DNA of 52,489 nt. Source: Clostridia bacterium. GTDB lineage: Bacteria > Bacillota > Clostridia > UBA1381. The notes below the pieces were generated by a model. That model ran no database searches and was not told where the DNA came from. It worked only from the letters and a program-made list of their open reading frames with translations. The translations under genes were made by a program, and so were the position numbers. Shown here one piece after another: positions 1 to 52,489 of this stretch. Position 1 is the first letter of the stretch; each line of letters starts with the position of its first letter. The stretch is taken from the NCBI GenBank assembly GCA_022768695.1, contig JALEPO010000052.1, positions 1-52,489 of the forward strand, read 5' to 3'.

Positions 1-1076
1 GCTGTAAACTGTGAATCCTTATGCTTGTCAATAATATCCCACATAACCCATGCGGCAGGCTGCATACCGTTCATATCAAGGATAATTCTCTGCGCAAGAC
101 CGAAGCCGTCCCAACCGCCGTCTACTTCACTCATCCACAAATCCTTGTTTGCAGCTATAGCTGTCGCTTTAAGTCCGGCGCGGTTTGAACCGCTGTATGT
201 ATGAGTATCTATTCTGCCGAGAGCTGTTTTGGCCTCGTCAGTAAGCTGAGCATAGTTGGTTACTGATTTGTTTATATCGGTTTCATCCATACCGGCAACA
301 AGTACATCCGTAAGACCTGCCGCGTCAAGCGCTTTTCTCGTTGCGATTATAGTATTCGACTGCGTTGTACCGGGTGAGAAGTGACAACCCTCCTGCTTAG
401 GACTCATTGCTCCCCAATAAGTAGTATCCGGCTCATTCATCGGCGAATAACTCTCAAAAGTTATGCCAAATTCCTCTTTAAAATGCTTTGTTGCTTCCGC
501 AATAAACTTACCAAAGTTATCATACTGATCTGACTTCAGATTGTCATCTCCGGCATTTGTCGCGCCTGATGAACAACCTGAATTTGTCATAAAATAGGGG
601 GGTGAATTTGAAAATCCCTCAAAGTATAAATCAGGATTTGCTTTAAGCGCCGCCTTTGCAATATTACGTTGATTTTCGTCGACCGTCCAGTCGTAAACAA
701 TATTTCCTCCCTCGTCAAAGCCGGTCGCATATCCGGGCACCTTAGAGTCCGAACGCGTAACATGGTTATGTGCCGGATCGTCACCGCCACCAAGGTTATA
801 TCGTGCAACATCTAATCCAAGACCTTCCTCCGAAAAGAATGCGTCTGCCGCCTGCTGTGTAAGCTTTTCACTGTAACCAAGTCTGTTTGCCCACCAGCAA
901 AGCGATGTTCCCCACCCTTGAAATTCACCGTTATTAAAGGGTGAAGCATCCGAAGGGTCAAGTCTTACAAGAGTCCCCGACGCTGCCGAAGCAGAAATAT
1001 ACGGCATAACACCGGATACCGGTATCACAGCCGCCGCGACAGCCGCCGCAAAAATTCGTTTCAAAGCATCTTTCAT
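1..1076 (-). CDS. Secreted glycoside hydrolase family 30 enzyme (beta-1,6-galactanase-like), C-terminus beyond window
   Basis: The reading frame starts at the ATG at 1076 behind AAGGA and stays open to base 1, giving the first 358 residues. Residues 1-31 form a signal peptide (KR, an Ala-rich hydrophobic core, then SASA), so the enzyme is exported. The mature part reads as a GH30 TIM barrel: FQGWGTSLCWWAN near 53, RYNLGGGD near 92, SPMNEPD with the probable acid/base Glu215, and LWMSEVDGG with the probable nucleophile Glu317. The GTSLCWWA start resembles the endo-beta-1,6-galactanase branch of GH30 more than the xylanase branch, which is inference. It lies 120 bp downstream of the GH127 gene on the same strand and has its own promoter, so a joint role on arabinogalactan is likely. 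Any C-terminal binding or anchoring modules cannot be seen. Confidence 0.85.
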   Translation of the reverse strand, partial: MKDALKRIFAAAVAAAVIPVSGVMPYISASAASGTLVRLDPSDASPFNNGEFQGWGTSLCWWANRLGYSEKLTQQAADAFFSEEGLGLDVARYNLGGGDDPAHNHVTRSDSKVPGYATGFDEGGNIVYDWTVDENQRNIAKAALKANPDLYFEGFSNSPPYFMTNSGCSSGATNAGDDNLKSDQYDNFGKFIAEATKHFKEEFGITFESYSPMNEPDTTYWGAMSPKQEGCHFSPGTTQSNTIIATRKALDAAGLTDVLVAGMDETDINKSVTNYAQLTDEAKTALGRIDTHTYSGSNRAGLKATAIAANKDLWMSEVDGGWDGFGLAQRIILDMNGMQPAAWVMWDIIDKHKDSQFT

Positions 1077-1123
1077 ACTAATCCGTCCTTTACAGTGTAA
1101 TATATTTACAGTTTATAAATATT

Positions 1124-1152
1124 ATTATATCATCAAACAGAAAGTAAAGCAA
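1124..1152 (-). promoter_or_regulatory. Sigma-A-type promoter of the GH30 gene
   Basis: On the minus strand a -35 box TTGCTT (1147-1152) and a perfect -10 box TATAAT (1124-1129) are 17 bp apart, about 50 bp upstream of the GH30 start. An imperfect inverted repeat with arms TGTAA and TTACA (1096-1110) sits between the -10 box and the ribosome binding site and could bind a regulator. Confidence 0.6.
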
Positions 1153-1196
1153 TCCCCAAATTAAACTGTCTTATTCAGCATTCAGATACATAATTG

Positions 1197-3710
1197 TCAC
1201 TTTTTTTCCACCTTTTCTGTCATTGTTCTTACCTCGAACACACCTCCTGCCGCTTTAGCCGCACCGGTCGGCTTGAACTTTACCCTCACCTTATTGTTTA
1301 TAAGCTTCTGAGGAATTTCGTAATATGTATAAATTAAATTTCCGGCAGAATTGCTATTAAGTGTCTGTGTTCCGATTACAGTATCGTCAACAAGAATTTC
1401 AAATTCTCGTGTATAGCTCACACCGTCAGCAGTAAAAGATCCGTCACTTCCCCAGTAAAGAGCCATAATATAATTCTTTTCCTTTGTATTGTCAACAGCC
1501 ATCTCATAACTGAAATATCCGTCTGCACCTCTCGCATCTCTCCAGCCCTTTTGTGCCGTGTCAAAATAACCCGAATACGAATTATTCTTCTGCATTGCAT
1601 GGTCCACCTCCGGCTGCTGCTCGTTAGGTCTTACTGTATCTATAGTAGCAGCATCTAAAGCGATTGTGAATTCATCCTTTTCAATCTCCTCATCCGCACC
1701 GTAAAGCATCCAGTAAAGAGAATAACGCTGATGATGCAAATCAAAATACGGAATAAGCGTAATTTTATTTTCTCCCGATGTCATCTCAAATTGCAGCTTT
1801 GATAAATCTGTCGGATTTATAAAGCTTTCCGGCGACTTGTCGTCAACTACGATATCCGGCACAGCTATTGATGTCTGCTTATCAAGCGAAGTATGGTCGC
1901 TGACAATATCGCTTGCAGGGAAGTCCTCTGTTCCCAGAGCGCCGGCGAGAACTACAGGTCCATACATGAATGCAACCTTATTGCCGTCATCACGCGCAGT
2001 ATAGGTATGAAGTCCCATTGGCAGTGTTACAGTTATTGTATCGCCCGTATTCCATTTTCTTTCTATTGTATAATAGCCCGGTTCCTCAGAAAGTATTGCT
2101 TCTTCACTGTTTATCTTAATTGTTGCCGCACTGTCAATCCATGACGGTATTCTGATTTTTACCGCCGCGTCCGCACTGCCCTCTTCTATTTTTATGACTG
2201 TTGTTTCCTCATACGGATAGTTTGTTGTCTGCGAAATTTTAAGTCCTTTTTCGTTCCAGTCAACTGTTGATGATATAAATTGATTTACATAAAAATCATT
2301 CTTATCCTTATAATATATATTTCTTGTATATCTTCCCGGATTTTCCATACCGCTTCCCACACAGCACCAAAATGAATCTTCTTTGGTTGAATATACCTTA
2401 AAATGCCCCTGTTTTGTTGCCATAAAGTACGTTTTCATGCCACTGTCAGGATCCTGTGAGGCTAATATATGATTAAAGAGTGCTTTTTCATAATAGTCCA
2501 TATACTCAGCCTTATGCTCCCATGCATAAAGATGCTCCGTCAGCTTCATCATATTATATGTATTGCAGGTTTCACAGGTCTGCGTACCAAGAACCTCTTC
2601 TGCCATTGTTCCGAAATGTTCATAATTTGAATTTCCGCCAATACAATATGAACGATGATTTACAACAGTATCATAGAAAAATTCTGCTGCAGTCCGATAA
2701 TCAGTTTTTTCCTCATTTTCTTCATAAATCGCAGCCGCGCCGATAACCTTCGGTATCTGAGTGTTTGCGTGCTTTCCCTGAAGCTCATCCTTTCCCTCTG
2801 AAAGCGGATTGAGAATCGCAGGCTGAGAAAAACGTACTGCTAAATCAAGATATTTCTTTTCGCCTGTTATATTGTAAAGCTCTGCCATAACCTCATTCAT
2901 TCCGCCGTATTCACAATTAAGCATCAGATTGAATTTTTCATCAGTCATATCTTTAGTTACATCTATTGCCCAATCAGCAAAACCGCAGACAACCGTTAAT
3001 GCTTTTTCATTGCCGGCAAGCTCATATGCGTCAATGAGTCCCTGATAAATTTTATGCAGTGAATACCACGGTACCCAATAACCGTTTAGATCAAATGCGC
3101 TTACATTCAGCGTTCCCGATAAAGCATTTTCAAAGCCTGTTTTTTCAAAACCGCCGATATATCCTCCGCCGTTAAGCTTCTGATATTCCTCAAGCTTATC
3201 CACAGCATAGTCAAGCTTATTCTTTACCGCTTCTTCACCTGTTACAGCGTACATATCCGCAGCCGCACTCATCCAATGTCCAAGCGAATGACCTGATATG
3301 CCCTTTCCCTTATAGCCTCTGTAGTTATATGCCTCCCAGCCTCCGTAATACTTTGATTGGTCGGTTATTGCGCCGGCTGAATATGCCACAGGTGCAAGAA
3401 GTCTGTCAACATCAAGCGACATAACAAAATTTTTGCCAAGCTCCTGAGAGGTTTTGAATATTCCATCCGTAAGCTGCACTTCATCTGTTTCAAATGACGA
3501 GCCGTATGTATCGCCGAAGCTTTTTTTCGTATTATCAGCTAACGGCTTCATATTTTTATCCCATAAATATGATTTTACCATAATATCATCTCCTTTAGGC
3601 ATTAATACCGACACCGAATAGCTGTCTGTCACAAGATTATCTATCGGTTCGGCGCCGACAGAGGCAAGTCGTCCGTTTGCGTATGCCGCAACATACAGCG
3701 CAGCCTTCAT
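1197..3710 (-). CDS. GH127 beta-L-arabinofuranosidase with N-terminal beta module and GH127-type C-terminal domain
   Basis: Residues about 75-640 form a GH127 (DUF1680) catalytic region: LTDGIFKTSQE, then YYGGWEAYNYRG, then the zinc site. By comparison with Bifidobacterium HypBA1 the ligands are Glu364, Glu380 and Cys382 (in CETCNT) and the Cys449-Cys450 pair (FWCCVGSG); all are intact, and the spacing of 16 between the two Glu matches the family. Residues about 690-837 match the C-terminal domain common in this family (WRDARGADGYFSYEM). Residues 2-57 look like a small module of secreted clostridial proteins (ending VKSYLWDKNMKPL), yet there is no signal peptide and no ribosome binding site before the ATG at 3710. 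An internal ATG at 3581 (residue 44) has a good GGAG site 8 bp upstream and may be the real start. The family removes terminal beta-L-arabinofuranose from arabinan or arabinogalactan-protein glycans. Confidence 0.85.
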   Translation of the reverse strand: MKAALYVAAYANGRLASVGAEPIDNLVTDSYSVSVLMPKGDDIMVKSYLWDKNMKPLADNTKKSFGDTYGSSFETDEVQLTDGIFKTSQELGKNFVMSLDVDRLLAPVAYSAGAITDQSKYYGGWEAYNYRGYKGKGISGHSLGHWMSAAADMYAVTGEEAVKNKLDYAVDKLEEYQKLNGGGYIGGFEKTGFENALSGTLNVSAFDLNGYWVPWYSLHKIYQGLIDAYELAGNEKALTVVCGFADWAIDVTKDMTDEKFNLMLNCEYGGMNEVMAELYNITGEKKYLDLAVRFSQPAILNPLSEGKDELQGKHANTQIPKVIGAAAIYEENEEKTDYRTAAEFFYDTVVNHRSYCIGGNSNYEHFGTMAEEVLGTQTCETCNTYNMMKLTEHLYAWEHKAEYMDYYEKALFNHILASQDPDSGMKTYFMATKQGHFKVYSTKEDSFWCCVGSGMENPGRYTRNIYYKDKNDFYVNQFISSTVDWNEKGLKISQTTNYPYEETTVIKIEEGSADAAVKIRIPSWIDSAATIKINSEEAILSEEPGYYTIERKWNTGDTITVTLPMGLHTYTARDDGNKVAFMYGPVVLAGALGTEDFPASDIVSDHTSLDKQTSIAVPDIVVDDKSPESFINPTDLSKLQFEMTSGENKITLIPYFDLHHQRYSLYWMLYGADEEIEKDEFTIALDAATIDTVRPNEQQPEVDHAMQKNNSYSGYFDTAQKGWRDARGADGYFSYEMAVDNTKEKNYIMALYWGSDGSFTADGVSYTREFEILVDDTVIGTQTLNSNSAGNLIYTYYEIPQKLINNKVRVKFKPTGAAKAAGGVFEVRTMTEKVEKK

Positions 3711-3845
3711 ACCGCTACCGGTATTATTTATATTGTTTTATATGAATATTATAATTCATCATTGACCTTTTTTCAATAGATTGTGTAATAATATTATATA
3801 GATAATGTTCACTATGAAGATCCACATTACATAGTTGTTATTCTT

Positions 3846-4052
3846 TTAGTTATAAATTACCTTAGGTCTTTCAATTCTCCCCTTGCTGCCGATAATAGAG
3901 CCAATCAAAAATTCCTTTGTAAACTGCTTTTCCTCAGTTACGTCGTCAAATGCCTTAAATACAATCCCCCTTAATATGTCCGTTTTTTTAAGTCTGTCGA
4001 GCTGTAGTAATGCCCATTTTTCAAGGTCTTAGCCATATGTGCGACGTCTTTT
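3846..4052 (-). pseudogene. Frameshifted C-terminal fragment of an unidentified protein
   Basis: Read on the minus strand, KKDVAHMAK followed after a one-base slip by DLEKWALLQLDRL, then about 48 further codons to a TAA at 3846-3848, gives a continuous protein-like sequence (FKAFDDVTEEKQFTKEF, then LIGSIIGSKGRIERPKVIYN). The two parts are in different frames around base 4030, which fits a one-base deletion in a once intact gene. No start codon, ribosome binding site or upstream domain remains. I do not recognise the family; a leftover of a mobile-element gene is possible but only a guess. Confidence 0.45.
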
Positions 4053-4085
4053 TTATACTAATCATTACAATAATTAAAAAAAACG

Positions 4086-4114
4086 GTATATTTAAGAAAA
4101 TTCAGGTAAGAATA
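4086..4114 (+). promoter_or_regulatory. Sigma-F-like (forespore) promoter upstream of the SpoIIQ-like gene
   Basis: GTATA at 4086-4090 and GGTAAGAATA at 4105-4114 match the Bacillus sigma-F consensus boxes (GYWTA and GGNRANANTW) at every defined position. The 14-bp spacer is one or two bases shorter than usual. In Bacillus subtilis spoIIQ is transcribed by sigma-F, so the site supports the gene call and vice versa. Confidence 0.5.
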
Positions 4115-4146
4115 CTAAATACTACAACAAGAAAGGATTTGAAAAT

Positions 4147-4989
4147 ATGAATAATAATCAAAACCCAAAAAAAGATTTAAGAAAGCTGCCGGGCTTTTAC
4201 ATAGCACTATGCTGCTGTGTATTGGTGATTGGTCTTGCAGGATATTTTACAGAAAGATATGAAAAAGGCAAAACAGATATAAGTCAGCAGCTGAACGAAA
4301 ATGACTCCGCTTTTTCCGGAAGCATTAATTCACGCACCGATTCCGCTATAGACCACAATACTGTTCCCGCAAGCGAAACAATAACTCACGAAGAATATGA
4401 TGCTGAAATCCAAACCGCACAATCATTAGCTGAAAATCAAACAGACATCGCAGAAAATACAGAAAGCAATTTTTCTTCCCAGTCTGAAACTCAGCCGGTT
4501 TCTAAAATTACAGAAGATATCGAAGCGCCTGCCGAATACGCGGTCAATAATCCTGATACAGAAGAAACCGCAGTAATCGTATCGGCAGATTCAAATGACT
4601 TTGAATATCCCGTAAGCGGAGAAATCCTCGAAAATTTTTCAGATACACTAATCTTTAATACCGCAATGTCAGACTGGCGCACACATGACGGAATAGATAT
4701 TGCCGCCGACGTCGGATGCAGCGTGCACACCGCGGCTGACGGTACTGTAAAAGAAATTTTCAGCACTGCGTCAGGAGAAGGTATTTTAATAGAACATTCG
4801 GACGGATTTTCTACACGATATATGGGAATGAGCAGCATAGAAAATATCAATGAGGGCGATACAGTTTCCGCGGGAGATGTTGTCGGAATTATAGGAGAAA
4901 GCAAGGGAGAATCTGTAACAGAGCCACATTTGCACTTTGAAATATATAAGGACGGTACGGCAGTTAATCCCACCGAATATTTAAAATAA
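4147..4989 (+). CDS. spoIIQ: Membrane-anchored M23 (LytM) metallopeptidase, probable stage II sporulation protein SpoIIQ
   Basis: The 280-residue protein has a basic N-terminus, one membrane segment (residues about 15-34, LPGFYIALCCCVLVIGLAGYF), an acidic Ser/Thr/Glu-rich linker to about 150 and a C-terminal LytM domain. The zinc ligands are intact: His180 and Asp184 (HDGID) and the HLH pair His261/His263 (PHLHFE). Clostridial SpoIIQ proteins keep a complete zinc site whereas the Bacillus one is degenerate, so intact ligands do not argue against SpoIIQ. In the family it sits in the forespore membrane facing the engulfing mother cell, where it pairs with SpoIIIAH. The sigma-F-like promoter 33 bp upstream of the start favours this over a vegetative peptidase. 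An ordinary wall endopeptidase remains possible. Confidence 0.7.
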   Translation: MNNNQNPKKDLRKLPGFYIALCCCVLVIGLAGYFTERYEKGKTDISQQLNENDSAFSGSINSRTDSAIDHNTVPASETITHEEYDAEIQTAQSLAENQTDIAENTESNFSSQSETQPVSKITEDIEAPAEYAVNNPDTEETAVIVSADSNDFEYPVSGEILENFSDTLIFNTAMSDWRTHDGIDIAADVGCSVHTAADGTVKEIFSTASGEGILIEHSDGFSTRYMGMSSIENINEGDTVSAGDVVGIIGESKGESVTEPHLHFEIYKDGTAVNPTEYLK

Positions 4990-5010
4990 ACATTACAAGC
5001 TATAATATTA

Positions 5011-5046
5011 AATTAAGATGTCATGTATGGCATCTTAATTTTTTTG
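5011..5046 (+). terminator. Rho-independent terminator of the SpoIIQ-like gene
   Basis: A perfect 10-bp stem, AATTAAGATG (5011-5020) with CATCTTAATT (5031-5040), is followed by a run of T. It lies 22 bp after the stop codon. Confidence 0.8.
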
Positions 5047-5645
5047 AGAACTTTTTGCATTTTGTGCAAATTTAATTTTAGTTTACATAAAACCTTTAGT
5101 GATATTATATCACAATCCATATACCGGTTAAGGCTAAGGTGTATGAGATTTTATCAGTCTTGACAGAAGTACGGATTTTGCACCACTGAGGTGATAACCG
5201 CATCTATTTCAAATGTCTTTTTCGCACAAAGGCTTATATGCCGCCCTTGGCTTATCGTAATGCAGCGACTTGTCAAATATCATAAAATGGAATACGCAAA
5301 AGGGGGTGTTGCGTTAAGCAACACCCCCTTTTGGGGCTGAATGAATTTAGATGCAGAATGCACGAAACGAAGTAAAATGCGGGTTTTTCCGCATTTTGCC
5401 TTGCCCGAAGACGTACGAGGGTACGTCGAGCGGTGAGTTTCATGTATAGTTAAAAGGCATATAAATACAAGAAATCCGCAAAAAATGCGGATTTCAACGT
5501 TAGTTTATTATGAGAATATTTACAGGCATAGATTTCATGCCATTTAATGCCTTTGAACGTTCTGCGCTAAAGGCAACAGCTCCATTACTTTGTCCGTTAT
5601 GTTAATCAGAAATGGCTTATTAAAATTTTAAATCCTGTCCTAACA
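5047..5645. other. Long non-coding region with several perfect hairpins
   Basis: About 600 bp between the converging SpoIIQ-like and superoxide reductase genes. A short palindrome, GTGATA-TTA-TATCAC, is at 5099-5113. Four hairpins follow between 5298 and 5495. No open frame of convincing composition was seen. The stretch 5121-5290 looks like degraded coding DNA but I could not identify it. Confidence 0.5.
5298..5495. repeat. Cluster of four inverted repeats, possible non-autonomous repeat element
   Basis: Hairpin 1: perfect 15-bp arms 5298-5312 and 5318-5332 (AAAAGGGGGTGTTGC) with a 5-base loop and A/T runs on both flanks. Hairpin 2: AAAATGCGG 5374-5382 with CCGCATTTT 5389-5397. Hairpin 3: GACGTAC 5410-5416 with GTACGTC 5421-5427. 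Hairpin 4: GAAATCCGCA 5471-5480 with TGCGGATTTC 5486-5495. GAAAC near 5364 and GTTTC near 5437 could close an outer stem round hairpins 2 and 3. Hairpins 1 and 4 could also act as terminators for the flanking genes. Copy number elsewhere in the genome is unknown. Confidence 0.5.
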
Positions 5646-6032
5646 TTATGCTGACACCTTCCACAAACCATGCAAATTACAATATGCATATACCAAAACG
5701 GGCTCCTCCTCCGCCACATGAAAAATAGCAATGGGATCGTCACCCTTTTTCAGGTTAATTCTCTGCACCGCATATTTACTCTTTACCTCTACCCAGAGAA
5801 TATTATGCTCACTGCTCATAGGATGAAGTACCCTGCCCACACAGACAGTAAGCATATCACCCTCGCGCTTTACTACCGGCAGATGCTTTTCCTCAAGCGA
5901 GATAAGCTGATTTGGCTTAAGCAATTCCATTTGAACGCCGCAGCACATTAATTCATCGCAGCATTGCGGATTTAAACATTCAACCAATGTGTCGCATGTC
6001 ACACATTTAAGAAATTTAGGTTCATTAAGCAC
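5646..6032 (-). CDS. dfx: Desulfoferrodoxin / superoxide reductase
   Basis: A start at GTG 6032 gives 128 residues, close to the usual 125 for class I desulfoferrodoxin, and overlaps the end of rubrerythrin by 8 bp, so translation is probably coupled. The N-terminal desulforedoxin-type iron centre has Cys10, Cys13, Cys30 and Cys31. The superoxide reductase centre is complete: His50 (EEKH), His70 (HPM), His76 (EH), Cys118 and His121 (YCNLHGLW). The enzyme reduces superoxide to peroxide in the cytoplasm of anaerobes without releasing oxygen, and rubrerythrin next door can remove the peroxide. Three extra cysteines (19, 24, 25) lie between the iron ligands and are unusual. A longer frame to 6125 exists but would run about 100 bp into rubrerythrin, so I reject that start. 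Confidence 0.9.
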   Translation of the reverse strand: MLNEPKFLKCVTCDTLVECLNPQCCDELMCCGVQMELLKPNQLISLEEKHLPVVKREGDMLTVCVGRVLHPMSSEHNILWVEVKSKYAVQRINLKKGDDPIAIFHVAEEEPVLVYAYCNLHGLWKVSA

Positions 6033-6627
6033 CAAACTTCCCCCCAAACGGTACAAGCTCAAGGCGTATAAAATATCCCTGATCATGTCTGCAAACAGGA
6101 CAAATTTTAGGTGCAGATTTTCCATATGAAATATGACCGCAATTTAGACACATCCAACCAGTTTCAACATTGGATACAAACAGCGTGTCATTTTCCATCA
6201 TCTTCAGGAAACAATTAAAGCGTTCGCTGTGAATTTTCTCTATATCGGCAATTTCTCTGAATGTATTTGCAATCTGCAAAAAGCCTTCTTGTTCGGCAAT
6301 CTCCCCGAATGACTTATACACCTCGTCATATTCCTTTTTTTCATTCTCGCGAGCATTCCTCAAAGCTCTTCTTATATCCGAAAACTCCTCAACCGGATAC
6401 CCTCCGTCAACAATGACCTCGCTGCCGGCAAGCTCCTTCAGATAATCAAAAAAGACCTTAGCATGAGCTTTCTCCTGGTTTGCAGTAAATTCAAAAACTG
6501 CCTCTATAACATATAAGTTTTTTGATTTTGCCGCGTTTGCTGCAAAGGTATAACGATTTCTTGCCTGACTTTCGCCCGCAAACGCCCTCATAAGATTTTT
6601 ACGTGTTTCACTTGTTTTAAAATCCAT
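6025..6627 (-). CDS. rbr: Rubrerythrin
   Basis: A 200-residue protein with an N-terminal ferritin-like di-iron four-helix domain and a C-terminal rubredoxin-like domain. Di-iron ligand motifs are FAGESQARNRY (Glu19), ANQEKAHAK (Glu52, His55) and the later EIADIEKIHSERF. The rubredoxin knuckles are CLNC and CPVC near residues 160-175. It reduces hydrogen peroxide with electrons from rubredoxin or NAD(P)H-linked partners and protects anaerobes during air exposure. The ribosome binding site AAGGAGG lies 8 bp before the ATG. It is the first gene of the rbr-dfx pair; together they make the usual two-step superoxide-to-water pathway. Confidence 0.95.
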   Translation of the reverse strand: MDFKTSETRKNLMRAFAGESQARNRYTFAANAAKSKNLYVIEAVFEFTANQEKAHAKVFFDYLKELAGSEVIVDGGYPVEEFSDIRRALRNARENEKKEYDEVYKSFGEIAEQEGFLQIANTFREIADIEKIHSERFNCFLKMMENDTLFVSNVETGWMCLNCGHISYGKSAPKICPVCRHDQGYFIRLELVPFGGKFGA

Positions 6628-6710
6628 TATTTTTCCTCCTTAATTCTATATATATATATTTTTTCAATAAAATGTAAAAATATACTAAGGAAAAAAAATT
6701 AATGCTTTTA

Positions 6711-6959
6711 TCATAAAAATTCAGAAATAAAAATAAAACCCAATGCAGCCAGCAAAAGCTTATCATCGCAGCCGTCTATCAACAGCACCAGCACCACCGC
6801 AAGTAAAATTATATCATCTGTCTGTATATTATCCATTAATCCGGACTCTTTTTCTTCTTTTTTTGTTTGAACATTCATTTTTTTTACCGGCTCGGCTATT
6901 TCTTCCTGTTCATATTTCATGGGTGTAGGCATATTATTGACGCTGTAACTGCGATACAT
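6711..6959 (-). CDS. Small predicted membrane protein of unknown function
   Basis: An 82-residue protein with a good AAGGAG site before the ATG. The N-terminal half is polar and starts MYRSYSVNNMPTPMKYEQEE. The C-terminal half holds two short hydrophobic stretches (IILLAVVLVLLIDG and LLLAALGFIFISEF) separated by CDDK, giving a hairpin membrane anchor. Proteins with this acidic-break double hydrophobic tail are frequent in sporulating Clostridia, but no function is assigned here. It is the last of three small co-directional genes (6711-7509) with short gaps, likely one operon. Confidence 0.7.
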   Translation of the reverse strand: MYRSYSVNNMPTPMKYEQEEIAEPVKKMNVQTKKEEKESGLMDNIQTDDIILLAVVLVLLIDGCDDKLLLAALGFIFISEFL

Positions 6960-6977
6960 ATTTCCACTCTCCTTGTA

Positions 6978-7268
6978 TTACATTTTAAATAGCTTAGAAA
7001 GCTTTGTCAGATTTAAAAGTTTCACCGCAGAATCAATTGATTTTTTCCTGTCATCTCTCATATACGGTTTTAATGAAAGTAATAGATTTGAACGGGGATC
7101 ACTATTGCTCCTGCTTAGTCTATCCACAATATCACGCATCTCCAAAAGATAATCAGCACTGTTATCATTCGCTTCATCTCCCGAAGAAAACGAGCTCATT
7201 ACATTCCTAATTTTATCCTCTGCGTCATCGCCGAGAATATTTTTCAGAGTATCCATTGCGTCCGACAT
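6978..7268 (-). CDS. Small conserved-looking protein of unknown function
   Basis: A 96-residue soluble protein without membrane segments. The N-terminal half is acidic (LGDDAEDKIRNVM, SSGDEANDNSAD). The C-terminal half reads SNLLLSLKPYMRDDRKKSIDSAVKLLNL, a basic amphipathic helical pattern seen in short clostridial hypotheticals. The start has the ribosome binding site GGCGGTGA. It lies 13 bp after the upstream small gene and 18 bp before the membrane protein gene, so the three are probably co-transcribed. Not recognised. Confidence 0.7.
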   Translation of the reverse strand: MSDAMDTLKNILGDDAEDKIRNVMSSFSSGDEANDNSADYLLEMRDIVDRLSRSNSDPRSNLLLSLKPYMRDDRKKSIDSAVKLLNLTKLSKLFKM

Positions 7269-7281
7269 TTATTTCACCGCC

Positions 7282-7509
7282 TTATAATTTATTAATAATA
7301 TTTCTTAAATCTCTATCCGACATATTTGAAATTGTTTTCTTTATTTCATTTGTATCCATTCTTGAAAATTCACGCATCAATTTTTCTTTATCGGCTTTTG
7401 TAAGCTGATTTTTTAATCTGTTTCCCTGTGCTGAATTTAAAAATGAATTTATTTCTCTAAGCTGTTTTTGGTCAAAGCTTTTAAGAATATCCTGCATTTT
7501 TTTATTCAT
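7282..7509 (-). CDS. Small helical protein of unknown function
   Basis: I take the ATG at 7509, behind GGCGGTGG, giving 75 residues; a longer frame reaches 7557 but has no ribosome binding site. The protein is highly charged and predicted helical: MQDILKSFDQKQLREINSFLNS, with KEKLMREFSRMD and MSDRDLRNIINKL near the end. No membrane segment or known motif. It begins the three-gene small operon. The same type of ribosome binding site is used by the following gene. Confidence 0.65.
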   Translation of the reverse strand: MNKKMQDILKSFDQKQLREINSFLNSAQGNRLKNQLTKADKEKLMREFSRMDTNEIKKTISNMSDRDLRNIINKL

Positions 7510-7701
7510 AATTAATTCCACCGCCTTTCTGTCCGCAAGCAACAGCAGAAAATTCACGCTTTATCTGCGGACGCATAAAGTGCTAAACTATAGCCTGATA
7601 CTATGTGCCTGCTCCAAATCAAACAACGCAGCTTATCATTTCGTATCTCCTTAATACATTTTATTAATATGTTACTACTTTTTACTATATTCTGCAAATA
7701 T

Positions 7702-7733
7702 AAAAAAAGAGTATGTCCATTCGACATACTCTT
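7702..7733 (-). terminator. Terminator of the envelope operon
   Basis: A perfect 11-bp stem AAGAGTATGTC (7707-7717) with GACATACTCTT (7723-7733), loop CATTC, followed on the minus strand by a run of seven T. It lies 11 bp after the last DUF4330 gene and ends the leftward operon. Confidence 0.85.
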
Positions 7734-7744
7734 AAAAAGTTATT

Positions 7745-8236
7745 TTATTCAGCCACCTTAACGCTCATAATCTCGCCGGTGGTTTTTACATATTTTGAAT
7801 TAATATCAATTGTTCTTCCTACCGAAAGCTCTGACGTATCATCCATAATATAACTGTCCGCAGATTCTTTTCCTGTAGCAACTATGGTAACAAAACAAGT
7901 ATATCTGTCAGGCAAATCTGTCCAAATAATTTCTCCCGAAGCAGTAGTCGACTGAAACTCCGTAGGAACAATTTCAACGTTTTTAATCTCTCCCAAATCC
8001 ATCTCGCTCTTTCTATCGGTTATTTTTCCTTTTTTATTCAGAGCATCAATCGTGTACTCACGCACACCTGTTACTTTAACAACAAATTCAAATTTTTCAT
8101 TTGACTGCACAGCCGTTGTCATACTGTTTCCAAATCTCACAAAAATACCGACAATCACAATCAAAACAACAAAAATTATGCCTATATCAATAATACTAAC
8201 CTTTCCGCCTATTTTTCCGTTTTTATCCAGTATCAT
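7745..8236 (-). CDS. DUF4330 family membrane-anchored protein
   Basis: A 163-residue protein with one N-terminal membrane segment (KVSIIDIGIIFVVLIVIVGIFV, about residues 12-34) and an extracytoplasmic beta-rich domain typical of DUF4330. The opening MILDKNGKIGGKVSIID is characteristic of the family. The function is unknown; the family often occurs near polysaccharide export genes. AGGAGG precedes the ATG. It is the last gene of the operon and a diverged paralogue of the gene just upstream. Confidence 0.8.
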   Translation of the reverse strand: MILDKNGKIGGKVSIIDIGIIFVVLIVIVGIFVRFGNSMTTAVQSNEKFEFVVKVTGVREYTIDALNKKGKITDRKSEMDLGEIKNVEIVPTEFQSTTASGEIIWTDLPDRYTCFVTIVATGKESADSYIMDDTSELSVGRTIDINSKYVKTTGEIMSVKVAE

Positions 8237-8248
8237 ATCATTCGCCTC

Positions 8249-8719
8249 CTATTCCTCATTAACTTCTATTATAAATCCATTTGTTGCATATCCCTTACCT
8301 CTTACCGGAATCTGCTCGCCTACTCTTATCACTATATCACCTGCTTTTATAGCCAAGTCATTTACAGCTACATCAGCCTCAACAGTTAAATAAATATCCT
8401 TTTTATCGTCAATATGCTGGATTTTATAGGAACCGTCAATACTGTCAAAAACCATCATTTCAGCAACCTCAGTTTTTATATCAGTAATTTCCCCGCCGTC
8501 CTTCTCCGTAAGACTTAAGGTGACTCTGTCACCTATATTCATTGCGTCAACAAACTCCTGATCTTTTCCTGTTATAAGTACCGTAAACTGTACCTTATCC
8601 TTTTCTGTTTTATCAAATAATGACGGTGCAAGCTTTAGTGCACCTATAGCAACAGCCGCAATTAAAACCACTATAATAAGCGCGTCAATCACAGTGAATT
8701 TTACTTTTTTTTCTGCCAT
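8249..8719 (-). CDS. DUF4330 family membrane-anchored protein, second copy
   Basis: A 156-residue protein with the same design as its neighbour: a short basic start, one membrane segment (FTVIDALIIVVLIAAVAIGAL) and an extracytoplasmic domain containing FTVLITGKDQEFVDAMNIGD. The similarity to the next gene is clear only in layout and in the order of beta strands, so the duplication is old. GGGAGG lies upstream of the ATG, 2 bp after the GT4 gene stop. The pair may form a membrane complex with the polysaccharide enzymes, but that is inference. Confidence 0.75.
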   Translation of the reverse strand: MAEKKVKFTVIDALIIVVLIAAVAIGALKLAPSLFDKTEKDKVQFTVLITGKDQEFVDAMNIGDRVTLSLTEKDGGEITDIKTEVAEMMVFDSIDGSYKIQHIDDKKDIYLTVEADVAVNDLAIKAGDIVIRVGEQIPVRGKGYATNGFIIEVNEE

Positions 8720-8721
8720 GT

Positions 8722-9843
8722 TTATTTACCTCCCTTTATCGTGTCCAGATATAAATTTTCTGTATTTCTTGTCATTGCCTTTGCAGTAAAGGTTTCGCTG
8801 AATATTTTTTTTGAGCCGTCAGAAAGCTCCTTATACAGATCATCGTCCGTAAGCAGCTTTTCTATGCCTTCCGCAAGCGCGTGAGCATTTTGTTTAGGAA
8901 CTATAAATCCGTTTTTACCTGATTTTATAACTCCCGGATTACCGCCAAAATCCGATACAACCGCCGGTATTCCCAGACTCATGCCCTCAAGCAAAGCAAG
9001 ACTTGTAGCCTCTGTTCCGAATGAAGCATTAGCCTGAACATCGGTTATATTCATAAGCTTGTCAACATCGGATATAAATCCTGTAAAGATTATATTATCG
9101 CCGCGTCCGATTGCTTTTACCTTTTCCTTGAGATGCTCCTCATATGAGCCTGTTCCGGCAATGAAGAACTTCGCCTTTATTCCTTTTTTCAGAAGCTCAT
9201 CCGCCGCTTCAATAAAGTAATCATGCCCCTTTATATCTTCCAGACGCGCCACAATTGAAACCGCTTTTTCTCCGTCAAGCAAACCAAATCTTTTTTTAAT
9301 CTCTGCCTTTTCCGCATCCGAAACAGGTTTTAGTCCCTCTACTCCGTTGAGAATAACAGTGATTTTCTTGTCGCTGACACCGGTGTCGGTAAGATTGTCC
9401 TTTGCCGCTTCAGCTACTGCAATAATCCTATTAGACAGAAAATTATTCACAGCTCCGTTTATGATTTTCCCTATTCCCCGAGAAATCCTTTTTGACGGCG
9501 GAAAAACACTATGACGTGTATATACAATTTTCGCTCCGGCGAGCTTCGCTGCAATTCTTGCGGACATACTTGCATGAGTATGCACCAAATCAGGCTTTTC
9601 TTCCTTAAATATGCGTTTTAAAGCTCCGACAGCGCTCCAGTCCAATGATTTGTCCGCAATTCCATCTACTTCAATCACGGGTATCCCCATTGCGTCTATA
9701 TGAGGCTTTAACAAGCTGTTTTTCGGAAGTACAGCCTTAACCTCAAATTTATTGTAATCAAAATTTTCAAGCAACGCAAGCAAGCATTTTCCTGCACCGC
9801 CTATATTAGTATCAGAGGACACCTCAATTATCTTCGTTTTCAA
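8722..9843 (-). CDS. Glycosyltransferase family 4 protein
   Basis: A 373-residue GT-B fold enzyme. The N-terminal acceptor domain opens with IIEVSSDTNIGGAGKCL and has HTHASMSARIAAKLAG. The C-terminal nucleotide-sugar domain has VSIVARLEDIKGHDYFIEAA and the donor motif EATSLALLEGMSLGIPAVVSDFGGNPGVI with both conserved Glu. No membrane segment, so it acts at the cytoplasmic face. It starts with TTG at 9843 behind GGAGGAG and overlaps the stop of the upstream gene by 4 bp (TTGA), a sign of translational coupling. The sugar specificity cannot be read from sequence. Confidence 0.9.
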   Translation of the reverse strand: MKTKIIEVSSDTNIGGAGKCLLALLENFDYNKFEVKAVLPKNSLLKPHIDAMGIPVIEVDGIADKSLDWSAVGALKRIFKEEKPDLVHTHASMSARIAAKLAGAKIVYTRHSVFPPSKRISRGIGKIINGAVNNFLSNRIIAVAEAAKDNLTDTGVSDKKITVILNGVEGLKPVSDAEKAEIKKRFGLLDGEKAVSIVARLEDIKGHDYFIEAADELLKKGIKAKFFIAGTGSYEEHLKEKVKAIGRGDNIIFTGFISDVDKLMNITDVQANASFGTEATSLALLEGMSLGIPAVVSDFGGNPGVIKSGKNGFIVPKQNAHALAEGIEKLLTDDDLYKELSDGSKKIFSETFTAKAMTRNTENLYLDTIKGGK

Positions 9844-11717
9844 GCTATCTCCTCCTTCTTTATATGGTGCAGCGCCATACCGACTGCCAATACCATGAAC
9901 ATTACCGCCATAACTCTGTAGTTATAGAAAGTATAGTCAAACATACTTTGTGCCAGAAATCCTATTATTCCGCTCGTCAATGCAAGTGACATTGCCGAAT
10001 CTAAACTTTTCTTCTCACCTAACCTATAGGTATCAGACATCTTTTTCGCAAATATAATATTCATTGCAAGGAACACTATCAGCGCGCCGATACCCGCTTC
10101 AACGGTAAGCTGCAAAAATGTATTATGTGAATGCGGTGCGATAATAGCATTATACGAGAAAAACGGATAAACCTTTGCAAATGCCATCTCTCCCATTCCT
10201 ATACCGCCTATCCAGAAATACCGCAGCAGTCCAAGCGTTCCCATCCAGATATACACACGGTATGATGTTGAGGAATCGTTCATATTACCTATACTTAATA
10301 TTCTGTCAATAATGGTCTGAGGCAGCACAAACGGCAGTATACACAGCACCACAGGAATAAGCCCCCATAATTTACCTTCATAAAATGTTACAAAAATAAA
10401 TACGCTTATAATAAATCCAATCCAACAGCCTCTTGACTGCGTAAGCACAAGGCACAGCGCAAGCACCAAAAACATTGCCGCGTATGTGTACTTTGGTAAT
10501 TCCTTTAATTTGTATTTTAACATATACACCGCAGCTACCGGCAATACCAACAGCAAATATTCTCCCAACACATTCGGATTTCCGAGTGTAGAATACACAC
10601 GCATTGTAGAATCCTCAAACATTTGCTCATCTATCCATGCGTTCGAGGTTGTCCAACCGAATAAATACTGCATAATTCCGTAAAGCGCTACAAATGCTCC
10701 TGAAATTACAAATACCTTCAGCAAGGCATATAGCTGTTCCTTTGTTTCGATAGTATTTATAATTACAAAATAGTAATTCAAAAATACAAAATACATTGCC
10801 CATACTTTAAGACTTCCCATTCTTGCAAAGGAGAACACCGATGTAATAAACAATATTGACAGCAGCAGCATTATGCTAAGACCCACTCCATCAAATCTCC
10901 ATTTAAAGCTTTTAGTTGAAATGGATTTTATAACAAGCGAAAGCATTGTCCATATGCATATTCCGGCAAGTATCATAGTCGGCAGAAACGGCGCCGTAAA
11001 CATTGATATAAACACACCCGTTATCGGCGCGTACATCACAAGCATCATTCCAAACAGTGCAAACGGCACAGCAGCCCCATAAAGTGGACTTACACTCATA
11101 ACCGTCCCCGTCAAAAAGCCTGCCGCTACAGCTATAACAAGTCTGCCCGCACCTTTTATTCTGTTTTCATCATAAAATTCAAAATCAAGATTTTTAAATC
11201 CCGCAGCAGTCTTTATAAATTTAACAACTCGGCTGGGATTTAAAAATCCCATAAGGTTATAATTCATAAGCGCTAAAATTGCGCCAAACACAGCCGCAAT
11301 TAATACTATTTTTGAAAATGAACCACTTCTTACAAATTTCACCGCCGTATACGCAACCGATGCCGAAAGCAGCATTATTCCAAAAAATTTAGTATTAACT
11401 GCCATAAAATTCTGTATATATAATCTTGACCACGCACAGATAAAGCTGTTTTTTATATTTGTTTCTATAAAATTACTTATTTTGCTCCGCAAAAAATTCA
11501 AAAATGTAAACGGACTCCTGAAAAGCTTAGCCACAGTGCTTGCCGAAACCATGTCGCGTTCATTTTTTCTCAGCTTATTCATTATGCAGCTTTTTTTCCA
11601 CGAATCTGAAACACCGTTATAAATTTTCATAAGCAGAGAATATATTCCGCTCTTTTTAAACAAATTTCCAAATCCGCGAAAAAATGTCATTAATGCGGTA
11701 AGTATTAAACTATTCAT
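9840..11717 (-). CDS. O-antigen ligase / polymerase-like (Wzy_C) membrane protein
   Basis: A 625-residue protein with about a dozen membrane segments after an amphipathic, basic N-terminal region of some 90 residues. The Wzy_C/O-antigen ligase signature is present: LVLTQSRGCWIGFII near 420, and the large loop with PHSHNTFLQLTVEAGIGALIVF near 545, where the His is expected to be functional. In Gram-positive bacteria such proteins polymerise wall polysaccharide repeats or join glycan to an acceptor outside the membrane. The start has AAGGAG, and the gene follows MurJ by 4 bp. Polymerase and ligase roles cannot be told apart from sequence. Confidence 0.8.
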   Translation of the reverse strand: MNSLILTALMTFFRGFGNLFKKSGIYSLLMKIYNGVSDSWKKSCIMNKLRKNERDMVSASTVAKLFRSPFTFLNFLRSKISNFIETNIKNSFICAWSRLYIQNFMAVNTKFFGIMLLSASVAYTAVKFVRSGSFSKIVLIAAVFGAILALMNYNLMGFLNPSRVVKFIKTAAGFKNLDFEFYDENRIKGAGRLVIAVAAGFLTGTVMSVSPLYGAAVPFALFGMMLVMYAPITGVFISMFTAPFLPTMILAGICIWTMLSLVIKSISTKSFKWRFDGVGLSIMLLLSILFITSVFSFARMGSLKVWAMYFVFLNYYFVIINTIETKEQLYALLKVFVISGAFVALYGIMQYLFGWTTSNAWIDEQMFEDSTMRVYSTLGNPNVLGEYLLLVLPVAAVYMLKYKLKELPKYTYAAMFLVLALCLVLTQSRGCWIGFIISVFIFVTFYEGKLWGLIPVVLCILPFVLPQTIIDRILSIGNMNDSSTSYRVYIWMGTLGLLRYFWIGGIGMGEMAFAKVYPFFSYNAIIAPHSHNTFLQLTVEAGIGALIVFLAMNIIFAKKMSDTYRLGEKKSLDSAMSLALTSGIIGFLAQSMFDYTFYNYRVMAVMFMVLAVGMALHHIKKEEIA

Positions 11718-11721
11718 GTAC

Positions 11722-13278
11722 TCACTCCTTCTTCTTTATTATCATTCTGACCTCATCAATTCCGAAAATATACGCTGTTACAGCATAAGCTATCACTCCT
11801 ATGGCGCCGCACACAGCGCACACAATAATATTTCCGAGCAATGAATCAAAGCGTCCGCTTATTGATATATAAACTATATAAACCACAACGCCCATTAGCG
11901 CGGCAGCCAGAACCGAAAACAACATATTTTTAATATCATTCTTCCTTATCATATCGGGATATTTACGAACCATGCAGAACCAGTTAAGCGCCGCATTGAC
12001 TATTGAGCCACAGGCCGCTGCAAGCGCAAGTCCGTTTGTTGACATGAAATTATAAAATATATATGCAAGCACAATATTTACAACCATACTTACAACAGAA
12101 TTGCGCATCGGCGTTTTGCTGTCCTGAAGTGAAAAAAACGCTTTTGAAAGTATTTCATTAAGTCCCAGTCCAAGCATACCCACCGAATAATATTTAAGCA
12201 GCACGCTTATTGCTTCAACTCCGGCTTCATCCATTTTGCCATATCCGTAAATAATATCGGAAACAGGCTTTGAAAGAATCATAAATCCCGCCATAAGCGG
12301 CGCTATAATAAGTACAATCGCTCTTATCGAGCTTACAGTCAGCCGCTTTGCCTCCGCCATATTATTTCCGGCAACCGCCTGTGCAAGCTTTGGAAAAATC
12401 AGATTCGTTACAATGAAGCTGAAAACGCCCACAACCATTATATAAAGCTGATTTGACTGCTGAATATAAGTAACAGCCGAGTCTATATTTGACGCAAAGC
12501 GCTGATTTACCAGACTATACAGCGGCTGAACCCAAGTTGATATAAGCATCGGACCTGCAAGCAAAAGCGTTTGTTTAATACCGCTGTCCTTAAATCTAAA
12601 ATCAAATCTGAACCTTACACCAAATTTTCTTATCCACGGAATCTGTATCAGGAATTGCAGACTCCATGCTATTACCATTGTTATCGACAATCCGTAAACC
12701 CCAAATTTCTTGCCGAAAAAAATATAATAAAGTATAATAGCCGCGTTTGAAACAAGACTTATCATGGCCGGAATTTTATATTCCCCGAACGACTGCAAAA
12801 GTCCGACAAACGAAAAGGCAAGTCCCGTAAAAATTATCATAGGGAACATTATTGCGGTAAGCTCCGCCGTTAAGGCTTGCTTTTCAGGTGTATAATTAGG
12901 CACCTGTATTGCAACAAGCGGTCCCCGGAAAATTATTCCCACAGTCATTATCAATACTGATATGCATAATATAAGCGTTACAAACTTATTGACAAATTTC
13001 ATCGCTTCATTTTTTCCGCGTTTTGACATTATATCGTTAAACACGGGTATAAACGATGCTGAAATTACTCCGCCTATCACCACATCAAACAATATTGTAG
13101 GCAGCGTAGACGCTGTCAGGAATGCGTCCGACTCCATTCCTGAGCCGAAATACGCTGTTAAAAAGGAATTGCGTACCAGCCCCAAAGCCTTCGCCGCTAA
13201 GGTTACTATAGCCATAAATCCGGCTGTAAGAAGCATTTTATTTTTAAATTTACTCAAGCTCAACACTTCCTTTTTCAT
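11722..13278 (-). CDS. murJ: MurJ / MviN-family lipid flippase
   Basis: A 518-residue polytopic membrane protein of the MOP superfamily, close to the usual MurJ length, with about 14 membrane segments. Typical motifs are AAKALGLVRNSFLTAYFG near the start and SKAFFSLQDSKTPMRNSVVSM near 390. MurJ moves lipid II across the membrane for peptidoglycan; a paralogue inside a polysaccharide operon may instead move another lipid-linked sugar, so the substrate is open. The ATG at 13278 overlaps the upstream gene by 29 bp and lacks a ribosome binding site. A TTG at 13257 with AAGGAAG 8 bp upstream, overlapping the previous stop by 8 bp, is an attractive alternative start. Confidence 0.85.
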   Translation of the reverse strand: MKKEVLSLSKFKNKMLLTAGFMAIVTLAAKALGLVRNSFLTAYFGSGMESDAFLTASTLPTILFDVVIGGVISASFIPVFNDIMSKRGKNEAMKFVNKFVTLILCISVLIMTVGIIFRGPLVAIQVPNYTPEKQALTAELTAIMFPMIIFTGLAFSFVGLLQSFGEYKIPAMISLVSNAAIILYYIFFGKKFGVYGLSITMVIAWSLQFLIQIPWIRKFGVRFRFDFRFKDSGIKQTLLLAGPMLISTWVQPLYSLVNQRFASNIDSAVTYIQQSNQLYIMVVGVFSFIVTNLIFPKLAQAVAGNNMAEAKRLTVSSIRAIVLIIAPLMAGFMILSKPVSDIIYGYGKMDEAGVEAISVLLKYYSVGMLGLGLNEILSKAFFSLQDSKTPMRNSVVSMVVNIVLAYIFYNFMSTNGLALAAACGSIVNAALNWFCMVRKYPDMIRKNDIKNMLFSVLAAALMGVVVYIVYISISGRFDSLLGNIIVCAVCGAIGVIAYAVTAYIFGIDEVRMIIKKKE

Positions 13279-15487
13279 ACAGCTCTATTGCCAGTCGCCC
13301 GTTTTCAATTGCTTTTTCTTTTAACAGCTTATAATTATCAATTAAATCATCTCTGATTTCGTCGTATTCAACTATACATTTATCTATCATGCTGCTTATC
13401 TTATCAGCTGTTATGCCGTCAACGTTCACATGCAGATTCTGATGAGTGTATTCCATAAAGCTGCTTATCTTCGGGTCATATACAAGTCCAACAAGCGGAA
13501 CTGCGTTTATAGCCGAATAAATTAACATATGCAGACGCATTCCTATGCACATATTCATGCATTTAACCACGGCCAGCATATCTGTTACCGCCTGATTGCT
13601 GTCCATAATTGATGACTTGTACTTCATTTTGCGCATGATTGACTGCGATATTGCAAGATCCTTGCTTGCCTGCATAGGTAAAAACACAGGATATAAGCCG
13701 TATTTTTCAACTGCGTAATCACAAGCCCTTGCCACAGCATCTTCAAAATCGGCTCCCACATCGCGCCATTTTCTGACTGAAATCCCCAACAATGATTTGT
13801 CAACCGGAACTCCGGCTTTCTTCAGTATTTCAAGTCCTCGTTCCTTGTCCACACTGTCAAGATTTAATGCCGGATCTGCCGTAACAATCGTCTTTGGCTT
13901 AGTTACTCCTATTTGCTTTAATATTTCAAGCGATTTATCATCACGCAAAGTTATCAAATCAACATTATTTATGGTTTTACGCGTCCGCACTTTGTTTTTT
14001 TCCTTATTAAGCGGGCCTATACCATTTGAGTAAAGCATTACTTTCAGCTTATGCTTCTTTGCAAGCGAAATAACGGCAAGATAATACCATAGCGATTTAG
14101 TGCTTGTAGTATCCTGAATAAGCGTTCCTCCACCCGATATAAGCATATCCGCCTTTTTCATATGCCGCCAAATTGCAAACGGATTTAAACGGTTTATAGC
14201 CTTAACTCTGTATATACGGTTTGTTTCCTTAGGATTTGCACTTAAAACAACTATATTCGGGCTTTCCTTATGCTTTTGCAAATCCTGAATTATTGACATA
14301 AGCAGTGCGTCGTCACCGCTGTTTTTGAAGCCGTAATATCCTGAAATCAATATTTCATCATGTTTTTCAATCACCCAATCATATACCTTTATACTGTCGT
14401 CAGCCATGCGTGAAACAGAATATTCGCGTTTTATAAGATTTCTGCCGTATTCGCCAAGCTCATTCCTTTCTTCGACGCTCATTGCAAAAAATCTTAATAT
14501 ATCCCGTTCAAGCAATGCCGCGGATGATTCCTCACAACCTCTGCAGCAGAAATTCGTATCTATTCCCACCTGCAGCTTAGTTCTGTCAAAAAGTCCTAGA
14601 TATCCTTCATTTCCCGCGATAATCACAGGCTTTTCAGCCGCCATTGCCTCCAGTGCCGCACGGCTTACGCCAACAAACAGCTCACATGGTGCAATCAGCT
14701 TGTTAATATCTGTCCTCGCTCCGGTAAGTACTATAACCCGGCGTCCAAGCTGAGCATTGACATTTTCTGCCATCTCTTTTACGTTTTCAAAATCATCACC
14801 GCTGCCTACAAGTATTATTTTTAGATCAGGTATCTGAGCGTCAAGCCTCGGTACAGCTTCTATAAGCTGCTTTGCCACCAGACTTCTTGACTCGTCCAAT
14901 CGGCTTACATATGTTATTACGCTTTCATTCGGCGATATCTCAAGCTCCTGCATAATTTCAGATGCGTCTGTATTAGGAGAAAATTTTTCTGTATCTATTC
15001 CGTTTATTGTAACACGAATGTCCCCCGCCGGCACCTTATAATTATCCATCAGATATGTTTTAATATCCTCCGATACCGCAACTACCTTTTCTCCCCAGTC
15101 TGTAATGTATTTTAATCCATAGCCTGTATTGAATACCCAGTGAGCCGTTGTAACAAACGGGAATTTCATTCTCTTGTGAAGCTTTCCGAGAATAAATGAC
15201 GGTATTCTTGCATGAGAATGCACAATATCAATTTTTTCTTCAATAATAATCTTCTTCAGCAACCGCATTGCCTTAAACATATTTATAGGATTTTTATTCT
15301 GCAGCGGTACCGAGTAATGCTTAATTCCGCTTTCTTCAAGCTCCTTTACATAGACACCGCCGTTTGATGTAACGATAACATTAAATCCCTTTCGTTTCAG
15401 CTCCTTGGCAAGCTCCACAACGTGCGTCTCGGCTCCGCCTATATTAAGCTGCATCAATGACAACAGGATATTCTTTCCTTCTTGCAT
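13250..15487 (-). CDS. csaB: Fusion of GT4 glycosyltransferase and CsaB-type polysaccharide pyruvyl transferase
   Basis: The ATG at 15487 has GGAG 8 bp upstream; an earlier ATG at 15505 has none. The 745-residue product has two enzymes in line. Residues about 5-370 form a GT4 domain (MQLNIGGAETHVVELA, IVHSHARIPS, SRAALEAMAAEKPVIIAGNEG). Residues about 379-735 form a polysaccharide pyruvyl transferase domain beginning ISGYYGFKNSGDDALL, with ISGGGTLIQD, YSNGIGPL and MCIGMRLHMLIYSAI. CsaB adds ketal pyruvate to secondary wall polysaccharide, which is what SLH domains of surface proteins bind. The fusion would couple sugar addition and pyruvylation. It is the first gene of the envelope operon and overlaps murJ. 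Both active-site regions look intact. Confidence 0.85.
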   Translation of the reverse strand: MQEGKNILLSLMQLNIGGAETHVVELAKELKRKGFNVIVTSNGGVYVKELEESGIKHYSVPLQNKNPINMFKAMRLLKKIIIEEKIDIVHSHARIPSFILGKLHKRMKFPFVTTAHWVFNTGYGLKYITDWGEKVVAVSEDIKTYLMDNYKVPAGDIRVTINGIDTEKFSPNTDASEIMQELEISPNESVITYVSRLDESRSLVAKQLIEAVPRLDAQIPDLKIILVGSGDDFENVKEMAENVNAQLGRRVIVLTGARTDINKLIAPCELFVGVSRAALEAMAAEKPVIIAGNEGYLGLFDRTKLQVGIDTNFCCRGCEESSAALLERDILRFFAMSVEERNELGEYGRNLIKREYSVSRMADDSIKVYDWVIEKHDEILISGYYGFKNSGDDALLMSIIQDLQKHKESPNIVVLSANPKETNRIYRVKAINRLNPFAIWRHMKKADMLISGGGTLIQDTTSTKSLWYYLAVISLAKKHKLKVMLYSNGIGPLNKEKNKVRTRKTINNVDLITLRDDKSLEILKQIGVTKPKTIVTADPALNLDSVDKERGLEILKKAGVPVDKSLLGISVRKWRDVGADFEDAVARACDYAVEKYGLYPVFLPMQASKDLAISQSIMRKMKYKSSIMDSNQAVTDMLAVVKCMNMCIGMRLHMLIYSAINAVPLVGLVYDPKISSFMEYTHQNLHVNVDGITADKISSMIDKCIVEYDEIRDDLIDNYKLLKEKAIENGRLAIELYEKGSVELE

Positions 15488-15519
15488 ATGAAAATCTCCA
15501 TTCATAATTATAATTATAC

Positions 15520-15554
15520 AATTTTATTATAATAAAATTTGACTAAAATAGCAA
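15520..15554 (-). promoter_or_regulatory. Promoter of the envelope operon with a 20-bp palindrome over the -10 box
   Basis: On the minus strand TTGCTA (15549-15554) and TATAAT (15526-15531) are 17 bp apart, 39 bp upstream of the csaB start. The -10 box is inside a perfect 20-bp palindrome, AATTTTATTATAATAAAATT (15520-15539). The palindrome is all A/T, so it may be chance, but its position suits a repressor site. Confidence 0.5.
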
Positions 15555-15639
15555 GAGTAATATTATTTTTGTAAAATAAATTTATTATTTACTGCATATT
15601 TAAGCATGATATCTATTATATTCAGCGAGGAATATATAC

Positions 15640-15671
15640 AAAAAAAAGGTTTTCCCAAACGGAAAACCTTT
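15640..15671 (-). terminator. Terminator of enolase
   Basis: A perfect 11-bp stem AAAGGTTTTCC (15645-15655) with GGAAAACCTTT (15661-15671), loop CAAAC, followed on the minus strand by a run of T. It lies 112 bp after the enolase stop and separates enolase from the envelope operon. Confidence 0.85.
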
Positions 15672-15782
15672 CAGACTGTATATAAATCGCCCCGACAATG
15701 CGAATTAAATTTATTTCATACCTGAAACCGCAATATAGTGTTTTGAGAATTTTTCGAAGTCTTTCGCCGTAATCTGTACTAT

Positions 15783-17054
<1,272 letters not shown>

Positions 17055-17125
17055 TTATTCCTCCTTTTAAACTATCTATATTATGTATCCTTTTCAGGAA
17101 ATTTATTCATTGGCAGTATAATACA

Positions 17126-17154
17126 TTGACACATCAATGCATTATAGATATAAT
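17126..17154 (+). promoter_or_regulatory. Strong sigma-A promoter of the lytic transglycosylase gene
   Basis: Consensus TTGACA (17126-17131) and TATAAT (17149-17154) are 17 bp apart. The -35 box is inside an inverted repeat CATTGA-CACA-TCAATG (17124-17139), which could be an operator in the 174-bp divergent region with enolase. Confidence 0.8.
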
Positions 17155-17225
17155 TATATCAATACCACAAGAAGATGAGTCAGCATACAAGCTAAAGAAA
17201 AATTATAATAAGGAGGACTTATCCA

Positions 17226-18218
17226 ATGAAAAAAATAATCGGACTGCTGGTAACATCAGCAGTAATAATATCGTCCGTTACAGCCTTTGCGTCCGGTGCA
17301 ATACCCGACCATAAAGGCACAAGTCTTGATCGCTTCCCCATAGGCACGACAGCGCTTGGAAAGGCTGTCAAGCAATACAATGATTTGTTTAAAAAGGCAG
17401 GCGATCAATACGGTGTTGACCCTAACCTGCTTGCCGCGATATGTATGCAGGAATCCTCGGGTATAAACTGGAGCTACCGCGAGGACGGAACAGAATATCC
17501 GGCTTGGGGAATTATGCAGATTGAATATACACTTGAAAAGCAATTTGCGCAGTTCGGTCTTGATACAACAGGCACGCCATGGACGCTTCAGGACAGACTT
17601 GATCCCGAAAAGAGTATTCCGTTCGCAGCATATCTGATTTCTCAGTCGCTCATAAAATATGACTGTGATTATGTTAAAATGATCCAATCATACAATTTCG
17701 GGCAAACTGTTCTTGACAGAATTCTTGAAGCAACAGACGGCGACGCATGGCTTGAGGAACGGAAAAATGCAGCTACATATGCTACAAACTGGCCGTATAA
17801 AACATACGGTGACGCCGAATATGTTGAGCACGTTCTTCGGTATTATCATAATGATATAGAATATATTGGCGCAAAAGTCCGTGTAAATGATAAGCTTATT
17901 GCATTTGCAGATCAGTATCCGCTTATCCTTGATGACGGCTACACCTTTGTTCCCGTAAGAGGAATTGCGGAAACATTAGGCGCAGCAGTAGAATGGGATC
18001 ATGATAATTATCAGGCGGTTATTGAAAAGGACGGTAATATACTGACTATACCAATTAACTGCGACTATGCGTATGTCAATGATGAAGAATATTATCTTGA
18101 AAGCCCTTCAAGAATTATAAATGGCAGAACAATGGTTCCCTTACGTTTTATTGCTGAGCATCTCGACTGCTATGTTGAGTGGGACGGTGATACACGAACA
18201 GTTATTATAACAAAATAA
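17226..18218 (+). CDS. Secreted lytic transglycosylase (SLT/GH23) with copper amine oxidase-like C-terminal domain
   Basis: A 330-residue protein with a signal peptide (MKKIIGLLVTSAVIISSVTAFA) cleaved after about residue 23. Residues about 45-205 form a lysozyme-like SLT domain: YGVDPNLLAAICMQESSG with catalytic Glu76, WGIMQIE, and MIQSYNFG. Residues about 215-330 form two repeats of the copper amine oxidase N-terminal-like fold (VRVNDKLIAFADQYPLI, VPVRGIAETLGAAVEWD, then MVPLRFIAEHLDCYVEWD), a common non-catalytic wall-associated module in Clostridia. The enzyme should cleave peptidoglycan glycan strands outside the cell. AAGGAGG precedes the ATG. It stands alone, with a strong promoter and a hairpin downstream. 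Confidence 0.9.
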   Translation: MKKIIGLLVTSAVIISSVTAFASGAIPDHKGTSLDRFPIGTTALGKAVKQYNDLFKKAGDQYGVDPNLLAAICMQESSGINWSYREDGTEYPAWGIMQIEYTLEKQFAQFGLDTTGTPWTLQDRLDPEKSIPFAAYLISQSLIKYDCDYVKMIQSYNFGQTVLDRILEATDGDAWLEERKNAATYATNWPYKTYGDAEYVEHVLRYYHNDIEYIGAKVRVNDKLIAFADQYPLILDDGYTFVPVRGIAETLGAAVEWDHDNYQAVIEKDGNILTIPINCDYAYVNDEEYYLESPSRIINGRTMVPLRFIAEHLDCYVEWDGDTRTVIITK

Positions 18219-18225
18219 GCTTGCT

Positions 18226-18260
18226 AATTCCCGATCAGATAACTTTTCTGACCGGGAATT
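18226..18260 (+). terminator. Hairpin after the lytic transglycosylase gene
   Basis: A 14-base arm pair AATTCCCGATCAGA (18226-18239) and TCTGACCGGGAATT (18247-18260) with one mismatch lies 7 bp after the stop. No T-run follows directly, so termination may be partial. Confidence 0.55.
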
Positions 18261-18383
18261 TATATAAATCTTGTTTATATTGCAAAAAATGTTCACAGGA
18301 TAAGCAAATTTAAGATTTCTGATTTATATATTGAAAATTTTGTTTATATGTTTTGTTTTTTTATCTTTTTTGCGAAAAAGTTA

Positions 18384-18412
18384 TTTACTTTTATTCGGAT
18401 TTAGGTTATACT
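18384..18412 (+). promoter_or_regulatory. Promoter of the first NSS transporter gene
   Basis: TTTACT (18384-18389) and TATACT (18407-18412) are 17 bp apart, 37 bp upstream of the start codon. Confidence 0.5.
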
Positions 18413-18448
18413 AACATTATTATATTAATATAAAGGACGGTATTTTTT

Positions 18449-19801
18449 ATGAAAAACAGAAACACTTTTTCAAGCGGCTTAGGCTTTGTTCTTGCCGCAG
18501 CAGGTTCGGCTGTCGGTCTTGGAAATATATGGCGATTTCCATATTTGACAGCAAAATACGGCGGCGGAATATTTCTGCTGTTTTATATCATCTTAGTTAT
18601 TACATTTGGTTACAGTCTTATGATTGCCGAAAATGCAATTGGACGAAAAACAGGTAAAAGTGCTCTTTGCGCTTTCGGTGAGCTTAGCAAAAAATGGTCA
18701 TTTATCGGTGTCATTGCAACTCTTGTTCCGATTATTATTCTTCCGTATTATAATGTAATCGGCGGCTGGGTTATCAAATATGCCGTTACTTTTCTGACAG
18801 GTCAGCACACTGCTGCCGCATCAGACGGCTTCTTTGAAGGTATGCTCGCTTCCCCGCTTACGATGATATTGTTCCAGTTTTTGTTTACTGCCGCAACAAC
18901 TGTCGTAATCCTCAGGGGTGTTCAAAAAGGGGTCGAAAAGTTCAGCACAATACTTATGCCTATACTTATACTTTTGGCGATCATTGTGGCTGTATATTCC
19001 ATTACTCTTCCGGGAGCTATGAAGGGTATAAAGTATCTGTTTGTGCCTGACTTCTCTAATTTCTCTATTCAGGGAATTCTTGCGGCATTGGGTCAGATGT
19101 TCTATTCTCTTTCTCTTGCTATGGGTATCATGGTTGCTTACGGTTCATATCTGCCAAAAGAAAGTAATCTTGAAAAAAATGTCAGCAGAATTGAGATTTT
19201 TGATACAGGCATCGCTATCCTTGCCGGATTGATGATTGTTCCGGCAGTATTCGCCTTTTCAGGCGGAGATCAGGCAGCTTTAGGAAAAGGTCCCGGTCTT
19301 ATGTTTATAACTCTGCCAAAAGTATTTGAGAGCATGGGTATGTCAACCGTTATCGGCTCAATATTCTTCCTTCTTGTACTTTTCGCTGCACTGACCTCAT
19401 CGGTTTCAGTAATGGAAGCTATAGTTTCATCTCTGTGCGATAAGTTCGGATGGAGCAGAAATAAAACAACTATCGCCGCAGGTATCGGAGCATTCTTATT
19501 CGGCATACCGCCTATTTTAGGATACAGTCTTTGGGATAAGGTTACAATCGGCGGAATGACAATTCTTGATATAATGGACTTTACAACTAATTCTGTACTT
19601 ATGCCGGTGTGTGCATTGCTCACTTGTATATTTGTAGCGTATATTATAGGCGTAAATGTTATTCATGACGAAGTAAAACAATCCTCCGCGTTTAAGCGTC
19701 AGAAAATGTTCGACATCATGATTAAATATATAGCTCCTATACTAATTGTTGCAATATTGGTTTCATCAATACTTGACGCAGTAGGAATTATAAAGCTTTA
19801 A
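18449..19801 (+). CDS. Neurotransmitter:sodium symporter (NSS) family transporter
   Basis: A 450-residue polytopic protein with about 11-12 membrane segments. The family signature is at the N-terminus: LGFVLAAAGSAVGLGNIWRFPYLTAKYGGG, which builds the unwound helix 1 and the sodium and substrate sites. The bacterial family imports amino acids with sodium; known members carry tryptophan, tyrosine, leucine, alanine or methionine. The substrate cannot be read here. AAAGGA precedes the ATG. A terminator separates it from a second, diverged NSS gene, so the two are probably expressed separately. Confidence 0.92.
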   Translation: MKNRNTFSSGLGFVLAAAGSAVGLGNIWRFPYLTAKYGGGIFLLFYIILVITFGYSLMIAENAIGRKTGKSALCAFGELSKKWSFIGVIATLVPIIILPYYNVIGGWVIKYAVTFLTGQHTAAASDGFFEGMLASPLTMILFQFLFTAATTVVILRGVQKGVEKFSTILMPILILLAIIVAVYSITLPGAMKGIKYLFVPDFSNFSIQGILAALGQMFYSLSLAMGIMVAYGSYLPKESNLEKNVSRIEIFDTGIAILAGLMIVPAVFAFSGGDQAALGKGPGLMFITLPKVFESMGMSTVIGSIFFLLVLFAALTSSVSVMEAIVSSLCDKFGWSRNKTTIAAGIGAFLFGIPPILGYSLWDKVTIGGMTILDIMDFTTNSVLMPVCALLTCIFVAYIIGVNVIHDEVKQSSAFKRQKMFDIMIKYIAPILIVAILVSSILDAVGIIKL

Positions 19802-19818
19802 AATAATAAAACGACTGC

Positions 19819-19856
19819 AAAAAGGATAATTCCGCTTCCGCAGAATTATCCTTTTT
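19819..19856 (+). terminator. Terminator of the first NSS gene
   Basis: A perfect 14-bp stem AAAAAGGATAATTC (19819-19832) with GAATTATCCTTTTT (19843-19856) ending in five T, 18 bp after the stop. Confidence 0.85.
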
Positions 19857-20001
19857 GACTCTATATTGGATTTATGATGTAAAATTACGTTGTCCATTTA
19901 AAACACACATGGACAAGTATTTATTATGCACCTCGCTTGCCCACGGTGAGGCTATAAATTTTTTTATTCCTGTTTGTGGGCAGAAAGGCTATGAATATTT
20001 T

Positions 20002-21369
20002 ATGGAAAGAGAAAGCTTAAAATCAAGATTGGGTTTTATTCTGCTATCTGCCGGATGTGCAATAGGTATTGGTAACGTTTGGAGATTTCCTTACGTTGTA
20101 GGAAATTACGGCGGAGGTATTTTTGTACTGTTCTATTTATTTTTTCTTGCCGTTGTAGGTATTCCTATTCTTACAATGGAATTTTCAATAGGACGCGCCA
20201 GCCGCAAAAGTGTTGCAAGGGCTTATCAGGAGCTTGAACCGGCAGGTTCAAAATGGCATATTCACAGTAATTTTGCCATAGCCGGAAACTATATATTAAT
20301 GCTTTTTTATACTACAGTTGCCGGTTGGATGATGTATTATTTTTACAAATTTGCCGCAGGCGGTTTTTCTGATGTAACGCCTGATGCAGTAAAAAGCGTA
20401 TTTAACAATTTACTCTCCTCACCCGGCACGATGTCATTTTGGATGCTCATTGTAGTTATATTCGGATTTGGAATTTGCTCTCTCGGTCTTCAGAAGGGCG
20501 TTGAAAAAATCACCAAATTTATGATGCTTGCGCTGCTAAGCCTTATCGTTGTACTTGCAATTCATGCAGTCAGACTTAATGGCGGTATTGAGGGAGTAAA
20601 ATTCTATTTGCTCCCTGATTTTTCAAAACTACAGGAAATAGGATTTTTTAACCTTATAACAACAGCAATGAACCAATCTTTCTTTACGCTCAGCGTGGGT
20701 ATGGGTTCAATGATGATTTTCGGAAGCTATATTGATAAGTCACGCACACTGCTTGGTGAATCTGTCAACATTGCTTTGCTTGACACCGCTGTTGCTATTA
20801 TAGCGGGACTTATTATATTTCCGTCATGCTTTGCATTCGGTGTTGAGCCGGACAGCGGTCCAAGCCTTATATTTATAACACTGCCGAATATATTTACATC
20901 AATGACAGGCGGCAGAGTCTGGGGAACATTATTCTTCCTGTTTATGACCTTTGCCTCATTATCAACCGTTATAGCTGTGTTTGAAAATATACTTAGCTGT
21001 TGCATGGAAAAATTTAATATTTCACGAAAAAAAGCAGTTATCATAAATCTCATTATTGTTGCTGTATTATCGCTTCCGTGCGTATTTGGATTTAACATAT
21101 GGTCGTCTTTTCATCCGCTTGGCGGCGAATCAACAATACTGGATTTAGAGGACGCGCTTGTGAGCAATCTTATTCTTCCGATAGGTTCGCTTATATATCT
21201 GCTATTCTGTGTTACAAAATACGGCTGGGGATTTGATAATTATATCAATGAAGCAAATACCGGTAACGGTCTGAAAATGCCAAGATGGCCTAAAGTGTAT
21301 TTCACATATATACTTCCGGTTATTCTTCTTGTATTGATTGTAGAAGGCATTTGGAACATATTCGTATAA
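20002..21369 (+). CDS. Neurotransmitter:sodium symporter (NSS) family transporter, second copy
   Basis: The ATG at 20002 gives 455 residues and starts MERESLKSRLGFILLSAGCAIGIG, matching the family start; the frame extends upstream to 19855 but that part is not NSS-like and overlaps the previous terminator. The helix 1 signature IGIGNVWRFPYVVGNYGGG is intact. About 11-12 membrane segments. It differs widely from the first copy, so it probably carries another substrate. AAAGG lies 12 bp upstream, rather far from the ATG. The 145-bp leader contains a perfect inverted repeat (19890-19897 with 19909-19916). The gene converges with tyrS on a shared terminator. Confidence 0.9.
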   Translation: MERESLKSRLGFILLSAGCAIGIGNVWRFPYVVGNYGGGIFVLFYLFFLAVVGIPILTMEFSIGRASRKSVARAYQELEPAGSKWHIHSNFAIAGNYILMLFYTTVAGWMMYYFYKFAAGGFSDVTPDAVKSVFNNLLSSPGTMSFWMLIVVIFGFGICSLGLQKGVEKITKFMMLALLSLIVVLAIHAVRLNGGIEGVKFYLLPDFSKLQEIGFFNLITTAMNQSFFTLSVGMGSMMIFGSYIDKSRTLLGESVNIALLDTAVAIIAGLIIFPSCFAFGVEPDSGPSLIFITLPNIFTSMTGGRVWGTLFFLFMTFASLSTVIAVFENILSCCMEKFNISRKKAVIINLIIVAVLSLPCVFGFNIWSSFHPLGGESTILDLEDALVSNLILPIGSLIYLLFCVTKYGWGFDNYINEANTGNGLKMPRWPKVYFTYILPVILLVLIVEGIWNIFV

Positions 21370-21376
21370 CTAACAA

Positions 21377-21410
21377 AAAGAGGAAAGCCTATTTTAAGGT
21401 TTTCCTCTTT
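21377..21410. terminator. Bidirectional terminator between the second NSS gene and tyrS
   Basis: Arms AAAGAGGAAA (21377-21386) and TTTCCTCTTT (21401-21410), extended inward by CCT/AGG with one mismatch, with A on the left and T on the right, so it can stop transcripts of both converging genes. Confidence 0.75.
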
Positions 21411-21451
21411 CTTCAAATACATTTTACAGCAAAAATCCCATACGAATATTT

Positions 21452-22672
21452 TTATTTTATAACTACTCGGTGGAATGTCTTTTTACCCTTTTTAATAATC
21501 ATACCCTCATCGGTAATCATATCTACTGTAACAACACCGTTTACATCAGTGTATTTTTCATCATTAATTGTCAGACCATTCTGCTGAACAAGACGTCTGG
21601 CTTCGCCCTTTGACGGTAAAAGTCCGGTCTTTACAAGCATATCCAATACACCCATTCCAACAACATCAGGAATAACAGTTGTTGGCATATCAGCTGAAAT
21701 TCCGCCCTTTGCAAATACTTCCTCAGCCGTTTTCTTTGCTTTTTCTGCTTCTTCCTCACCGTGTACAAGCTTTGTAACCTCATAAGCAAGTATTTTCTTT
21801 GCTTCGTTGAGCTCCTTGCCTTCCCACTGCTCCATCTTCCGAATCTCGTCCATAGGAACAAATGTAAGAAGCTTTAAGCATTTAATAACGTCTGCGTCCT
21901 GCACATTTACCCAGTACTGATAGAAATCATACGGAGTTGTTTTCTTTGGGTCAAGCCACACAGCACCCGACTGTGTTTTTCCCATCTTTTTACCCTCACT
22001 GTTTGTAAGAAGCGTAAAGGTCATGCCATAAACCTGCTTTTGATCCTTTCTGCGGCAAAGGTCTATACCGCCGAGAATATTGCTCCACTGGTCGTCGCCG
22101 CCAAGCTCAATCTTGCAGTCATATTTGCGGTTAAGCATTAAAAAGTCATAGCTCTGCATAAGCATATAGTTAAATTCAAGGAACGAAAGTCCCTTTTCAA
22201 GTCTTTGCTTAAAGCATTCTGCTGTAAGCATTTTATTTACCGAGAAGCATGAACCAATATCACGCAAAAACTCAACATAATTAAGGTCGAGCAGCCAATC
22301 GGCATTGTTCACCATAATCGCCTTGCCGTCTGAAAAATCAACAACCTTTGAAAGCTGTTCCTTAAAGCATTCACAGTTATGGTCAATGATTTCCTTTGTC
22401 ATCATCTGACGCATATCAGTTCTGCCCGAAGGATCTCCGATATGTCCCGTACCGCCGCCCACAAGAGCTATCGGTCTGTGACCGAAGTTCTGCATATGGC
22501 GCATTACCACCATCTGCAAAAAGTGTCCTACATGAAGGCTGTCCGCTGTCGGGTCGAAGCCGATATAGAACGTAACTTTTTCCTTTCCCAATAATTCCCG
22601 TATTTCCTGTTCGTGTGTTGTCTGGGCTATAAGACCACGTTCCAACAAGACGTCATATACATTATTTTGCAT
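21452..22672 (-). CDS. tyrS: Tyrosyl-tRNA synthetase
   Basis: The ATG at 22672 behind AAGGAGG gives 406 residues, close to the family norm; a longer frame to 22717 lacks a ribosome binding site. Class I aminoacyl-tRNA synthetase motifs are present: HVGH (47-50, the HIGH motif) and KKMGKT (228-233, the KMSKS motif). Tyrosine pocket motifs include [12 protein letters not shown] and [11 protein letters not shown]. The C-terminal 65 residues form an S4-like RNA binding domain ([16 protein letters not shown]). It charges tRNA-Tyr in the cytoplasm. The leader is short and I see no T-box. Confidence 0.96.
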
Positions 22673-22725
22673 ATTACTTTTCCTCCTTCTGTAGTGTACT
22701 GCCGACGAGTACGGCAATCGCTGTT

Positions 22726-22754
22726 ATTATACACCATATTAGAGAATTTTGCAA
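22726..22754 (-). promoter_or_regulatory. Promoter of tyrS
   Basis: TTGCAA (22749-22754) and TATAAT (22726-22731) are 17 bp apart on the minus strand, 54 bp upstream of the tyrS ATG. Confidence 0.75.
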
Positions 22755-22811
22755 GTTTTTTTTGATATTTTTAACATATGCTGAGGATATGTGCTCGTTA
22801 AGGCACGTCAC

Positions 22812-22834
22812 AAAAAAAACGCAGCACAGCTGCG
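22812..22834 (-). terminator. Terminator of the tepA-ylzJ pair
   Basis: A perfect 6-bp GC-rich stem CGCAGC (22820-22825) with GCTGCG (22829-22834), followed on the minus strand by a run of eight T. Confidence 0.85.
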
Positions 22835-22841
22835 CTTTATT

Positions 22842-23030
22842 TCATATCACCCGATCAGTGCCGAGCAAATTATGATATTTTAAATAATCCTGCGGATTTG
22901 TGCTTATAATTCTCTCAACTCTGCCATCGGTCATTTCCAGTGTGAGATTATTATACATCTTTATATGCCGCTGACGAATTTGCGTATTATCGAAAAACAC
23001 AACGTCAGTCGGTACTATTGAGTAGAGCAT
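22842..23030 (-). CDS. ylzJ: YlzJ-like protein
   Basis: A 62-residue protein that starts [15 protein letters not shown] and contains [15 protein letters not shown], matching the short YlzJ-like family. In Bacillus subtilis ylzJ follows the ClpP-like tepA gene, and the same order is seen here with a 16-bp overlap and a strong GAGGAGG site inside tepA. Function unknown. Confidence 0.8.
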
Positions 23031-23722
23031 TTTCTCGCCTCCTCTATCAGCTCATACATTTTTTCAAGTGCGTCCGACAATCCTCCAAGACTGTTTATTA
23101 AGCCACAGTCAACTGCCTTTTGCGCAAAAAGAATACTCCCTACGTCGTTTGCAATCTCATCTGTAGCAAGCATAAGCTTCTTAAATTCATGGTTGGATAT
23201 TTCAGAATTCTTTACAACAAATTCTACTATTCTTTCCTGCATACGCTGAAAATACTGAAATGTCTGCATAACTCCTATCACAACCCCACTCATGCGCAAT
23301 GGATGCACAGTCATAGTTGCGGTAGGAGCAATAAATGAATAATCTGCCGCAACCGCTAACGGGACTCCTATGCTGTGTCCGCCGCCAAGCACAAGCGACA
23401 CCGTAGGCTTTTTCATTCCGGCAATCATTTCCGCAATAGCCAGTCCCGCCTCTACATCACCGCCTACTGTGTTTAATAACACTAAAAGTCCGTCTATTTC
23501 CGCATCCTCCTCAACCGCTACCAGCTGCGGCAATATATGCTCGTATTTTGTGGTCTTGTTCTGCGGCGGCAAAATCTGATGCCCCTCTACCTGTCCGATA
23601 ATATTAAGACAATGTATATTGCCTCTTGGATTTTTCGTCTGAACACTTCCGAATTCCTTTATATTTTTACGTTCTTGTTCCTCTACTTCACTCTGACTAT
23701 CGTTCTCATTCTGATTTATCAC
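23015..23722 (-). CDS. tepA: ClpP-family translocation-enhancing protein TepA (YmfB)
   Basis: A ClpP/crotonase-fold protein of the TepA branch. I choose the GTG at 23722 (235 residues), 11 bp after GGAGG; a GTG at 23734 lies inside that site. Motifs: [25 protein letters not shown], then the nucleophile region [16 protein letters not shown] with Ser, and [10 protein letters not shown] with the catalytic His. Like Bacillus TepA it has no signal peptide and acts in the cytoplasm; roles in protein export and spore development have been proposed. Co-transcribed with ylzJ. Confidence 0.88.
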
Positions 23723-23910
23723 CTTGAAATACACCTCCGTAATTTTAGTATGATTTTATTTTGATTTTTTATTCCAAACCGGCAAAATAAACATAATATA
23801 GTCTATATTTTATTTTTATGACTACTTTGGCAAAATTTTGTATATGTACACAAAACCTTTTTACTGTAAGAAATTTCATCATTTGCAAACAAAGAAAAAA
23901 GCGATTTTAC

Positions 23911-23939
23911 TTGTAATATCAAGCTTTTTGTGTTATAAT
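23911..23939 (+). promoter_or_regulatory. Promoter of metA
   Basis: TTGTAA (23911-23916) and TATAAT (23934-23939) are 17 bp apart, 36 bp upstream of the metA start. The leader is too short for a SAM riboswitch, and none was seen further upstream. Confidence 0.75.
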
Positions 23940-23975
23940 CTAACAGTTGAAATATATTGAAAGGAGTGGGTAAAT

Positions 23976-24893
23976 ATGCCTATAAAAATTCCGGACAAGC
24001 TTCCGGCTACGAAACAGCTCAGAAATGAAAACATATTTGTTATGAGTGAAAAAAAGGCTATGCATCAGGATATCCGTCCGCTTAAAATTGTAATTGTCAA
24101 TTTAATGCCAACCAAAATAACAACAGAAACCCAGCTTCTGCGTCTTTTATCAAACTCGCCGCTGCAGGTGGAAATAGACTTTTTACAGATGGACACACAT
24201 GAATCAAAAAACACGCCTCATGAACATCTGTCTGCTTTTTATAAAACTTTTGACGAAATAAAAAAATCAAAATACGACGGTATGATTATAACAGGCGCTC
24301 CTGTTGAAAATCTTGATTTTAGCGAGGTTGATTACTGGAATGAGCTTGTGCAGATAATGGAATGGTCTAAAACCAACGTAACATCTACGCTTCACATCTG
24401 TTGGGCTGCTCAGGCAGGACTTTACTATCACTACGGAGTGCCTAAATATCCGCTTCCCGAAAAATGCTCCGGAGTTTTCAAGCATAAGGTAAACCGCCGT
24501 ACCGCAAAGCTTATGCGCGGATTTGACAATGAATTTTATGCTCCTCACTCGCGTCATACAGAAGTGCGCGCTGAGGATATAAAAAAAGTACGCGAGCTTG
24601 AAATTCTCGCAGACTCAAAAGAGGCAGGTGTATACATTGTATTTACAAAGGGCGGTCGCCGTATATTTGTAATGGGTCACGCAGAATACGATGCTGATAC
24701 ATTAAAAAATGAATATTTCCGCGATTTGGGGCGCGGACAAAATCCCTCTATACCAAAGCATTATTTCCCTAATGACAATCCCTCAAAAAAACCAATCGTC
24801 AGGTGGCGTTCACACGCAAATTTGTTATTTTCAAACTGGCTGAATTACTTTGTATATCAGATTACACCGTACGATATTGATTCAATAAAATAA
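23976..24893 (+). CDS. metA: Homoserine O-acetyltransferase (MetA family)
   Basis: A 305-residue class I glutamine amidotransferase-like enzyme. The nucleophile is Cys142 ([10 protein letters not shown]); APHSRHTEV and the MGHAEYD His complete the site. Position 111 is Glu ([11 protein letters not shown]). In Bacillus cereus MetA this Glu marks acetyl-CoA use, whereas Gly marks succinyl-CoA, so I predict O-acetylhomoserine as product despite the usual succinyltransferase name. This is the first committed step to methionine. A well-placed AAGGAG lies before the ATG. Monocistronic, with a strong promoter and terminator. Confidence 0.93.
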
Positions 24894-24917
24894 TACCCCT
24901 TCCGTTCGTTGAACGGC

Positions 24918-24948
24918 AAAAAATCCTCCGGAAACCGGAGGATTTTTT
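24918..24948. terminator. Bidirectional terminator between metA and the aldolase gene
   Basis: AAAAAATCCTCCGG (24918-24931) pairs with CCGGAGGATTTTTT (24935-24948) across AAA. The A and T flanks suit both converging genes. A smaller hairpin CCGTTC-GTT-GAACGG lies just to the left. Confidence 0.9.
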
Positions 24949-24979
24949 ATTCAATCAAAGATTCACAGATTTAATCATA

Positions 24980-25627
24980 TTAGTTCTTTGGTACTGTTTC
25001 CCAGTCCTTAAGGAATCTCTCGATACCGTTATCTGTAAGCGGATGATGAAGCATCTGCTCAATTACCTTGTATGGAACTGTTGCAATATCACAGCCTGCG
25101 CGTGCAGCGTCAATAACATGAATTGGGTTTCTGATTGATGCTGCAATAATTTCTGTCTGAATATCATGAATTTCAAAAATATCAGCTATTTCCTCAATAA
25201 GAATCATGCCATTTGTGCCTATATCATCAAGTCTGCCAAGGAACGGACTTACATATGTTGCACCTGCTCTTGCAGCAAGAAGCGCCTGCGCTGCTGAGAA
25301 AATCAATGTAACATTAGTTTTTATACCAAGCTTTGTAAGCTGCTTAACAGCCTTTAGACCTTCTGCGCACATAGGAATTTTAATAACTATATTCTTATGA
25401 AGTGCTGCAAGAGGCTTTGCCTCTTCAACCATTTTATCTGCTTCAAGTGAAATAACTTCCGCACTTATAGGACCGTCTACAATTGTTGTGATTTCCTTAA
25501 CTACTTCAACAAAATCTCTGCCCTCTTTAGCAATAAGTGACGGATTTGTAGTTACTCCGCAAATTACACCCATATCGTTAGCCTTTTTTATATCTTCGAC
25601 ATTGGCTGTATCAACAAAAAGTTTCAT
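24980..25627 (-). CDS. fsa: Transaldolase-like fructose-6-phosphate aldolase
   Basis: A 215-residue short transaldolase of the MipB/TalC/FSA group. The Schiff-base lysine is Lys83 (NIVIKIPMC). Other motifs: [59 protein letters not shown]. The short group includes both true transaldolases and fructose-6-phosphate aldolases; sequence alone does not decide, and in a clostridium lacking a long transaldolase it may serve the pentose phosphate pathway. AGGAGG precedes the ATG; a consensus promoter lies 34 bp upstream. Confidence 0.9.
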
Positions 25628-25661
25628 AATTTATTCCTCCTGAAATAATATTTATATTATA

Positions 25662-25690
25662 ATTATATACGCTTTTTTCCTTTTAGTCAA
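25662..25690 (-). promoter_or_regulatory. Promoter of the aldolase gene
   Basis: TTGACT (25685-25690) and TATAAT (25662-25667) are 17 bp apart on the minus strand, 34 bp upstream of the ATG. Confidence 0.8.
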
Positions 25691-25846
25691 GCTATATACT
25701 CGAATTTTACAAATAATTAATACGCTTCATGAATTTTTTGCCAAATACTTTTTATATATTATAAGTCCATATTAACAAAAAATTTTCAACACGCATACCG
25801 CTACGGTATTTCACTTATACGATTTCCCGCTTTACAGGGAAATATT

Positions 25847-28156
25847 TTATTTAAGTACAAACACAGTTACAGAGTGTGCCGGAAATTCATAGTCAAATTG
25901 GGCATTTGCGCTAAATTCTCTTTCAGCGGGATATACTGCTTTGGGATTTTCAAAACTATTCTCAGCATCAAGTTGGCAGCCGGATATTTCAATAACCTTA
26001 CCACTCACATCACATTTTCCGTCAAGGTCTATAATAGCTTTTACCGCTTCTTCCCTGACATTAACCGCCTTTATAATGATTTCGCCGGTTGCTTCATCTA
26101 TACTTGATGTCCAGTACAGCTCCTCTATAACAGGCTGCTTGTCCTCGACTGTATATTGCTTTTCTCCGTTTATATAAATAGTGATGTTTCTTCCCTGCAC
26201 CTCAAGCTTTAAATCATAAATCACACCGGTAGCAACTGAAAAAACCTTATGTATTATTCCGGAGGTTCTGCCGTTAATATTGCTTTCAATCTCACAATCT
26301 CCGTTTGCCCAGCCGCCTAAAGTCCAGTCCAAAAAATTCTTATCGTCTGTTTTTCCAAACTTTATTCTAAATCCTTTATCTCCTGAAATTCTTTTTGCCT
26401 TTAAGCTGATTACATAATTCTCCGATTCAACATTATCAAGATGTACACTCGCGCTTTCCACAGAAATATCGTCATATTTCCGAGCTTTGCCGTCAGACAA
26501 AACAGAAATGTCAGTAAACTCCGCTTTAACTCCTGATTCTGCTTCAAGCATTATTTCACCCGAAATTATAGGCTTGCCTAAAACTGTCGTCTTTGTAAAT
26601 CCTTCACTTTCAGTTTTCAACAAACTTGTTCCCTGATTATTCATAAACATTTTTTGTATGTAATAATTCGCGCTCCCGTAAGAACGGTGATTGTCAAACC
26701 AAATCATATCCGGTTTCCAATTCACATAATCCACATTGGCAAACAACGGCGCATAGCAGGCAAGACCTACAACCGCCGCGTTTCTTTCCAAATGAGTCAT
26801 ATAAGCGGCCTCAGCCAACGCATTATAATATGTATTGCCCCATGTTGCGTATTCACCCAAAAACACCTTCGGGCCATCCTTTGAAAAATCATCATAACGG
26901 TGGCAATTAGCCAAAAACCATTCCGGAGAAGTATAATAGTGTTCATCAACTAAATCCGAACCATTTTCCCTTGCTGAATTCCATCCACGCTCATATTCTG
27001 TGCCTGAGCAGAATGGTCCGCTGCTGTTTATAATCTTTATTTCAGGATATTTTTCTCTTATTGCTTTATGAAAATACTCATATCTGTCAAAAAACTCCTG
27101 ACCTATTTCCTCATTTCCTATTCCTATATATTCCATATTGAACGGCTGCGGATGTCCTAATCTCACTCTTACGCTTCCCCATTCGGTTTCCACTGAACCA
27201 TTTGCAAATTCAATCAAATCCAGCGCATCATCAACCCACTCCTGCAAATCACCATATGCTACTCCCTGACCGCTGTGTGGATTGTAGCCTGCCGGCAATA
27301 TAGGAATTGGCTTTGCACCTAAATCTTCACATAACACAAAATACTCATAATATCCTAATCCAAGACTCTGATTGTAGCCCCAGTTATTTCTGCGTGAAGC
27401 TCTGTCCTGCAAGCTGCCTATTGTATTTTTCCAGCGATATAACGCGTTCCTGTCATCCTTATTCAACGAACCGTCATGTATCAGGCAGCCGCCCGGAAAA
27501 CGCATAAACTTTGGCTTTAAATCCGCAAGCAATTGAGCAAGATCCAATCTTAACCCATGTCCTTTAAAGGTTTTTTCCGGAAAGAGTGAAATCATATCTA
27601 AATATAACTTTCCCGTATTCTTAGCAGTAATTACAAGCCTGCCGCAATAATCCGTTTTTGTTGCTGTAAGAGTTAATTCATACTTACTCCATTGAGAATT
27701 ATTAATTATAAATTCATCCTGCGTATAAATATTTCCATCAACATCCTCCAATGCGACATTCATAACCATTTTCTCATCAGCCCTTGCATAGCATGAAAAT
27801 ATGTATTTCTCGCCCTCTATGTACGGCATACCGCTATTATATCCCTCATTTGATATTCCTGAGCCGTTTCCCGTTTGATATATTTCCATCATTAAATAAT
27901 GAGGATTTTTAACGCTTAATGGTGCGGATTTTTCCACAGCAAGCGATAGCTTTGCGCCAGCTCTCTCAATTTTTTTCCACGCTGTTAAGGCACGATAACC
28001 CGGATTATCTATAGGTGAAAATTCAAACCCACGATTTCTCACCATTTCTGCATATAATCCACCATCCGCCGCATGATTTAAATCTTCAAAAAATATTCCG
28101 TATAAATCCCCTAAAGCGTCTGTTTTTTCGTTTGTATGGACTGTTAGCCTATTCAT
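25847..28156 (-). CDS. Intracellular GH51 alpha-L-arabinofuranosidase
   Basis: The ATG at 28156 behind GAAAGGGG gives 769 residues; a longer frame to 28255 runs through the promoter. Layout: the barrel starts (GDLYGIFFEDLNHAADGGLYAEMVRNRGFE), is interrupted by a CBM4_9-like beta domain (about 80-200), resumes with FMRFPGGCLIHDG, and carries the acid/base Glu in YIGIGNEEIG and the nucleophile Glu in FLGEYATWGN. Residues about 540-660 form an inserted concanavalin-like beta domain, and a beta sandwich ends the protein. No signal peptide, so it acts on arabino-oligosaccharides brought into the cell. Fits with the GH127 and GH30 enzymes at the left end of the window. Confidence 0.92.
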   Translation of the reverse strand: MNRLTVHTNEKTDALGDLYGIFFEDLNHAADGGLYAEMVRNRGFEFSPIDNPGYRALTAWKKIERAGAKLSLAVEKSAPLSVKNPHYLMMEIYQTGNGSGISNEGYNSGMPYIEGEKYIFSCYARADEKMVMNVALEDVDGNIYTQDEFIINNSQWSKYELTLTATKTDYCGRLVITAKNTGKLYLDMISLFPEKTFKGHGLRLDLAQLLADLKPKFMRFPGGCLIHDGSLNKDDRNALYRWKNTIGSLQDRASRRNNWGYNQSLGLGYYEYFVLCEDLGAKPIPILPAGYNPHSGQGVAYGDLQEWVDDALDLIEFANGSVETEWGSVRVRLGHPQPFNMEYIGIGNEEIGQEFFDRYEYFHKAIREKYPEIKIINSSGPFCSGTEYERGWNSARENGSDLVDEHYYTSPEWFLANCHRYDDFSKDGPKVFLGEYATWGNTYYNALAEAAYMTHLERNAAVVGLACYAPLFANVDYVNWKPDMIWFDNHRSYGSANYYIQKMFMNNQGTSLLKTESEGFTKTTVLGKPIISGEIMLEAESGVKAEFTDISVLSDGKARKYDDISVESASVHLDNVESENYVISLKAKRISGDKGFRIKFGKTDDKNFLDWTLGGWANGDCEIESNINGRTSGIIHKVFSVATGVIYDLKLEVQGRNITIYINGEKQYTVEDKQPVIEELYWTSSIDEATGEIIIKAVNVREEAVKAIIDLDGKCDVSGKVIEISGCQLDAENSFENPKAVYPAEREFSANAQFDYEFPAHSVTVFVLK

Positions 28157-28190
28157 GAATTTACCCCTTTCAATATGCTGATATATGCTA

Positions 28191-28219
28191 ATTTTAACAT
28201 ATGTAAATATTTTTTTCAA
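28191..28219 (-). promoter_or_regulatory. Promoter of the GH51 gene
   Basis: TTGAAA (28214-28219) and TAAAAT (28191-28196) are 17 bp apart on the minus strand, 34 bp upstream of the ATG. Confidence 0.65.
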
Positions 28220-28263
28220 TATAAAGCTATTAAATAATTCTAAAGAAAAATTCATACAAAAAA

Positions 28264-28305
28264 AGACTGTCGCGTTATGTAAAATTGCCTTTAACGCAAC
28301 AGTCT
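28264..28305 (-). terminator. Terminator of the GH13 gene
   Basis: AGACTGTCGCGTTA (28264-28277) pairs with TAACGCAACAGTCT (28292-28305) with one internal mismatch; the minus strand continues with a T-rich run. Confidence 0.8.
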
Positions 28306-28317
28306 ATTATTAACCTT

Positions 28318-30246
28318 TTATTCAGCCTTATATACCTTTATCCATAACTGCGGCATATCGATAAAATGAATACCATCCTTCGATTCCTTAGTTTCCTCAT
28401 CGGCACTTACGCAAATCATTTTAGTAATTCCAAACCGCGCTACATCCAAGCGTATTTGTGAAAATTTGACACCCATATTCGCAACAACTATATACTTTTC
28501 ATCTTTATAGCTGCGTAAAAACGCATATACGTGACCTATTTTATAAACACTCTCAAAGTCGCCGATTGAAAATGCTTTAGAGCTATTCCTTAAACTTATC
28601 ATATTTCTATAACGCTCGCGCAGCTTGCCTGTAGGATCAAGTTCATCCTCTCTGCCCCACGGATAGCATTGACGGCAAAACGGATCTCCATATCCCTGCA
28701 TACCTATTTCATCACCATAATAGATACATGGCACACCCGGCAAAGTCATTTGGAGTCCAAGAATAAGAGTGGCCCTATCCCATGCAACCTCAAGACCATA
28801 TCCGTCCAGCTTAAATCTCGACTGATATTCCTTATCAACCTCATGACGTGACGGGACACCTCCCATCAATGTGAGAACTCTCTCTACGTCATGACTCGAA
28901 ACCATATTCAGCAATGAATAATATGCCTGCGGAGGATAATTCTCCTTAATACTCATCAGCCTGTCATCAAATTCAGAAGCCTCAATTCTTCCTAAAACCA
29001 CATCAATAAGCGCATTTCGCATAGGATAATTCATAACCGAATCCAGTTCCTTACCCAAGAAATACTCACGTCGTTCACCGTATGCGCTTTTATTTGAAGC
29101 ATCCTCCCAGACCTCGCCGATAATTACCGCATCCTCGTCGGCAGCCTTTACATTCTCACGCAGCTCCTTAACGAAAAATCCCGGAAGTTCATCAACAACA
29201 TCCAATCTCCATCCTGAAGCGCCGTTTTTCAGCCACCTTTTAACAATAGCATTTTCACCTGACAGAATATATTTTCTGTAATCCTCACTGTGCTCTTCAA
29301 CCTGCGGCAGCGTTGTCATACCCCACCACGATTCATAGACATTCGGCCAATTCATAAAGCGATACCAATTATAATACGGTGATTCCTGCGACTGATATGC
29401 GCCTACGCTGTCATATGTGCCATTTTTATTAAAATACTGACTATCGCTTCCGGTATGATTAAAAACTCCATCCAAAATTATTCTTATTCCAAGCTCTTTG
29501 GCTTTTTTACAGAGTTCCTTGAAATCAGCTTCGTCACCAAACATCGGATCTATCATTTCATAGCTTCCGGTATCGTACTTATGGTTTGAATATGCGCTGA
29601 AAATCGGATTAAGATATATCACCGAAACACCTAACTCCTTAAGATAAGGCAGCTTTTTTATAACACCCTTCAAATTCCCACCGAAGAAATCATTTGCTTT
29701 ATATTCACCGCCGAACTGTTCAGCCTTATAAAACGGAGTATCTCCCCATTCGCGCTTTATAATATCGGTTCTGTTGCCAAGGAAACTGCCGTCTTCATTT
29801 CCGTTACAAAAACGATCGACAAAAATCTGATAAGCAACACCCTCTTTGAACCAATCGGGAGTTTTATATTCCTTATCATATACCGTAATCTGAAATGATC
29901 TTTCCGGCTTTTGAAAGCTTACTTCTCCCATACCTCCAAGATTTTTTGAATTATTACCATAGTATACAATTCCCTGAGATGTTTCTATTTCAAAATAATA
30001 CCATATAAGACCAACCTCATCAGGCATTTTTACTTTTACGGAATAAATACACAAATCTCCCAAATTAAACAGATATGCCATATCTACCCTGATTTCTTCT
30101 TTAGCATCCCTTTTGTACACAAGTCGTACTGCATTTGGAATACCAATGCCCGATGCAGAAATTCTAAATCTTATTTCAGTACCACATTCAACTGCACCAA
30201 ACGGTCTTCTGTAAAATTTCTCTCTGGAATTATGTTCAATATTCAT
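28318..30246 (-). CDS. Intracellular GH13 alpha-glucan hydrolase (neopullulanase / cyclomaltodextrinase-like)
   Basis: A 642-residue alpha-amylase family enzyme. Residues about 1-125 form the N-terminal beta domain typical of this subgroup; the barrel starts YQIFVDRFCNGN. Catalytic residues: Asp in GWRLDVVDE, Glu in IIGEVWED and Asp in MVSSHDVER. DGVFNHTGSDSQYF supplies conserved region I. No signal peptide, so it works on malto-oligosaccharides or glycogen limit dextrins in the cytoplasm. It lies downstream of glgP in the same direction but with its own terminator, and may help break down the products of glycogen degradation. The exact specificity is not readable. Confidence 0.87.
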   Translation of the reverse strand: MNIEHNSREKFYRRPFGAVECGTEIRFRISASGIGIPNAVRLVYKRDAKEEIRVDMAYLFNLGDLCIYSVKVKMPDEVGLIWYYFEIETSQGIVYYGNNSKNLGGMGEVSFQKPERSFQITVYDKEYKTPDWFKEGVAYQIFVDRFCNGNEDGSFLGNRTDIIKREWGDTPFYKAEQFGGEYKANDFFGGNLKGVIKKLPYLKELGVSVIYLNPIFSAYSNHKYDTGSYEMIDPMFGDEADFKELCKKAKELGIRIILDGVFNHTGSDSQYFNKNGTYDSVGAYQSQESPYYNWYRFMNWPNVYESWWGMTTLPQVEEHSEDYRKYILSGENAIVKRWLKNGASGWRLDVVDELPGFFVKELRENVKAADEDAVIIGEVWEDASNKSAYGERREYFLGKELDSVMNYPMRNALIDVVLGRIEASEFDDRLMSIKENYPPQAYYSLLNMVSSHDVERVLTLMGGVPSRHEVDKEYQSRFKLDGYGLEVAWDRATLILGLQMTLPGVPCIYYGDEIGMQGYGDPFCRQCYPWGREDELDPTGKLRERYRNMISLRNSSKAFSIGDFESVYKIGHVYAFLRSYKDEKYIVVANMGVKFSQIRLDVARFGITKMICVSADEETKESKDGIHFIDMPQLWIKVYKAE

Positions 30247-30325
30247 ATATTTTCCCCTTTGATTTATAAAAAGTATTAAAACATATAACTTCCCGCATCA
30301 TGCCTATTTAACCTATCAACAGACA

Positions 30326-30349
30326 AACAAGACACTTTCGTGTCTTGTT
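30326..30349 (-). terminator. Hairpin after glgP, probable terminator
   Basis: A perfect 10-bp stem AACAAGACAC (30326-30335) with GTGTCTTGTT (30340-30349). The minus strand continues TTGTCTGTTG, only moderately T-rich, so the strength is uncertain. Confidence 0.6.
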
Positions 30350-30373
30350 CTATCTGTGTCAGTTACAATTTAA

Positions 30374-32872
30374 TTATTTAATCGGAGTTAAATGCCAAAT
30401 TTTCTTATTATAATCGTCTATTGTTCTGTCACTTGAGAAGAATCCTGACATAGCTGTATTCATAATAGCCATCTCAATCCACTTGGATCTGTTCTGATAG
30501 TCAGCTGAAATCTTCTCCTGTGTCTTCATATATTCCTCAAAATCACGAAGTACCATATAAGTATCAGGATAACCATAATCGCCAAACAGTAATGTCTGAT
30601 ATAAGTCACGGAAGATACTTGTATTGCCCGGAACTATGCTTCCGTCAATAAGCATTTCAAGCGCGTGTCTTAACGATGTATTTGTTGAGTAAATTGTTTT
30701 TACCTCATCATTACCCGCATACTTTAATCTTGCGGCAACCTCGTCAGCCTTAAGACCAAAGATATAGATATTATCCTCGCCTACCTGCTCAAGCATTTCT
30801 ACGTTTGCGCCGTCAAGCGTACCGATTGTAAGCGCGCCGTTAAGCATGAACTTCATGTTACCTGTACCTGAAGCTTCCTTACCGGCTGTCGAAATCTGCT
30901 CTGATACATCTGCAGCTATAATAATCTTTTCTGCGATTGAAACACCGTAGTTTTCGATAAATACAACCTTAATCTTATCCTTAATTCTTGCATCGTTATT
31001 AATAATGTCAGCAACAGAGTTAATCAACTTGATGATGTTCTTTGCTCTTACATAGCCCGGAGCAGCCTTTGCACCGAAAATATATGTCTTTGGATAATAA
31101 TTATCTGCATAAGAAGAATCACTAAGAATTCTGTTGTACTCAGCAATAATATGAAGCACATTCATCATCTGACGCTTATACTCATGCAATCTCTTACACT
31201 GTACATCGAAAATTGAATCAGGATTTACATCAATACCGTTATGCTCCTTGATGTATGCAGCAAGAGCTACCTTATTCTTCTTCTTTATATCGTCAAACTT
31301 CTTCTGGAAATCCTTATCCTTAGCAAACTTAGCAAGCTCTGCAAGCTTTTCTGAATTTTTAAGCCAGCCCTTACCGATCTTTGAATCAATAAGCTCTGTT
31401 AATTCAGGGTTACAATTTGCAATCCATCTTCTGAATGTGATACCGTTTGTGATAGCGTGGAAACGCTCTTTATCAAGGACATAATAGTCACGGAAAATAT
31501 CATCCTTAAGAATTTCTGTATGAAGCTTTGAAACGCCGTTTACCGCAAAACAGCTTGCAAGACAAAGATTTGCCATATTAACCTGGTCGTTAGCGATAAC
31601 AGCCATCCACTGATGCTTGCCCTTGTCACCCGGATATACTGCCTCAAGCTGTTCCATAAGACGTCTGTTGATTTCTTCAACAATCATGTATATTCTCGGC
31701 ACGATTTCTCGGAACATATGAACATTCCACTTTTCAAGAGCTTCGCTCATTACCGTGTGGTTTGTATATGCGAATACATGTGTAACAATATTCCACGCTT
31801 CATCCCAGCCAAGACCTTTTTCGTCCATAAGCAGACGCATCATTTCAGGGATAGCAAGCGTCGGATGTGTATCATTTATGTGGATAACAATCTTGTCAGG
31901 AAGCTTTGACCAGTCGCTGCCGTTTCTTTCCTCAAACTCCTTCAAAATCCACTGCAATGTAGCTGAAACAAGGAAATACTGTTGTCTTAATCTAAGCTTC
32001 TTACCATCGTCTGTAGTATCATCAGGATAGAGAATACCCGAAATCTGCTTTGCAAGGCTCTTAGCCTCCATCATCTTGTCAAATGTACCTCTGTCATAGC
32101 TTATCATGTCAACATCTGTAGGAATTGTGGCACTCCACAATCTCAGCTTATTGACAATCTTTGAATCATAACCTACCAAAGGAACGTCATATGGCATAGC
32201 CAAAACTGTATTTTCATTTCTGTACTTATATACCATTCTGCCGTCAACCCATTCGCAATCTACCTGACCGCCAAATACAACCTTAACAGCCTCTTCCGGT
32301 CTTGAAATTTCCCATGCGTTGCCGTGTTCAAGCCATTCATCAGGCAATTCTGTCTGATAGCCTTCTACAATCTTCTGTCTAAAAAGACCATGCTCGTAAC
32401 GAATTGTACAGCCATATGCAGGTAAATCCATTGTTGTAAGCGAATCGATAAAGCATGCTGCAAGACGTCCAAGACCGCCGTTACCTAATCCGGCATCATT
32501 TTCAAGCTCAGCAATATCTGACAATGAATAACCCAAGTCAGCCAATACATGCTGGTATTCATCTGTCTGCATAAGATTTAAAATGTTTGTGCAAAGCAAT
32601 CTGCCCATCAAAAACTCGAATGAAAGATAATAAAGCTTCTTTGAGCCTTCTTCTTTCACCTGACGGTGTGACTTTGCCCACTTTTCCATTATCTGGTCTC
32701 TTACAGTAAGTGCACATGCGGTATATATCATGTGAGGAGTAGCTTCCTCCATTACTTTACCGAAGTGTCTGCCTACCTTACCTACAATTTCTTTCTTCAA
32801 AGCTTCCTCAGCAGCTGTCAGCTTTACGGCTGATGTCTTTGCTGTTGCTTTTGTTGTTTTTGTTTCTGCCAT
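30374..32872 (-). CDS. glgP: Glycogen / starch phosphorylase with a basic N-terminal extension
   Basis: An 832-residue GT35 enzyme that releases glucose-1-phosphate from glycogen. The pyridoxal-phosphate site is ASGTGNMKFMLNGALTIGTLDG; other family motifs are NDAGLGNGGLGRLAACF and HINDTHPTLAIPEMMRLLMD. The first 17 residues, MAETKTTKATAKTSAVK, are rich in Lys, Thr and Ala and unlike the usual start; similar runs end GlgA and GlgB in this window. AAGGGA precedes the ATG. It starts 15 bp after glgA and shares the glgA promoter, so synthesis and breakdown enzymes are co-expressed. Confidence 0.95.
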   Translation of the reverse strand: MAETKTTKATAKTSAVKLTAAEEALKKEIVGKVGRHFGKVMEEATPHMIYTACALTVRDQIMEKWAKSHRQVKEEGSKKLYYLSFEFLMGRLLCTNILNLMQTDEYQHVLADLGYSLSDIAELENDAGLGNGGLGRLAACFIDSLTTMDLPAYGCTIRYEHGLFRQKIVEGYQTELPDEWLEHGNAWEISRPEEAVKVVFGGQVDCEWVDGRMVYKYRNENTVLAMPYDVPLVGYDSKIVNKLRLWSATIPTDVDMISYDRGTFDKMMEAKSLAKQISGILYPDDTTDDGKKLRLRQQYFLVSATLQWILKEFEERNGSDWSKLPDKIVIHINDTHPTLAIPEMMRLLMDEKGLGWDEAWNIVTHVFAYTNHTVMSEALEKWNVHMFREIVPRIYMIVEEINRRLMEQLEAVYPGDKGKHQWMAVIANDQVNMANLCLASCFAVNGVSKLHTEILKDDIFRDYYVLDKERFHAITNGITFRRWIANCNPELTELIDSKIGKGWLKNSEKLAELAKFAKDKDFQKKFDDIKKKNKVALAAYIKEHNGIDVNPDSIFDVQCKRLHEYKRQMMNVLHIIAEYNRILSDSSYADNYYPKTYIFGAKAAPGYVRAKNIIKLINSVADIINNDARIKDKIKVVFIENYGVSIAEKIIIAADVSEQISTAGKEASGTGNMKFMLNGALTIGTLDGANVEMLEQVGEDNIYIFGLKADEVAARLKYAGNDEVKTIYSTNTSLRHALEMLIDGSIVPGNTSIFRDLYQTLLFGDYGYPDTYMVLRDFEEYMKTQEKISADYQNRSKWIEMAIMNTAMSGFFSSDRTIDDYNKKIWHLTPIK

Positions 32873-32887
32873 ATTTCTACATCCCTT

Positions 32888-34657
32888 CTACTTTTCTTCC
32901 TGCTTGACAGCAGATTTTTTAGCAGTTGTCTTTTTTGCCGAAGCAGTCTTTTTTGAAGTAGTTTTTTTAGCCGTTGACCTTGTAGTCTTTTTTGCTGCCG
33001 GCTTTCTTGCCGACGGCTTCTTGGCTGCTGTTTTGGTTGACGGCTTTACTGCTTCTTCATCCTCAAACGGATTTTTGACCTCAATAACCTTAGGTTCTTC
33101 AGCATTTTTTGCAGCGGCCTGTGCTGCTATCTCAGAATTTTTCTTTAGTGTATCCTCGAAGCTGTCATCATTTACTGCCGCTTTTTCTACAGAATTAGTT
33201 TTTTTTTCCGGCAAATCATAAATACCGGTTAATTCCTGATACATTTTAATATACTTATCAGCTGAAACGTTCCATGAATAGTCAACTGCCATACCGTTGT
33301 CAATGATGTTATTCCACTCATCTCTACGGTCATAATAAATTCTCATAGCATACCAAATGGTATTTAACATTTCATCTGCATTGTAATTAGCAAAGGAGAA
33401 ACCTGTTCCCTCGCCTGTATATTCATTATATGGTACAACTGTATCTTTCAGTCCGCCTGTTTCGCGAACAATAGGTACAGTGCCATAACGCAAACTTATC
33501 AGCTGCGACAAACCACAGGGTTCAAAACGTGACGGCATCAAAAATGCGTCACATGCAGCATAAATCTTGTGTGACATTTCATTTGAAAAATAAATCTGAG
33601 CTGACATTCTGTCAGGATACTTCCATGCGTAATGACGGAATAGATTTTCATATTTCTCATCACCGGTACCTAATACAACTATCTGAGCACCGCCGGCACA
33701 CAATTCTTCAATTTTATAAGCAACAAGGTCAAATCCCTTCTGATCTGTAAGACGAGAAACAATACCAATCATCATCTTATTTTCGTCTACCGGGAGACCA
33801 AGCTCTGCCTGAAGTTTCTTCTTATTTTCAATCTTTTTCTTATGGACAGTTTTTGCAGAATAGTTAGCATAAATCATACCGTCATTCTGCGGATTCCAAT
33901 CGGTATATGAAATACCGTTTACAATACCTACCAAATCATTGCGTCTTACCGAAAGAAGATTATTCAAGCCCTCACCGTATTCAGGAGTTGTAATTTCCCA
34001 TGCATATGTTTCGCTGACAGTTGAAATCTTGTTAGCATAAACCATGCCGCCCTTTAACAGGTTAGCATCTTTATAATATTCCATCTTATCCGCAGTGAAA
34101 TAATAATCGCTGATACCCATAGCGTCCTTTATTCCCTTGAAGTCCCATCTGCCCTGGAATTTCAGATTATGAATAGTCATAACTGTCTTAATTCCGCGGA
34201 AGAACGGGTTATCCTGGAAGGTATCCAAAAATACAGGAATAGGGCCTGTCTGCCAGTCATTACAATTTATAACATCCGGACGGAAATCCAATGTCGGAAG
34301 CAGCGAAAGTACCGCTTTTGAGAAGAAAATGAACTTCTCACAATCCAAATGAATATAATCATATGGTTTATCGCCATTAAAGTAGAATTCATTATCCACA
34401 AAATAATAAATGCAGCCGTTATATTCAAGCTCAAACACACCGGCATACTGACGGCGCCATGCCATATTAATATATATATGGTTAATATATCTCATTTGAT
34501 CTTTAAAATGCTGAGGTATGCATCTGTAAAGAGGCAAAATAACTCTCGCATCAACACCTTTTTCACGCAAAACCGCAGGTAATGATCCTGCAACATCTCC
34601 AAGACCTCCCGTTTTTACAAATGGTGCCGCCTCTGAGGTTGCAAACAAAACTTTCAT
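32888..34657 (-). CDS. glgA: Glycogen synthase (GT5) with a long lysine/alanine/threonine-rich C-terminal tail
   Basis: The ATG at 34657 behind AAAGGAGG gives 589 residues; a longer frame to 34714 is rejected. The catalytic part (about 1-480) is a normal ADP-glucose glycogen synthase: MKVLFATSEAAPFVKTGGLG (the donor-binding KTGGL), HNLKFQGR, and FEPCGLSQLISLRYGTVPIV. About 108 extra residues follow. The first half of the tail is acidic and mixed; the last 53 residues repeat TAAKK, KPAAKKT, STAKKT and SAKKTTAKK and are strongly basic, like histone H1-type bacterial tails. Such a tail is not part of known GlgA. It has its own strong promoter and leads the glgA-glgP unit. Confidence 0.95.
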   Translation of the reverse strand: MKVLFATSEAAPFVKTGGLGDVAGSLPAVLREKGVDARVILPLYRCIPQHFKDQMRYINHIYINMAWRRQYAGVFELEYNGCIYYFVDNEFYFNGDKPYDYIHLDCEKFIFFSKAVLSLLPTLDFRPDVINCNDWQTGPIPVFLDTFQDNPFFRGIKTVMTIHNLKFQGRWDFKGIKDAMGISDYYFTADKMEYYKDANLLKGGMVYANKISTVSETYAWEITTPEYGEGLNNLLSVRRNDLVGIVNGISYTDWNPQNDGMIYANYSAKTVHKKKIENKKKLQAELGLPVDENKMMIGIVSRLTDQKGFDLVAYKIEELCAGGAQIVVLGTGDEKYENLFRHYAWKYPDRMSAQIYFSNEMSHKIYAACDAFLMPSRFEPCGLSQLISLRYGTVPIVRETGGLKDTVVPYNEYTGEGTGFSFANYNADEMLNTIWYAMRIYYDRRDEWNNIIDNGMAVDYSWNVSADKYIKMYQELTGIYDLPEKKTNSVEKAAVNDDSFEDTLKKNSEIAAQAAAKNAEEPKVIEVKNPFEDEEAVKPSTKTAAKKPSARKPAAKKTTRSTAKKTTSKKTASAKKTTAKKSAVKQEEK

Positions 34658-34719
34658 ATGTTCCTCCTTTTCTACGCTAAACCGCGTCATCTGAAAAACA
34701 AACCTCTCATTCACTATGT

Positions 34720-34748
34720 ATAATACCCTAAAAACACAGTTTTGTCAA
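34720..34748 (-). promoter_or_regulatory. Promoter of glgA-glgP
   Basis: TTGACA (34743-34748) and TATTAT (34720-34725) are 17 bp apart on the minus strand, 63 bp upstream of the glgA ATG. Together with the terminator after glgD it splits the glycogen genes into two units. Confidence 0.8.
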
Positions 34749-34883
34749 TTTATATGATAAAAAACAGTGTTTTTTACTATAAATATCAGAAAAAGAGGCC
34801 ATTTTATTGTTATTAATTTGGTATAATTTTCAACAGTTCTTAAGCAAAATATATTCCGCCGCATTACTGTAATTTAACAACAA

Positions 34884-34916
34884 AGAGCTGTCGCGCAAAT
34901 CTCTGTGGACAGCTCT
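34884..34916 (-). terminator. Terminator after glgD
   Basis: A perfect 9-bp stem AGAGCTGTC (34884-34892) with GACAGCTCT (34908-34916); the minus strand continues TTGTTGTT. Ends the glgB-glgC-glgD unit. Confidence 0.7.
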
Positions 34917-34932
34917 CCGCCTTATTTTTCTT

Positions 34933-36051
34933 TTAAATAACAGTTCCCTTTGCAATTGCCAAAGGATAACTTTCTTGTCCTATAAGCTTTCTGCCCTTTG
35001 TAATATAAACCTCTTTGTCGAATACAACGTGATCAAGGTCAACATCTTCCTCAACAATTGAATCCTGCATGATAATTGAATTTTTTACCACTGCACCCTT
35101 TGCAATTTTGACTCCTCTTGACAAAACACAGTTAATAACAGTGCCTTCAATTACACATCCGTCAGAAATGAAGCTGTTTTCAACATTTGCCTCTGAGCCA
35201 TACTTTGTTGGTGACTGATCCTTTGTCTTTGTGTAAATAGGATTTTCACAGTTAAACAGTTCATTTCTTATATCAGCATTCAAGAAATTCATGTTATTTC
35301 TGTAATATGACTTCAATGAATCAATCTTATCTGTATAGCCTGTGTACTCATAACCATACATACGAAGTCCGCCCATCTTTTTAACAAGCGCATCCTTAAC
35401 AAAATCTCTGTCGCCTCTCGCACTGCATTCATCCACAATACTTTCAAGCAGAGCCTTTTCCATAACATATACATCCATGCTTGCTGTTGTTGTCTTTGGA
35501 TAATATGGCTCAACCTCAATATCCTTTACTCGCTTTTCATCATCAAGCTCTAAAAGCGTAAATCTCGAAAGCTCTGATTCCTCAATACCCTTCATGTCCT
35601 TATAAAGAACAGTAATATCTGACTGATTATTAATGTGTTCTTCCACAACAGCGGTAAAATCTATATTATAAATGCTGTTTCCAAGTGAAAGAATAACATA
35701 TGTCTGACCACTTCTCTGGATATAATCGCTGATACCGGCAAGCATATCAATATTGCCTTTGATTGTGCCGTATGTCATCTTTTCAAGATTCGGAGGAAGA
35801 ATATTAAGTCCCCCGTTCTTTCTATCTAAATCCCATGGCTTACCTGATTTTATATGATCCATAAGCGATGAATAATTTGATTCCGTTGCAACACCAATAT
35901 TGGTAATACCGGCATTTGCCATATTGGAAAGAACAAAGTCAATAATTCTGTAACGTCCCGCAATAGGAAGAGCCGAATTTGCTCTAATATCTGTAATCGG
36001 CGGAATTCTGTCCTCACTGGTCAGAATAATACCCATAGTATCTCTTCTCAT
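34933..36051 (-). CDS. glgD: GlgD, regulatory subunit of glucose-1-phosphate adenylyltransferase
   Basis: A 372-residue relative of GlgC found in Firmicutes. The nucleotide-binding GGxGxRL loop of GlgC is replaced by TSEDRIPPITDIRANSALPIAG, so it is expected to be non-catalytic and to activate GlgC as a hetero-oligomer, as shown for Bacillus-type pairs. The C-terminal half has the left-handed beta-helix hexapeptide pattern (FISDGCVIEGTVINCVLSRG). It starts 20 bp after glgC with its own AGAGG site. This is the normal state of GlgD and not a decayed GlgC. Confidence 0.94.
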   Translation of the reverse strand: MRRDTMGIILTSEDRIPPITDIRANSALPIAGRYRIIDFVLSNMANAGITNIGVATESNYSSLMDHIKSGKPWDLDRKNGGLNILPPNLEKMTYGTIKGNIDMLAGISDYIQRSGQTYVILSLGNSIYNIDFTAVVEEHINNQSDITVLYKDMKGIEESELSRFTLLELDDEKRVKDIEVEPYYPKTTTASMDVYVMEKALLESIVDECSARGDRDFVKDALVKKMGGLRMYGYEYTGYTDKIDSLKSYYRNNMNFLNADIRNELFNCENPIYTKTKDQSPTKYGSEANVENSFISDGCVIEGTVINCVLSRGVKIAKGAVVKNSIIMQDSIVEEDVDLDHVVFDKEVYITKGRKLIGQESYPLAIAKGTVI

Positions 36052-36070
36052 TCTACAATCCTCTCCTTTC

Positions 36071-37279
36071 TTATTCTGCCTCTACCATACTGCCTTTTGC
36101 GATCTCAGCATCGGCAGCAACTTTTGCTCCGCCTTCAATCAACACAAGACCATGTGTACACATCTTAGAAGCATACGGATTATCATCCTTTTCAACAGTA
36201 CCAATTTTTGCACCGTCACCGATAACAGCATCCGTACCTATTACAGTCTTTTCAATTATAACGTTATCACCTATTTTAGCGCCCGGCATAATTACAGAAT
36301 CGGTAATCTTAGTACCCGATCCTACTTCAACACCGCCAAAAATAACCGAATGATTGATTTCGCCATTAATTGAACATCCTTCTGTAACAGTAGAATTTAT
36401 AATCTTTGCCCCGCTGCCTACATAATGAGGTGCAAGAGCCATATTTCTTGAATAAATGCTCCAGCTTCTGTCATTTATATCAAACTTAGGAGGCTCATCA
36501 ATAAGATCCATGTTAGCTTCCCATAGACTCTGGATTGTTCCTACATCCTTCCAATATCCTTCAAAACGATAGCTTACCATTTTTTCACCATTCTGAAGCA
36601 TTGCAGGAATAATGTTTTTACCAAAATCATTATCTGATTCAGGATTTCTCTCATCATCTGTAAGATATTTCTTAAGCAGCTGATAATCAAAAATGTAAAT
36701 ACCCATCGAAGCAAGATTACTCTTAGGCTCAGCAGGCTTCTCCTCAAATTCTACAATGGTGCCGCTTTCATCAACATTCATAATACCAAAACGGCTTGCC
36801 TCCTCCCAAGGCACAGGCATAACGGCAATAGTAGCAGCCGCACCTGATTTCTTATGCGCCTTAAGCATTTCGCCATAATGCATTTTGTAAATATGGTCGC
36901 CCGAAAGAATAAGAACATTCTTTGGATCAAAGCCTTCAAGGAAGCTCAAATTCTGATAAATAGCATTTGCAGTACCTTTATACCATTCTCCTGCCTTGGC
37001 ACTCTGGTAAGGCGGAAGAACATATGCTCCGCCATGACTTCTGTCCAAATCCCACGGATTACCGTTACCTATATATGTATTAAGCTCAAGTGGTTGGTAT
37101 TGAGTCAATACACCAACAGTGTCTATTCCCGAATGAACACAGTTTGAAAGCGGGAAATCTATAATTCTGTATTTACCGCCAAAGGGCACTGCCGGCTTTG
37201 CAACGTTTTTTGTCAACGCGCCAAGTCTTGAGCCCTGTCCGCCTGCAAGTATCATTGCTACGCAGTCTTTTGATACCAT
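36071..37279 (-). CDS. glgC: Glucose-1-phosphate adenylyltransferase, catalytic subunit GlgC
   Basis: A 402-residue ADP-glucose pyrophosphorylase. The catalytic loop [25 protein letters not shown] is intact, as are [42 protein letters not shown] and the glucose-1-phosphate site [10 protein letters not shown]. The C-terminal beta helix follows ([19 protein letters not shown]). It makes ADP-glucose for GlgA, the regulated step of glycogen synthesis. AGGAG precedes the ATG. Middle gene of glgB-glgC-glgD, 23 bp after glgB. Confidence 0.97.
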
Positions 37280-37302
37280 AATATCATCTCCTATTTTATT
37301 AA

Positions 37303-39294
37303 TTATTTTATCATTTTTTTTGCGGCAGTTGTTTTTGCTGCCGGCTTTTTTGCTGTTTCAGCTTTTGTTTTAGCAGAGGTCTTTCTGACCGTCTTCTTTT
37401 TCTTTATATACATGATTGAGCTTGGATCAATTTTAACCTCAATTGTATAATCCATATCAGAAAATTGTTTCTTCAAAGCCTTGTATGTCTTTTTTGCCAC
37501 CCGTCTTGTGCCGCCGTATTTTGCAGCATTTGAATGTAACACAACCTCATACTCTCCCGATGTCGGAACTCCGATTTTATATATTGGTCTTTCCACCGGT
37601 GTGAAGTTTGCCACAACAATTACCACATCATTTTTCGCAGTGCCGCGACGCATATACGAAAGAACCGAGTTTTCATTGTCAGAATCGTTTATCCATCTGA
37701 AACCGTCCCAGCTTTGTTCAATTTCCCAGAATGATTTGTTTTCAAGATAAAAATGATTTAAATCCTTTACGAAACTCTTAAGCGTCTGATGTTTCTCCAT
37801 ATCAAGCAAATTCCATTCAAGCTGATCATCAAAACGCCACTCAAGGAACTGACCAAACTCACCGCCCATAAACATTAGCTTCTTGCCGGGCATTGACATA
37901 TAATATCCCAACAGCGTCTTATAAGCGCTAAATTTTTCCTCATATGTTCCGAACATCTTATCAATTAATGATTTCTTTCCATGAACAACCTCATCATGTG
38001 ACAATGGCAGAATAAAGTTTTCTGAATAAGCGTACATCATTATAAATGTAAGAAGTCCATGATTATCCTTCCTGAAATAAGGATCCATTGACATATAACG
38101 CAGCGTGTCGTTCATCCAGCCCATATTCCATTTAAAATTAAAGCCCAGTCCATCATTTTCAGGCGGCGCGGTAACCAATGGCCATGCCGTTGATTCCTCC
38201 GCAATCATAAGGAAATTTGGAAATTCGGTCCCCATAATCTTGTTAAGCTTTCTGAAAAAGTCAACAGCTTCAAGGTTTCCGTTCCCGCCGTACTTATTCG
38301 CAATCCATTCCCCGTCATTTCTCGAATAATCACGGTAGAGCATTGACGAAACTGCATCAACTCTTAAACCGTCAAAATGGAACTCATCCGCCCAAAAATA
38401 TGCCGAAGAAATCAGGAATGAAACAACCTCGCTCTTTGAATAATCAAAAACCATCGTACCCCAATCCTTATGTTCGCCCATTCTAGGATCCGCATATTCA
38501 TATACAGGCGTTCCGTCAAACATTCTGAGTCCGTGAGCATCTCTTGGGAAATGCGCCGGAACCCAGTCCATAATTACACCAATACCGGCCTTATGACATT
38601 TGTTTACAAAATATTTAAGCCCGTCAGCATTGCCATAGCGCGTTGTTGCGGCAAAATATCCCGTAACCTGATAACCCCACGAACCGTCAAACGGATATTC
38701 CATTACAGGCATAAGCTCAACATGAGTATATCCCATATCTGTAAGATATGGAACAAGCTCATCCGCTAATTCCTGATATGTATAGAAAGTACCATCATCA
38801 TGCAGTCTCCATGAGCCTGCGTGGCATTCGTAAATATTCATCGGCACTGGAAGATTATTGGTTTTGTTTCGCTTCTGAAGCCAAGCCCTATCTGACCATT
38901 TGTAGTCTGACAAATCCCTTACAACAGATGCAGTACCGGGTCTTAATTCAGCCTCGAAGGCATACGGATCGGCTTTGTAATAAGTTTCTCCGTCCTTTGC
39001 CTGTATAGCGTATTTATACAGCATTCCCTCCTTTATATCTGTAAAAAATCCATACCAAATACCGGTAGTGGTAATTTTTGATAAGCCCTTATCAAATCCG
39101 TCCCAGTTGTTAAATTCTCCTACTACTCGGACATGAACGGCATTAGGTGCCCAAACAGCAAAACGCCATCCACTTTGTCCGTCAACATTAACCTTATGTA
39201 CTCCAAGCATTTTATATGATTTAAAATTGTCGCCAGAGTTAAAAAGATATGTTTGGAACTCGCTGATGTCCGCCCAGGTTTGTTCTTTAACCAT
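37303..39294 (-). CDS. glgB: Glycogen branching enzyme (GH13) with a basic C-terminal tail
   Basis: The ATG at 39294 behind AAGGAG gives 663 residues; the frame continues to 39354 but without a ribosome binding site. Order: N-terminal CBM48 ([24 protein letters not shown]), barrel with catalytic Asp in [16 protein letters not shown] and Glu in [10 protein letters not shown], then [17 protein letters not shown], and a C-terminal beta domain. It forms alpha-1,6 branches. The last about 34 residues, after SSIMYI, read [20 protein letters not shown] and AAKTTAAKK, a basic tail like that on GlgA. First gene of glgB-glgC-glgD. Confidence 0.96.
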
Positions 39295-39373
39295 TCGTTT
39301 TTCTCCTTCCCTCTTATTGCATATATAATATTTGTTTTGCGCGGGCAAAACCATATATAATAATTATGCTTAT

Positions 39374-39402
39374 ATTATAACACACTTTTTTTTGGTAGTA
39401 AA
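39374..39402 (-). promoter_or_regulatory. Promoter of glgB-glgC-glgD
   Basis: TTTACT (39397-39402) and TATAAT (39374-39379) are 17 bp apart on the minus strand, 80 bp upstream of the glgB ATG. Confidence 0.6.
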
Positions 39403-39549
39403 GACTATATTGTGAATAAATTTTCGATTTTTTTTTGGGTATTATGCCAAATCCTCTGTAAATTACGACAAATCATAATCTAATATTACTTTTTATATTA
39501 AAATTTCCTTTCATATTCGTATAGTTAATGTAATATTTACAAGAATATC

Positions 39550-39578
39550 TTGACATTTCAAAAAAAATAGTATACAAT
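39550..39578 (+). promoter_or_regulatory. Strong promoter of rny
   Basis: Consensus TTGACA (39550-39555) and TACAAT (39573-39578) with a 17-bp spacer. Transcription from here gives a leader of about 230 nt before the rny start codon. Confidence 0.85.
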
Positions 39579-39814
39579 GTATATTGCTTAATATTCTTTA
39601 AAAATAAGTTTTCTGTAAATTTAGAATTATTATATGTAATCCAAATACTTAAAATGGAGCGTCTTGAAATGGATTGCTCTGTAGAGATTTACATTACGGC
39701 AGGAATGATACCTGCAATCCGTTCCGCCGTTTATATGATACTTTTATAGAAAGCATTCATTTTAAGAAAGCCCCCTTGCAGGTAATTGGTATTACTGCCA
39801 TCAAAAAAAATCGA

Positions 39815-41389
39815 ATGGGGGTTGTTATTATAGGTATTATAATTTTATGTGCAATTATCGCATTGATTATAGGTTGCGCTGTTGGCGCATTTATAGGCTT
39901 CAATGCCGGTATTGCTCACAGAAAGAAGATAGCCGAAGCAGAATTTGGTTCTGCTGAAGCCAAAGCTCAGTCTATAGTTTCTGAAGCCGAAAAAGCTGCC
40001 GACGCCAGAAAGCGCGAGCTTCTGCTTGAAGCCAAGGAAGAAAATCAAAAGCTTCGTGCCGACTTTGATAAGGAGGTTAAAGAACGCAGAAACGAAATTA
40101 GCCGTATGGAACGCAGACTTACTCAGAAAGAGGAAAACTTAGACAAAAAGAACGATAATCTTGACAAGAAAAACCAATTGCTTGACCAAAAGCTTAAGCA
40201 GTTGGATATAAAGGAACAAGAAATAACAGAAATAAAACAGCAGCAAATGGATCAGCTCGAAAAGATTTCAGGACTGACTCGCGACGAAGCTAAGGATATT
40301 ATCCTTAAAGATGTTGAAAGCCAGACCAGACATGAGGCTGCCATTATGGTTAAAGAAATTGAGCAAGAGGCAAAAGAAAATGCAGAAAGAAATGCTAAAA
40401 ACATCGTAGCACTTTCAATTCAGAAGGTTGCTGCCGATCATGTTGCCGAAACTACTGTTTCTGTTGTAAATCTTCCAAGTGATGAGATGAAGGGCCGAAT
40501 TATCGGACGTGAGGGCCGCAATATAAGAACTCTTGAAACTCTTACCGGTGTTGACTTAATCATCGATGATACCCCGGAAGCGGTTATAGTTTCAAGCTTT
40601 GACCCGATACGCCGCGAGGTCGCAAGACTTGCACTTGAAAAGCTTATTGTTGACGGAAGAATCCATCCGGCAAGAATAGAGGAAACAGTTGAAAAATCCC
40701 GTAAAGAGGTTGAATCTATTATAAAACAAGAAGGTGAAGGTGCTACCTTTGAAACGGGCGTTCACGGATTACATCCGGAGCTTATTAAACTTCTTGGTAA
40801 GCTCAAATACCGTACAAGCTACGGTCAGAATGTTCTAAAGCATTCTATTGAAGTTGCACACCTTGCAGGTGTTATGGCAGGAGAACTCGGAACAGATGTT
40901 ACTCTCGCCAAGCGTGCCGGTTTACTGCATGATATTGGTAAAGCTGTAGACCACGAGGTTGAAGGCTCACATGTTACAATCGGCGCAGATATTGCAAAGA
41001 AATACCATGAAAACAAGGACGTGCTGCATGCAATTATGGCACATCACGGTGACGTTGAAGCAAAAACGCTTATCGCGTGCATTGTTCAGGCAGCAGATGC
41101 TATTTCAGCAGCCCGCCCCGGCGCAAGACGTGAAAATCTTGAAACATATATCAAGCGTCTTCAGAAGCTTGAAGAAATCGCCAATGAATTTGAAGGCGTT
41201 GAGAAGTCATACGCTATTCAGGCAGGCCGCGAAATACGAATTATGGTTAAGCCGAATCAGATTAAAGATGACGGCATGGTACTTGTTGCAAAGGAAATTG
41301 TTAAAAGAATTGAAAACGAGCTTGAGTATCCCGGTCAGATTAAAGTAAGTCTGATTAGAGAAACCAGAGCTGTTGACTATGCAAAATAG
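39815..41389 (+). CDS. rny: Ribonuclease Y
   Basis: The ATG at 39815 gives 524 residues, the normal RNase Y length; a longer frame to 39674 covers the leader and is not protein-like. Order: N-terminal membrane anchor ([18 protein letters not shown]), a long charged coiled coil (about 35-190), a KH domain ([25 protein letters not shown]) and an HD domain ([31 protein letters not shown]). It is the membrane-bound endoribonuclease that starts mRNA decay. No clear ribosome binding site precedes the ATG, unlike its neighbours, so translation may be limited or controlled through the leader. The next gene is ymdB, the classic neighbour. Confidence 0.95.
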
Positions 41390-41408
41390 TCGCTGAAAAC
41401 TCAAAATT

Positions 41409-41517
41409 GGGGCTGTTACAGAATGAGAATCGTTTAATTTTATTTTCATACGATAAAGGTATGATTATAAAATTGACCGATTCAGCTTCTACCCATTCTG
41501 TATCGGCTCCTTTTTTT
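41409..41517 (+). terminator. Extended nested hairpin ending in a T-run between rny and ymdB
   Basis: Outer stem 41409-41424 with 41495-41510 (15 of 16 positions pair, including two G-U), then GAATCG 41427-41432 with CGATTC 41478-41483, AATTTTAT 41436-41443 with ATAAAATT 41467-41474, and CATAC 41447-41451 with GTATG 41459-41463. Seven T follow at 41511-41517. The only asymmetry is an 11-base bulge at 41484-41494. It ends 31 bp before the ymdB start, with no promoter in between, so it may act as an attenuator for ymdB. Confidence 0.75.
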
Positions 41518-41548
41518 CTAACACAGCAAAAAACAGGAAGGAATTGTC

Positions 41549-42331
41549 ATGAGAATTTTATGTATAGGCGATGTTGTCAGCCGTATAGGCCGCAATATGC
41601 TATTCCAATATGTAGATGAGCTGAAATATCAAAAATCAATCGATTTAGTTATTGCAAACGGAGAAAATGCAACTCACGGTCGCGGTCTTGCAAGAAATGC
41701 CTATAATGAAATAATGCGTTCAGGCGTAGACGGCATTACATTGGGTAATCACACATGGGGCGCAAAAGATGTTATAGATATTATGAAATACGAAGGCAAT
41801 GTAATACGTCCCGCAAATTTCAGCAAAGCCTGCCCCGGCAAAGGCAGCATGATTCTCAAATCAAAGTCAGGAATAAGCGTAGGCATAATAAATCTAATAG
41901 GCAGAACCTATATGGAGCCTTGCGATTCTCCGTTTGATGCCGCGCTGTCAGAAATTGACGAATTAAAAAAACATACTAATATTATTTTAGTTGATTTTCA
42001 TGCCGAAGCAACATCAGAAAAACAATCAATGGGTCGTTTTCTCGACGGAAAGGTTTCAGCGGTATTCGGTACTCATACACACGTTCAGACAGCTGATGAA
42101 ACGATTTTTAAAAACGGAACAGGATTTATATGCGATCTTGGCATGACAGGTCCTATAGAATCTATTTTGGGAATGTCTCAAAAAATAATAATTGACCGTT
42201 TTCTTACGTCTATGCCTCAGAAGTTCGAGATTGCAGAAGGAAAAGGTCAGTTTTGCGGATGTATATTTGAAATTGATGAAAAGACAGGTAAATGTATCAA
42301 TGTGGAACGAATATTTATACGCGAAAAATAA
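41549..42331 (+). CDS. ymdB: YmdB-family metallophosphoesterase
   Basis: A 260-residue protein of the TIGR00282 family. The di-metal ligands known from Bacillus YmdB are all present: Asp8 (CIGDVV), Glu39 and Asn40 (NGENATHG), Asn67 and His68 (GNHTWG), then the His of DFHAE and the two His of GTHTHV. YmdB is a 2',3'-cyclic nucleotide phosphodiesterase that affects biofilm and motility decisions in Bacillus and is linked with RNase Y. AGGAAGG precedes the ATG. It depends on rny transcription unless an unseen promoter exists. Confidence 0.94.
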   Translation: MRILCIGDVVSRIGRNMLFQYVDELKYQKSIDLVIANGENATHGRGLARNAYNEIMRSGVDGITLGNHTWGAKDVIDIMKYEGNVIRPANFSKACPGKGSMILKSKSGISVGIINLIGRTYMEPCDSPFDAALSEIDELKKHTNIILVDFHAEATSEKQSMGRFLDGKVSAVFGTHTHVQTADETIFKNGTGFICDLGMTGPIESILGMSQKIIIDRFLTSMPQKFEIAEGKGQFCGCIFEIDEKTGKCINVERIFIREK

Positions 42332-42363
42332 TTGATATATTTATCCAAAATCCTATTTTTAAC

Positions 42364-42392
42364 TTGAATTTCAGGTTAGTATGTGCTAATAT
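42364..42392 (+). promoter_or_regulatory. Promoter and possible operator of the DtxR/MntR-type gene
   Basis: TTGAAT (42364-42369) and TAATAT (42387-42392) are 17 bp apart. A short inverted repeat, TTAG (42376-42379) and CTAA (42386-42389), overlaps the -10 box and faintly recalls DtxR half-sites (GGTTAG / CTAACC). Autoregulation is inference. Confidence 0.45.
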
Positions 42393-42453
42393 ATAGTTAG
42401 TTTAATAAGAGGGCAATTCCATACTTTATTTTAGTTAGGCAGGTGAAATATTA

Positions 42454-42834
42454 ATGCAATTACACGAATCCGGTGAAATGTATCTTGAAACCATTCTTAT
42501 TTTAAAGGAACGCTTTGGCTATGTCCGCTCTATAGATATAGCTCATGAACTGAATTTTTCAAAGCCAAGCGTAAGCCGTGCAATATCATTACTGCGAGAA
42601 AATGATTATGTGACATTTGATCCAAACGGAATGATTCTTCTTACAGAAAAAGGGCAAATAGTTGCCGAAAAAATTTACGAACGCCATAATGTCCTTACAC
42701 GCTGTCTTATGGCTTTAGGTGTAAGCGAGGAAAATGCTTCGGCAGACGCATGCAGAATTGAACACGTTATCAGCGAAGAAACCTTCTTAAAAATAAAAAA
42801 TCATCTTGAAGAAAAAAATCCATCAGAGCAATGA
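42454..42834 (+). CDS. DtxR/MntR-family metal-dependent transcriptional regulator
   Basis: A 126-residue protein with an N-terminal winged helix (FGYVRSIDIAHELNFSKPSVSRAISLLRENDYV) and a dimerisation region with metal-ligand candidates (ERHNVLTRCLMALGV, ACRIEHVISEETFLKI). The family opening HESGEMYLETIL is present. It lacks the SH3-like third domain, as in MntR. Such regulators sense manganese or iron and repress uptake genes; no transporter gene lies in this window. CAGGTG precedes the ATG. Confidence 0.85.
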   Translation: MQLHESGEMYLETILILKERFGYVRSIDIAHELNFSKPSVSRAISLLRENDYVTFDPNGMILLTEKGQIVAEKIYERHNVLTRCLMALGVSEENASADACRIEHVISEETFLKIKNHLEEKNPSEQ

Positions 42835-42851
42835 GCTCCGATGGATTTTTT
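42813..42851 (+). terminator. Terminator overlapping the stop codon of the regulator gene
   Basis: AAAAAATCCATC (42813-42824) pairs with GATGGATTTTTT (42840-42851), extended by GAGC/GCTC after one mismatch. The TGA stop (42832-42834) is in the loop, so the terminator starts inside the coding region. Confidence 0.85.
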
Positions 42852-42958
42852 AACTTTTCCGCTTACGGACAATTTTGATTGTTTAAAAGAAAAATTGCAT
42901 TATTCCTCCCAAGATTTGGGTGGTTAAGGCTTTTGATCTTTAAAAGAAATTCAGTTTT

Positions 42959-45280
42959 TTATCTTAAGGAATTTTCTAAAACTATATCCATACTGTCAAC
43001 AGGTATGAAGTTAATCTTATTCCTGATTTCCTTAGGTATATCATCTATATCGGGCTTGTTCTCTATAGGAATTATTATATCTGTAATTCCCGCACGATAT
43101 GCCGCCAGAGATTTTTCCTTTAATCCCCCTATAGGAAGCACCCTGCCGCGAAGCGTTATTTCACCTGTCATTGCAATATCCTTTCTTACAGGTCTTTGCG
43201 ACAGTGCTGATACCAACGCAGTAGCCATCGTGATACCTGCAGACGGTCCATCCTTTGGAACAGCTCCTTCAGGGACGTGAATATGTATGTCCTTTGTCTT
43301 ATGGAAATCTTCCGATATATCCAACTCATCAGTTTTTGATCTGATGTAGCTGATTGCCGCCATAGCGCTTTCCTTCATAACATCGCCCAGCTTGCCTGTC
43401 AGCTCTACCTTACCGCTTCCCGGCATAACATTCACTTCGACAGAAAGCGTTGTTCCGCCCACTGACGTCCACGCGAGTCCTCGAACCACTCCCACTTGGT
43501 CATTCTCATTAATCAAATCGAAATGATACCTTCTTTTACCAAGATAATCAGGCAGATTTTTTGAAGTAATTTTAATTGATTTCTTACCCTTTTCAAGAAT
43601 GTTCTTAGCCGCCTTACGGCATACGCTGCCTATCTGCTGCTCAAGTCTGCGTACTCCCGCCTCTCTTGTATAATAGCTTATAATATCACGAAGCGCAGAA
43701 TCAGCTATTGATACCTGCTCGCCTGTAAGCCCTGCCTTCTCAAGTGATTTTTTTACAAGATAGTTTTTGGCAATATTAAACTTCTCCTCGTCAGTATAGC
43801 TTGACAGCTCAATTATTTCCATTCTGTCCAATAAAGGCTTTGAAACCGTATCAAGTGTATTTGCCGTAGTAATAAACAATACCTGTGACAAATCAAACGG
43901 AACCTCAACATAATGATCACGGAATGAACCGTTTTGTTCATAATCCAGCACTTCCAAAAGCGCCGCTGACGGATCTCCCTTATAGTCCGTTCCCATCTTA
44001 TCCACTTCATCCAAAAGAATAAGCGGATTTTTCACTTTTGCTTCTTTTACCGCAGCAATTATTCTACCTTCCATTGCACCGATATAAGTTTTTCTATGTC
44101 CGCGTATATCCGCTTCATCATGAATACCACCGAGTGAAACACGCACATACTTTCTCCCCAACGCTCTTGCAATCGATTTTGCAACCGAGGTCTTTCCGAC
44201 TCCCGGAGGTCCTACCAGACAAAGTATAGTTCCGTTTTTGCCCTTCGTAAAATGACGCACGGACAAATACTCCAGAATTCGCTCCTTTACTTTTTCCAGA
44301 CCATAATGGTCCTCATTTAATACCGTTTCGGCATCGGCTATATCAAAGCTTTCCTTTGTAACCTTATTCCACGGCAAATCAAGAACAGTGTCAAGATAGT
44401 TTCTGATCACAGTGCTCTCCGCTGACTGCGGTGACATCTTAGAAAAGCGGTCAACCTCTTTTCTAAGCTTATCCTTTATGTCCTTGCCTGCTTTTATTTT
44501 ATCAATTTTATCCCTATATTCGCTTACCTCGGCGCCTATACCGTCTTTATCACCCAACTCATCCTGTATAACCTTAAGCTGTTCACGCAAATAATATTCC
44601 TTTTGGTTCTTGTCAATTCTTTCCTTCACCTTATGAGATATTTTGCGTTCAATATTCATTACCTGCAATCGGTTATTCATCGCAACAATAAGGCGCTCTA
44701 TACGTTTATAAATATCAAGCTCCTCCAATATTTCCTGCTTAACCTCGGTCTTAAGCTCCACACCAGCAGCTATCGTATCGCATAATCTTCCCATCTCGTC
44801 AATCGCCATAACAGACATATAATTTTCTGCGGAAAGACGCGGATTTTGAGCAAAATATTCCTCATACGCTTTCTTTAAACGATTCATATATGCTTCCTCC
44901 AACGGAGATGACTGAGTATAAAACTCGTCATATTCCTCTATAACCGCTTTGAAATACGGTTTTGATGAAACAAGCTCTCTTATCGCTCCTCTGCGTATTC
45001 CGCCTACCACTACTCTTGTTACTCCGCCGGGCATATGCATGACCTGCTTAATTTTAGCAACAGTTCCTATTGTATGTATATCCTCCAGTGCAGGATTTTC
45101 TTTTTCGGCATTTTTTTGCGCCGAAAGAAAAATCATAGAATTTTCTTCCGCAGCAGCCTCAAGCGCCTTGACGGAAACATCTCTGCCGGCGTCAAAATTC
45201 AATGTCATATATGGAAATACCACCATTCCTCTCATAGGTATCAGCGGCATACAATTCAAATTCATCTCCAACTTATTCAC
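42959..45280 (-). CDS. lon: ATP-dependent Lon protease
   Basis: A 773-residue LonA protease: N-terminal substrate domain (PLIPMRGMVVFPYM), AAA+ module with Walker A GPPGVGKTSVAKSIA and Walker B PLILLDEVDKMG, and a C-terminal Ser-Lys protease domain with Ser680 (PKDGPSAGITMA) and Lys723 (GGLKEKS). It degrades misfolded and regulatory proteins in the cytoplasm. The frame opens with GTG at 45280, directly after GGGAG and therefore unlikely as start; a TTG at 45271, 8 bp after GGGAG, fits better. An 11-bp inverted repeat covers the -10 box. Read towards the DtxR-type gene. Confidence 0.96.
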   Translation of the reverse strand: MNKLEMNLNCMPLIPMRGMVVFPYMTLNFDAGRDVSVKALEAAAEENSMIFLSAQKNAEKENPALEDIHTIGTVAKIKQVMHMPGGVTRVVVGGIRRGAIRELVSSKPYFKAVIEEYDEFYTQSSPLEEAYMNRLKKAYEEYFAQNPRLSAENYMSVMAIDEMGRLCDTIAAGVELKTEVKQEILEELDIYKRIERLIVAMNNRLQVMNIERKISHKVKERIDKNQKEYYLREQLKVIQDELGDKDGIGAEVSEYRDKIDKIKAGKDIKDKLRKEVDRFSKMSPQSAESTVIRNYLDTVLDLPWNKVTKESFDIADAETVLNEDHYGLEKVKERILEYLSVRHFTKGKNGTILCLVGPPGVGKTSVAKSIARALGRKYVRVSLGGIHDEADIRGHRKTYIGAMEGRIIAAVKEAKVKNPLILLDEVDKMGTDYKGDPSAALLEVLDYEQNGSFRDHYVEVPFDLSQVLFITTANTLDTVSKPLLDRMEIIELSSYTDEEKFNIAKNYLVKKSLEKAGLTGEQVSIADSALRDIISYYTREAGVRRLEQQIGSVCRKAAKNILEKGKKSIKITSKNLPDYLGKRRYHFDLINENDQVGVVRGLAWTSVGGTTLSVEVNVMPGSGKVELTGKLGDVMKESAMAAISYIRSKTDELDISEDFHKTKDIHIHVPEGAVPKDGPSAGITMATALVSALSQRPVRKDIAMTGEITLRGRVLPIGGLKEKSLAAYRAGITDIIIPIENKPDIDDIPKEIRNKINFIPVDSMDIVLENSLR

Positions 45281-45287
45281 TCCCGAA

Positions 45288-45333
45288 GTTATATAATAAT
45301 CTCTATTATATAACTTTATATCAATTTTTTCAA
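45288..45333 (-). promoter_or_regulatory. lon promoter with a perfect inverted repeat over the -10 box
   Basis: TTGAAA (45328-45333) and TATAAT (45305-45310) are 17 bp apart on the minus strand. GTTATATAATA (45288-45298) and its exact inverse (45304-45314) are separated by 5 bp and cover the -10 box and the expected start of transcription. The site does not match CIRCE or the CtsR heptad repeat. Confidence 0.7.
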
Positions 45334-45373
45334 TATATTTTTAATATTTTATCTGTTTGATATATAATCCGCA

Positions 45374-45414
45374 AAAAAGAACTGCCGAATTAACAGTTCT
45401 TGGCAGTTCTTTTT
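45374..45414 (-). terminator. Terminator of the aminotransferase gene
   Basis: AAAAGAACTGCC (45375-45386) pairs with GGCAGTTCTTTT (45402-45413); the minus strand ends in a T-run. It starts 5 bp after the stop codon. Confidence 0.85.
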
Positions 45415-45418
45415 GAAA

Positions 45419-46702
45419 TTACATATTTTCCAGCAATTTATCAATACTTGCAAGCTTAACGCAAGTAACAAAGACTTCGCACGCTTCCCGCAATTCCTCA
45501 TTAGAAGGATAAGTAGGAGCAATACGAATATTTGAATCATGAGGATCCTTACCATATGGATAAGTTGCGCCGGCAGAAGTCATAACCACTCCTGCTTCCT
45601 TACAAAGCGATACAACTTTTTTTGCACAGCCGTCAAGAGTGTCAAGCGCAATAAAGTATCCGCCCTTTGGATTTGTCCATTGAGCAATCTCCAATCCTCC
45701 CAATTCCTTCTCAAGTGTGTCAAGCACAATTCTGAACTTAGGTCTTAAAATCTCTGCATGACGCTTCATATGCTCAAGCATACCGTTGAAATCACCAAAG
45801 AATTTTACATGGCGAAGCTGATTTAATTTATCATGACCTATAGTCTGTACCGTCATCTGCTTCTTTATAAAATCAAGGTTTGCCTTTGACGCTGAAATTG
45901 CGGCTATACCTGATCCCGGGAATGTAACCTTTGATGTAGAACAGAATTTAAACACCATATCAGGATTTCCTGCCTTTGCACATTCGTCCAGAATTTCAAT
46001 AATATGGTCCTGATCATCCTCATATAAATGATGAATACAATATGCATTATCCCAATAAATTCTAAAATCCTCAGCCGCCGGTTTCAGACGCGCAAATCTT
46101 CTTACAACCTCATCTGAATATGATATGCCCGAAGGATTTGAATATTTAGGCACACACCATATACCCTTTATACTTGCATCCTCTGATACAAGCTTCTCTA
46201 CCATATCCATATCCGGTCCGTCTGAATTCATGGGAATATTTATCATTTCTATACCAAAAAACTCAGTAATCGCAAAATGTCTGTCATAACCCGGCACAGG
46301 GCACAAGAACTTAATCTTATCCAATTTTGCCCACGGTGTTGAGCCCATAACGCCATGAGTCATAGAACGCGCAACAGTGTCATACATTACATTAAGACTT
46401 GAATTACCGTAAATAATAATGTTTTCTATAGGACATTCTATCATTTCGCTCAATAGTCTTTTAGCCTCTACAATGCCGTCAAGCACACCATAGTTACGGC
46501 AGTCAATCCCCTGCTCGCCAACAAGCTCATGAGTTGCTGCAAGTGTATCAATCATGCCCATTGATAAATCAAGCTGTTCCTTATTCGGCTTACCTCTTGA
46601 CATATCAAGCTTCAAGCCCTTTGCTTTTAAATCATTATACTGTCCTTCAATCTCATCTCTGAGCTTCAGCAGCTCATCTCTGGTCATTGTTTTGTATGAC
46701 AT
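45419..46702 (-). CDS. Class I aminotransferase, aspartate aminotransferase-like (subgroup Ic type)
   Basis: The ATG at 46702 behind AAAGGAGGAG gives 427 residues; a longer frame to 46786 runs through the promoter. Fold type I pyridoxal-phosphate enzyme: IIIYGNSSLNVMYDTVAR, KIKFLCPVPGYDRHFAITE, the Asp of YWDNAYCIHHLY and the Schiff-base Lys in CSTSKVTFPGSGIAAI; the carboxylate Arg is in DSNIRIAPTYPS. The sequence resembles the small aspartate aminotransferase group described from Corynebacterium. It probably links aspartate or glutamate with oxoacids; substrate not proven. Monocistronic. Confidence 0.9.
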   Translation of the reverse strand: MSYKTMTRDELLKLRDEIEGQYNDLKAKGLKLDMSRGKPNKEQLDLSMGMIDTLAATHELVGEQGIDCRNYGVLDGIVEAKRLLSEMIECPIENIIIYGNSSLNVMYDTVARSMTHGVMGSTPWAKLDKIKFLCPVPGYDRHFAITEFFGIEMINIPMNSDGPDMDMVEKLVSEDASIKGIWCVPKYSNPSGISYSDEVVRRFARLKPAAEDFRIYWDNAYCIHHLYEDDQDHIIEILDECAKAGNPDMVFKFCSTSKVTFPGSGIAAISASKANLDFIKKQMTVQTIGHDKLNQLRHVKFFGDFNGMLEHMKRHAEILRPKFRIVLDTLEKELGGLEIAQWTNPKGGYFIALDTLDGCAKKVVSLCKEAGVVMTSAGATYPYGKDPHDSNIRIAPTYPSNEELREACEVFVTCVKLASIDKLLENM

Positions 46703-46733
46703 CTTTTTCTCCTCCTTTAAATCCACTTTGTAT

Positions 46734-46762
46734 AGTATATCACAACTAAGAAAATCAGTCAA
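46734..46762 (-). promoter_or_regulatory. Promoter of the aminotransferase gene
   Basis: TTGACT (46757-46762) and TATACT (46734-46739) are 17 bp apart on the minus strand, 32 bp upstream of the ATG. Confidence 0.75.
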
Positions 46763-46901
46763 CGTCATATTATGATTTTTATGCAAATAATATAAAAGTA
46801 ACGCCTACAATATCTATTGCATAAGTCGAGATAACAAATAGTCAAAACGCAAAATGTTGTATCGGAGCATTGCACAGCTTACGAACAAATTCCTATATCA
46901 T

Positions 46902-46937
46902 AAAAAAAGAAAGGCGCGAAATTATATTACGCCTTTC
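46902..46937 (-). terminator. Strong terminator downstream of mazF / structured RNA
   Basis: GAAAGGCG (46909-46916) pairs with CGCCTTTC (46930-46937); seven T follow on the minus strand. It ends either the mazF transcript or a separate small RNA. Confidence 0.85.
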
Positions 46938-47092
46938 TTTTCAATAAGGAGCAAAGCCCCGTATTCAACGTTCCGTCTGCGGATTATACCACCGACATCA
47001 AAAGCAAATGACACCAATTTCCTATACAATGAACAACTCTTTAGCGTTGTAGGCATAGACGCTTGCGTCGCAGCCGCAGTGAACACCTTGCT
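46902..47092 (-). ncRNA. Candidate structured RNA, possibly 6S RNA-like
   Basis: On the minus strand a long closing stem can form in three blocks: AGCAAG (47092-47087) with CTTTGCT (46956-46950), GTGTTCA (47086-47080) with TGAATAC (46967-46961), and CTGCGG (47079-47074) with CCGCAG (46982-46977). Inside are a small GACGCAAGCGTC hairpin and a CCTACAAC...GTTG hairpin. A GC-rich terminator, GAAAGGCG with CGCCTTTC plus seven T (46937-46902), follows directly. One long rod with an inner bubble and a terminator is the plan of 6S RNA, but I cannot match conserved 6S sequence and no good promoter was found. It could instead be the mazF 3' untranslated region. Confidence 0.35.
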
Positions 47093-47138
47093 TTTATTTA
47101 TATTGATATGTAGCCAAACCCTTATGCTACATATCATA

Positions 47139-47489
47139 TTATATTCCTCCAAGCCCAAAGCTTATGGACAATGCTGCGTTTACGCTTGTCATAAGCTTTC
47201 CGTCAAGCCTGCCTATTTTCTCTCGTAATCGTTTCTTATCAATTGTTCTGATTTGTTCAAGCAATATAACTGAATCCTTGTTAAGTCCGTATTCCTTTGC
47301 AGATAATTCAATATGCGTAGGCATTTTAGCCTTATTTATCTGGCTGGTTATAGCAGCCGCAATCACAGTAGGACTATATTTATTGCCTATATCATTCTGA
47401 ATTATAAGAACAGGTCTTATTCCTCCCTGCTCACTGCCTACAACGGGACTTAAATCGGCATAATAAATATCTCCTCTTTTAACTATCAC
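47139..47489 (-). CDS. mazF: MazF-type endoribonuclease toxin
   Basis: A 116-residue PemK/MazF/EndoA protein: [31 protein letters not shown] at the start, [10 protein letters not shown] in the middle and [13 protein letters not shown] near the end. The catalytic Arg (GIRPV) and Thr (ITSQ) are present. The Bacillus homologue cuts single-stranded RNA at UACAU. It starts with GTG at 47489, 3 bp after the antitoxin stop, with CGGAG inside the antitoxin as probable ribosome binding site. The alr-antitoxin-mazF order is standard in Firmicutes. Confidence 0.95.
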
Positions 47490-47492
47490 CTT

Positions 47493-47645
47493 TTATTCAC
47501 ACTCCGTCAGTTTTTCCTCACATTGCGAAAGACATTCGTTATCCGCTTCCAAACACATATGTGCCAGTTTAAGATTTATTTCCGCCATTTCTTCATAGCC
47601 TTCTTTGAGCTTACGCTCCAATTCGGCCTTTTTTGTGTGTGACAA
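47493..47645 (-). CDS. Short MazE/EndoAI-like antitoxin lacking a DNA-binding domain
   Basis: A 50-residue frame that starts with TTG at 47645, 9 bp after AAAGGAG. It contains LKEGYEEMAEINLKLAHMC and LEADNECLSQCEEKL, which matches the C-terminal toxin-binding segment of clostridial EndoAI-type antitoxins (pattern KxGYxEMAxINL). The ribbon-helix-helix DNA-binding domain that normally precedes it is missing: upstream the frame continues only as NGTINERSLIA before a TAA. So this is either a truncated or a minimal antitoxin. It lies between alr and mazF, where the full antitoxin gene normally is. Four cysteines in the last 20 residues are unusual. Confidence 0.75.
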   Translation of the reverse strand: MSHTKKAELERKLKEGYEEMAEINLKLAHMCLEADNECLSQCEEKLTECE

Positions 47646-47755
47646 AGCAATCAGGCTCCTTTCATTTATTGTGCCGTTTTATATATCAGAAAAATATAAA
47701 TCAATCATGATATATAAGCTTCTGTTTCAAGCTGCATCTGCAGTACCTCAAAAGC

Positions 47756-48913
47756 TTACAGCAGATAGTTAAGCTCTTTCACCGCCTCTCCGTTTTTAGT
47801 GTATATCCTCGGGATACGCTTTCCGATAAGACATGAAACCTCATAATTTATAGTTTCAAGCCATTTTGCAAGGTCGTCAATAGTAACGCCCTCTCTGCCG
47901 AAAATAATTGCTTCATCACCTTTATTGATATTATGAACATTTGTAACATCAATCATACATTGGTCCATACAAATTCTTCCGATGATGGGAACACTTTCTC
48001 CGCCCGCAATCATTTTTCCATTCTTAGCAAGCTTTCTTAAATATCCGTCGGCATAACCGATAGGTACAGTGGCAATTTTAGTTACTCCCTCGGTTATGTA
48101 CTCCTTGCCATAGCTGACTCCTCTTCCTGATTCTACCTCCTTAACATAACTTATACGCGCTTTAAGCGTCATAGCAGGTATCAAGGCAAGTCTTGATTTA
48201 TCAACCTCATCTGAAGGATACATACCATAAAGTATAACTCCGGGACGAACCATATCAAGATGCATTTCGGGATACATCATTATTCCGGCGCTGTTGCAGA
48301 TATGCTTTATAGGGATTTTTACACCTTTTTCCTCCAGTCCCTTAACCACATCCATAAAACGGTTATATTGAAGCAATGTGTACGATTGGTCTGCTTCATC
48401 TGACGTGGCAAAATGCGAAAAAATTCCTTCAATTTCTATATACGGCAATTTGGAAATTTTCACAATTTCATCAATAATGGCTCTGTTGTCATCTGTTGCA
48501 ACAAACCCTATACGGCTCATACCTGTATCTATTTTTATATGAATTTTTGTCACTTTCTCTTTTTTTTCTGCAATATACGAAAGTGCTTTTGCAAATTCAT
48601 AGTCAAAAACACTGGGTGTAATATCAAAATTAATTAAATCCTCCGCGCTTTCCTCGCTTGACGCGCCGAGAATCAGAATAGGAACATCCACACCACGACT
48701 TCTAAGCTGTTTTCCCTCCTGAAGCACCGCCACAGCAAGACGGTCAGCTCCATTCTCCAGCAGAGTCTTGGCAACCTCCATAAAACCGTGTCCGTATGCA
48801 TCAGCTTTCACAACTGCCATAATCTGAGCATTAGGATTGGTAATTTTTCTTATTTCCTGTATATTATGAGCGATTGCGTCAAGATCTACCTCTGCCCATG
48901 TACGTTTTTCCAT
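47756..48913 (-). CDS. alr: Alanine racemase
   Basis: The ATG at 48913 gives 385 residues, the family norm; the frame runs on to 49015 without protein-like sequence. AAAGGAG lies 14 bp before the ATG, long for a spacer, so a non-standard start slightly upstream is possible. The pyridoxal-phosphate lysine is Lys36 (MAVVKADAYGHG) and the opposite base is the Tyr of GVSYGKEYI. RPGVILYGMYP and IGRICMDQCMIDVT are further family motifs. It makes D-alanine for peptidoglycan. Located between nnrD/E and the toxin-antitoxin pair. Confidence 0.96.
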   Translation of the reverse strand: MEKRTWAEVDLDAIAHNIQEIRKITNPNAQIMAVVKADAYGHGFMEVAKTLLENGADRLAVAVLQEGKQLRSRGVDVPILILGASSEESAEDLINFDITPSVFDYEFAKALSYIAEKKEKVTKIHIKIDTGMSRIGFVATDDNRAIIDEIVKISKLPYIEIEGIFSHFATSDEADQSYTLLQYNRFMDVVKGLEEKGVKIPIKHICNSAGIMMYPEMHLDMVRPGVILYGMYPSDEVDKSRLALIPAMTLKARISYVKEVESGRGVSYGKEYITEGVTKIATVPIGYADGYLRKLAKNGKMIAGGESVPIIGRICMDQCMIDVTNVHNINKGDEAIIFGREGVTIDDLAKWLETINYEVSCLIGKRIPRIYTKNGEAVKELNYLL

Positions 48914-49056
48914 TTTAATAGTTTTGACTCCTTTCACTAAACCGTTCGAAAAATACTCTTTATCCCAAATAACAACATCCGCGCAATTTATATTTGTGCA
49001 GTATATATCGAGCATTTTTATCTTTATTATATGTTAATATAATATCATAAAATCTA

Positions 49057-50607
49057 TTATATATCTACCTGTAATATATGGCATATTGCTTCAGGTATCG
49101 AATTCATAACATCAGTTGCCGTTACAGAATCCACGCCTAAACGCTTCGCCGCAATATCACCTGCCATCCCGTGTATATACACAGCCATAGCAGCCGCCTT
49201 TACTTCTTCAACACCTCTCGCAACAAGCGATACAATAAGTCCTGCGAGTACATCGCCGCTGCCGCCTGTAGCCAAACCTGAATTGCCTGTAGTATTAATA
49301 TATTGTGTTCCGTCCGGCGCTGTTACAATTGTATGATGTCCTTTTAATATAACAACCGCGCCATACTCCTCAGCGAACTCCTTTGAAACACTGAGTCTGT
49401 TTTCTTCAATATATTCCATGTCAAGTCCTGTAAGACGCGACATCTCCACCGAGTGCGGAGTGAAAATTAAGCTGCATGAGCTTTTGCTTATCATTTTCAT
49501 CTTCTGTGAAGCAGCATTGATACCATCAGCGTCAACAACAACCGGCACCTTAGAATATTCAAGCAGACTTTCAAGAATTACAGCTATATCTTCCCCTCTG
49601 CTAAGTCCCGGACCTATAAGTACAGCGTCTGTCTTATTGGCTTTGAGCAGTATATCACCAATTGCTTCTGATGATATACATCCCTTATTATCACTCAGAG
49701 GTATAGTCATTACTTCTGTGGTTTTCGCTTCAAGCACATTGTTAAGTGATTCCGGCACTCCCAAAAATACCAAACCGCTTCCGGATTTCACAGCCGTCTG
49801 TGATGACAGATATGCAGCGCCTGTCATCCCTTTTGAGCCGGCTATTACAAGTACCTTGCCGTAATCGCCCTTTTGTGAATTATTCTTCCGTTTAGGAAAA
49901 TTCTCTCTTACAAACTCATTGTCAATTACATTTATCTGTAAATTTTCTCCATCCATAATATACTGCGGAATTGAAATATCGGCAACCACCGTTTCCCCTA
50001 CAAAATCCGCGGCCGGAAACATAAGCATTCCCACTTTATATGCCGCAAATGTAACTGTTTTATTTGCGCGAATACACACTCCGCATATTTCTCCGCTGTC
50101 TGCATCTATACCGCTGGGAATATCAACTGAAAGAACATATTCTGCATTATTATTTATTTCCTCAATAACATCATAGCTTATACCGCGCACAGTCCCATGT
50201 ATCCCTGTACCATAAATTGCGTCAACTATAATATCGCTTGACTTTATTATATACTTAAGGCTCTCAGTATCCGTAACAATTTCTATTTTAACATTCATTT
50301 TTTCAATTATCTCAAAATTTATCTGAGCGTCGCCTGAAAATTTATTTCCGCATACCAAATAGACAGACACCTCTGCCCCAAGATTATATAAATGACGCGC
50401 AATGGCGAAACCGTCGCCGCCATTATTGCCCTTACCGCAGAATACCGCAGCGCGCATATTTTTTAAATTAAAAGTTTTTTTCAATTCGTTTATACAGGCA
50501 ATAGCCGCATTTTCCATAAGGAGTATACTTGGTACACCCCCTGCTTCCGATGCCATTTTATCTACATTGCGCATTTGTGCCGCAAAACACGCCTTCGCCA
50601 TACACAT
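49057..50607 (-). CDS. nnrD: Bifunctional NAD(P)H-hydrate repair enzyme (epimerase and dehydratase)
   Basis: The ATG at 50607, 6 bp after AAAGG, gives 516 residues; the frame extends to 50724 without a site. Residues about 1-215 form the NnrE epimerase (YjeF N-terminal) domain with VFCGKGNNGGDGFAIARHL and AIYGTGIHG. Residues about 225-510 form the NnrD ADP/ATP-dependent dehydratase with GDYGKVLVIAGSKGMTGAA and NSGLATGGSGDVLAGLI. It repairs hydrated NADH and NADPH. Gene order with alr is conserved in Firmicutes. Confidence 0.94.
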   Translation of the reverse strand: MCMAKACFAAQMRNVDKMASEAGGVPSILLMENAAIACINELKKTFNLKNMRAAVFCGKGNNGGDGFAIARHLYNLGAEVSVYLVCGNKFSGDAQINFEIIEKMNVKIEIVTDTESLKYIIKSSDIIVDAIYGTGIHGTVRGISYDVIEEINNNAEYVLSVDIPSGIDADSGEICGVCIRANKTVTFAAYKVGMLMFPAADFVGETVVADISIPQYIMDGENLQINVIDNEFVRENFPKRKNNSQKGDYGKVLVIAGSKGMTGAAYLSSQTAVKSGSGLVFLGVPESLNNVLEAKTTEVMTIPLSDNKGCISSEAIGDILLKANKTDAVLIGPGLSRGEDIAVILESLLEYSKVPVVVDADGINAASQKMKMISKSSCSLIFTPHSVEMSRLTGLDMEYIEENRLSVSKEFAEEYGAVVILKGHHTIVTAPDGTQYINTTGNSGLATGGSGDVLAGLIVSLVARGVEEVKAAAMAVYIHGMAGDIAAKRLGVDSVTATDVMNSIPEAICHILQVDI

Positions 50608-50732
50608 CAACTGCCTTTCTGACTCACAATTATGTATGAATAATATCAATTTGCTTCCATACAAATATTTGCCGTGCAAAATACCTACACAGCAAATATT
50701 ATTACGAGAGCAGATTATGCTCAAAATTCAAA

Positions 50733-51302
50733 TTACTCGTAAATAAATACATTTCTTGGATTAAATCTCTTTATAGCCTCAATCATTTTTGATGTCGGCT
50801 GAAAAAGCACTCGTCTTTTTTCCGCTTTTTCATCGTCATAATAATCTACAAAATATACTCCGCCTCTTGTCTTATCTCCTGTCATATCAATAACCTTAAG
50901 TCCCGGCTCCGGATTTTTATATTTACCGTTATGGGCAGCGTCTTCAATATTAGCGCAAATTTCAGCATTTGCAAAATCAAAGCTTACTATACGCTTTCTT
51001 CCCCTGCGCGACGTAATTTTGTCCATATCCACCTCGCTGTTGGTAAGAATATACTCATATTCAATATTGCGCATACCAATCAGCAGATAAGCTCCGTACC
51101 ACACAAGCGCAATCAACACAAACCCAACGCTGAATGCAAAGGAAGAAATCTGACTTCCTGCCAAAGCATATGCCAACGCAAAAATCAATATAAGCATAGT
51201 TATCGTTAAAATTACTCCGGCAGCTATTACTCCCGCAATAATCAGTATATCCTTTGTATCCTTTTTACGCTTTAACATATATTCCATGTAAGTATCCATC
51301 AT
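50733..51302 (-). CDS. Small membrane protein, DUF6106-like
   Basis: A 189-residue protein with two membrane segments near the N-terminus (ILIIAGVIAAGVILTITMLI and FAFSVGFVLIALVWYGAYLL), then NIEYEYILTNSEVDMDKI and a cytoplasmic beta-rich domain ending RRVLFQPTSKMIEAIKRFNP. This layout recalls PH-like membrane proteins of Clostridia (DUF6106); the family name is a recollection, not a search result. AAAGGAG precedes the ATG at 51302. It lies between rdgB and nnrD, all in one direction with short gaps, so probably co-transcribed. Function unknown. Confidence 0.7.
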   Translation of the reverse strand: MMDTYMEYMLKRKKDTKDILIIAGVIAAGVILTITMLILIFALAYALAGSQISSFAFSVGFVLIALVWYGAYLLIGMRNIEYEYILTNSEVDMDKITSRRGRKRIVSFDFANAEICANIEDAAHNGKYKNPEPGLKVIDMTGDKTRGGVYFVDYYDDEKAEKRRVLFQPTSKMIEAIKRFNPRNVFIYE

Positions 51303-51325
51303 ATTTACCGCTCCTTTTAATAATT

Positions 51326-51916
51326 TTATTCCTGAATATAATCTTTTAACTTTTTGCTTAAAGCCATAAGAGCTCTGCCTCTGTGACTAACACTGTTTTT
51401 CTCCTCATCGCTTGCCTGAGCAAACGTCTTTTTCAGTTCATCGCTATAAAATATAGGATCGTAACCAAAACCATTTTCACCAAGCGGCTCTGCTGTTATA
51501 TACCCCTTCACCTCTCCTGAAGCGGTAATTTCTTTTCCGTTGGGAAAAATAAACGCTACAGACGTAACAAACCGTGCAGTCCTGTCTTTTTTGCTTTTAA
51601 GCTCCTCCAGAATTTTATTGACCTTGTCAGCATCGGTAGCATCCTCGCCCGCATATCGTGCACTGTAAACACCCGGCTTTCCGTCAAGCGCGTCAATACA
51701 TAGACCGGAATCATCCGCAAGCACAGGCTCATCGCAGAGCATAGCGATTGCGCGCGCTTTAATTAAAGCATTTTTTTCAAAAGTATCTCCTGTTTCCAGA
51801 ACATCAACATCATATCCCGCATCCTGCTGAGATTCAACTTCAAAGCCCAGCTTGCCAAGAATATTGCTGATCTCCTTTATTTTACCTTTATTTTTGGTTG
51901 CTGCTATAATTTTCAT
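51326..51916 (-). CDS. rdgB: RdgB/HAM1 non-canonical purine NTP pyrophosphatase
   Basis: The ATG at 51916 behind CGAGGA gives 196 residues, the family length; the frame extends to 51970 without family similarity. Motifs: IIAATKNKGKIKEISNIL (nucleotide-binding start), TFEKNALIKARAIA, VLADDSGLCIDALDGKPGVYSARYAG and GENGFGYDPIFY with SHRGRAL. It removes ITP, dITP and XTP from the nucleotide pool. Downstream genes on the same strand follow closely. Confidence 0.96.
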   Translation of the reverse strand: MKIIAATKNKGKIKEISNILGKLGFEVESQQDAGYDVDVLETGDTFEKNALIKARAIAMLCDEPVLADDSGLCIDALDGKPGVYSARYAGEDATDADKVNKILEELKSKKDRTARFVTSVAFIFPNGKEITASGEVKGYITAEPLGENGFGYDPIFYSDELKKTFAQASDEEKNSVSHRGRALMALSKKLKDYIQE

Positions 51917-52051
51917 ATTTCCTCGCTTTTCCGCGTCCGAGGACGCAAATAAATAGTTAAAAATAATCATATCATTTAACTATATTCTACTACAATATAC
52001 TAAATTTTGCAAGTCTTTTACGGTAATAAACGAAAAAGAGCCATTTACAGC

Positions 52052-52088
52052 AAAAAAAAGAACCGCCGCATCACTGATGCGACAGCTC
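52052..52088 (-). terminator. Terminator of ypeB
   Basis: A 13-bp stem (52060-52072 with 52076-52088) with three G-U pairs and a 3-base loop, followed on the minus strand by eight T, 11 bp after the stop. Confidence 0.85.
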
Positions 52089-52099
52089 CGGAAAATATA

Positions 52100-52489
52100 T
52101 TAAACTGTAAGCACTCCGCCCTCGCTTTCAATCAGCATAAGAATTTCCTCCTCATGCCCGTTGTCAGCGTTAATATAAACAAGGAAATTCTTACCGTTGA
52201 ATGTGCCCTTGAATTCGTAGCACAGAACCTCTTTCAAGCTATCCTTCGGAACCAGTGCCAGCTTTGTCGCAGTTACCTCAAGCTGTGTTGAAACATGGCT
52301 GCGCGCTTCTTCAAGTGATATTAACGGCGCAGAAAGCTCGCGCTGTTTATGGTTCATCAGATACCCTTTTGATTCCATACCGACAATCTCACCTGTATCA
52401 AGCGCAACCCTTACCTTTACAAGGTCACTGTAACACACTATATCTCCTTGTGAAGGCGCAAAATTTATAGTTGCAATTCCATCTTTTAC
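52100..52489 (-). CDS. ypeB: Germination / sporulation protein YpeB, C-terminal part (PepSY domains)
   Basis: The frame is open at the right edge and ends with TAA at 52100, so about 129 C-terminal residues are visible. They read VKDGIATINFAPSQGDIVCYSDLVKVRVALDTGEIVG in consecutive pieces, then SKGYLMNHKQREL, ISLEEARSHVSTQLEV and VLCYEFKGTFNGKNFLVYINADNGHEEEIL, the tandem PepSY pattern of YpeB. YpeB stabilises the cortex-lytic enzyme SleB in spores. The sleB gene would be expected to the right, outside the window. Confidence 0.88.
   Translation of the reverse strand, partial: VKDGIATINFAPSQGDIVCYSDLVKVRVALDTGEIVGMESKGYLMNHKQRELSAPLISLEEARSHVSTQLEVTATKLALVPKDSLKEVLCYEFKGTFNGKNFLVYINADNGHEEEILMLIESEGGVLTV

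Follow-up and report, generated by a model that had tools for sequence, protein, structure and literature searches.

A six-gene clostridial operon with a GT4-CsaB fusion and two DUF4330 proteins, a probable pathway for a pyruvylated wall polymer that anchors SLH proteins

The window, that is, the whole 52,489-nucleotide stretch of DNA that was analysed, comes from a draft genome of a Clostridia bacterium (G000) comprising 2.09 Mb in 197 contigs, with an estimated completeness of 85.6%. It contains an operon of six touching or overlapping genes, all on the minus strand, whose coordinates were checked on the window (Table 1).

Table 1 Genes and flanking sites of the operon and the evidence for their assignment
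Feature	Position	Strand	Evidence
GT4-CsaB fusion (GT4 glycosyltransferase and polysaccharide pyruvyl transferase)	13250..15487	-	Pfam/NCBIfam, PEP-site motifs
MurJ/MviN-family lipid-linked glycan flippase (putative role)	11722..13278	-	TIGR01695 344 bits, tree
Wzy_C membrane protein (O-antigen ligase/polymerase clan, IctB-like)	9840..11717	-	PF04932, invariant Arg
Second GT4 glycosyltransferase	8722..9843	-	Pfam/NCBIfam; TTG start
DUF4330b, bitopic, extracytoplasmic beta domain	8249..8719	-	PF14221, AlphaFold pLDDT 92
DUF4330a, bitopic, extracytoplasmic beta domain	7745..8236	-	PF14221, AlphaFold pLDDT 89
Promoter-like site TTGCTA-17-TATAAT, 5' of first gene	15526..15554	-	consensus match only
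Intrinsic terminator, 11-bp stem and T-run, 3' of last gene	7707..7733	-	sequence

The MurJ gene overlaps the GT4-CsaB gene by 29 bp and is separated from the Wzy_C gene by 4 bp. The second GT4 gene overlaps the Wzy_C gene by 4 bp, DUF4330b lies 2 bp from this GT4 gene, and DUF4330a follows 12 bp from DUF4330b. For GT4-CsaB, the second ATG (15487) was preferred to the start of the longest open reading frame (15505) because a GGAG-type ribosome site lies upstream of it. Together with family scores above curated cut-offs, the gene coordinates bear out the six-gene envelope operon of overlapping or closely spaced genes described in the sequence-only reading. That reading also proposed one promoter and one terminator. 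The terminator is clear, and the enolase gene upstream of the operon has its own terminator-like site (15672-15644). The promoter is a consensus match, and promoter-like sites are common in the AT-rich DNA of the window (45 found, 30 expected); a single promoter for the six genes is likely rather than certain. Just past the terminator lie two small open reading frames, one of 96 aa (6978-7268) with no Pfam match and one of 91 aa (7282-7557) with a sub-threshold MgtE_N match. Homologues of both adjoin the same operon in the genome G014, and a homologue of the 91-aa frame does so in G009.

The CsaB domain matched TIGR03609 with 282 bits (cut-off 213). Mutagenesis of CsaB from P. alvei identified Y14, F16, R148, R207, R306, H308, and K328 as PEP/acceptor-site residues (PMC10435577). 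The motifs YGF, LRD, VR, and RLH, with a Lys exactly 20 residues past the His, are present in the fusion protein, as judged by motif match rather than by full alignment with the P. alvei sequence. Neither the CsaB domain nor the Wzy protein had a meaningful match among solved structures. CsaB scored over the cut-off in 40 of 41 relatives, one per genome, and SLH proteins were found in all 41. The source genome contains 67 SLH-domain matches, and its best-scoring SLH protein carries three TRAE motifs; in SpaA of P. alvei, the Arg of the TRAE motif contacts pyruvate (PMC6081394). The earlier proposal of a secondary wall polysaccharide for SLH anchoring, which presupposed SLH proteins in this genome, is thus strengthened by their abundance, by a true TIGR03609 CsaB with PEP-site motifs, and by the conservation of the operon described below. 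The operon very probably builds a pyruvate-tagged wall sugar that anchors the many SLH surface proteins. Elsewhere in the window (17226-18218), a lytic-transglycosylase-like domain is followed by what appear, by eye, to be copper-amine-oxidase N-terminal-like repeats.

The membrane protein of the operon matched Wzy_C (PF04932) with 69.9 bits (cut-off 31.7) and carries the Arg residues invariant in the family (R373, R429, and R487); its predicted activity is that of a polymerase or a ligase, two functions that sequence does not separate. The two DUF4330 proteins matched PF14221 with 103.9 and 63.9 bits (cut-off 27.6). According to the models, each has a short cytoplasmic GK(L/I)xGKxxIID motif, then one N-terminal membrane helix and, on the extracytoplasmic side, a beta domain that spans about 115 residues. 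An alignment of 171 rows from this phylum and from cyanobacteria has a single near-invariant polar position, an Asp where the helix meets the cytoplasm (169 rows; D17 in DUF4330a and D12 in DUF4330b), and conservation is otherwise limited to a few glycines. No catalytic residue set is conserved over these rows, a pattern that points to a structural or accessory function. The two models gave no Foldseek match at E<=0.001, and a PHROGs search with DUF4330 found nothing. EF-Tu-domain-3-like and T-protein barrels were considered as relatives and rejected, their VIA Z values (<=6.2 and 7.6) being within the background range.

The gene order CsaB(-GT4)-MurJ-Wzy-GT4-DUF4330b-DUF4330a is kept in nearly all genomes of family f1 that have the locus on one contig, with GT4 and CsaB encoded by two adjacent separate genes in several of them. 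The remaining families of the order mostly retain the MurJ-Wzy-GT4-DUF4330 block, and their GT4-CsaB may be located elsewhere. The genes that follow DUF4330 in those families, an amino acid kinase directly after it (Pfam) and then ProA-like and ABC-transporter-like genes (by eye), are lineage-specific and were judged unrelated to the operon. DUF4330 occurs in 38 of the 41 relatives, mostly as a tandem pair; among the three relatives without it, the contigs of G011 and G020 end inside the operon and G013 is a true exception. Two further fusion frames, both checked with Pfam, were found: GT4-DUF4330 (533 aa; L369, 7405-9003, genome G514) and MurJ-Wzy_C (1054 aa; L378, 8940-12101, genome G599). 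These come from draft contigs, and any single case could be a missed stop codon; taken with the GT4-CsaB fusion, they tie the operon genes to one pathway.

Co-occurrence was examined in a class sample of 311 genomes (CsaB at E<1e-40, MurJ at E<1e-45), of which 140 encode DUF4330, 172 CsaB, and 206 MurJ. DUF4330 and CsaB occur together in 136 genomes, DUF4330 without CsaB in 4, CsaB without DUF4330 in 36, and neither in 135 (odds ratio 127, P 7e-48, a statistic that ignores phylogeny); DUF4330 occurs without MurJ in 9 genomes. In the phylum sample, CsaB (E<1e-40) was found in 90/90 genomes with DUF4330, from 35 families, against 320/398 overall. Gene neighbourhoods gave a sharper picture. In stretches of up to about 18 kb around 40 DUF4330 genes of the phylum, some of them on short contigs, Wzy was present in 36 (within 400 bp in 21), GT4 in 33, CsaB in 21, and MurJ in 12. 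Among the stretches holding CsaB, Wzy was present in 20 of the 21 that contain DUF4330 and in 0 of the 20 that lack it (Fisher P 8e-11, again ignoring phylogeny). DUF4330 is thus tied to the Wzy protein rather than to CsaB or MurJ.

None of the 20 CsaB loci taken from DUF4330-free genomes had this Wzy; 17 of them contained DUF5693 instead, a protein of about 680 aa with many membrane segments, and 9 contained MurJ. Wzy with DUF4330 on one side and DUF5693 on the other therefore look like alternatives. Across 77 CsaB stretches, 45 held DUF4330 only, 18 DUF5693 only, 10 neither, and 4 both (L175, L180, L183, and L206), so the exclusion is not absolute. The exception noted above, G013, belongs to the family of the source genome and has CsaB-DUF5693-MurJ with no Wzy-GT4-DUF4330 (L112, G013:C84, 3997-8674); there, the module was apparently exchanged, with CsaB and a MurJ retained. 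The sequence-only reading had regarded the DUF4330 proteins as fixed partners in the pathway and suggested surveying their neighbourhoods for CsaB and MurJ. The survey identified Wzy as the partner, with CsaB and MurJ also occurring where DUF5693 stands in for DUF4330. The accompanying idea that DUF4330 proteins are assembly factors is consistent with these data and gains precision from the Wzy linkage, their biochemical role being presumed.

The operon MurJ was the only protein of the draft genome over the TIGR01695 cut-off (235.6 bits), and nearly all relatives likewise have only one; the other MOP proteins of the source genome are two SpoVB-like proteins (C40 and C107) and two MATE proteins. 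The designation MurJ paralogue in the earlier reading consequently holds in a wide sense only, no second TIGR01695 MurJ over the cut-off having been found in the draft. One alternative is that this MurJ is the housekeeping lipid II flippase, located in a glycan operon by chance, with the polymer flippase encoded elsewhere. Its status as sole copy, taken alone, would favour lipid II, as would the 85.6% completeness of the draft and the curated name of TIGR01695, lipid II flippase. However, a third of the class (105 of 311 genomes) lacks a TIGR01695 MurJ at E<1e-45, so peptidoglycan does not generally depend on this family there, and the two SpoVB-type transporters of the source genome are other lipid II candidates. 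In B. subtilis, a strain devoid of the four MurJ homologues can live (PMC12096821), and knock-down of MviN, encoded in the PSII locus of C. difficile, lowered surface PSII (PMC5065235).

Genomic context and phylogeny also argue against lipid II as the main substrate. MurJ adjoins CsaB both in DUF4330 loci and in the DUF5693-type loci, and it does so in 9 of the 20 CsaB loci mentioned above, whose genomes lack DUF4330. Phylogenetically, the MurJs encoded in the operons of this order group in a single clade of 31 rows (100/99), and the DUF5693-linked MurJs of G013, G031, and G035 form a separate one on a long branch (100/100). Four genomes (G042, G053, G078, and G130) have two MurJs, one linked to CsaB and one unlinked. 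The two kinds lie apart in the tree, and the unlinked copies group tentatively, on long branches, with E. coli MurJ (97/82). A lipid II flippase placed here by chance is accordingly somewhat unlikely, and the operon MurJ probably serves mainly in glycan flipping. The cavity residues were set aside as proof of another substrate. Of those of E. coli MurJ (R24, D25, D39, R52, E57, D269, R270, and E273), R24 and D39 are kept here and the rest are changed; cyanobacterial MurJs, mostly the sole copy found per genome, are without many of the same residues (R52, E57, and mostly R270), so residue loss does not discriminate MurJ substrates. As a separate observation, G031 and G035 (L364 and L365) have a second MurJ beside DUF5693 in addition to a DUF4330 operon in the same genome.

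Outside the phylum, DUF4330 was present in 20/20 cyanobacterial genomes tested. Its neighbourhoods in these 20 genomes showed no link to CsaB, MurJ, or Wzy and no glycan genes; the nearest recurrent neighbour, by eye, was a divergent M48 peptidase (L312-L330). The role of DUF4330 may therefore be broader. This distribution, together with the lack of enzyme-like conserved residues other than D17 and the few glycines, would suit a general envelope protein, for instance one that organises the membrane or responds to stress, whose gene is transcribed together with the wall genes and which acts outside polymer assembly. Such a role is unlikely, because DUF4330 co-occurs almost completely with CsaB in both the class sample and the phylum sample, is tightly linked to Wzy, has been found fused to GT4, and is missing along with Wzy where DUF5693 is used. 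The statements cited in the OmpM paper (PMC10628300) include binding of pyruvylated wall polymer by the SLH domains of cyanobacterial outer-membrane proteins, and a DUF4330 pathway common to cyanobacteria and this phylum is possible. Thermus, Deinobacterium, and Thermotoga controls had SLH and CsaB matches and no DUF4330, so the protein is not universal for SLH systems.

We propose that the operon encodes most steps of a pathway for an SLH-anchoring pyruvylated wall polymer in which DUF4330 proteins are accessory to Wzy, and we give this reading as a whole a probability of roughly 70%. The two GT4 enzymes would extend a lipid-linked oligosaccharide, which the CsaB domain would ketal-pyruvylate with PEP, the acceptor chemistry being presumed. 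The MurJ-family protein would then flip the pyruvylated lipid-linked glycan, and the Wzy_C protein would polymerise or ligate it outside. DUF4330a and DUF4330b may assist this Wzy step as accessory subunits, for instance by serving as a co-polymerase or by handling the chain, possibly in physical contact with Wzy. Initiation and attachment to peptidoglycan would be carried out by genes elsewhere, with LCP enzymes for attachment. A pyruvylated exopolysaccharide or capsule not used for SLH anchoring, to which the Wzx/Wzy-type gene set and the lack of any LCP ligase gene among the six could point, is improbable: the pyruvyl transferase is of the CsaB equivalog and not of the EPS type, CsaB is present over the cut-off as one copy in nearly every relative, and all relatives have SLH proteins.

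The proposed SLH-anchoring pathway shares CsaB pyruvylation, a Wzy/WaaL-clan protein, a MOP-superfamily flippase, and SLH anchoring with the SCWP pathway of B. anthracis and P. alvei, which comprises CsaB, WpaA/WpaB, the MATE-like flippase BAS5279, and LCP ligases (PMC6030368, PMC6081394). In contrast to that system, the genes here form one operon, CsaB is fused to GT4, the flippase is of the MurJ type, and two DUF4330 proteins are present. The PSII locus of C. difficile, with mviN, the CD2777 polymerase, and LcpA/LcpB (PMC5065235, PMC4973711), likewise combines MurJ/MviN with a polymerase, and its polymer anchors surface proteins; these are, however, CWB2 proteins and not SLH proteins. The CsaB-DUF5693(-MurJ) loci elsewhere in the class and phylum have CsaB, and often MurJ, in common with the operon, whereas DUF5693 takes the place of Wzy and DUF4330.

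Polymerisation and ligation were named as remaining open questions of SCWP synthesis, WpaA and WpaB of the Wzy/WaaL clan being candidates in B. anthracis (PMC6030368). Two near-exclusive modules beside CsaB, Wzy with DUF4330 or DUF5693, now provide candidate genes for the polymerisation/attachment step over a large part of the class and phylum, and a first testable role for DUF4330 and DUF5693, neither of which is mentioned in the literature searched. More tentatively, DUF4330 could be a dedicated co-polymerase for the Wzy-type polymerase of pyruvylated wall polymers that makes contact through the single helix-edge Asp, with DUF5693 as a non-orthologous replacement of the Wzy and DUF4330 step; we consider this combined proposal conceivable, although doubtful. 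If true, it would assign two families to the SCWP polymerisation/ligation step, from this class to, for DUF4330, the cyanobacteria.

A further observation concerns glycogen metabolism in the same window (30374-34714 and 37303-39354), where three glycogen enzymes have tails that resemble histone H1 and are rich in Lys, Ala, and Thr. The tails are C-terminal in GlgA (AKKTTRSTAKKTTSKK...) and GlgB and N-terminal in GlgP (AETKTTKATAKTS), an unusual feature for a whole pathway.

Follow-up and report, generated by a model that had tools for sequence, protein, structure and literature searches.

A 50-residue EndoAI-like peptide without a DNA-binding domain as a probable MazF antitoxin in a family of Clostridia

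A 50-amino-acid peptide encoded between alr and mazF in a gut-type Clostridia bacterium is very probably a functional type II antitoxin. Judged from its sequence, it would be reduced to those helices of an EndoAI/YdcD-type protein that bind MazF, and would block the MazF dimer without autoregulation. It would be made from a transcript beginning at alr, on which translation of mazF follows closely. The gene lies in a window of 52,489 nucleotides (the whole stretch of DNA analysed), whose minus strand carries, in this order, alr (47756-49015), a gap of 110 nt, the antitoxin frame (47493-47645) and mazF (47139-47489). The first of these, which from its sequence we take to be the alanine racemase gene, is the upstream gene of a presumed operon, the order alr-[antitoxin]-mazF being shared by relatives. 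The antitoxin frame, translated as LSHTKKAELERKLKEGYEEMAEINLKLAHMCLEADNECLSQCEEKLTECE, starts with TTG and is preceded, 10 nt upstream, by the Shine-Dalgarno sequence AAAGGAG (47656-47662, minus strand), which together with the next codons reads ERSLIA in frame. Its stop is separated by 3 nt from the GTG start of mazF, and the Shine-Dalgarno sequence of mazF, GGAG (47502-47505, minus strand), lies inside the last codons of the antitoxin, 12 nt upstream of that GTG. Because prediction gave neither a promoter-like nor a terminator-like site in the alr-antitoxin gap of the window, and because this gap measures 24-65 nt in most loci of the family (55 nt in the sister genome), transcription from alr, presumably as one message, is the likeliest supply of the peptide.

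Within the window, the same gap holds an inverted repeat of 10 nt without mismatches, TTATATATCA/TGATATATAA (47679-47717), of which no second full copy was found across the genome. Rfam gave no match for the window stretch or for 14 loci, and PADLOC gave none.

A class profile was built from 41 antitoxins that bear a ribbon-helix-helix (RHH) domain, using their toxin-binding ends; all are full-length proteins from other families of the class, and none is from the family of the window. Against the six-frame translation of the window, this profile recovered the 50-residue frame with an E-value of 2e-19, the next-best frame scoring 2.7. The NCBIfam model antitoxMazE_Staph (NF041459) matched the peptide with an E-value of 1.6e-6 and 28.2 bits, under its curated cut-off of 108; by sequence comparison the peptide is thus homologous to staphylococcal MazE and stands outside the NF041459 equivalog. 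A profile of the family peptides searched against the PDB matched EndoAI (4me7_E, E 2e-4) and the phage protein AimX (8anv_C, E 1.6e-4). The C-terminal LxxGYxEMAxIN helix, homologous to that of EndoAI, and the location of the gene directly upstream of an EndoA-type mazF and downstream of alr are those of an EndoAI/MazE-type antitoxin. An RHH domain was detected in the window frame neither by Pfam RHH_1 (PF01402) nor by an RHH profile built here, which scored nothing for L004, and the peptide does not belong with the autoregulating antitoxins of the CopG type. In the sister genome, the only other genome of the genus compared, the corresponding frame is likewise uninterrupted, with 84% identity. 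An earlier note, made from the DNA letters, had proposed a TTG-started frame of 50 residues behind a well-spaced AAAGGAG, holding no more of an EndoAI-like antitoxin than its toxin-binding half, and both points were borne out by the frame, its 10-nt spacing and the profile matches. Such short antitoxin genes are easily left unnamed, since no Pfam model reaches its cut-off on the peptide and the NCBIfam match is sub-threshold. PDB matches of the 50-residue query to influenza HA2 and to designed proteins were discarded as coiled-coil noise. Among the PHROGs, the peptide matched phrog_21769 (115 positions, unknown function) with an E-value of 2.4e-4; this is possibly a phage MazE/YosL-like family.

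The adjoining mazF, with a GTG start and 116 codons for an EndoA-type mRNA interferase, encodes a protein of the MazF/PemK family, scoring 133.9 bits against PemK_toxin (PF02452, cut-off 23.1). In phmmer searches of the PDB it matched 7bxy (2.3e-50) and EndoA (4me7, 1.3e-49). Arg25 and Thr48, the two catalytic residues in EndoA of B. subtilis, are both present, in line with the intact toxin expected next to the antitoxin. One MazF and one antitoxin were found in the genome itself, so that a full-length antitoxin encoded elsewhere, which would have spoken against a role for the peptide, did not appear; as the assembly is 85.6% complete, an unlinked antitoxin is possible.

We then read the alr-mazF loci of the taxonomic family of the window, in which MazF was matched in 63 of 70 genomes (7 gave no match). 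All 63 loci carry an antitoxin adjoining mazF, with a TTG start and an open frame behind a G-rich ribosome site, whose columns over 62 loci show G at -7 in 100%, C at -2 in 100% and T at -1 in 98%. The antitoxin is 49-54 amino acids long in 42 loci, 60-76 in 18 and 87-91 in three. The short antitoxin is the norm in this family; because 42 of the 63 loci carry the 49-54-residue form, the frame of the window is not a private relic, and the search for equally short frames in relatives that had been suggested as a check came out in its favour. The RHH profile recognised two of the 63 antitoxins, L020 and L027, both of 91 residues and both also matched by Pfam RHH_1, which found nothing in four shorter sequences tested; L022 is a third full-length antitoxin, diverged and unrecognised by the RHH profile. 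In the full-length genes of the family this TTG is followed at once by the RHH (MSQFKKVLITMPDYLLDEIDAL...) and preceded by codons reading GGLVALSQ. A family with a short norm and with intermediate and full-length relatives lends itself, as a series provided by nature, to the question of what a toxin-antitoxin pair gains from autoregulation.

Codon changes were counted over a 44-codon module in 33, then 32, of the 42 short loci, with L044 (masked N) and L055 (start mis-picked) among those left out. The median dN/dS was 0.29 (251 usable pairs from 33 loci), indicating purifying selection; between the window and its sister the ratio was 0.44, a value drawn from few changes (4 synonymous, 8 not). 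Given this conservation and selection on the gene, the peptide is probably a working antitoxin and, with no RHH detectable, probably one that can neither bind an operator nor autoregulate its transcription, as the earlier note had supposed. Selection also acts below the level of the protein. Synonymous change in the antitoxin amounted to 0.77 of the expectation from mazF codon rates, and codons of shared residues differing between window and sister numbered 3 of 36 in the antitoxin versus 32 of 88 in mazF. Over 32 short loci the ratio of observed to expected synonymous change was 0.00 at codons 41-43 (ACG GAG TGT), 0.02-0.49 at codons 36-39 (TGT GAG GAA AAA) and 0.85 at codon 40 (CTG), leaving the synonymous sites of the last codons (TGT GAG GAA AAA CTG ACG GAG TGT, 47499-47522, minus strand) mostly frozen. 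At the other end of the gene, the start region GATTGCT|TTG TCA CA (47638-47652, minus strand) is nearly invariant in the column frequencies of 62 family loci. Protein and nucleotide constraints thus both act on the short gene, and because conservation is partly at the nucleotide level, in the start region and at the mazF ribosome site, the C-terminal residues TECE need not reflect protein constraint.

Frozen ends of this kind would also be expected of an RNA-level device, in which the start and the end of the frame form a leader that times the translation of mazF, the peptide itself being of little importance. In the window and in the sister, the start of the frame contains TCACAC, which could base-pair with GTGTGA around the ribosome site of mazF. 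Folding of 40 short loci (L044, L052, L055, L058, L060 and L065 were left out) predicted this pairing in a fair proportion of them and not in the rest, the pairing being absent or nearly so from a large share of individual folds, at sites that hardly vary. No consensus fold was obtained over the 40 loci (alifold energy 0), and the codons in the middle of the gene show ordinary synonymous change with a conserved protein. We therefore consider a leader without a functional peptide improbable.

Marginally less probable again is that a once full-length antitoxin is decaying here and that the upstream residues NERSLIA are left over from its DNA-binding half, as had been suggested from the sequence of the window. 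The window frame does lack an RHH, and mazF genes without a recognisable adjacent antitoxin are common in the class, showing that stepwise loss does happen. The in-frame codons NGTINERSLIA upstream of the TTG exist; however, relatives read KGGLIALSQ or TGGLVALSQ where the window reads ERSLIALSH, in short and full-length genes (L020, L027) alike, and NERSLIA aligns with the ribosome site of the full-length genes. As this stretch is shared with relatives that have a full RHH, it is the Shine-Dalgarno region and spacer read in frame, which removes it as a remnant, and the alignments indicate that the gene kept its TTG start and lost the RHH from its interior. With the same length class in two thirds of the family loci (42/63), and the open frame, the TTG and the LxxGY motif kept in all 63, decay is largely refuted by the family survey, and loss "by decay" is a misleading description of a form that is the family norm.

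Acting as an antitoxin, the peptide would fold on the MazF dimer and insert its LxxGYxEM helix into the dimer cleft, blocking the RNA channel, by homology with EndoAI. In the EndoAI-EndoA complex, the C-terminal helices of EndoAI are reported to fill the cleft of the MazF dimer and to block the RNA channel (PMC5086665). Among the key positions named for AimX and MazE, the contact positions of AimX are M14, Y18, E20 and M21 (PMC10769878); they correspond to L, Y, E and M here, of which L and Y are kept in 63, M in 60 and E in 46 of the 63 loci. A switch of the peptide from MazF, which it would no longer bind, to another partner, as AimX also binds phi3T_93, is very hard to credit: AimX and MazE do bind a second, unrelated partner according to the same text (PMC10769878), but mazF adjacency in 63 of 63 family loci and the retained contact residues speak against it. 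Without an RHH, the proposed antitoxin would be unable to repress its own promoter, this domain having probably been removed by internal reduction behind the TTG, in a form that became the norm of the family. It would be translated just before mazF, whose ribosome site stands within the last antitoxin codons, and the two translation events may be coupled.

Similar to S. aureus MazE (56 residues), the locus of which is presumably also alr-linked, the peptide is short, has no DNA-binding half, matches NF041459 and precedes an EndoA-type mazF; unlike the S. aureus case, the host belongs to the Clostridia and no sigB operon was noticed downstream. With B. subtilis EndoAI (YdcD)/EndoA (4ME7) it shares the C-terminal toxin-binding helix and a toxin that is the EndoA orthologue, whereas EndoAI has an N-terminal RHH and the peptide none. 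Phage phi3T AimX, which neutralises MazF without an RHH, likewise has about 50 residues and only the MazE-like helix region, but it is a phage gene under arbitrium control and away from mazF. S. aureus MazE is reported to inhibit MazF without being autoregulated (PMC4041440, PMC3920265), and AimX is reported to protect a mazEF-deficient strain from the toxicity of MazF (PMC10769878). By analogy, these two proteins show that an RHH-less peptide of such size can suffice against MazF, and we infer that the present one neutralises its cognate MazF. A short, non-autoregulating MazE is thus already in print for Staphylococcus, and the peptide of Clostridia, though real, does not establish a novel type of system. 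No Clostridia counterpart of the short MazE, and no MazF without antitoxin, turned up in a literature search poor in subscription journals. Short RHH-less antitoxins, best known until now from Staphylococcus and phage AimX, here make up the norm of a family of Clostridia, and the family survey suggests a reduction within Clostridia rather than shared descent with Staphylococcus.

Across a class sample of 293 genomes, the antitoxin profile matched 141. The stop-to-stop frame was at most 83 amino acids in all 12 members of the window's family and in 10 of the 129 others, one of which (G229) is merely cut by the end of its contig. Among 60 class loci, fetched by a selection designed to include short frames and assigned to the full or reduced state by reading, ten carried a reduced antitoxin, spread over eight other family codes (f13, f15, f17, f27, f36, f44, f73 and f74); f17, f27 and f36 hold full-length antitoxins beside reduced ones. 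Three more short antitoxins (L216, L217, L218) were found among 20 loci missed by the profile. The best MazF tree, from 123 rows and 116 columns, asks for 13 switches from one state to the other, of which only 3 are forced by starred branches. The full-length RHH form is usual elsewhere in the class and reduction happened more than once; with states assigned by reading, loci chosen to include short frames and a tree of 116 columns, any count of independent losses is tentative.

MazF was matched at an E-value of 1e-30 or better in 238 of the 293 class genomes, against 141 with an antitoxin match, and at least 97 genomes therefore have MazF without a match to the antitoxin profile. This count overstates absence, as the 20 profile-missed loci read by eye comprised, besides the three short antitoxins, 17 with none recognisable. 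In 36 of 80 named MazF loci, no antitoxin match was obtained at an E-value of 10, and inspection by eye of the upstream 300 nt revealed none either. Since many Clostridia have a mazF beside which no antitoxin can be recognised, it is not safe to assume that the toxin must be neutralised by its neighbour; MazF may be tolerated in this state. It is conceivable, though we put it forward tentatively, that the alr-linked EndoAI antitoxin has been pared repeatedly across Clostridia, from a full RHH protein to a helix-only peptide to no gene at all, with MazF kept and the ribosome site of antitoxin-less mazF genes representing the former antitoxin tail. If this were true, autoregulation and even a protein antitoxin would be dispensable, and the role of this MazF would be that of a regulatory RNase and not of an addiction toxin.

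Loci in which mazF stands without a recognisable antitoxin frame, in several cases visibly after alr, comprise L207-L215 and the 36 noted among the named loci L127-L206. At such loci the sequence CGGAGYGTGAA is often still present as the ribosome site of mazF, resembling the end of the antitoxin gene in other loci.
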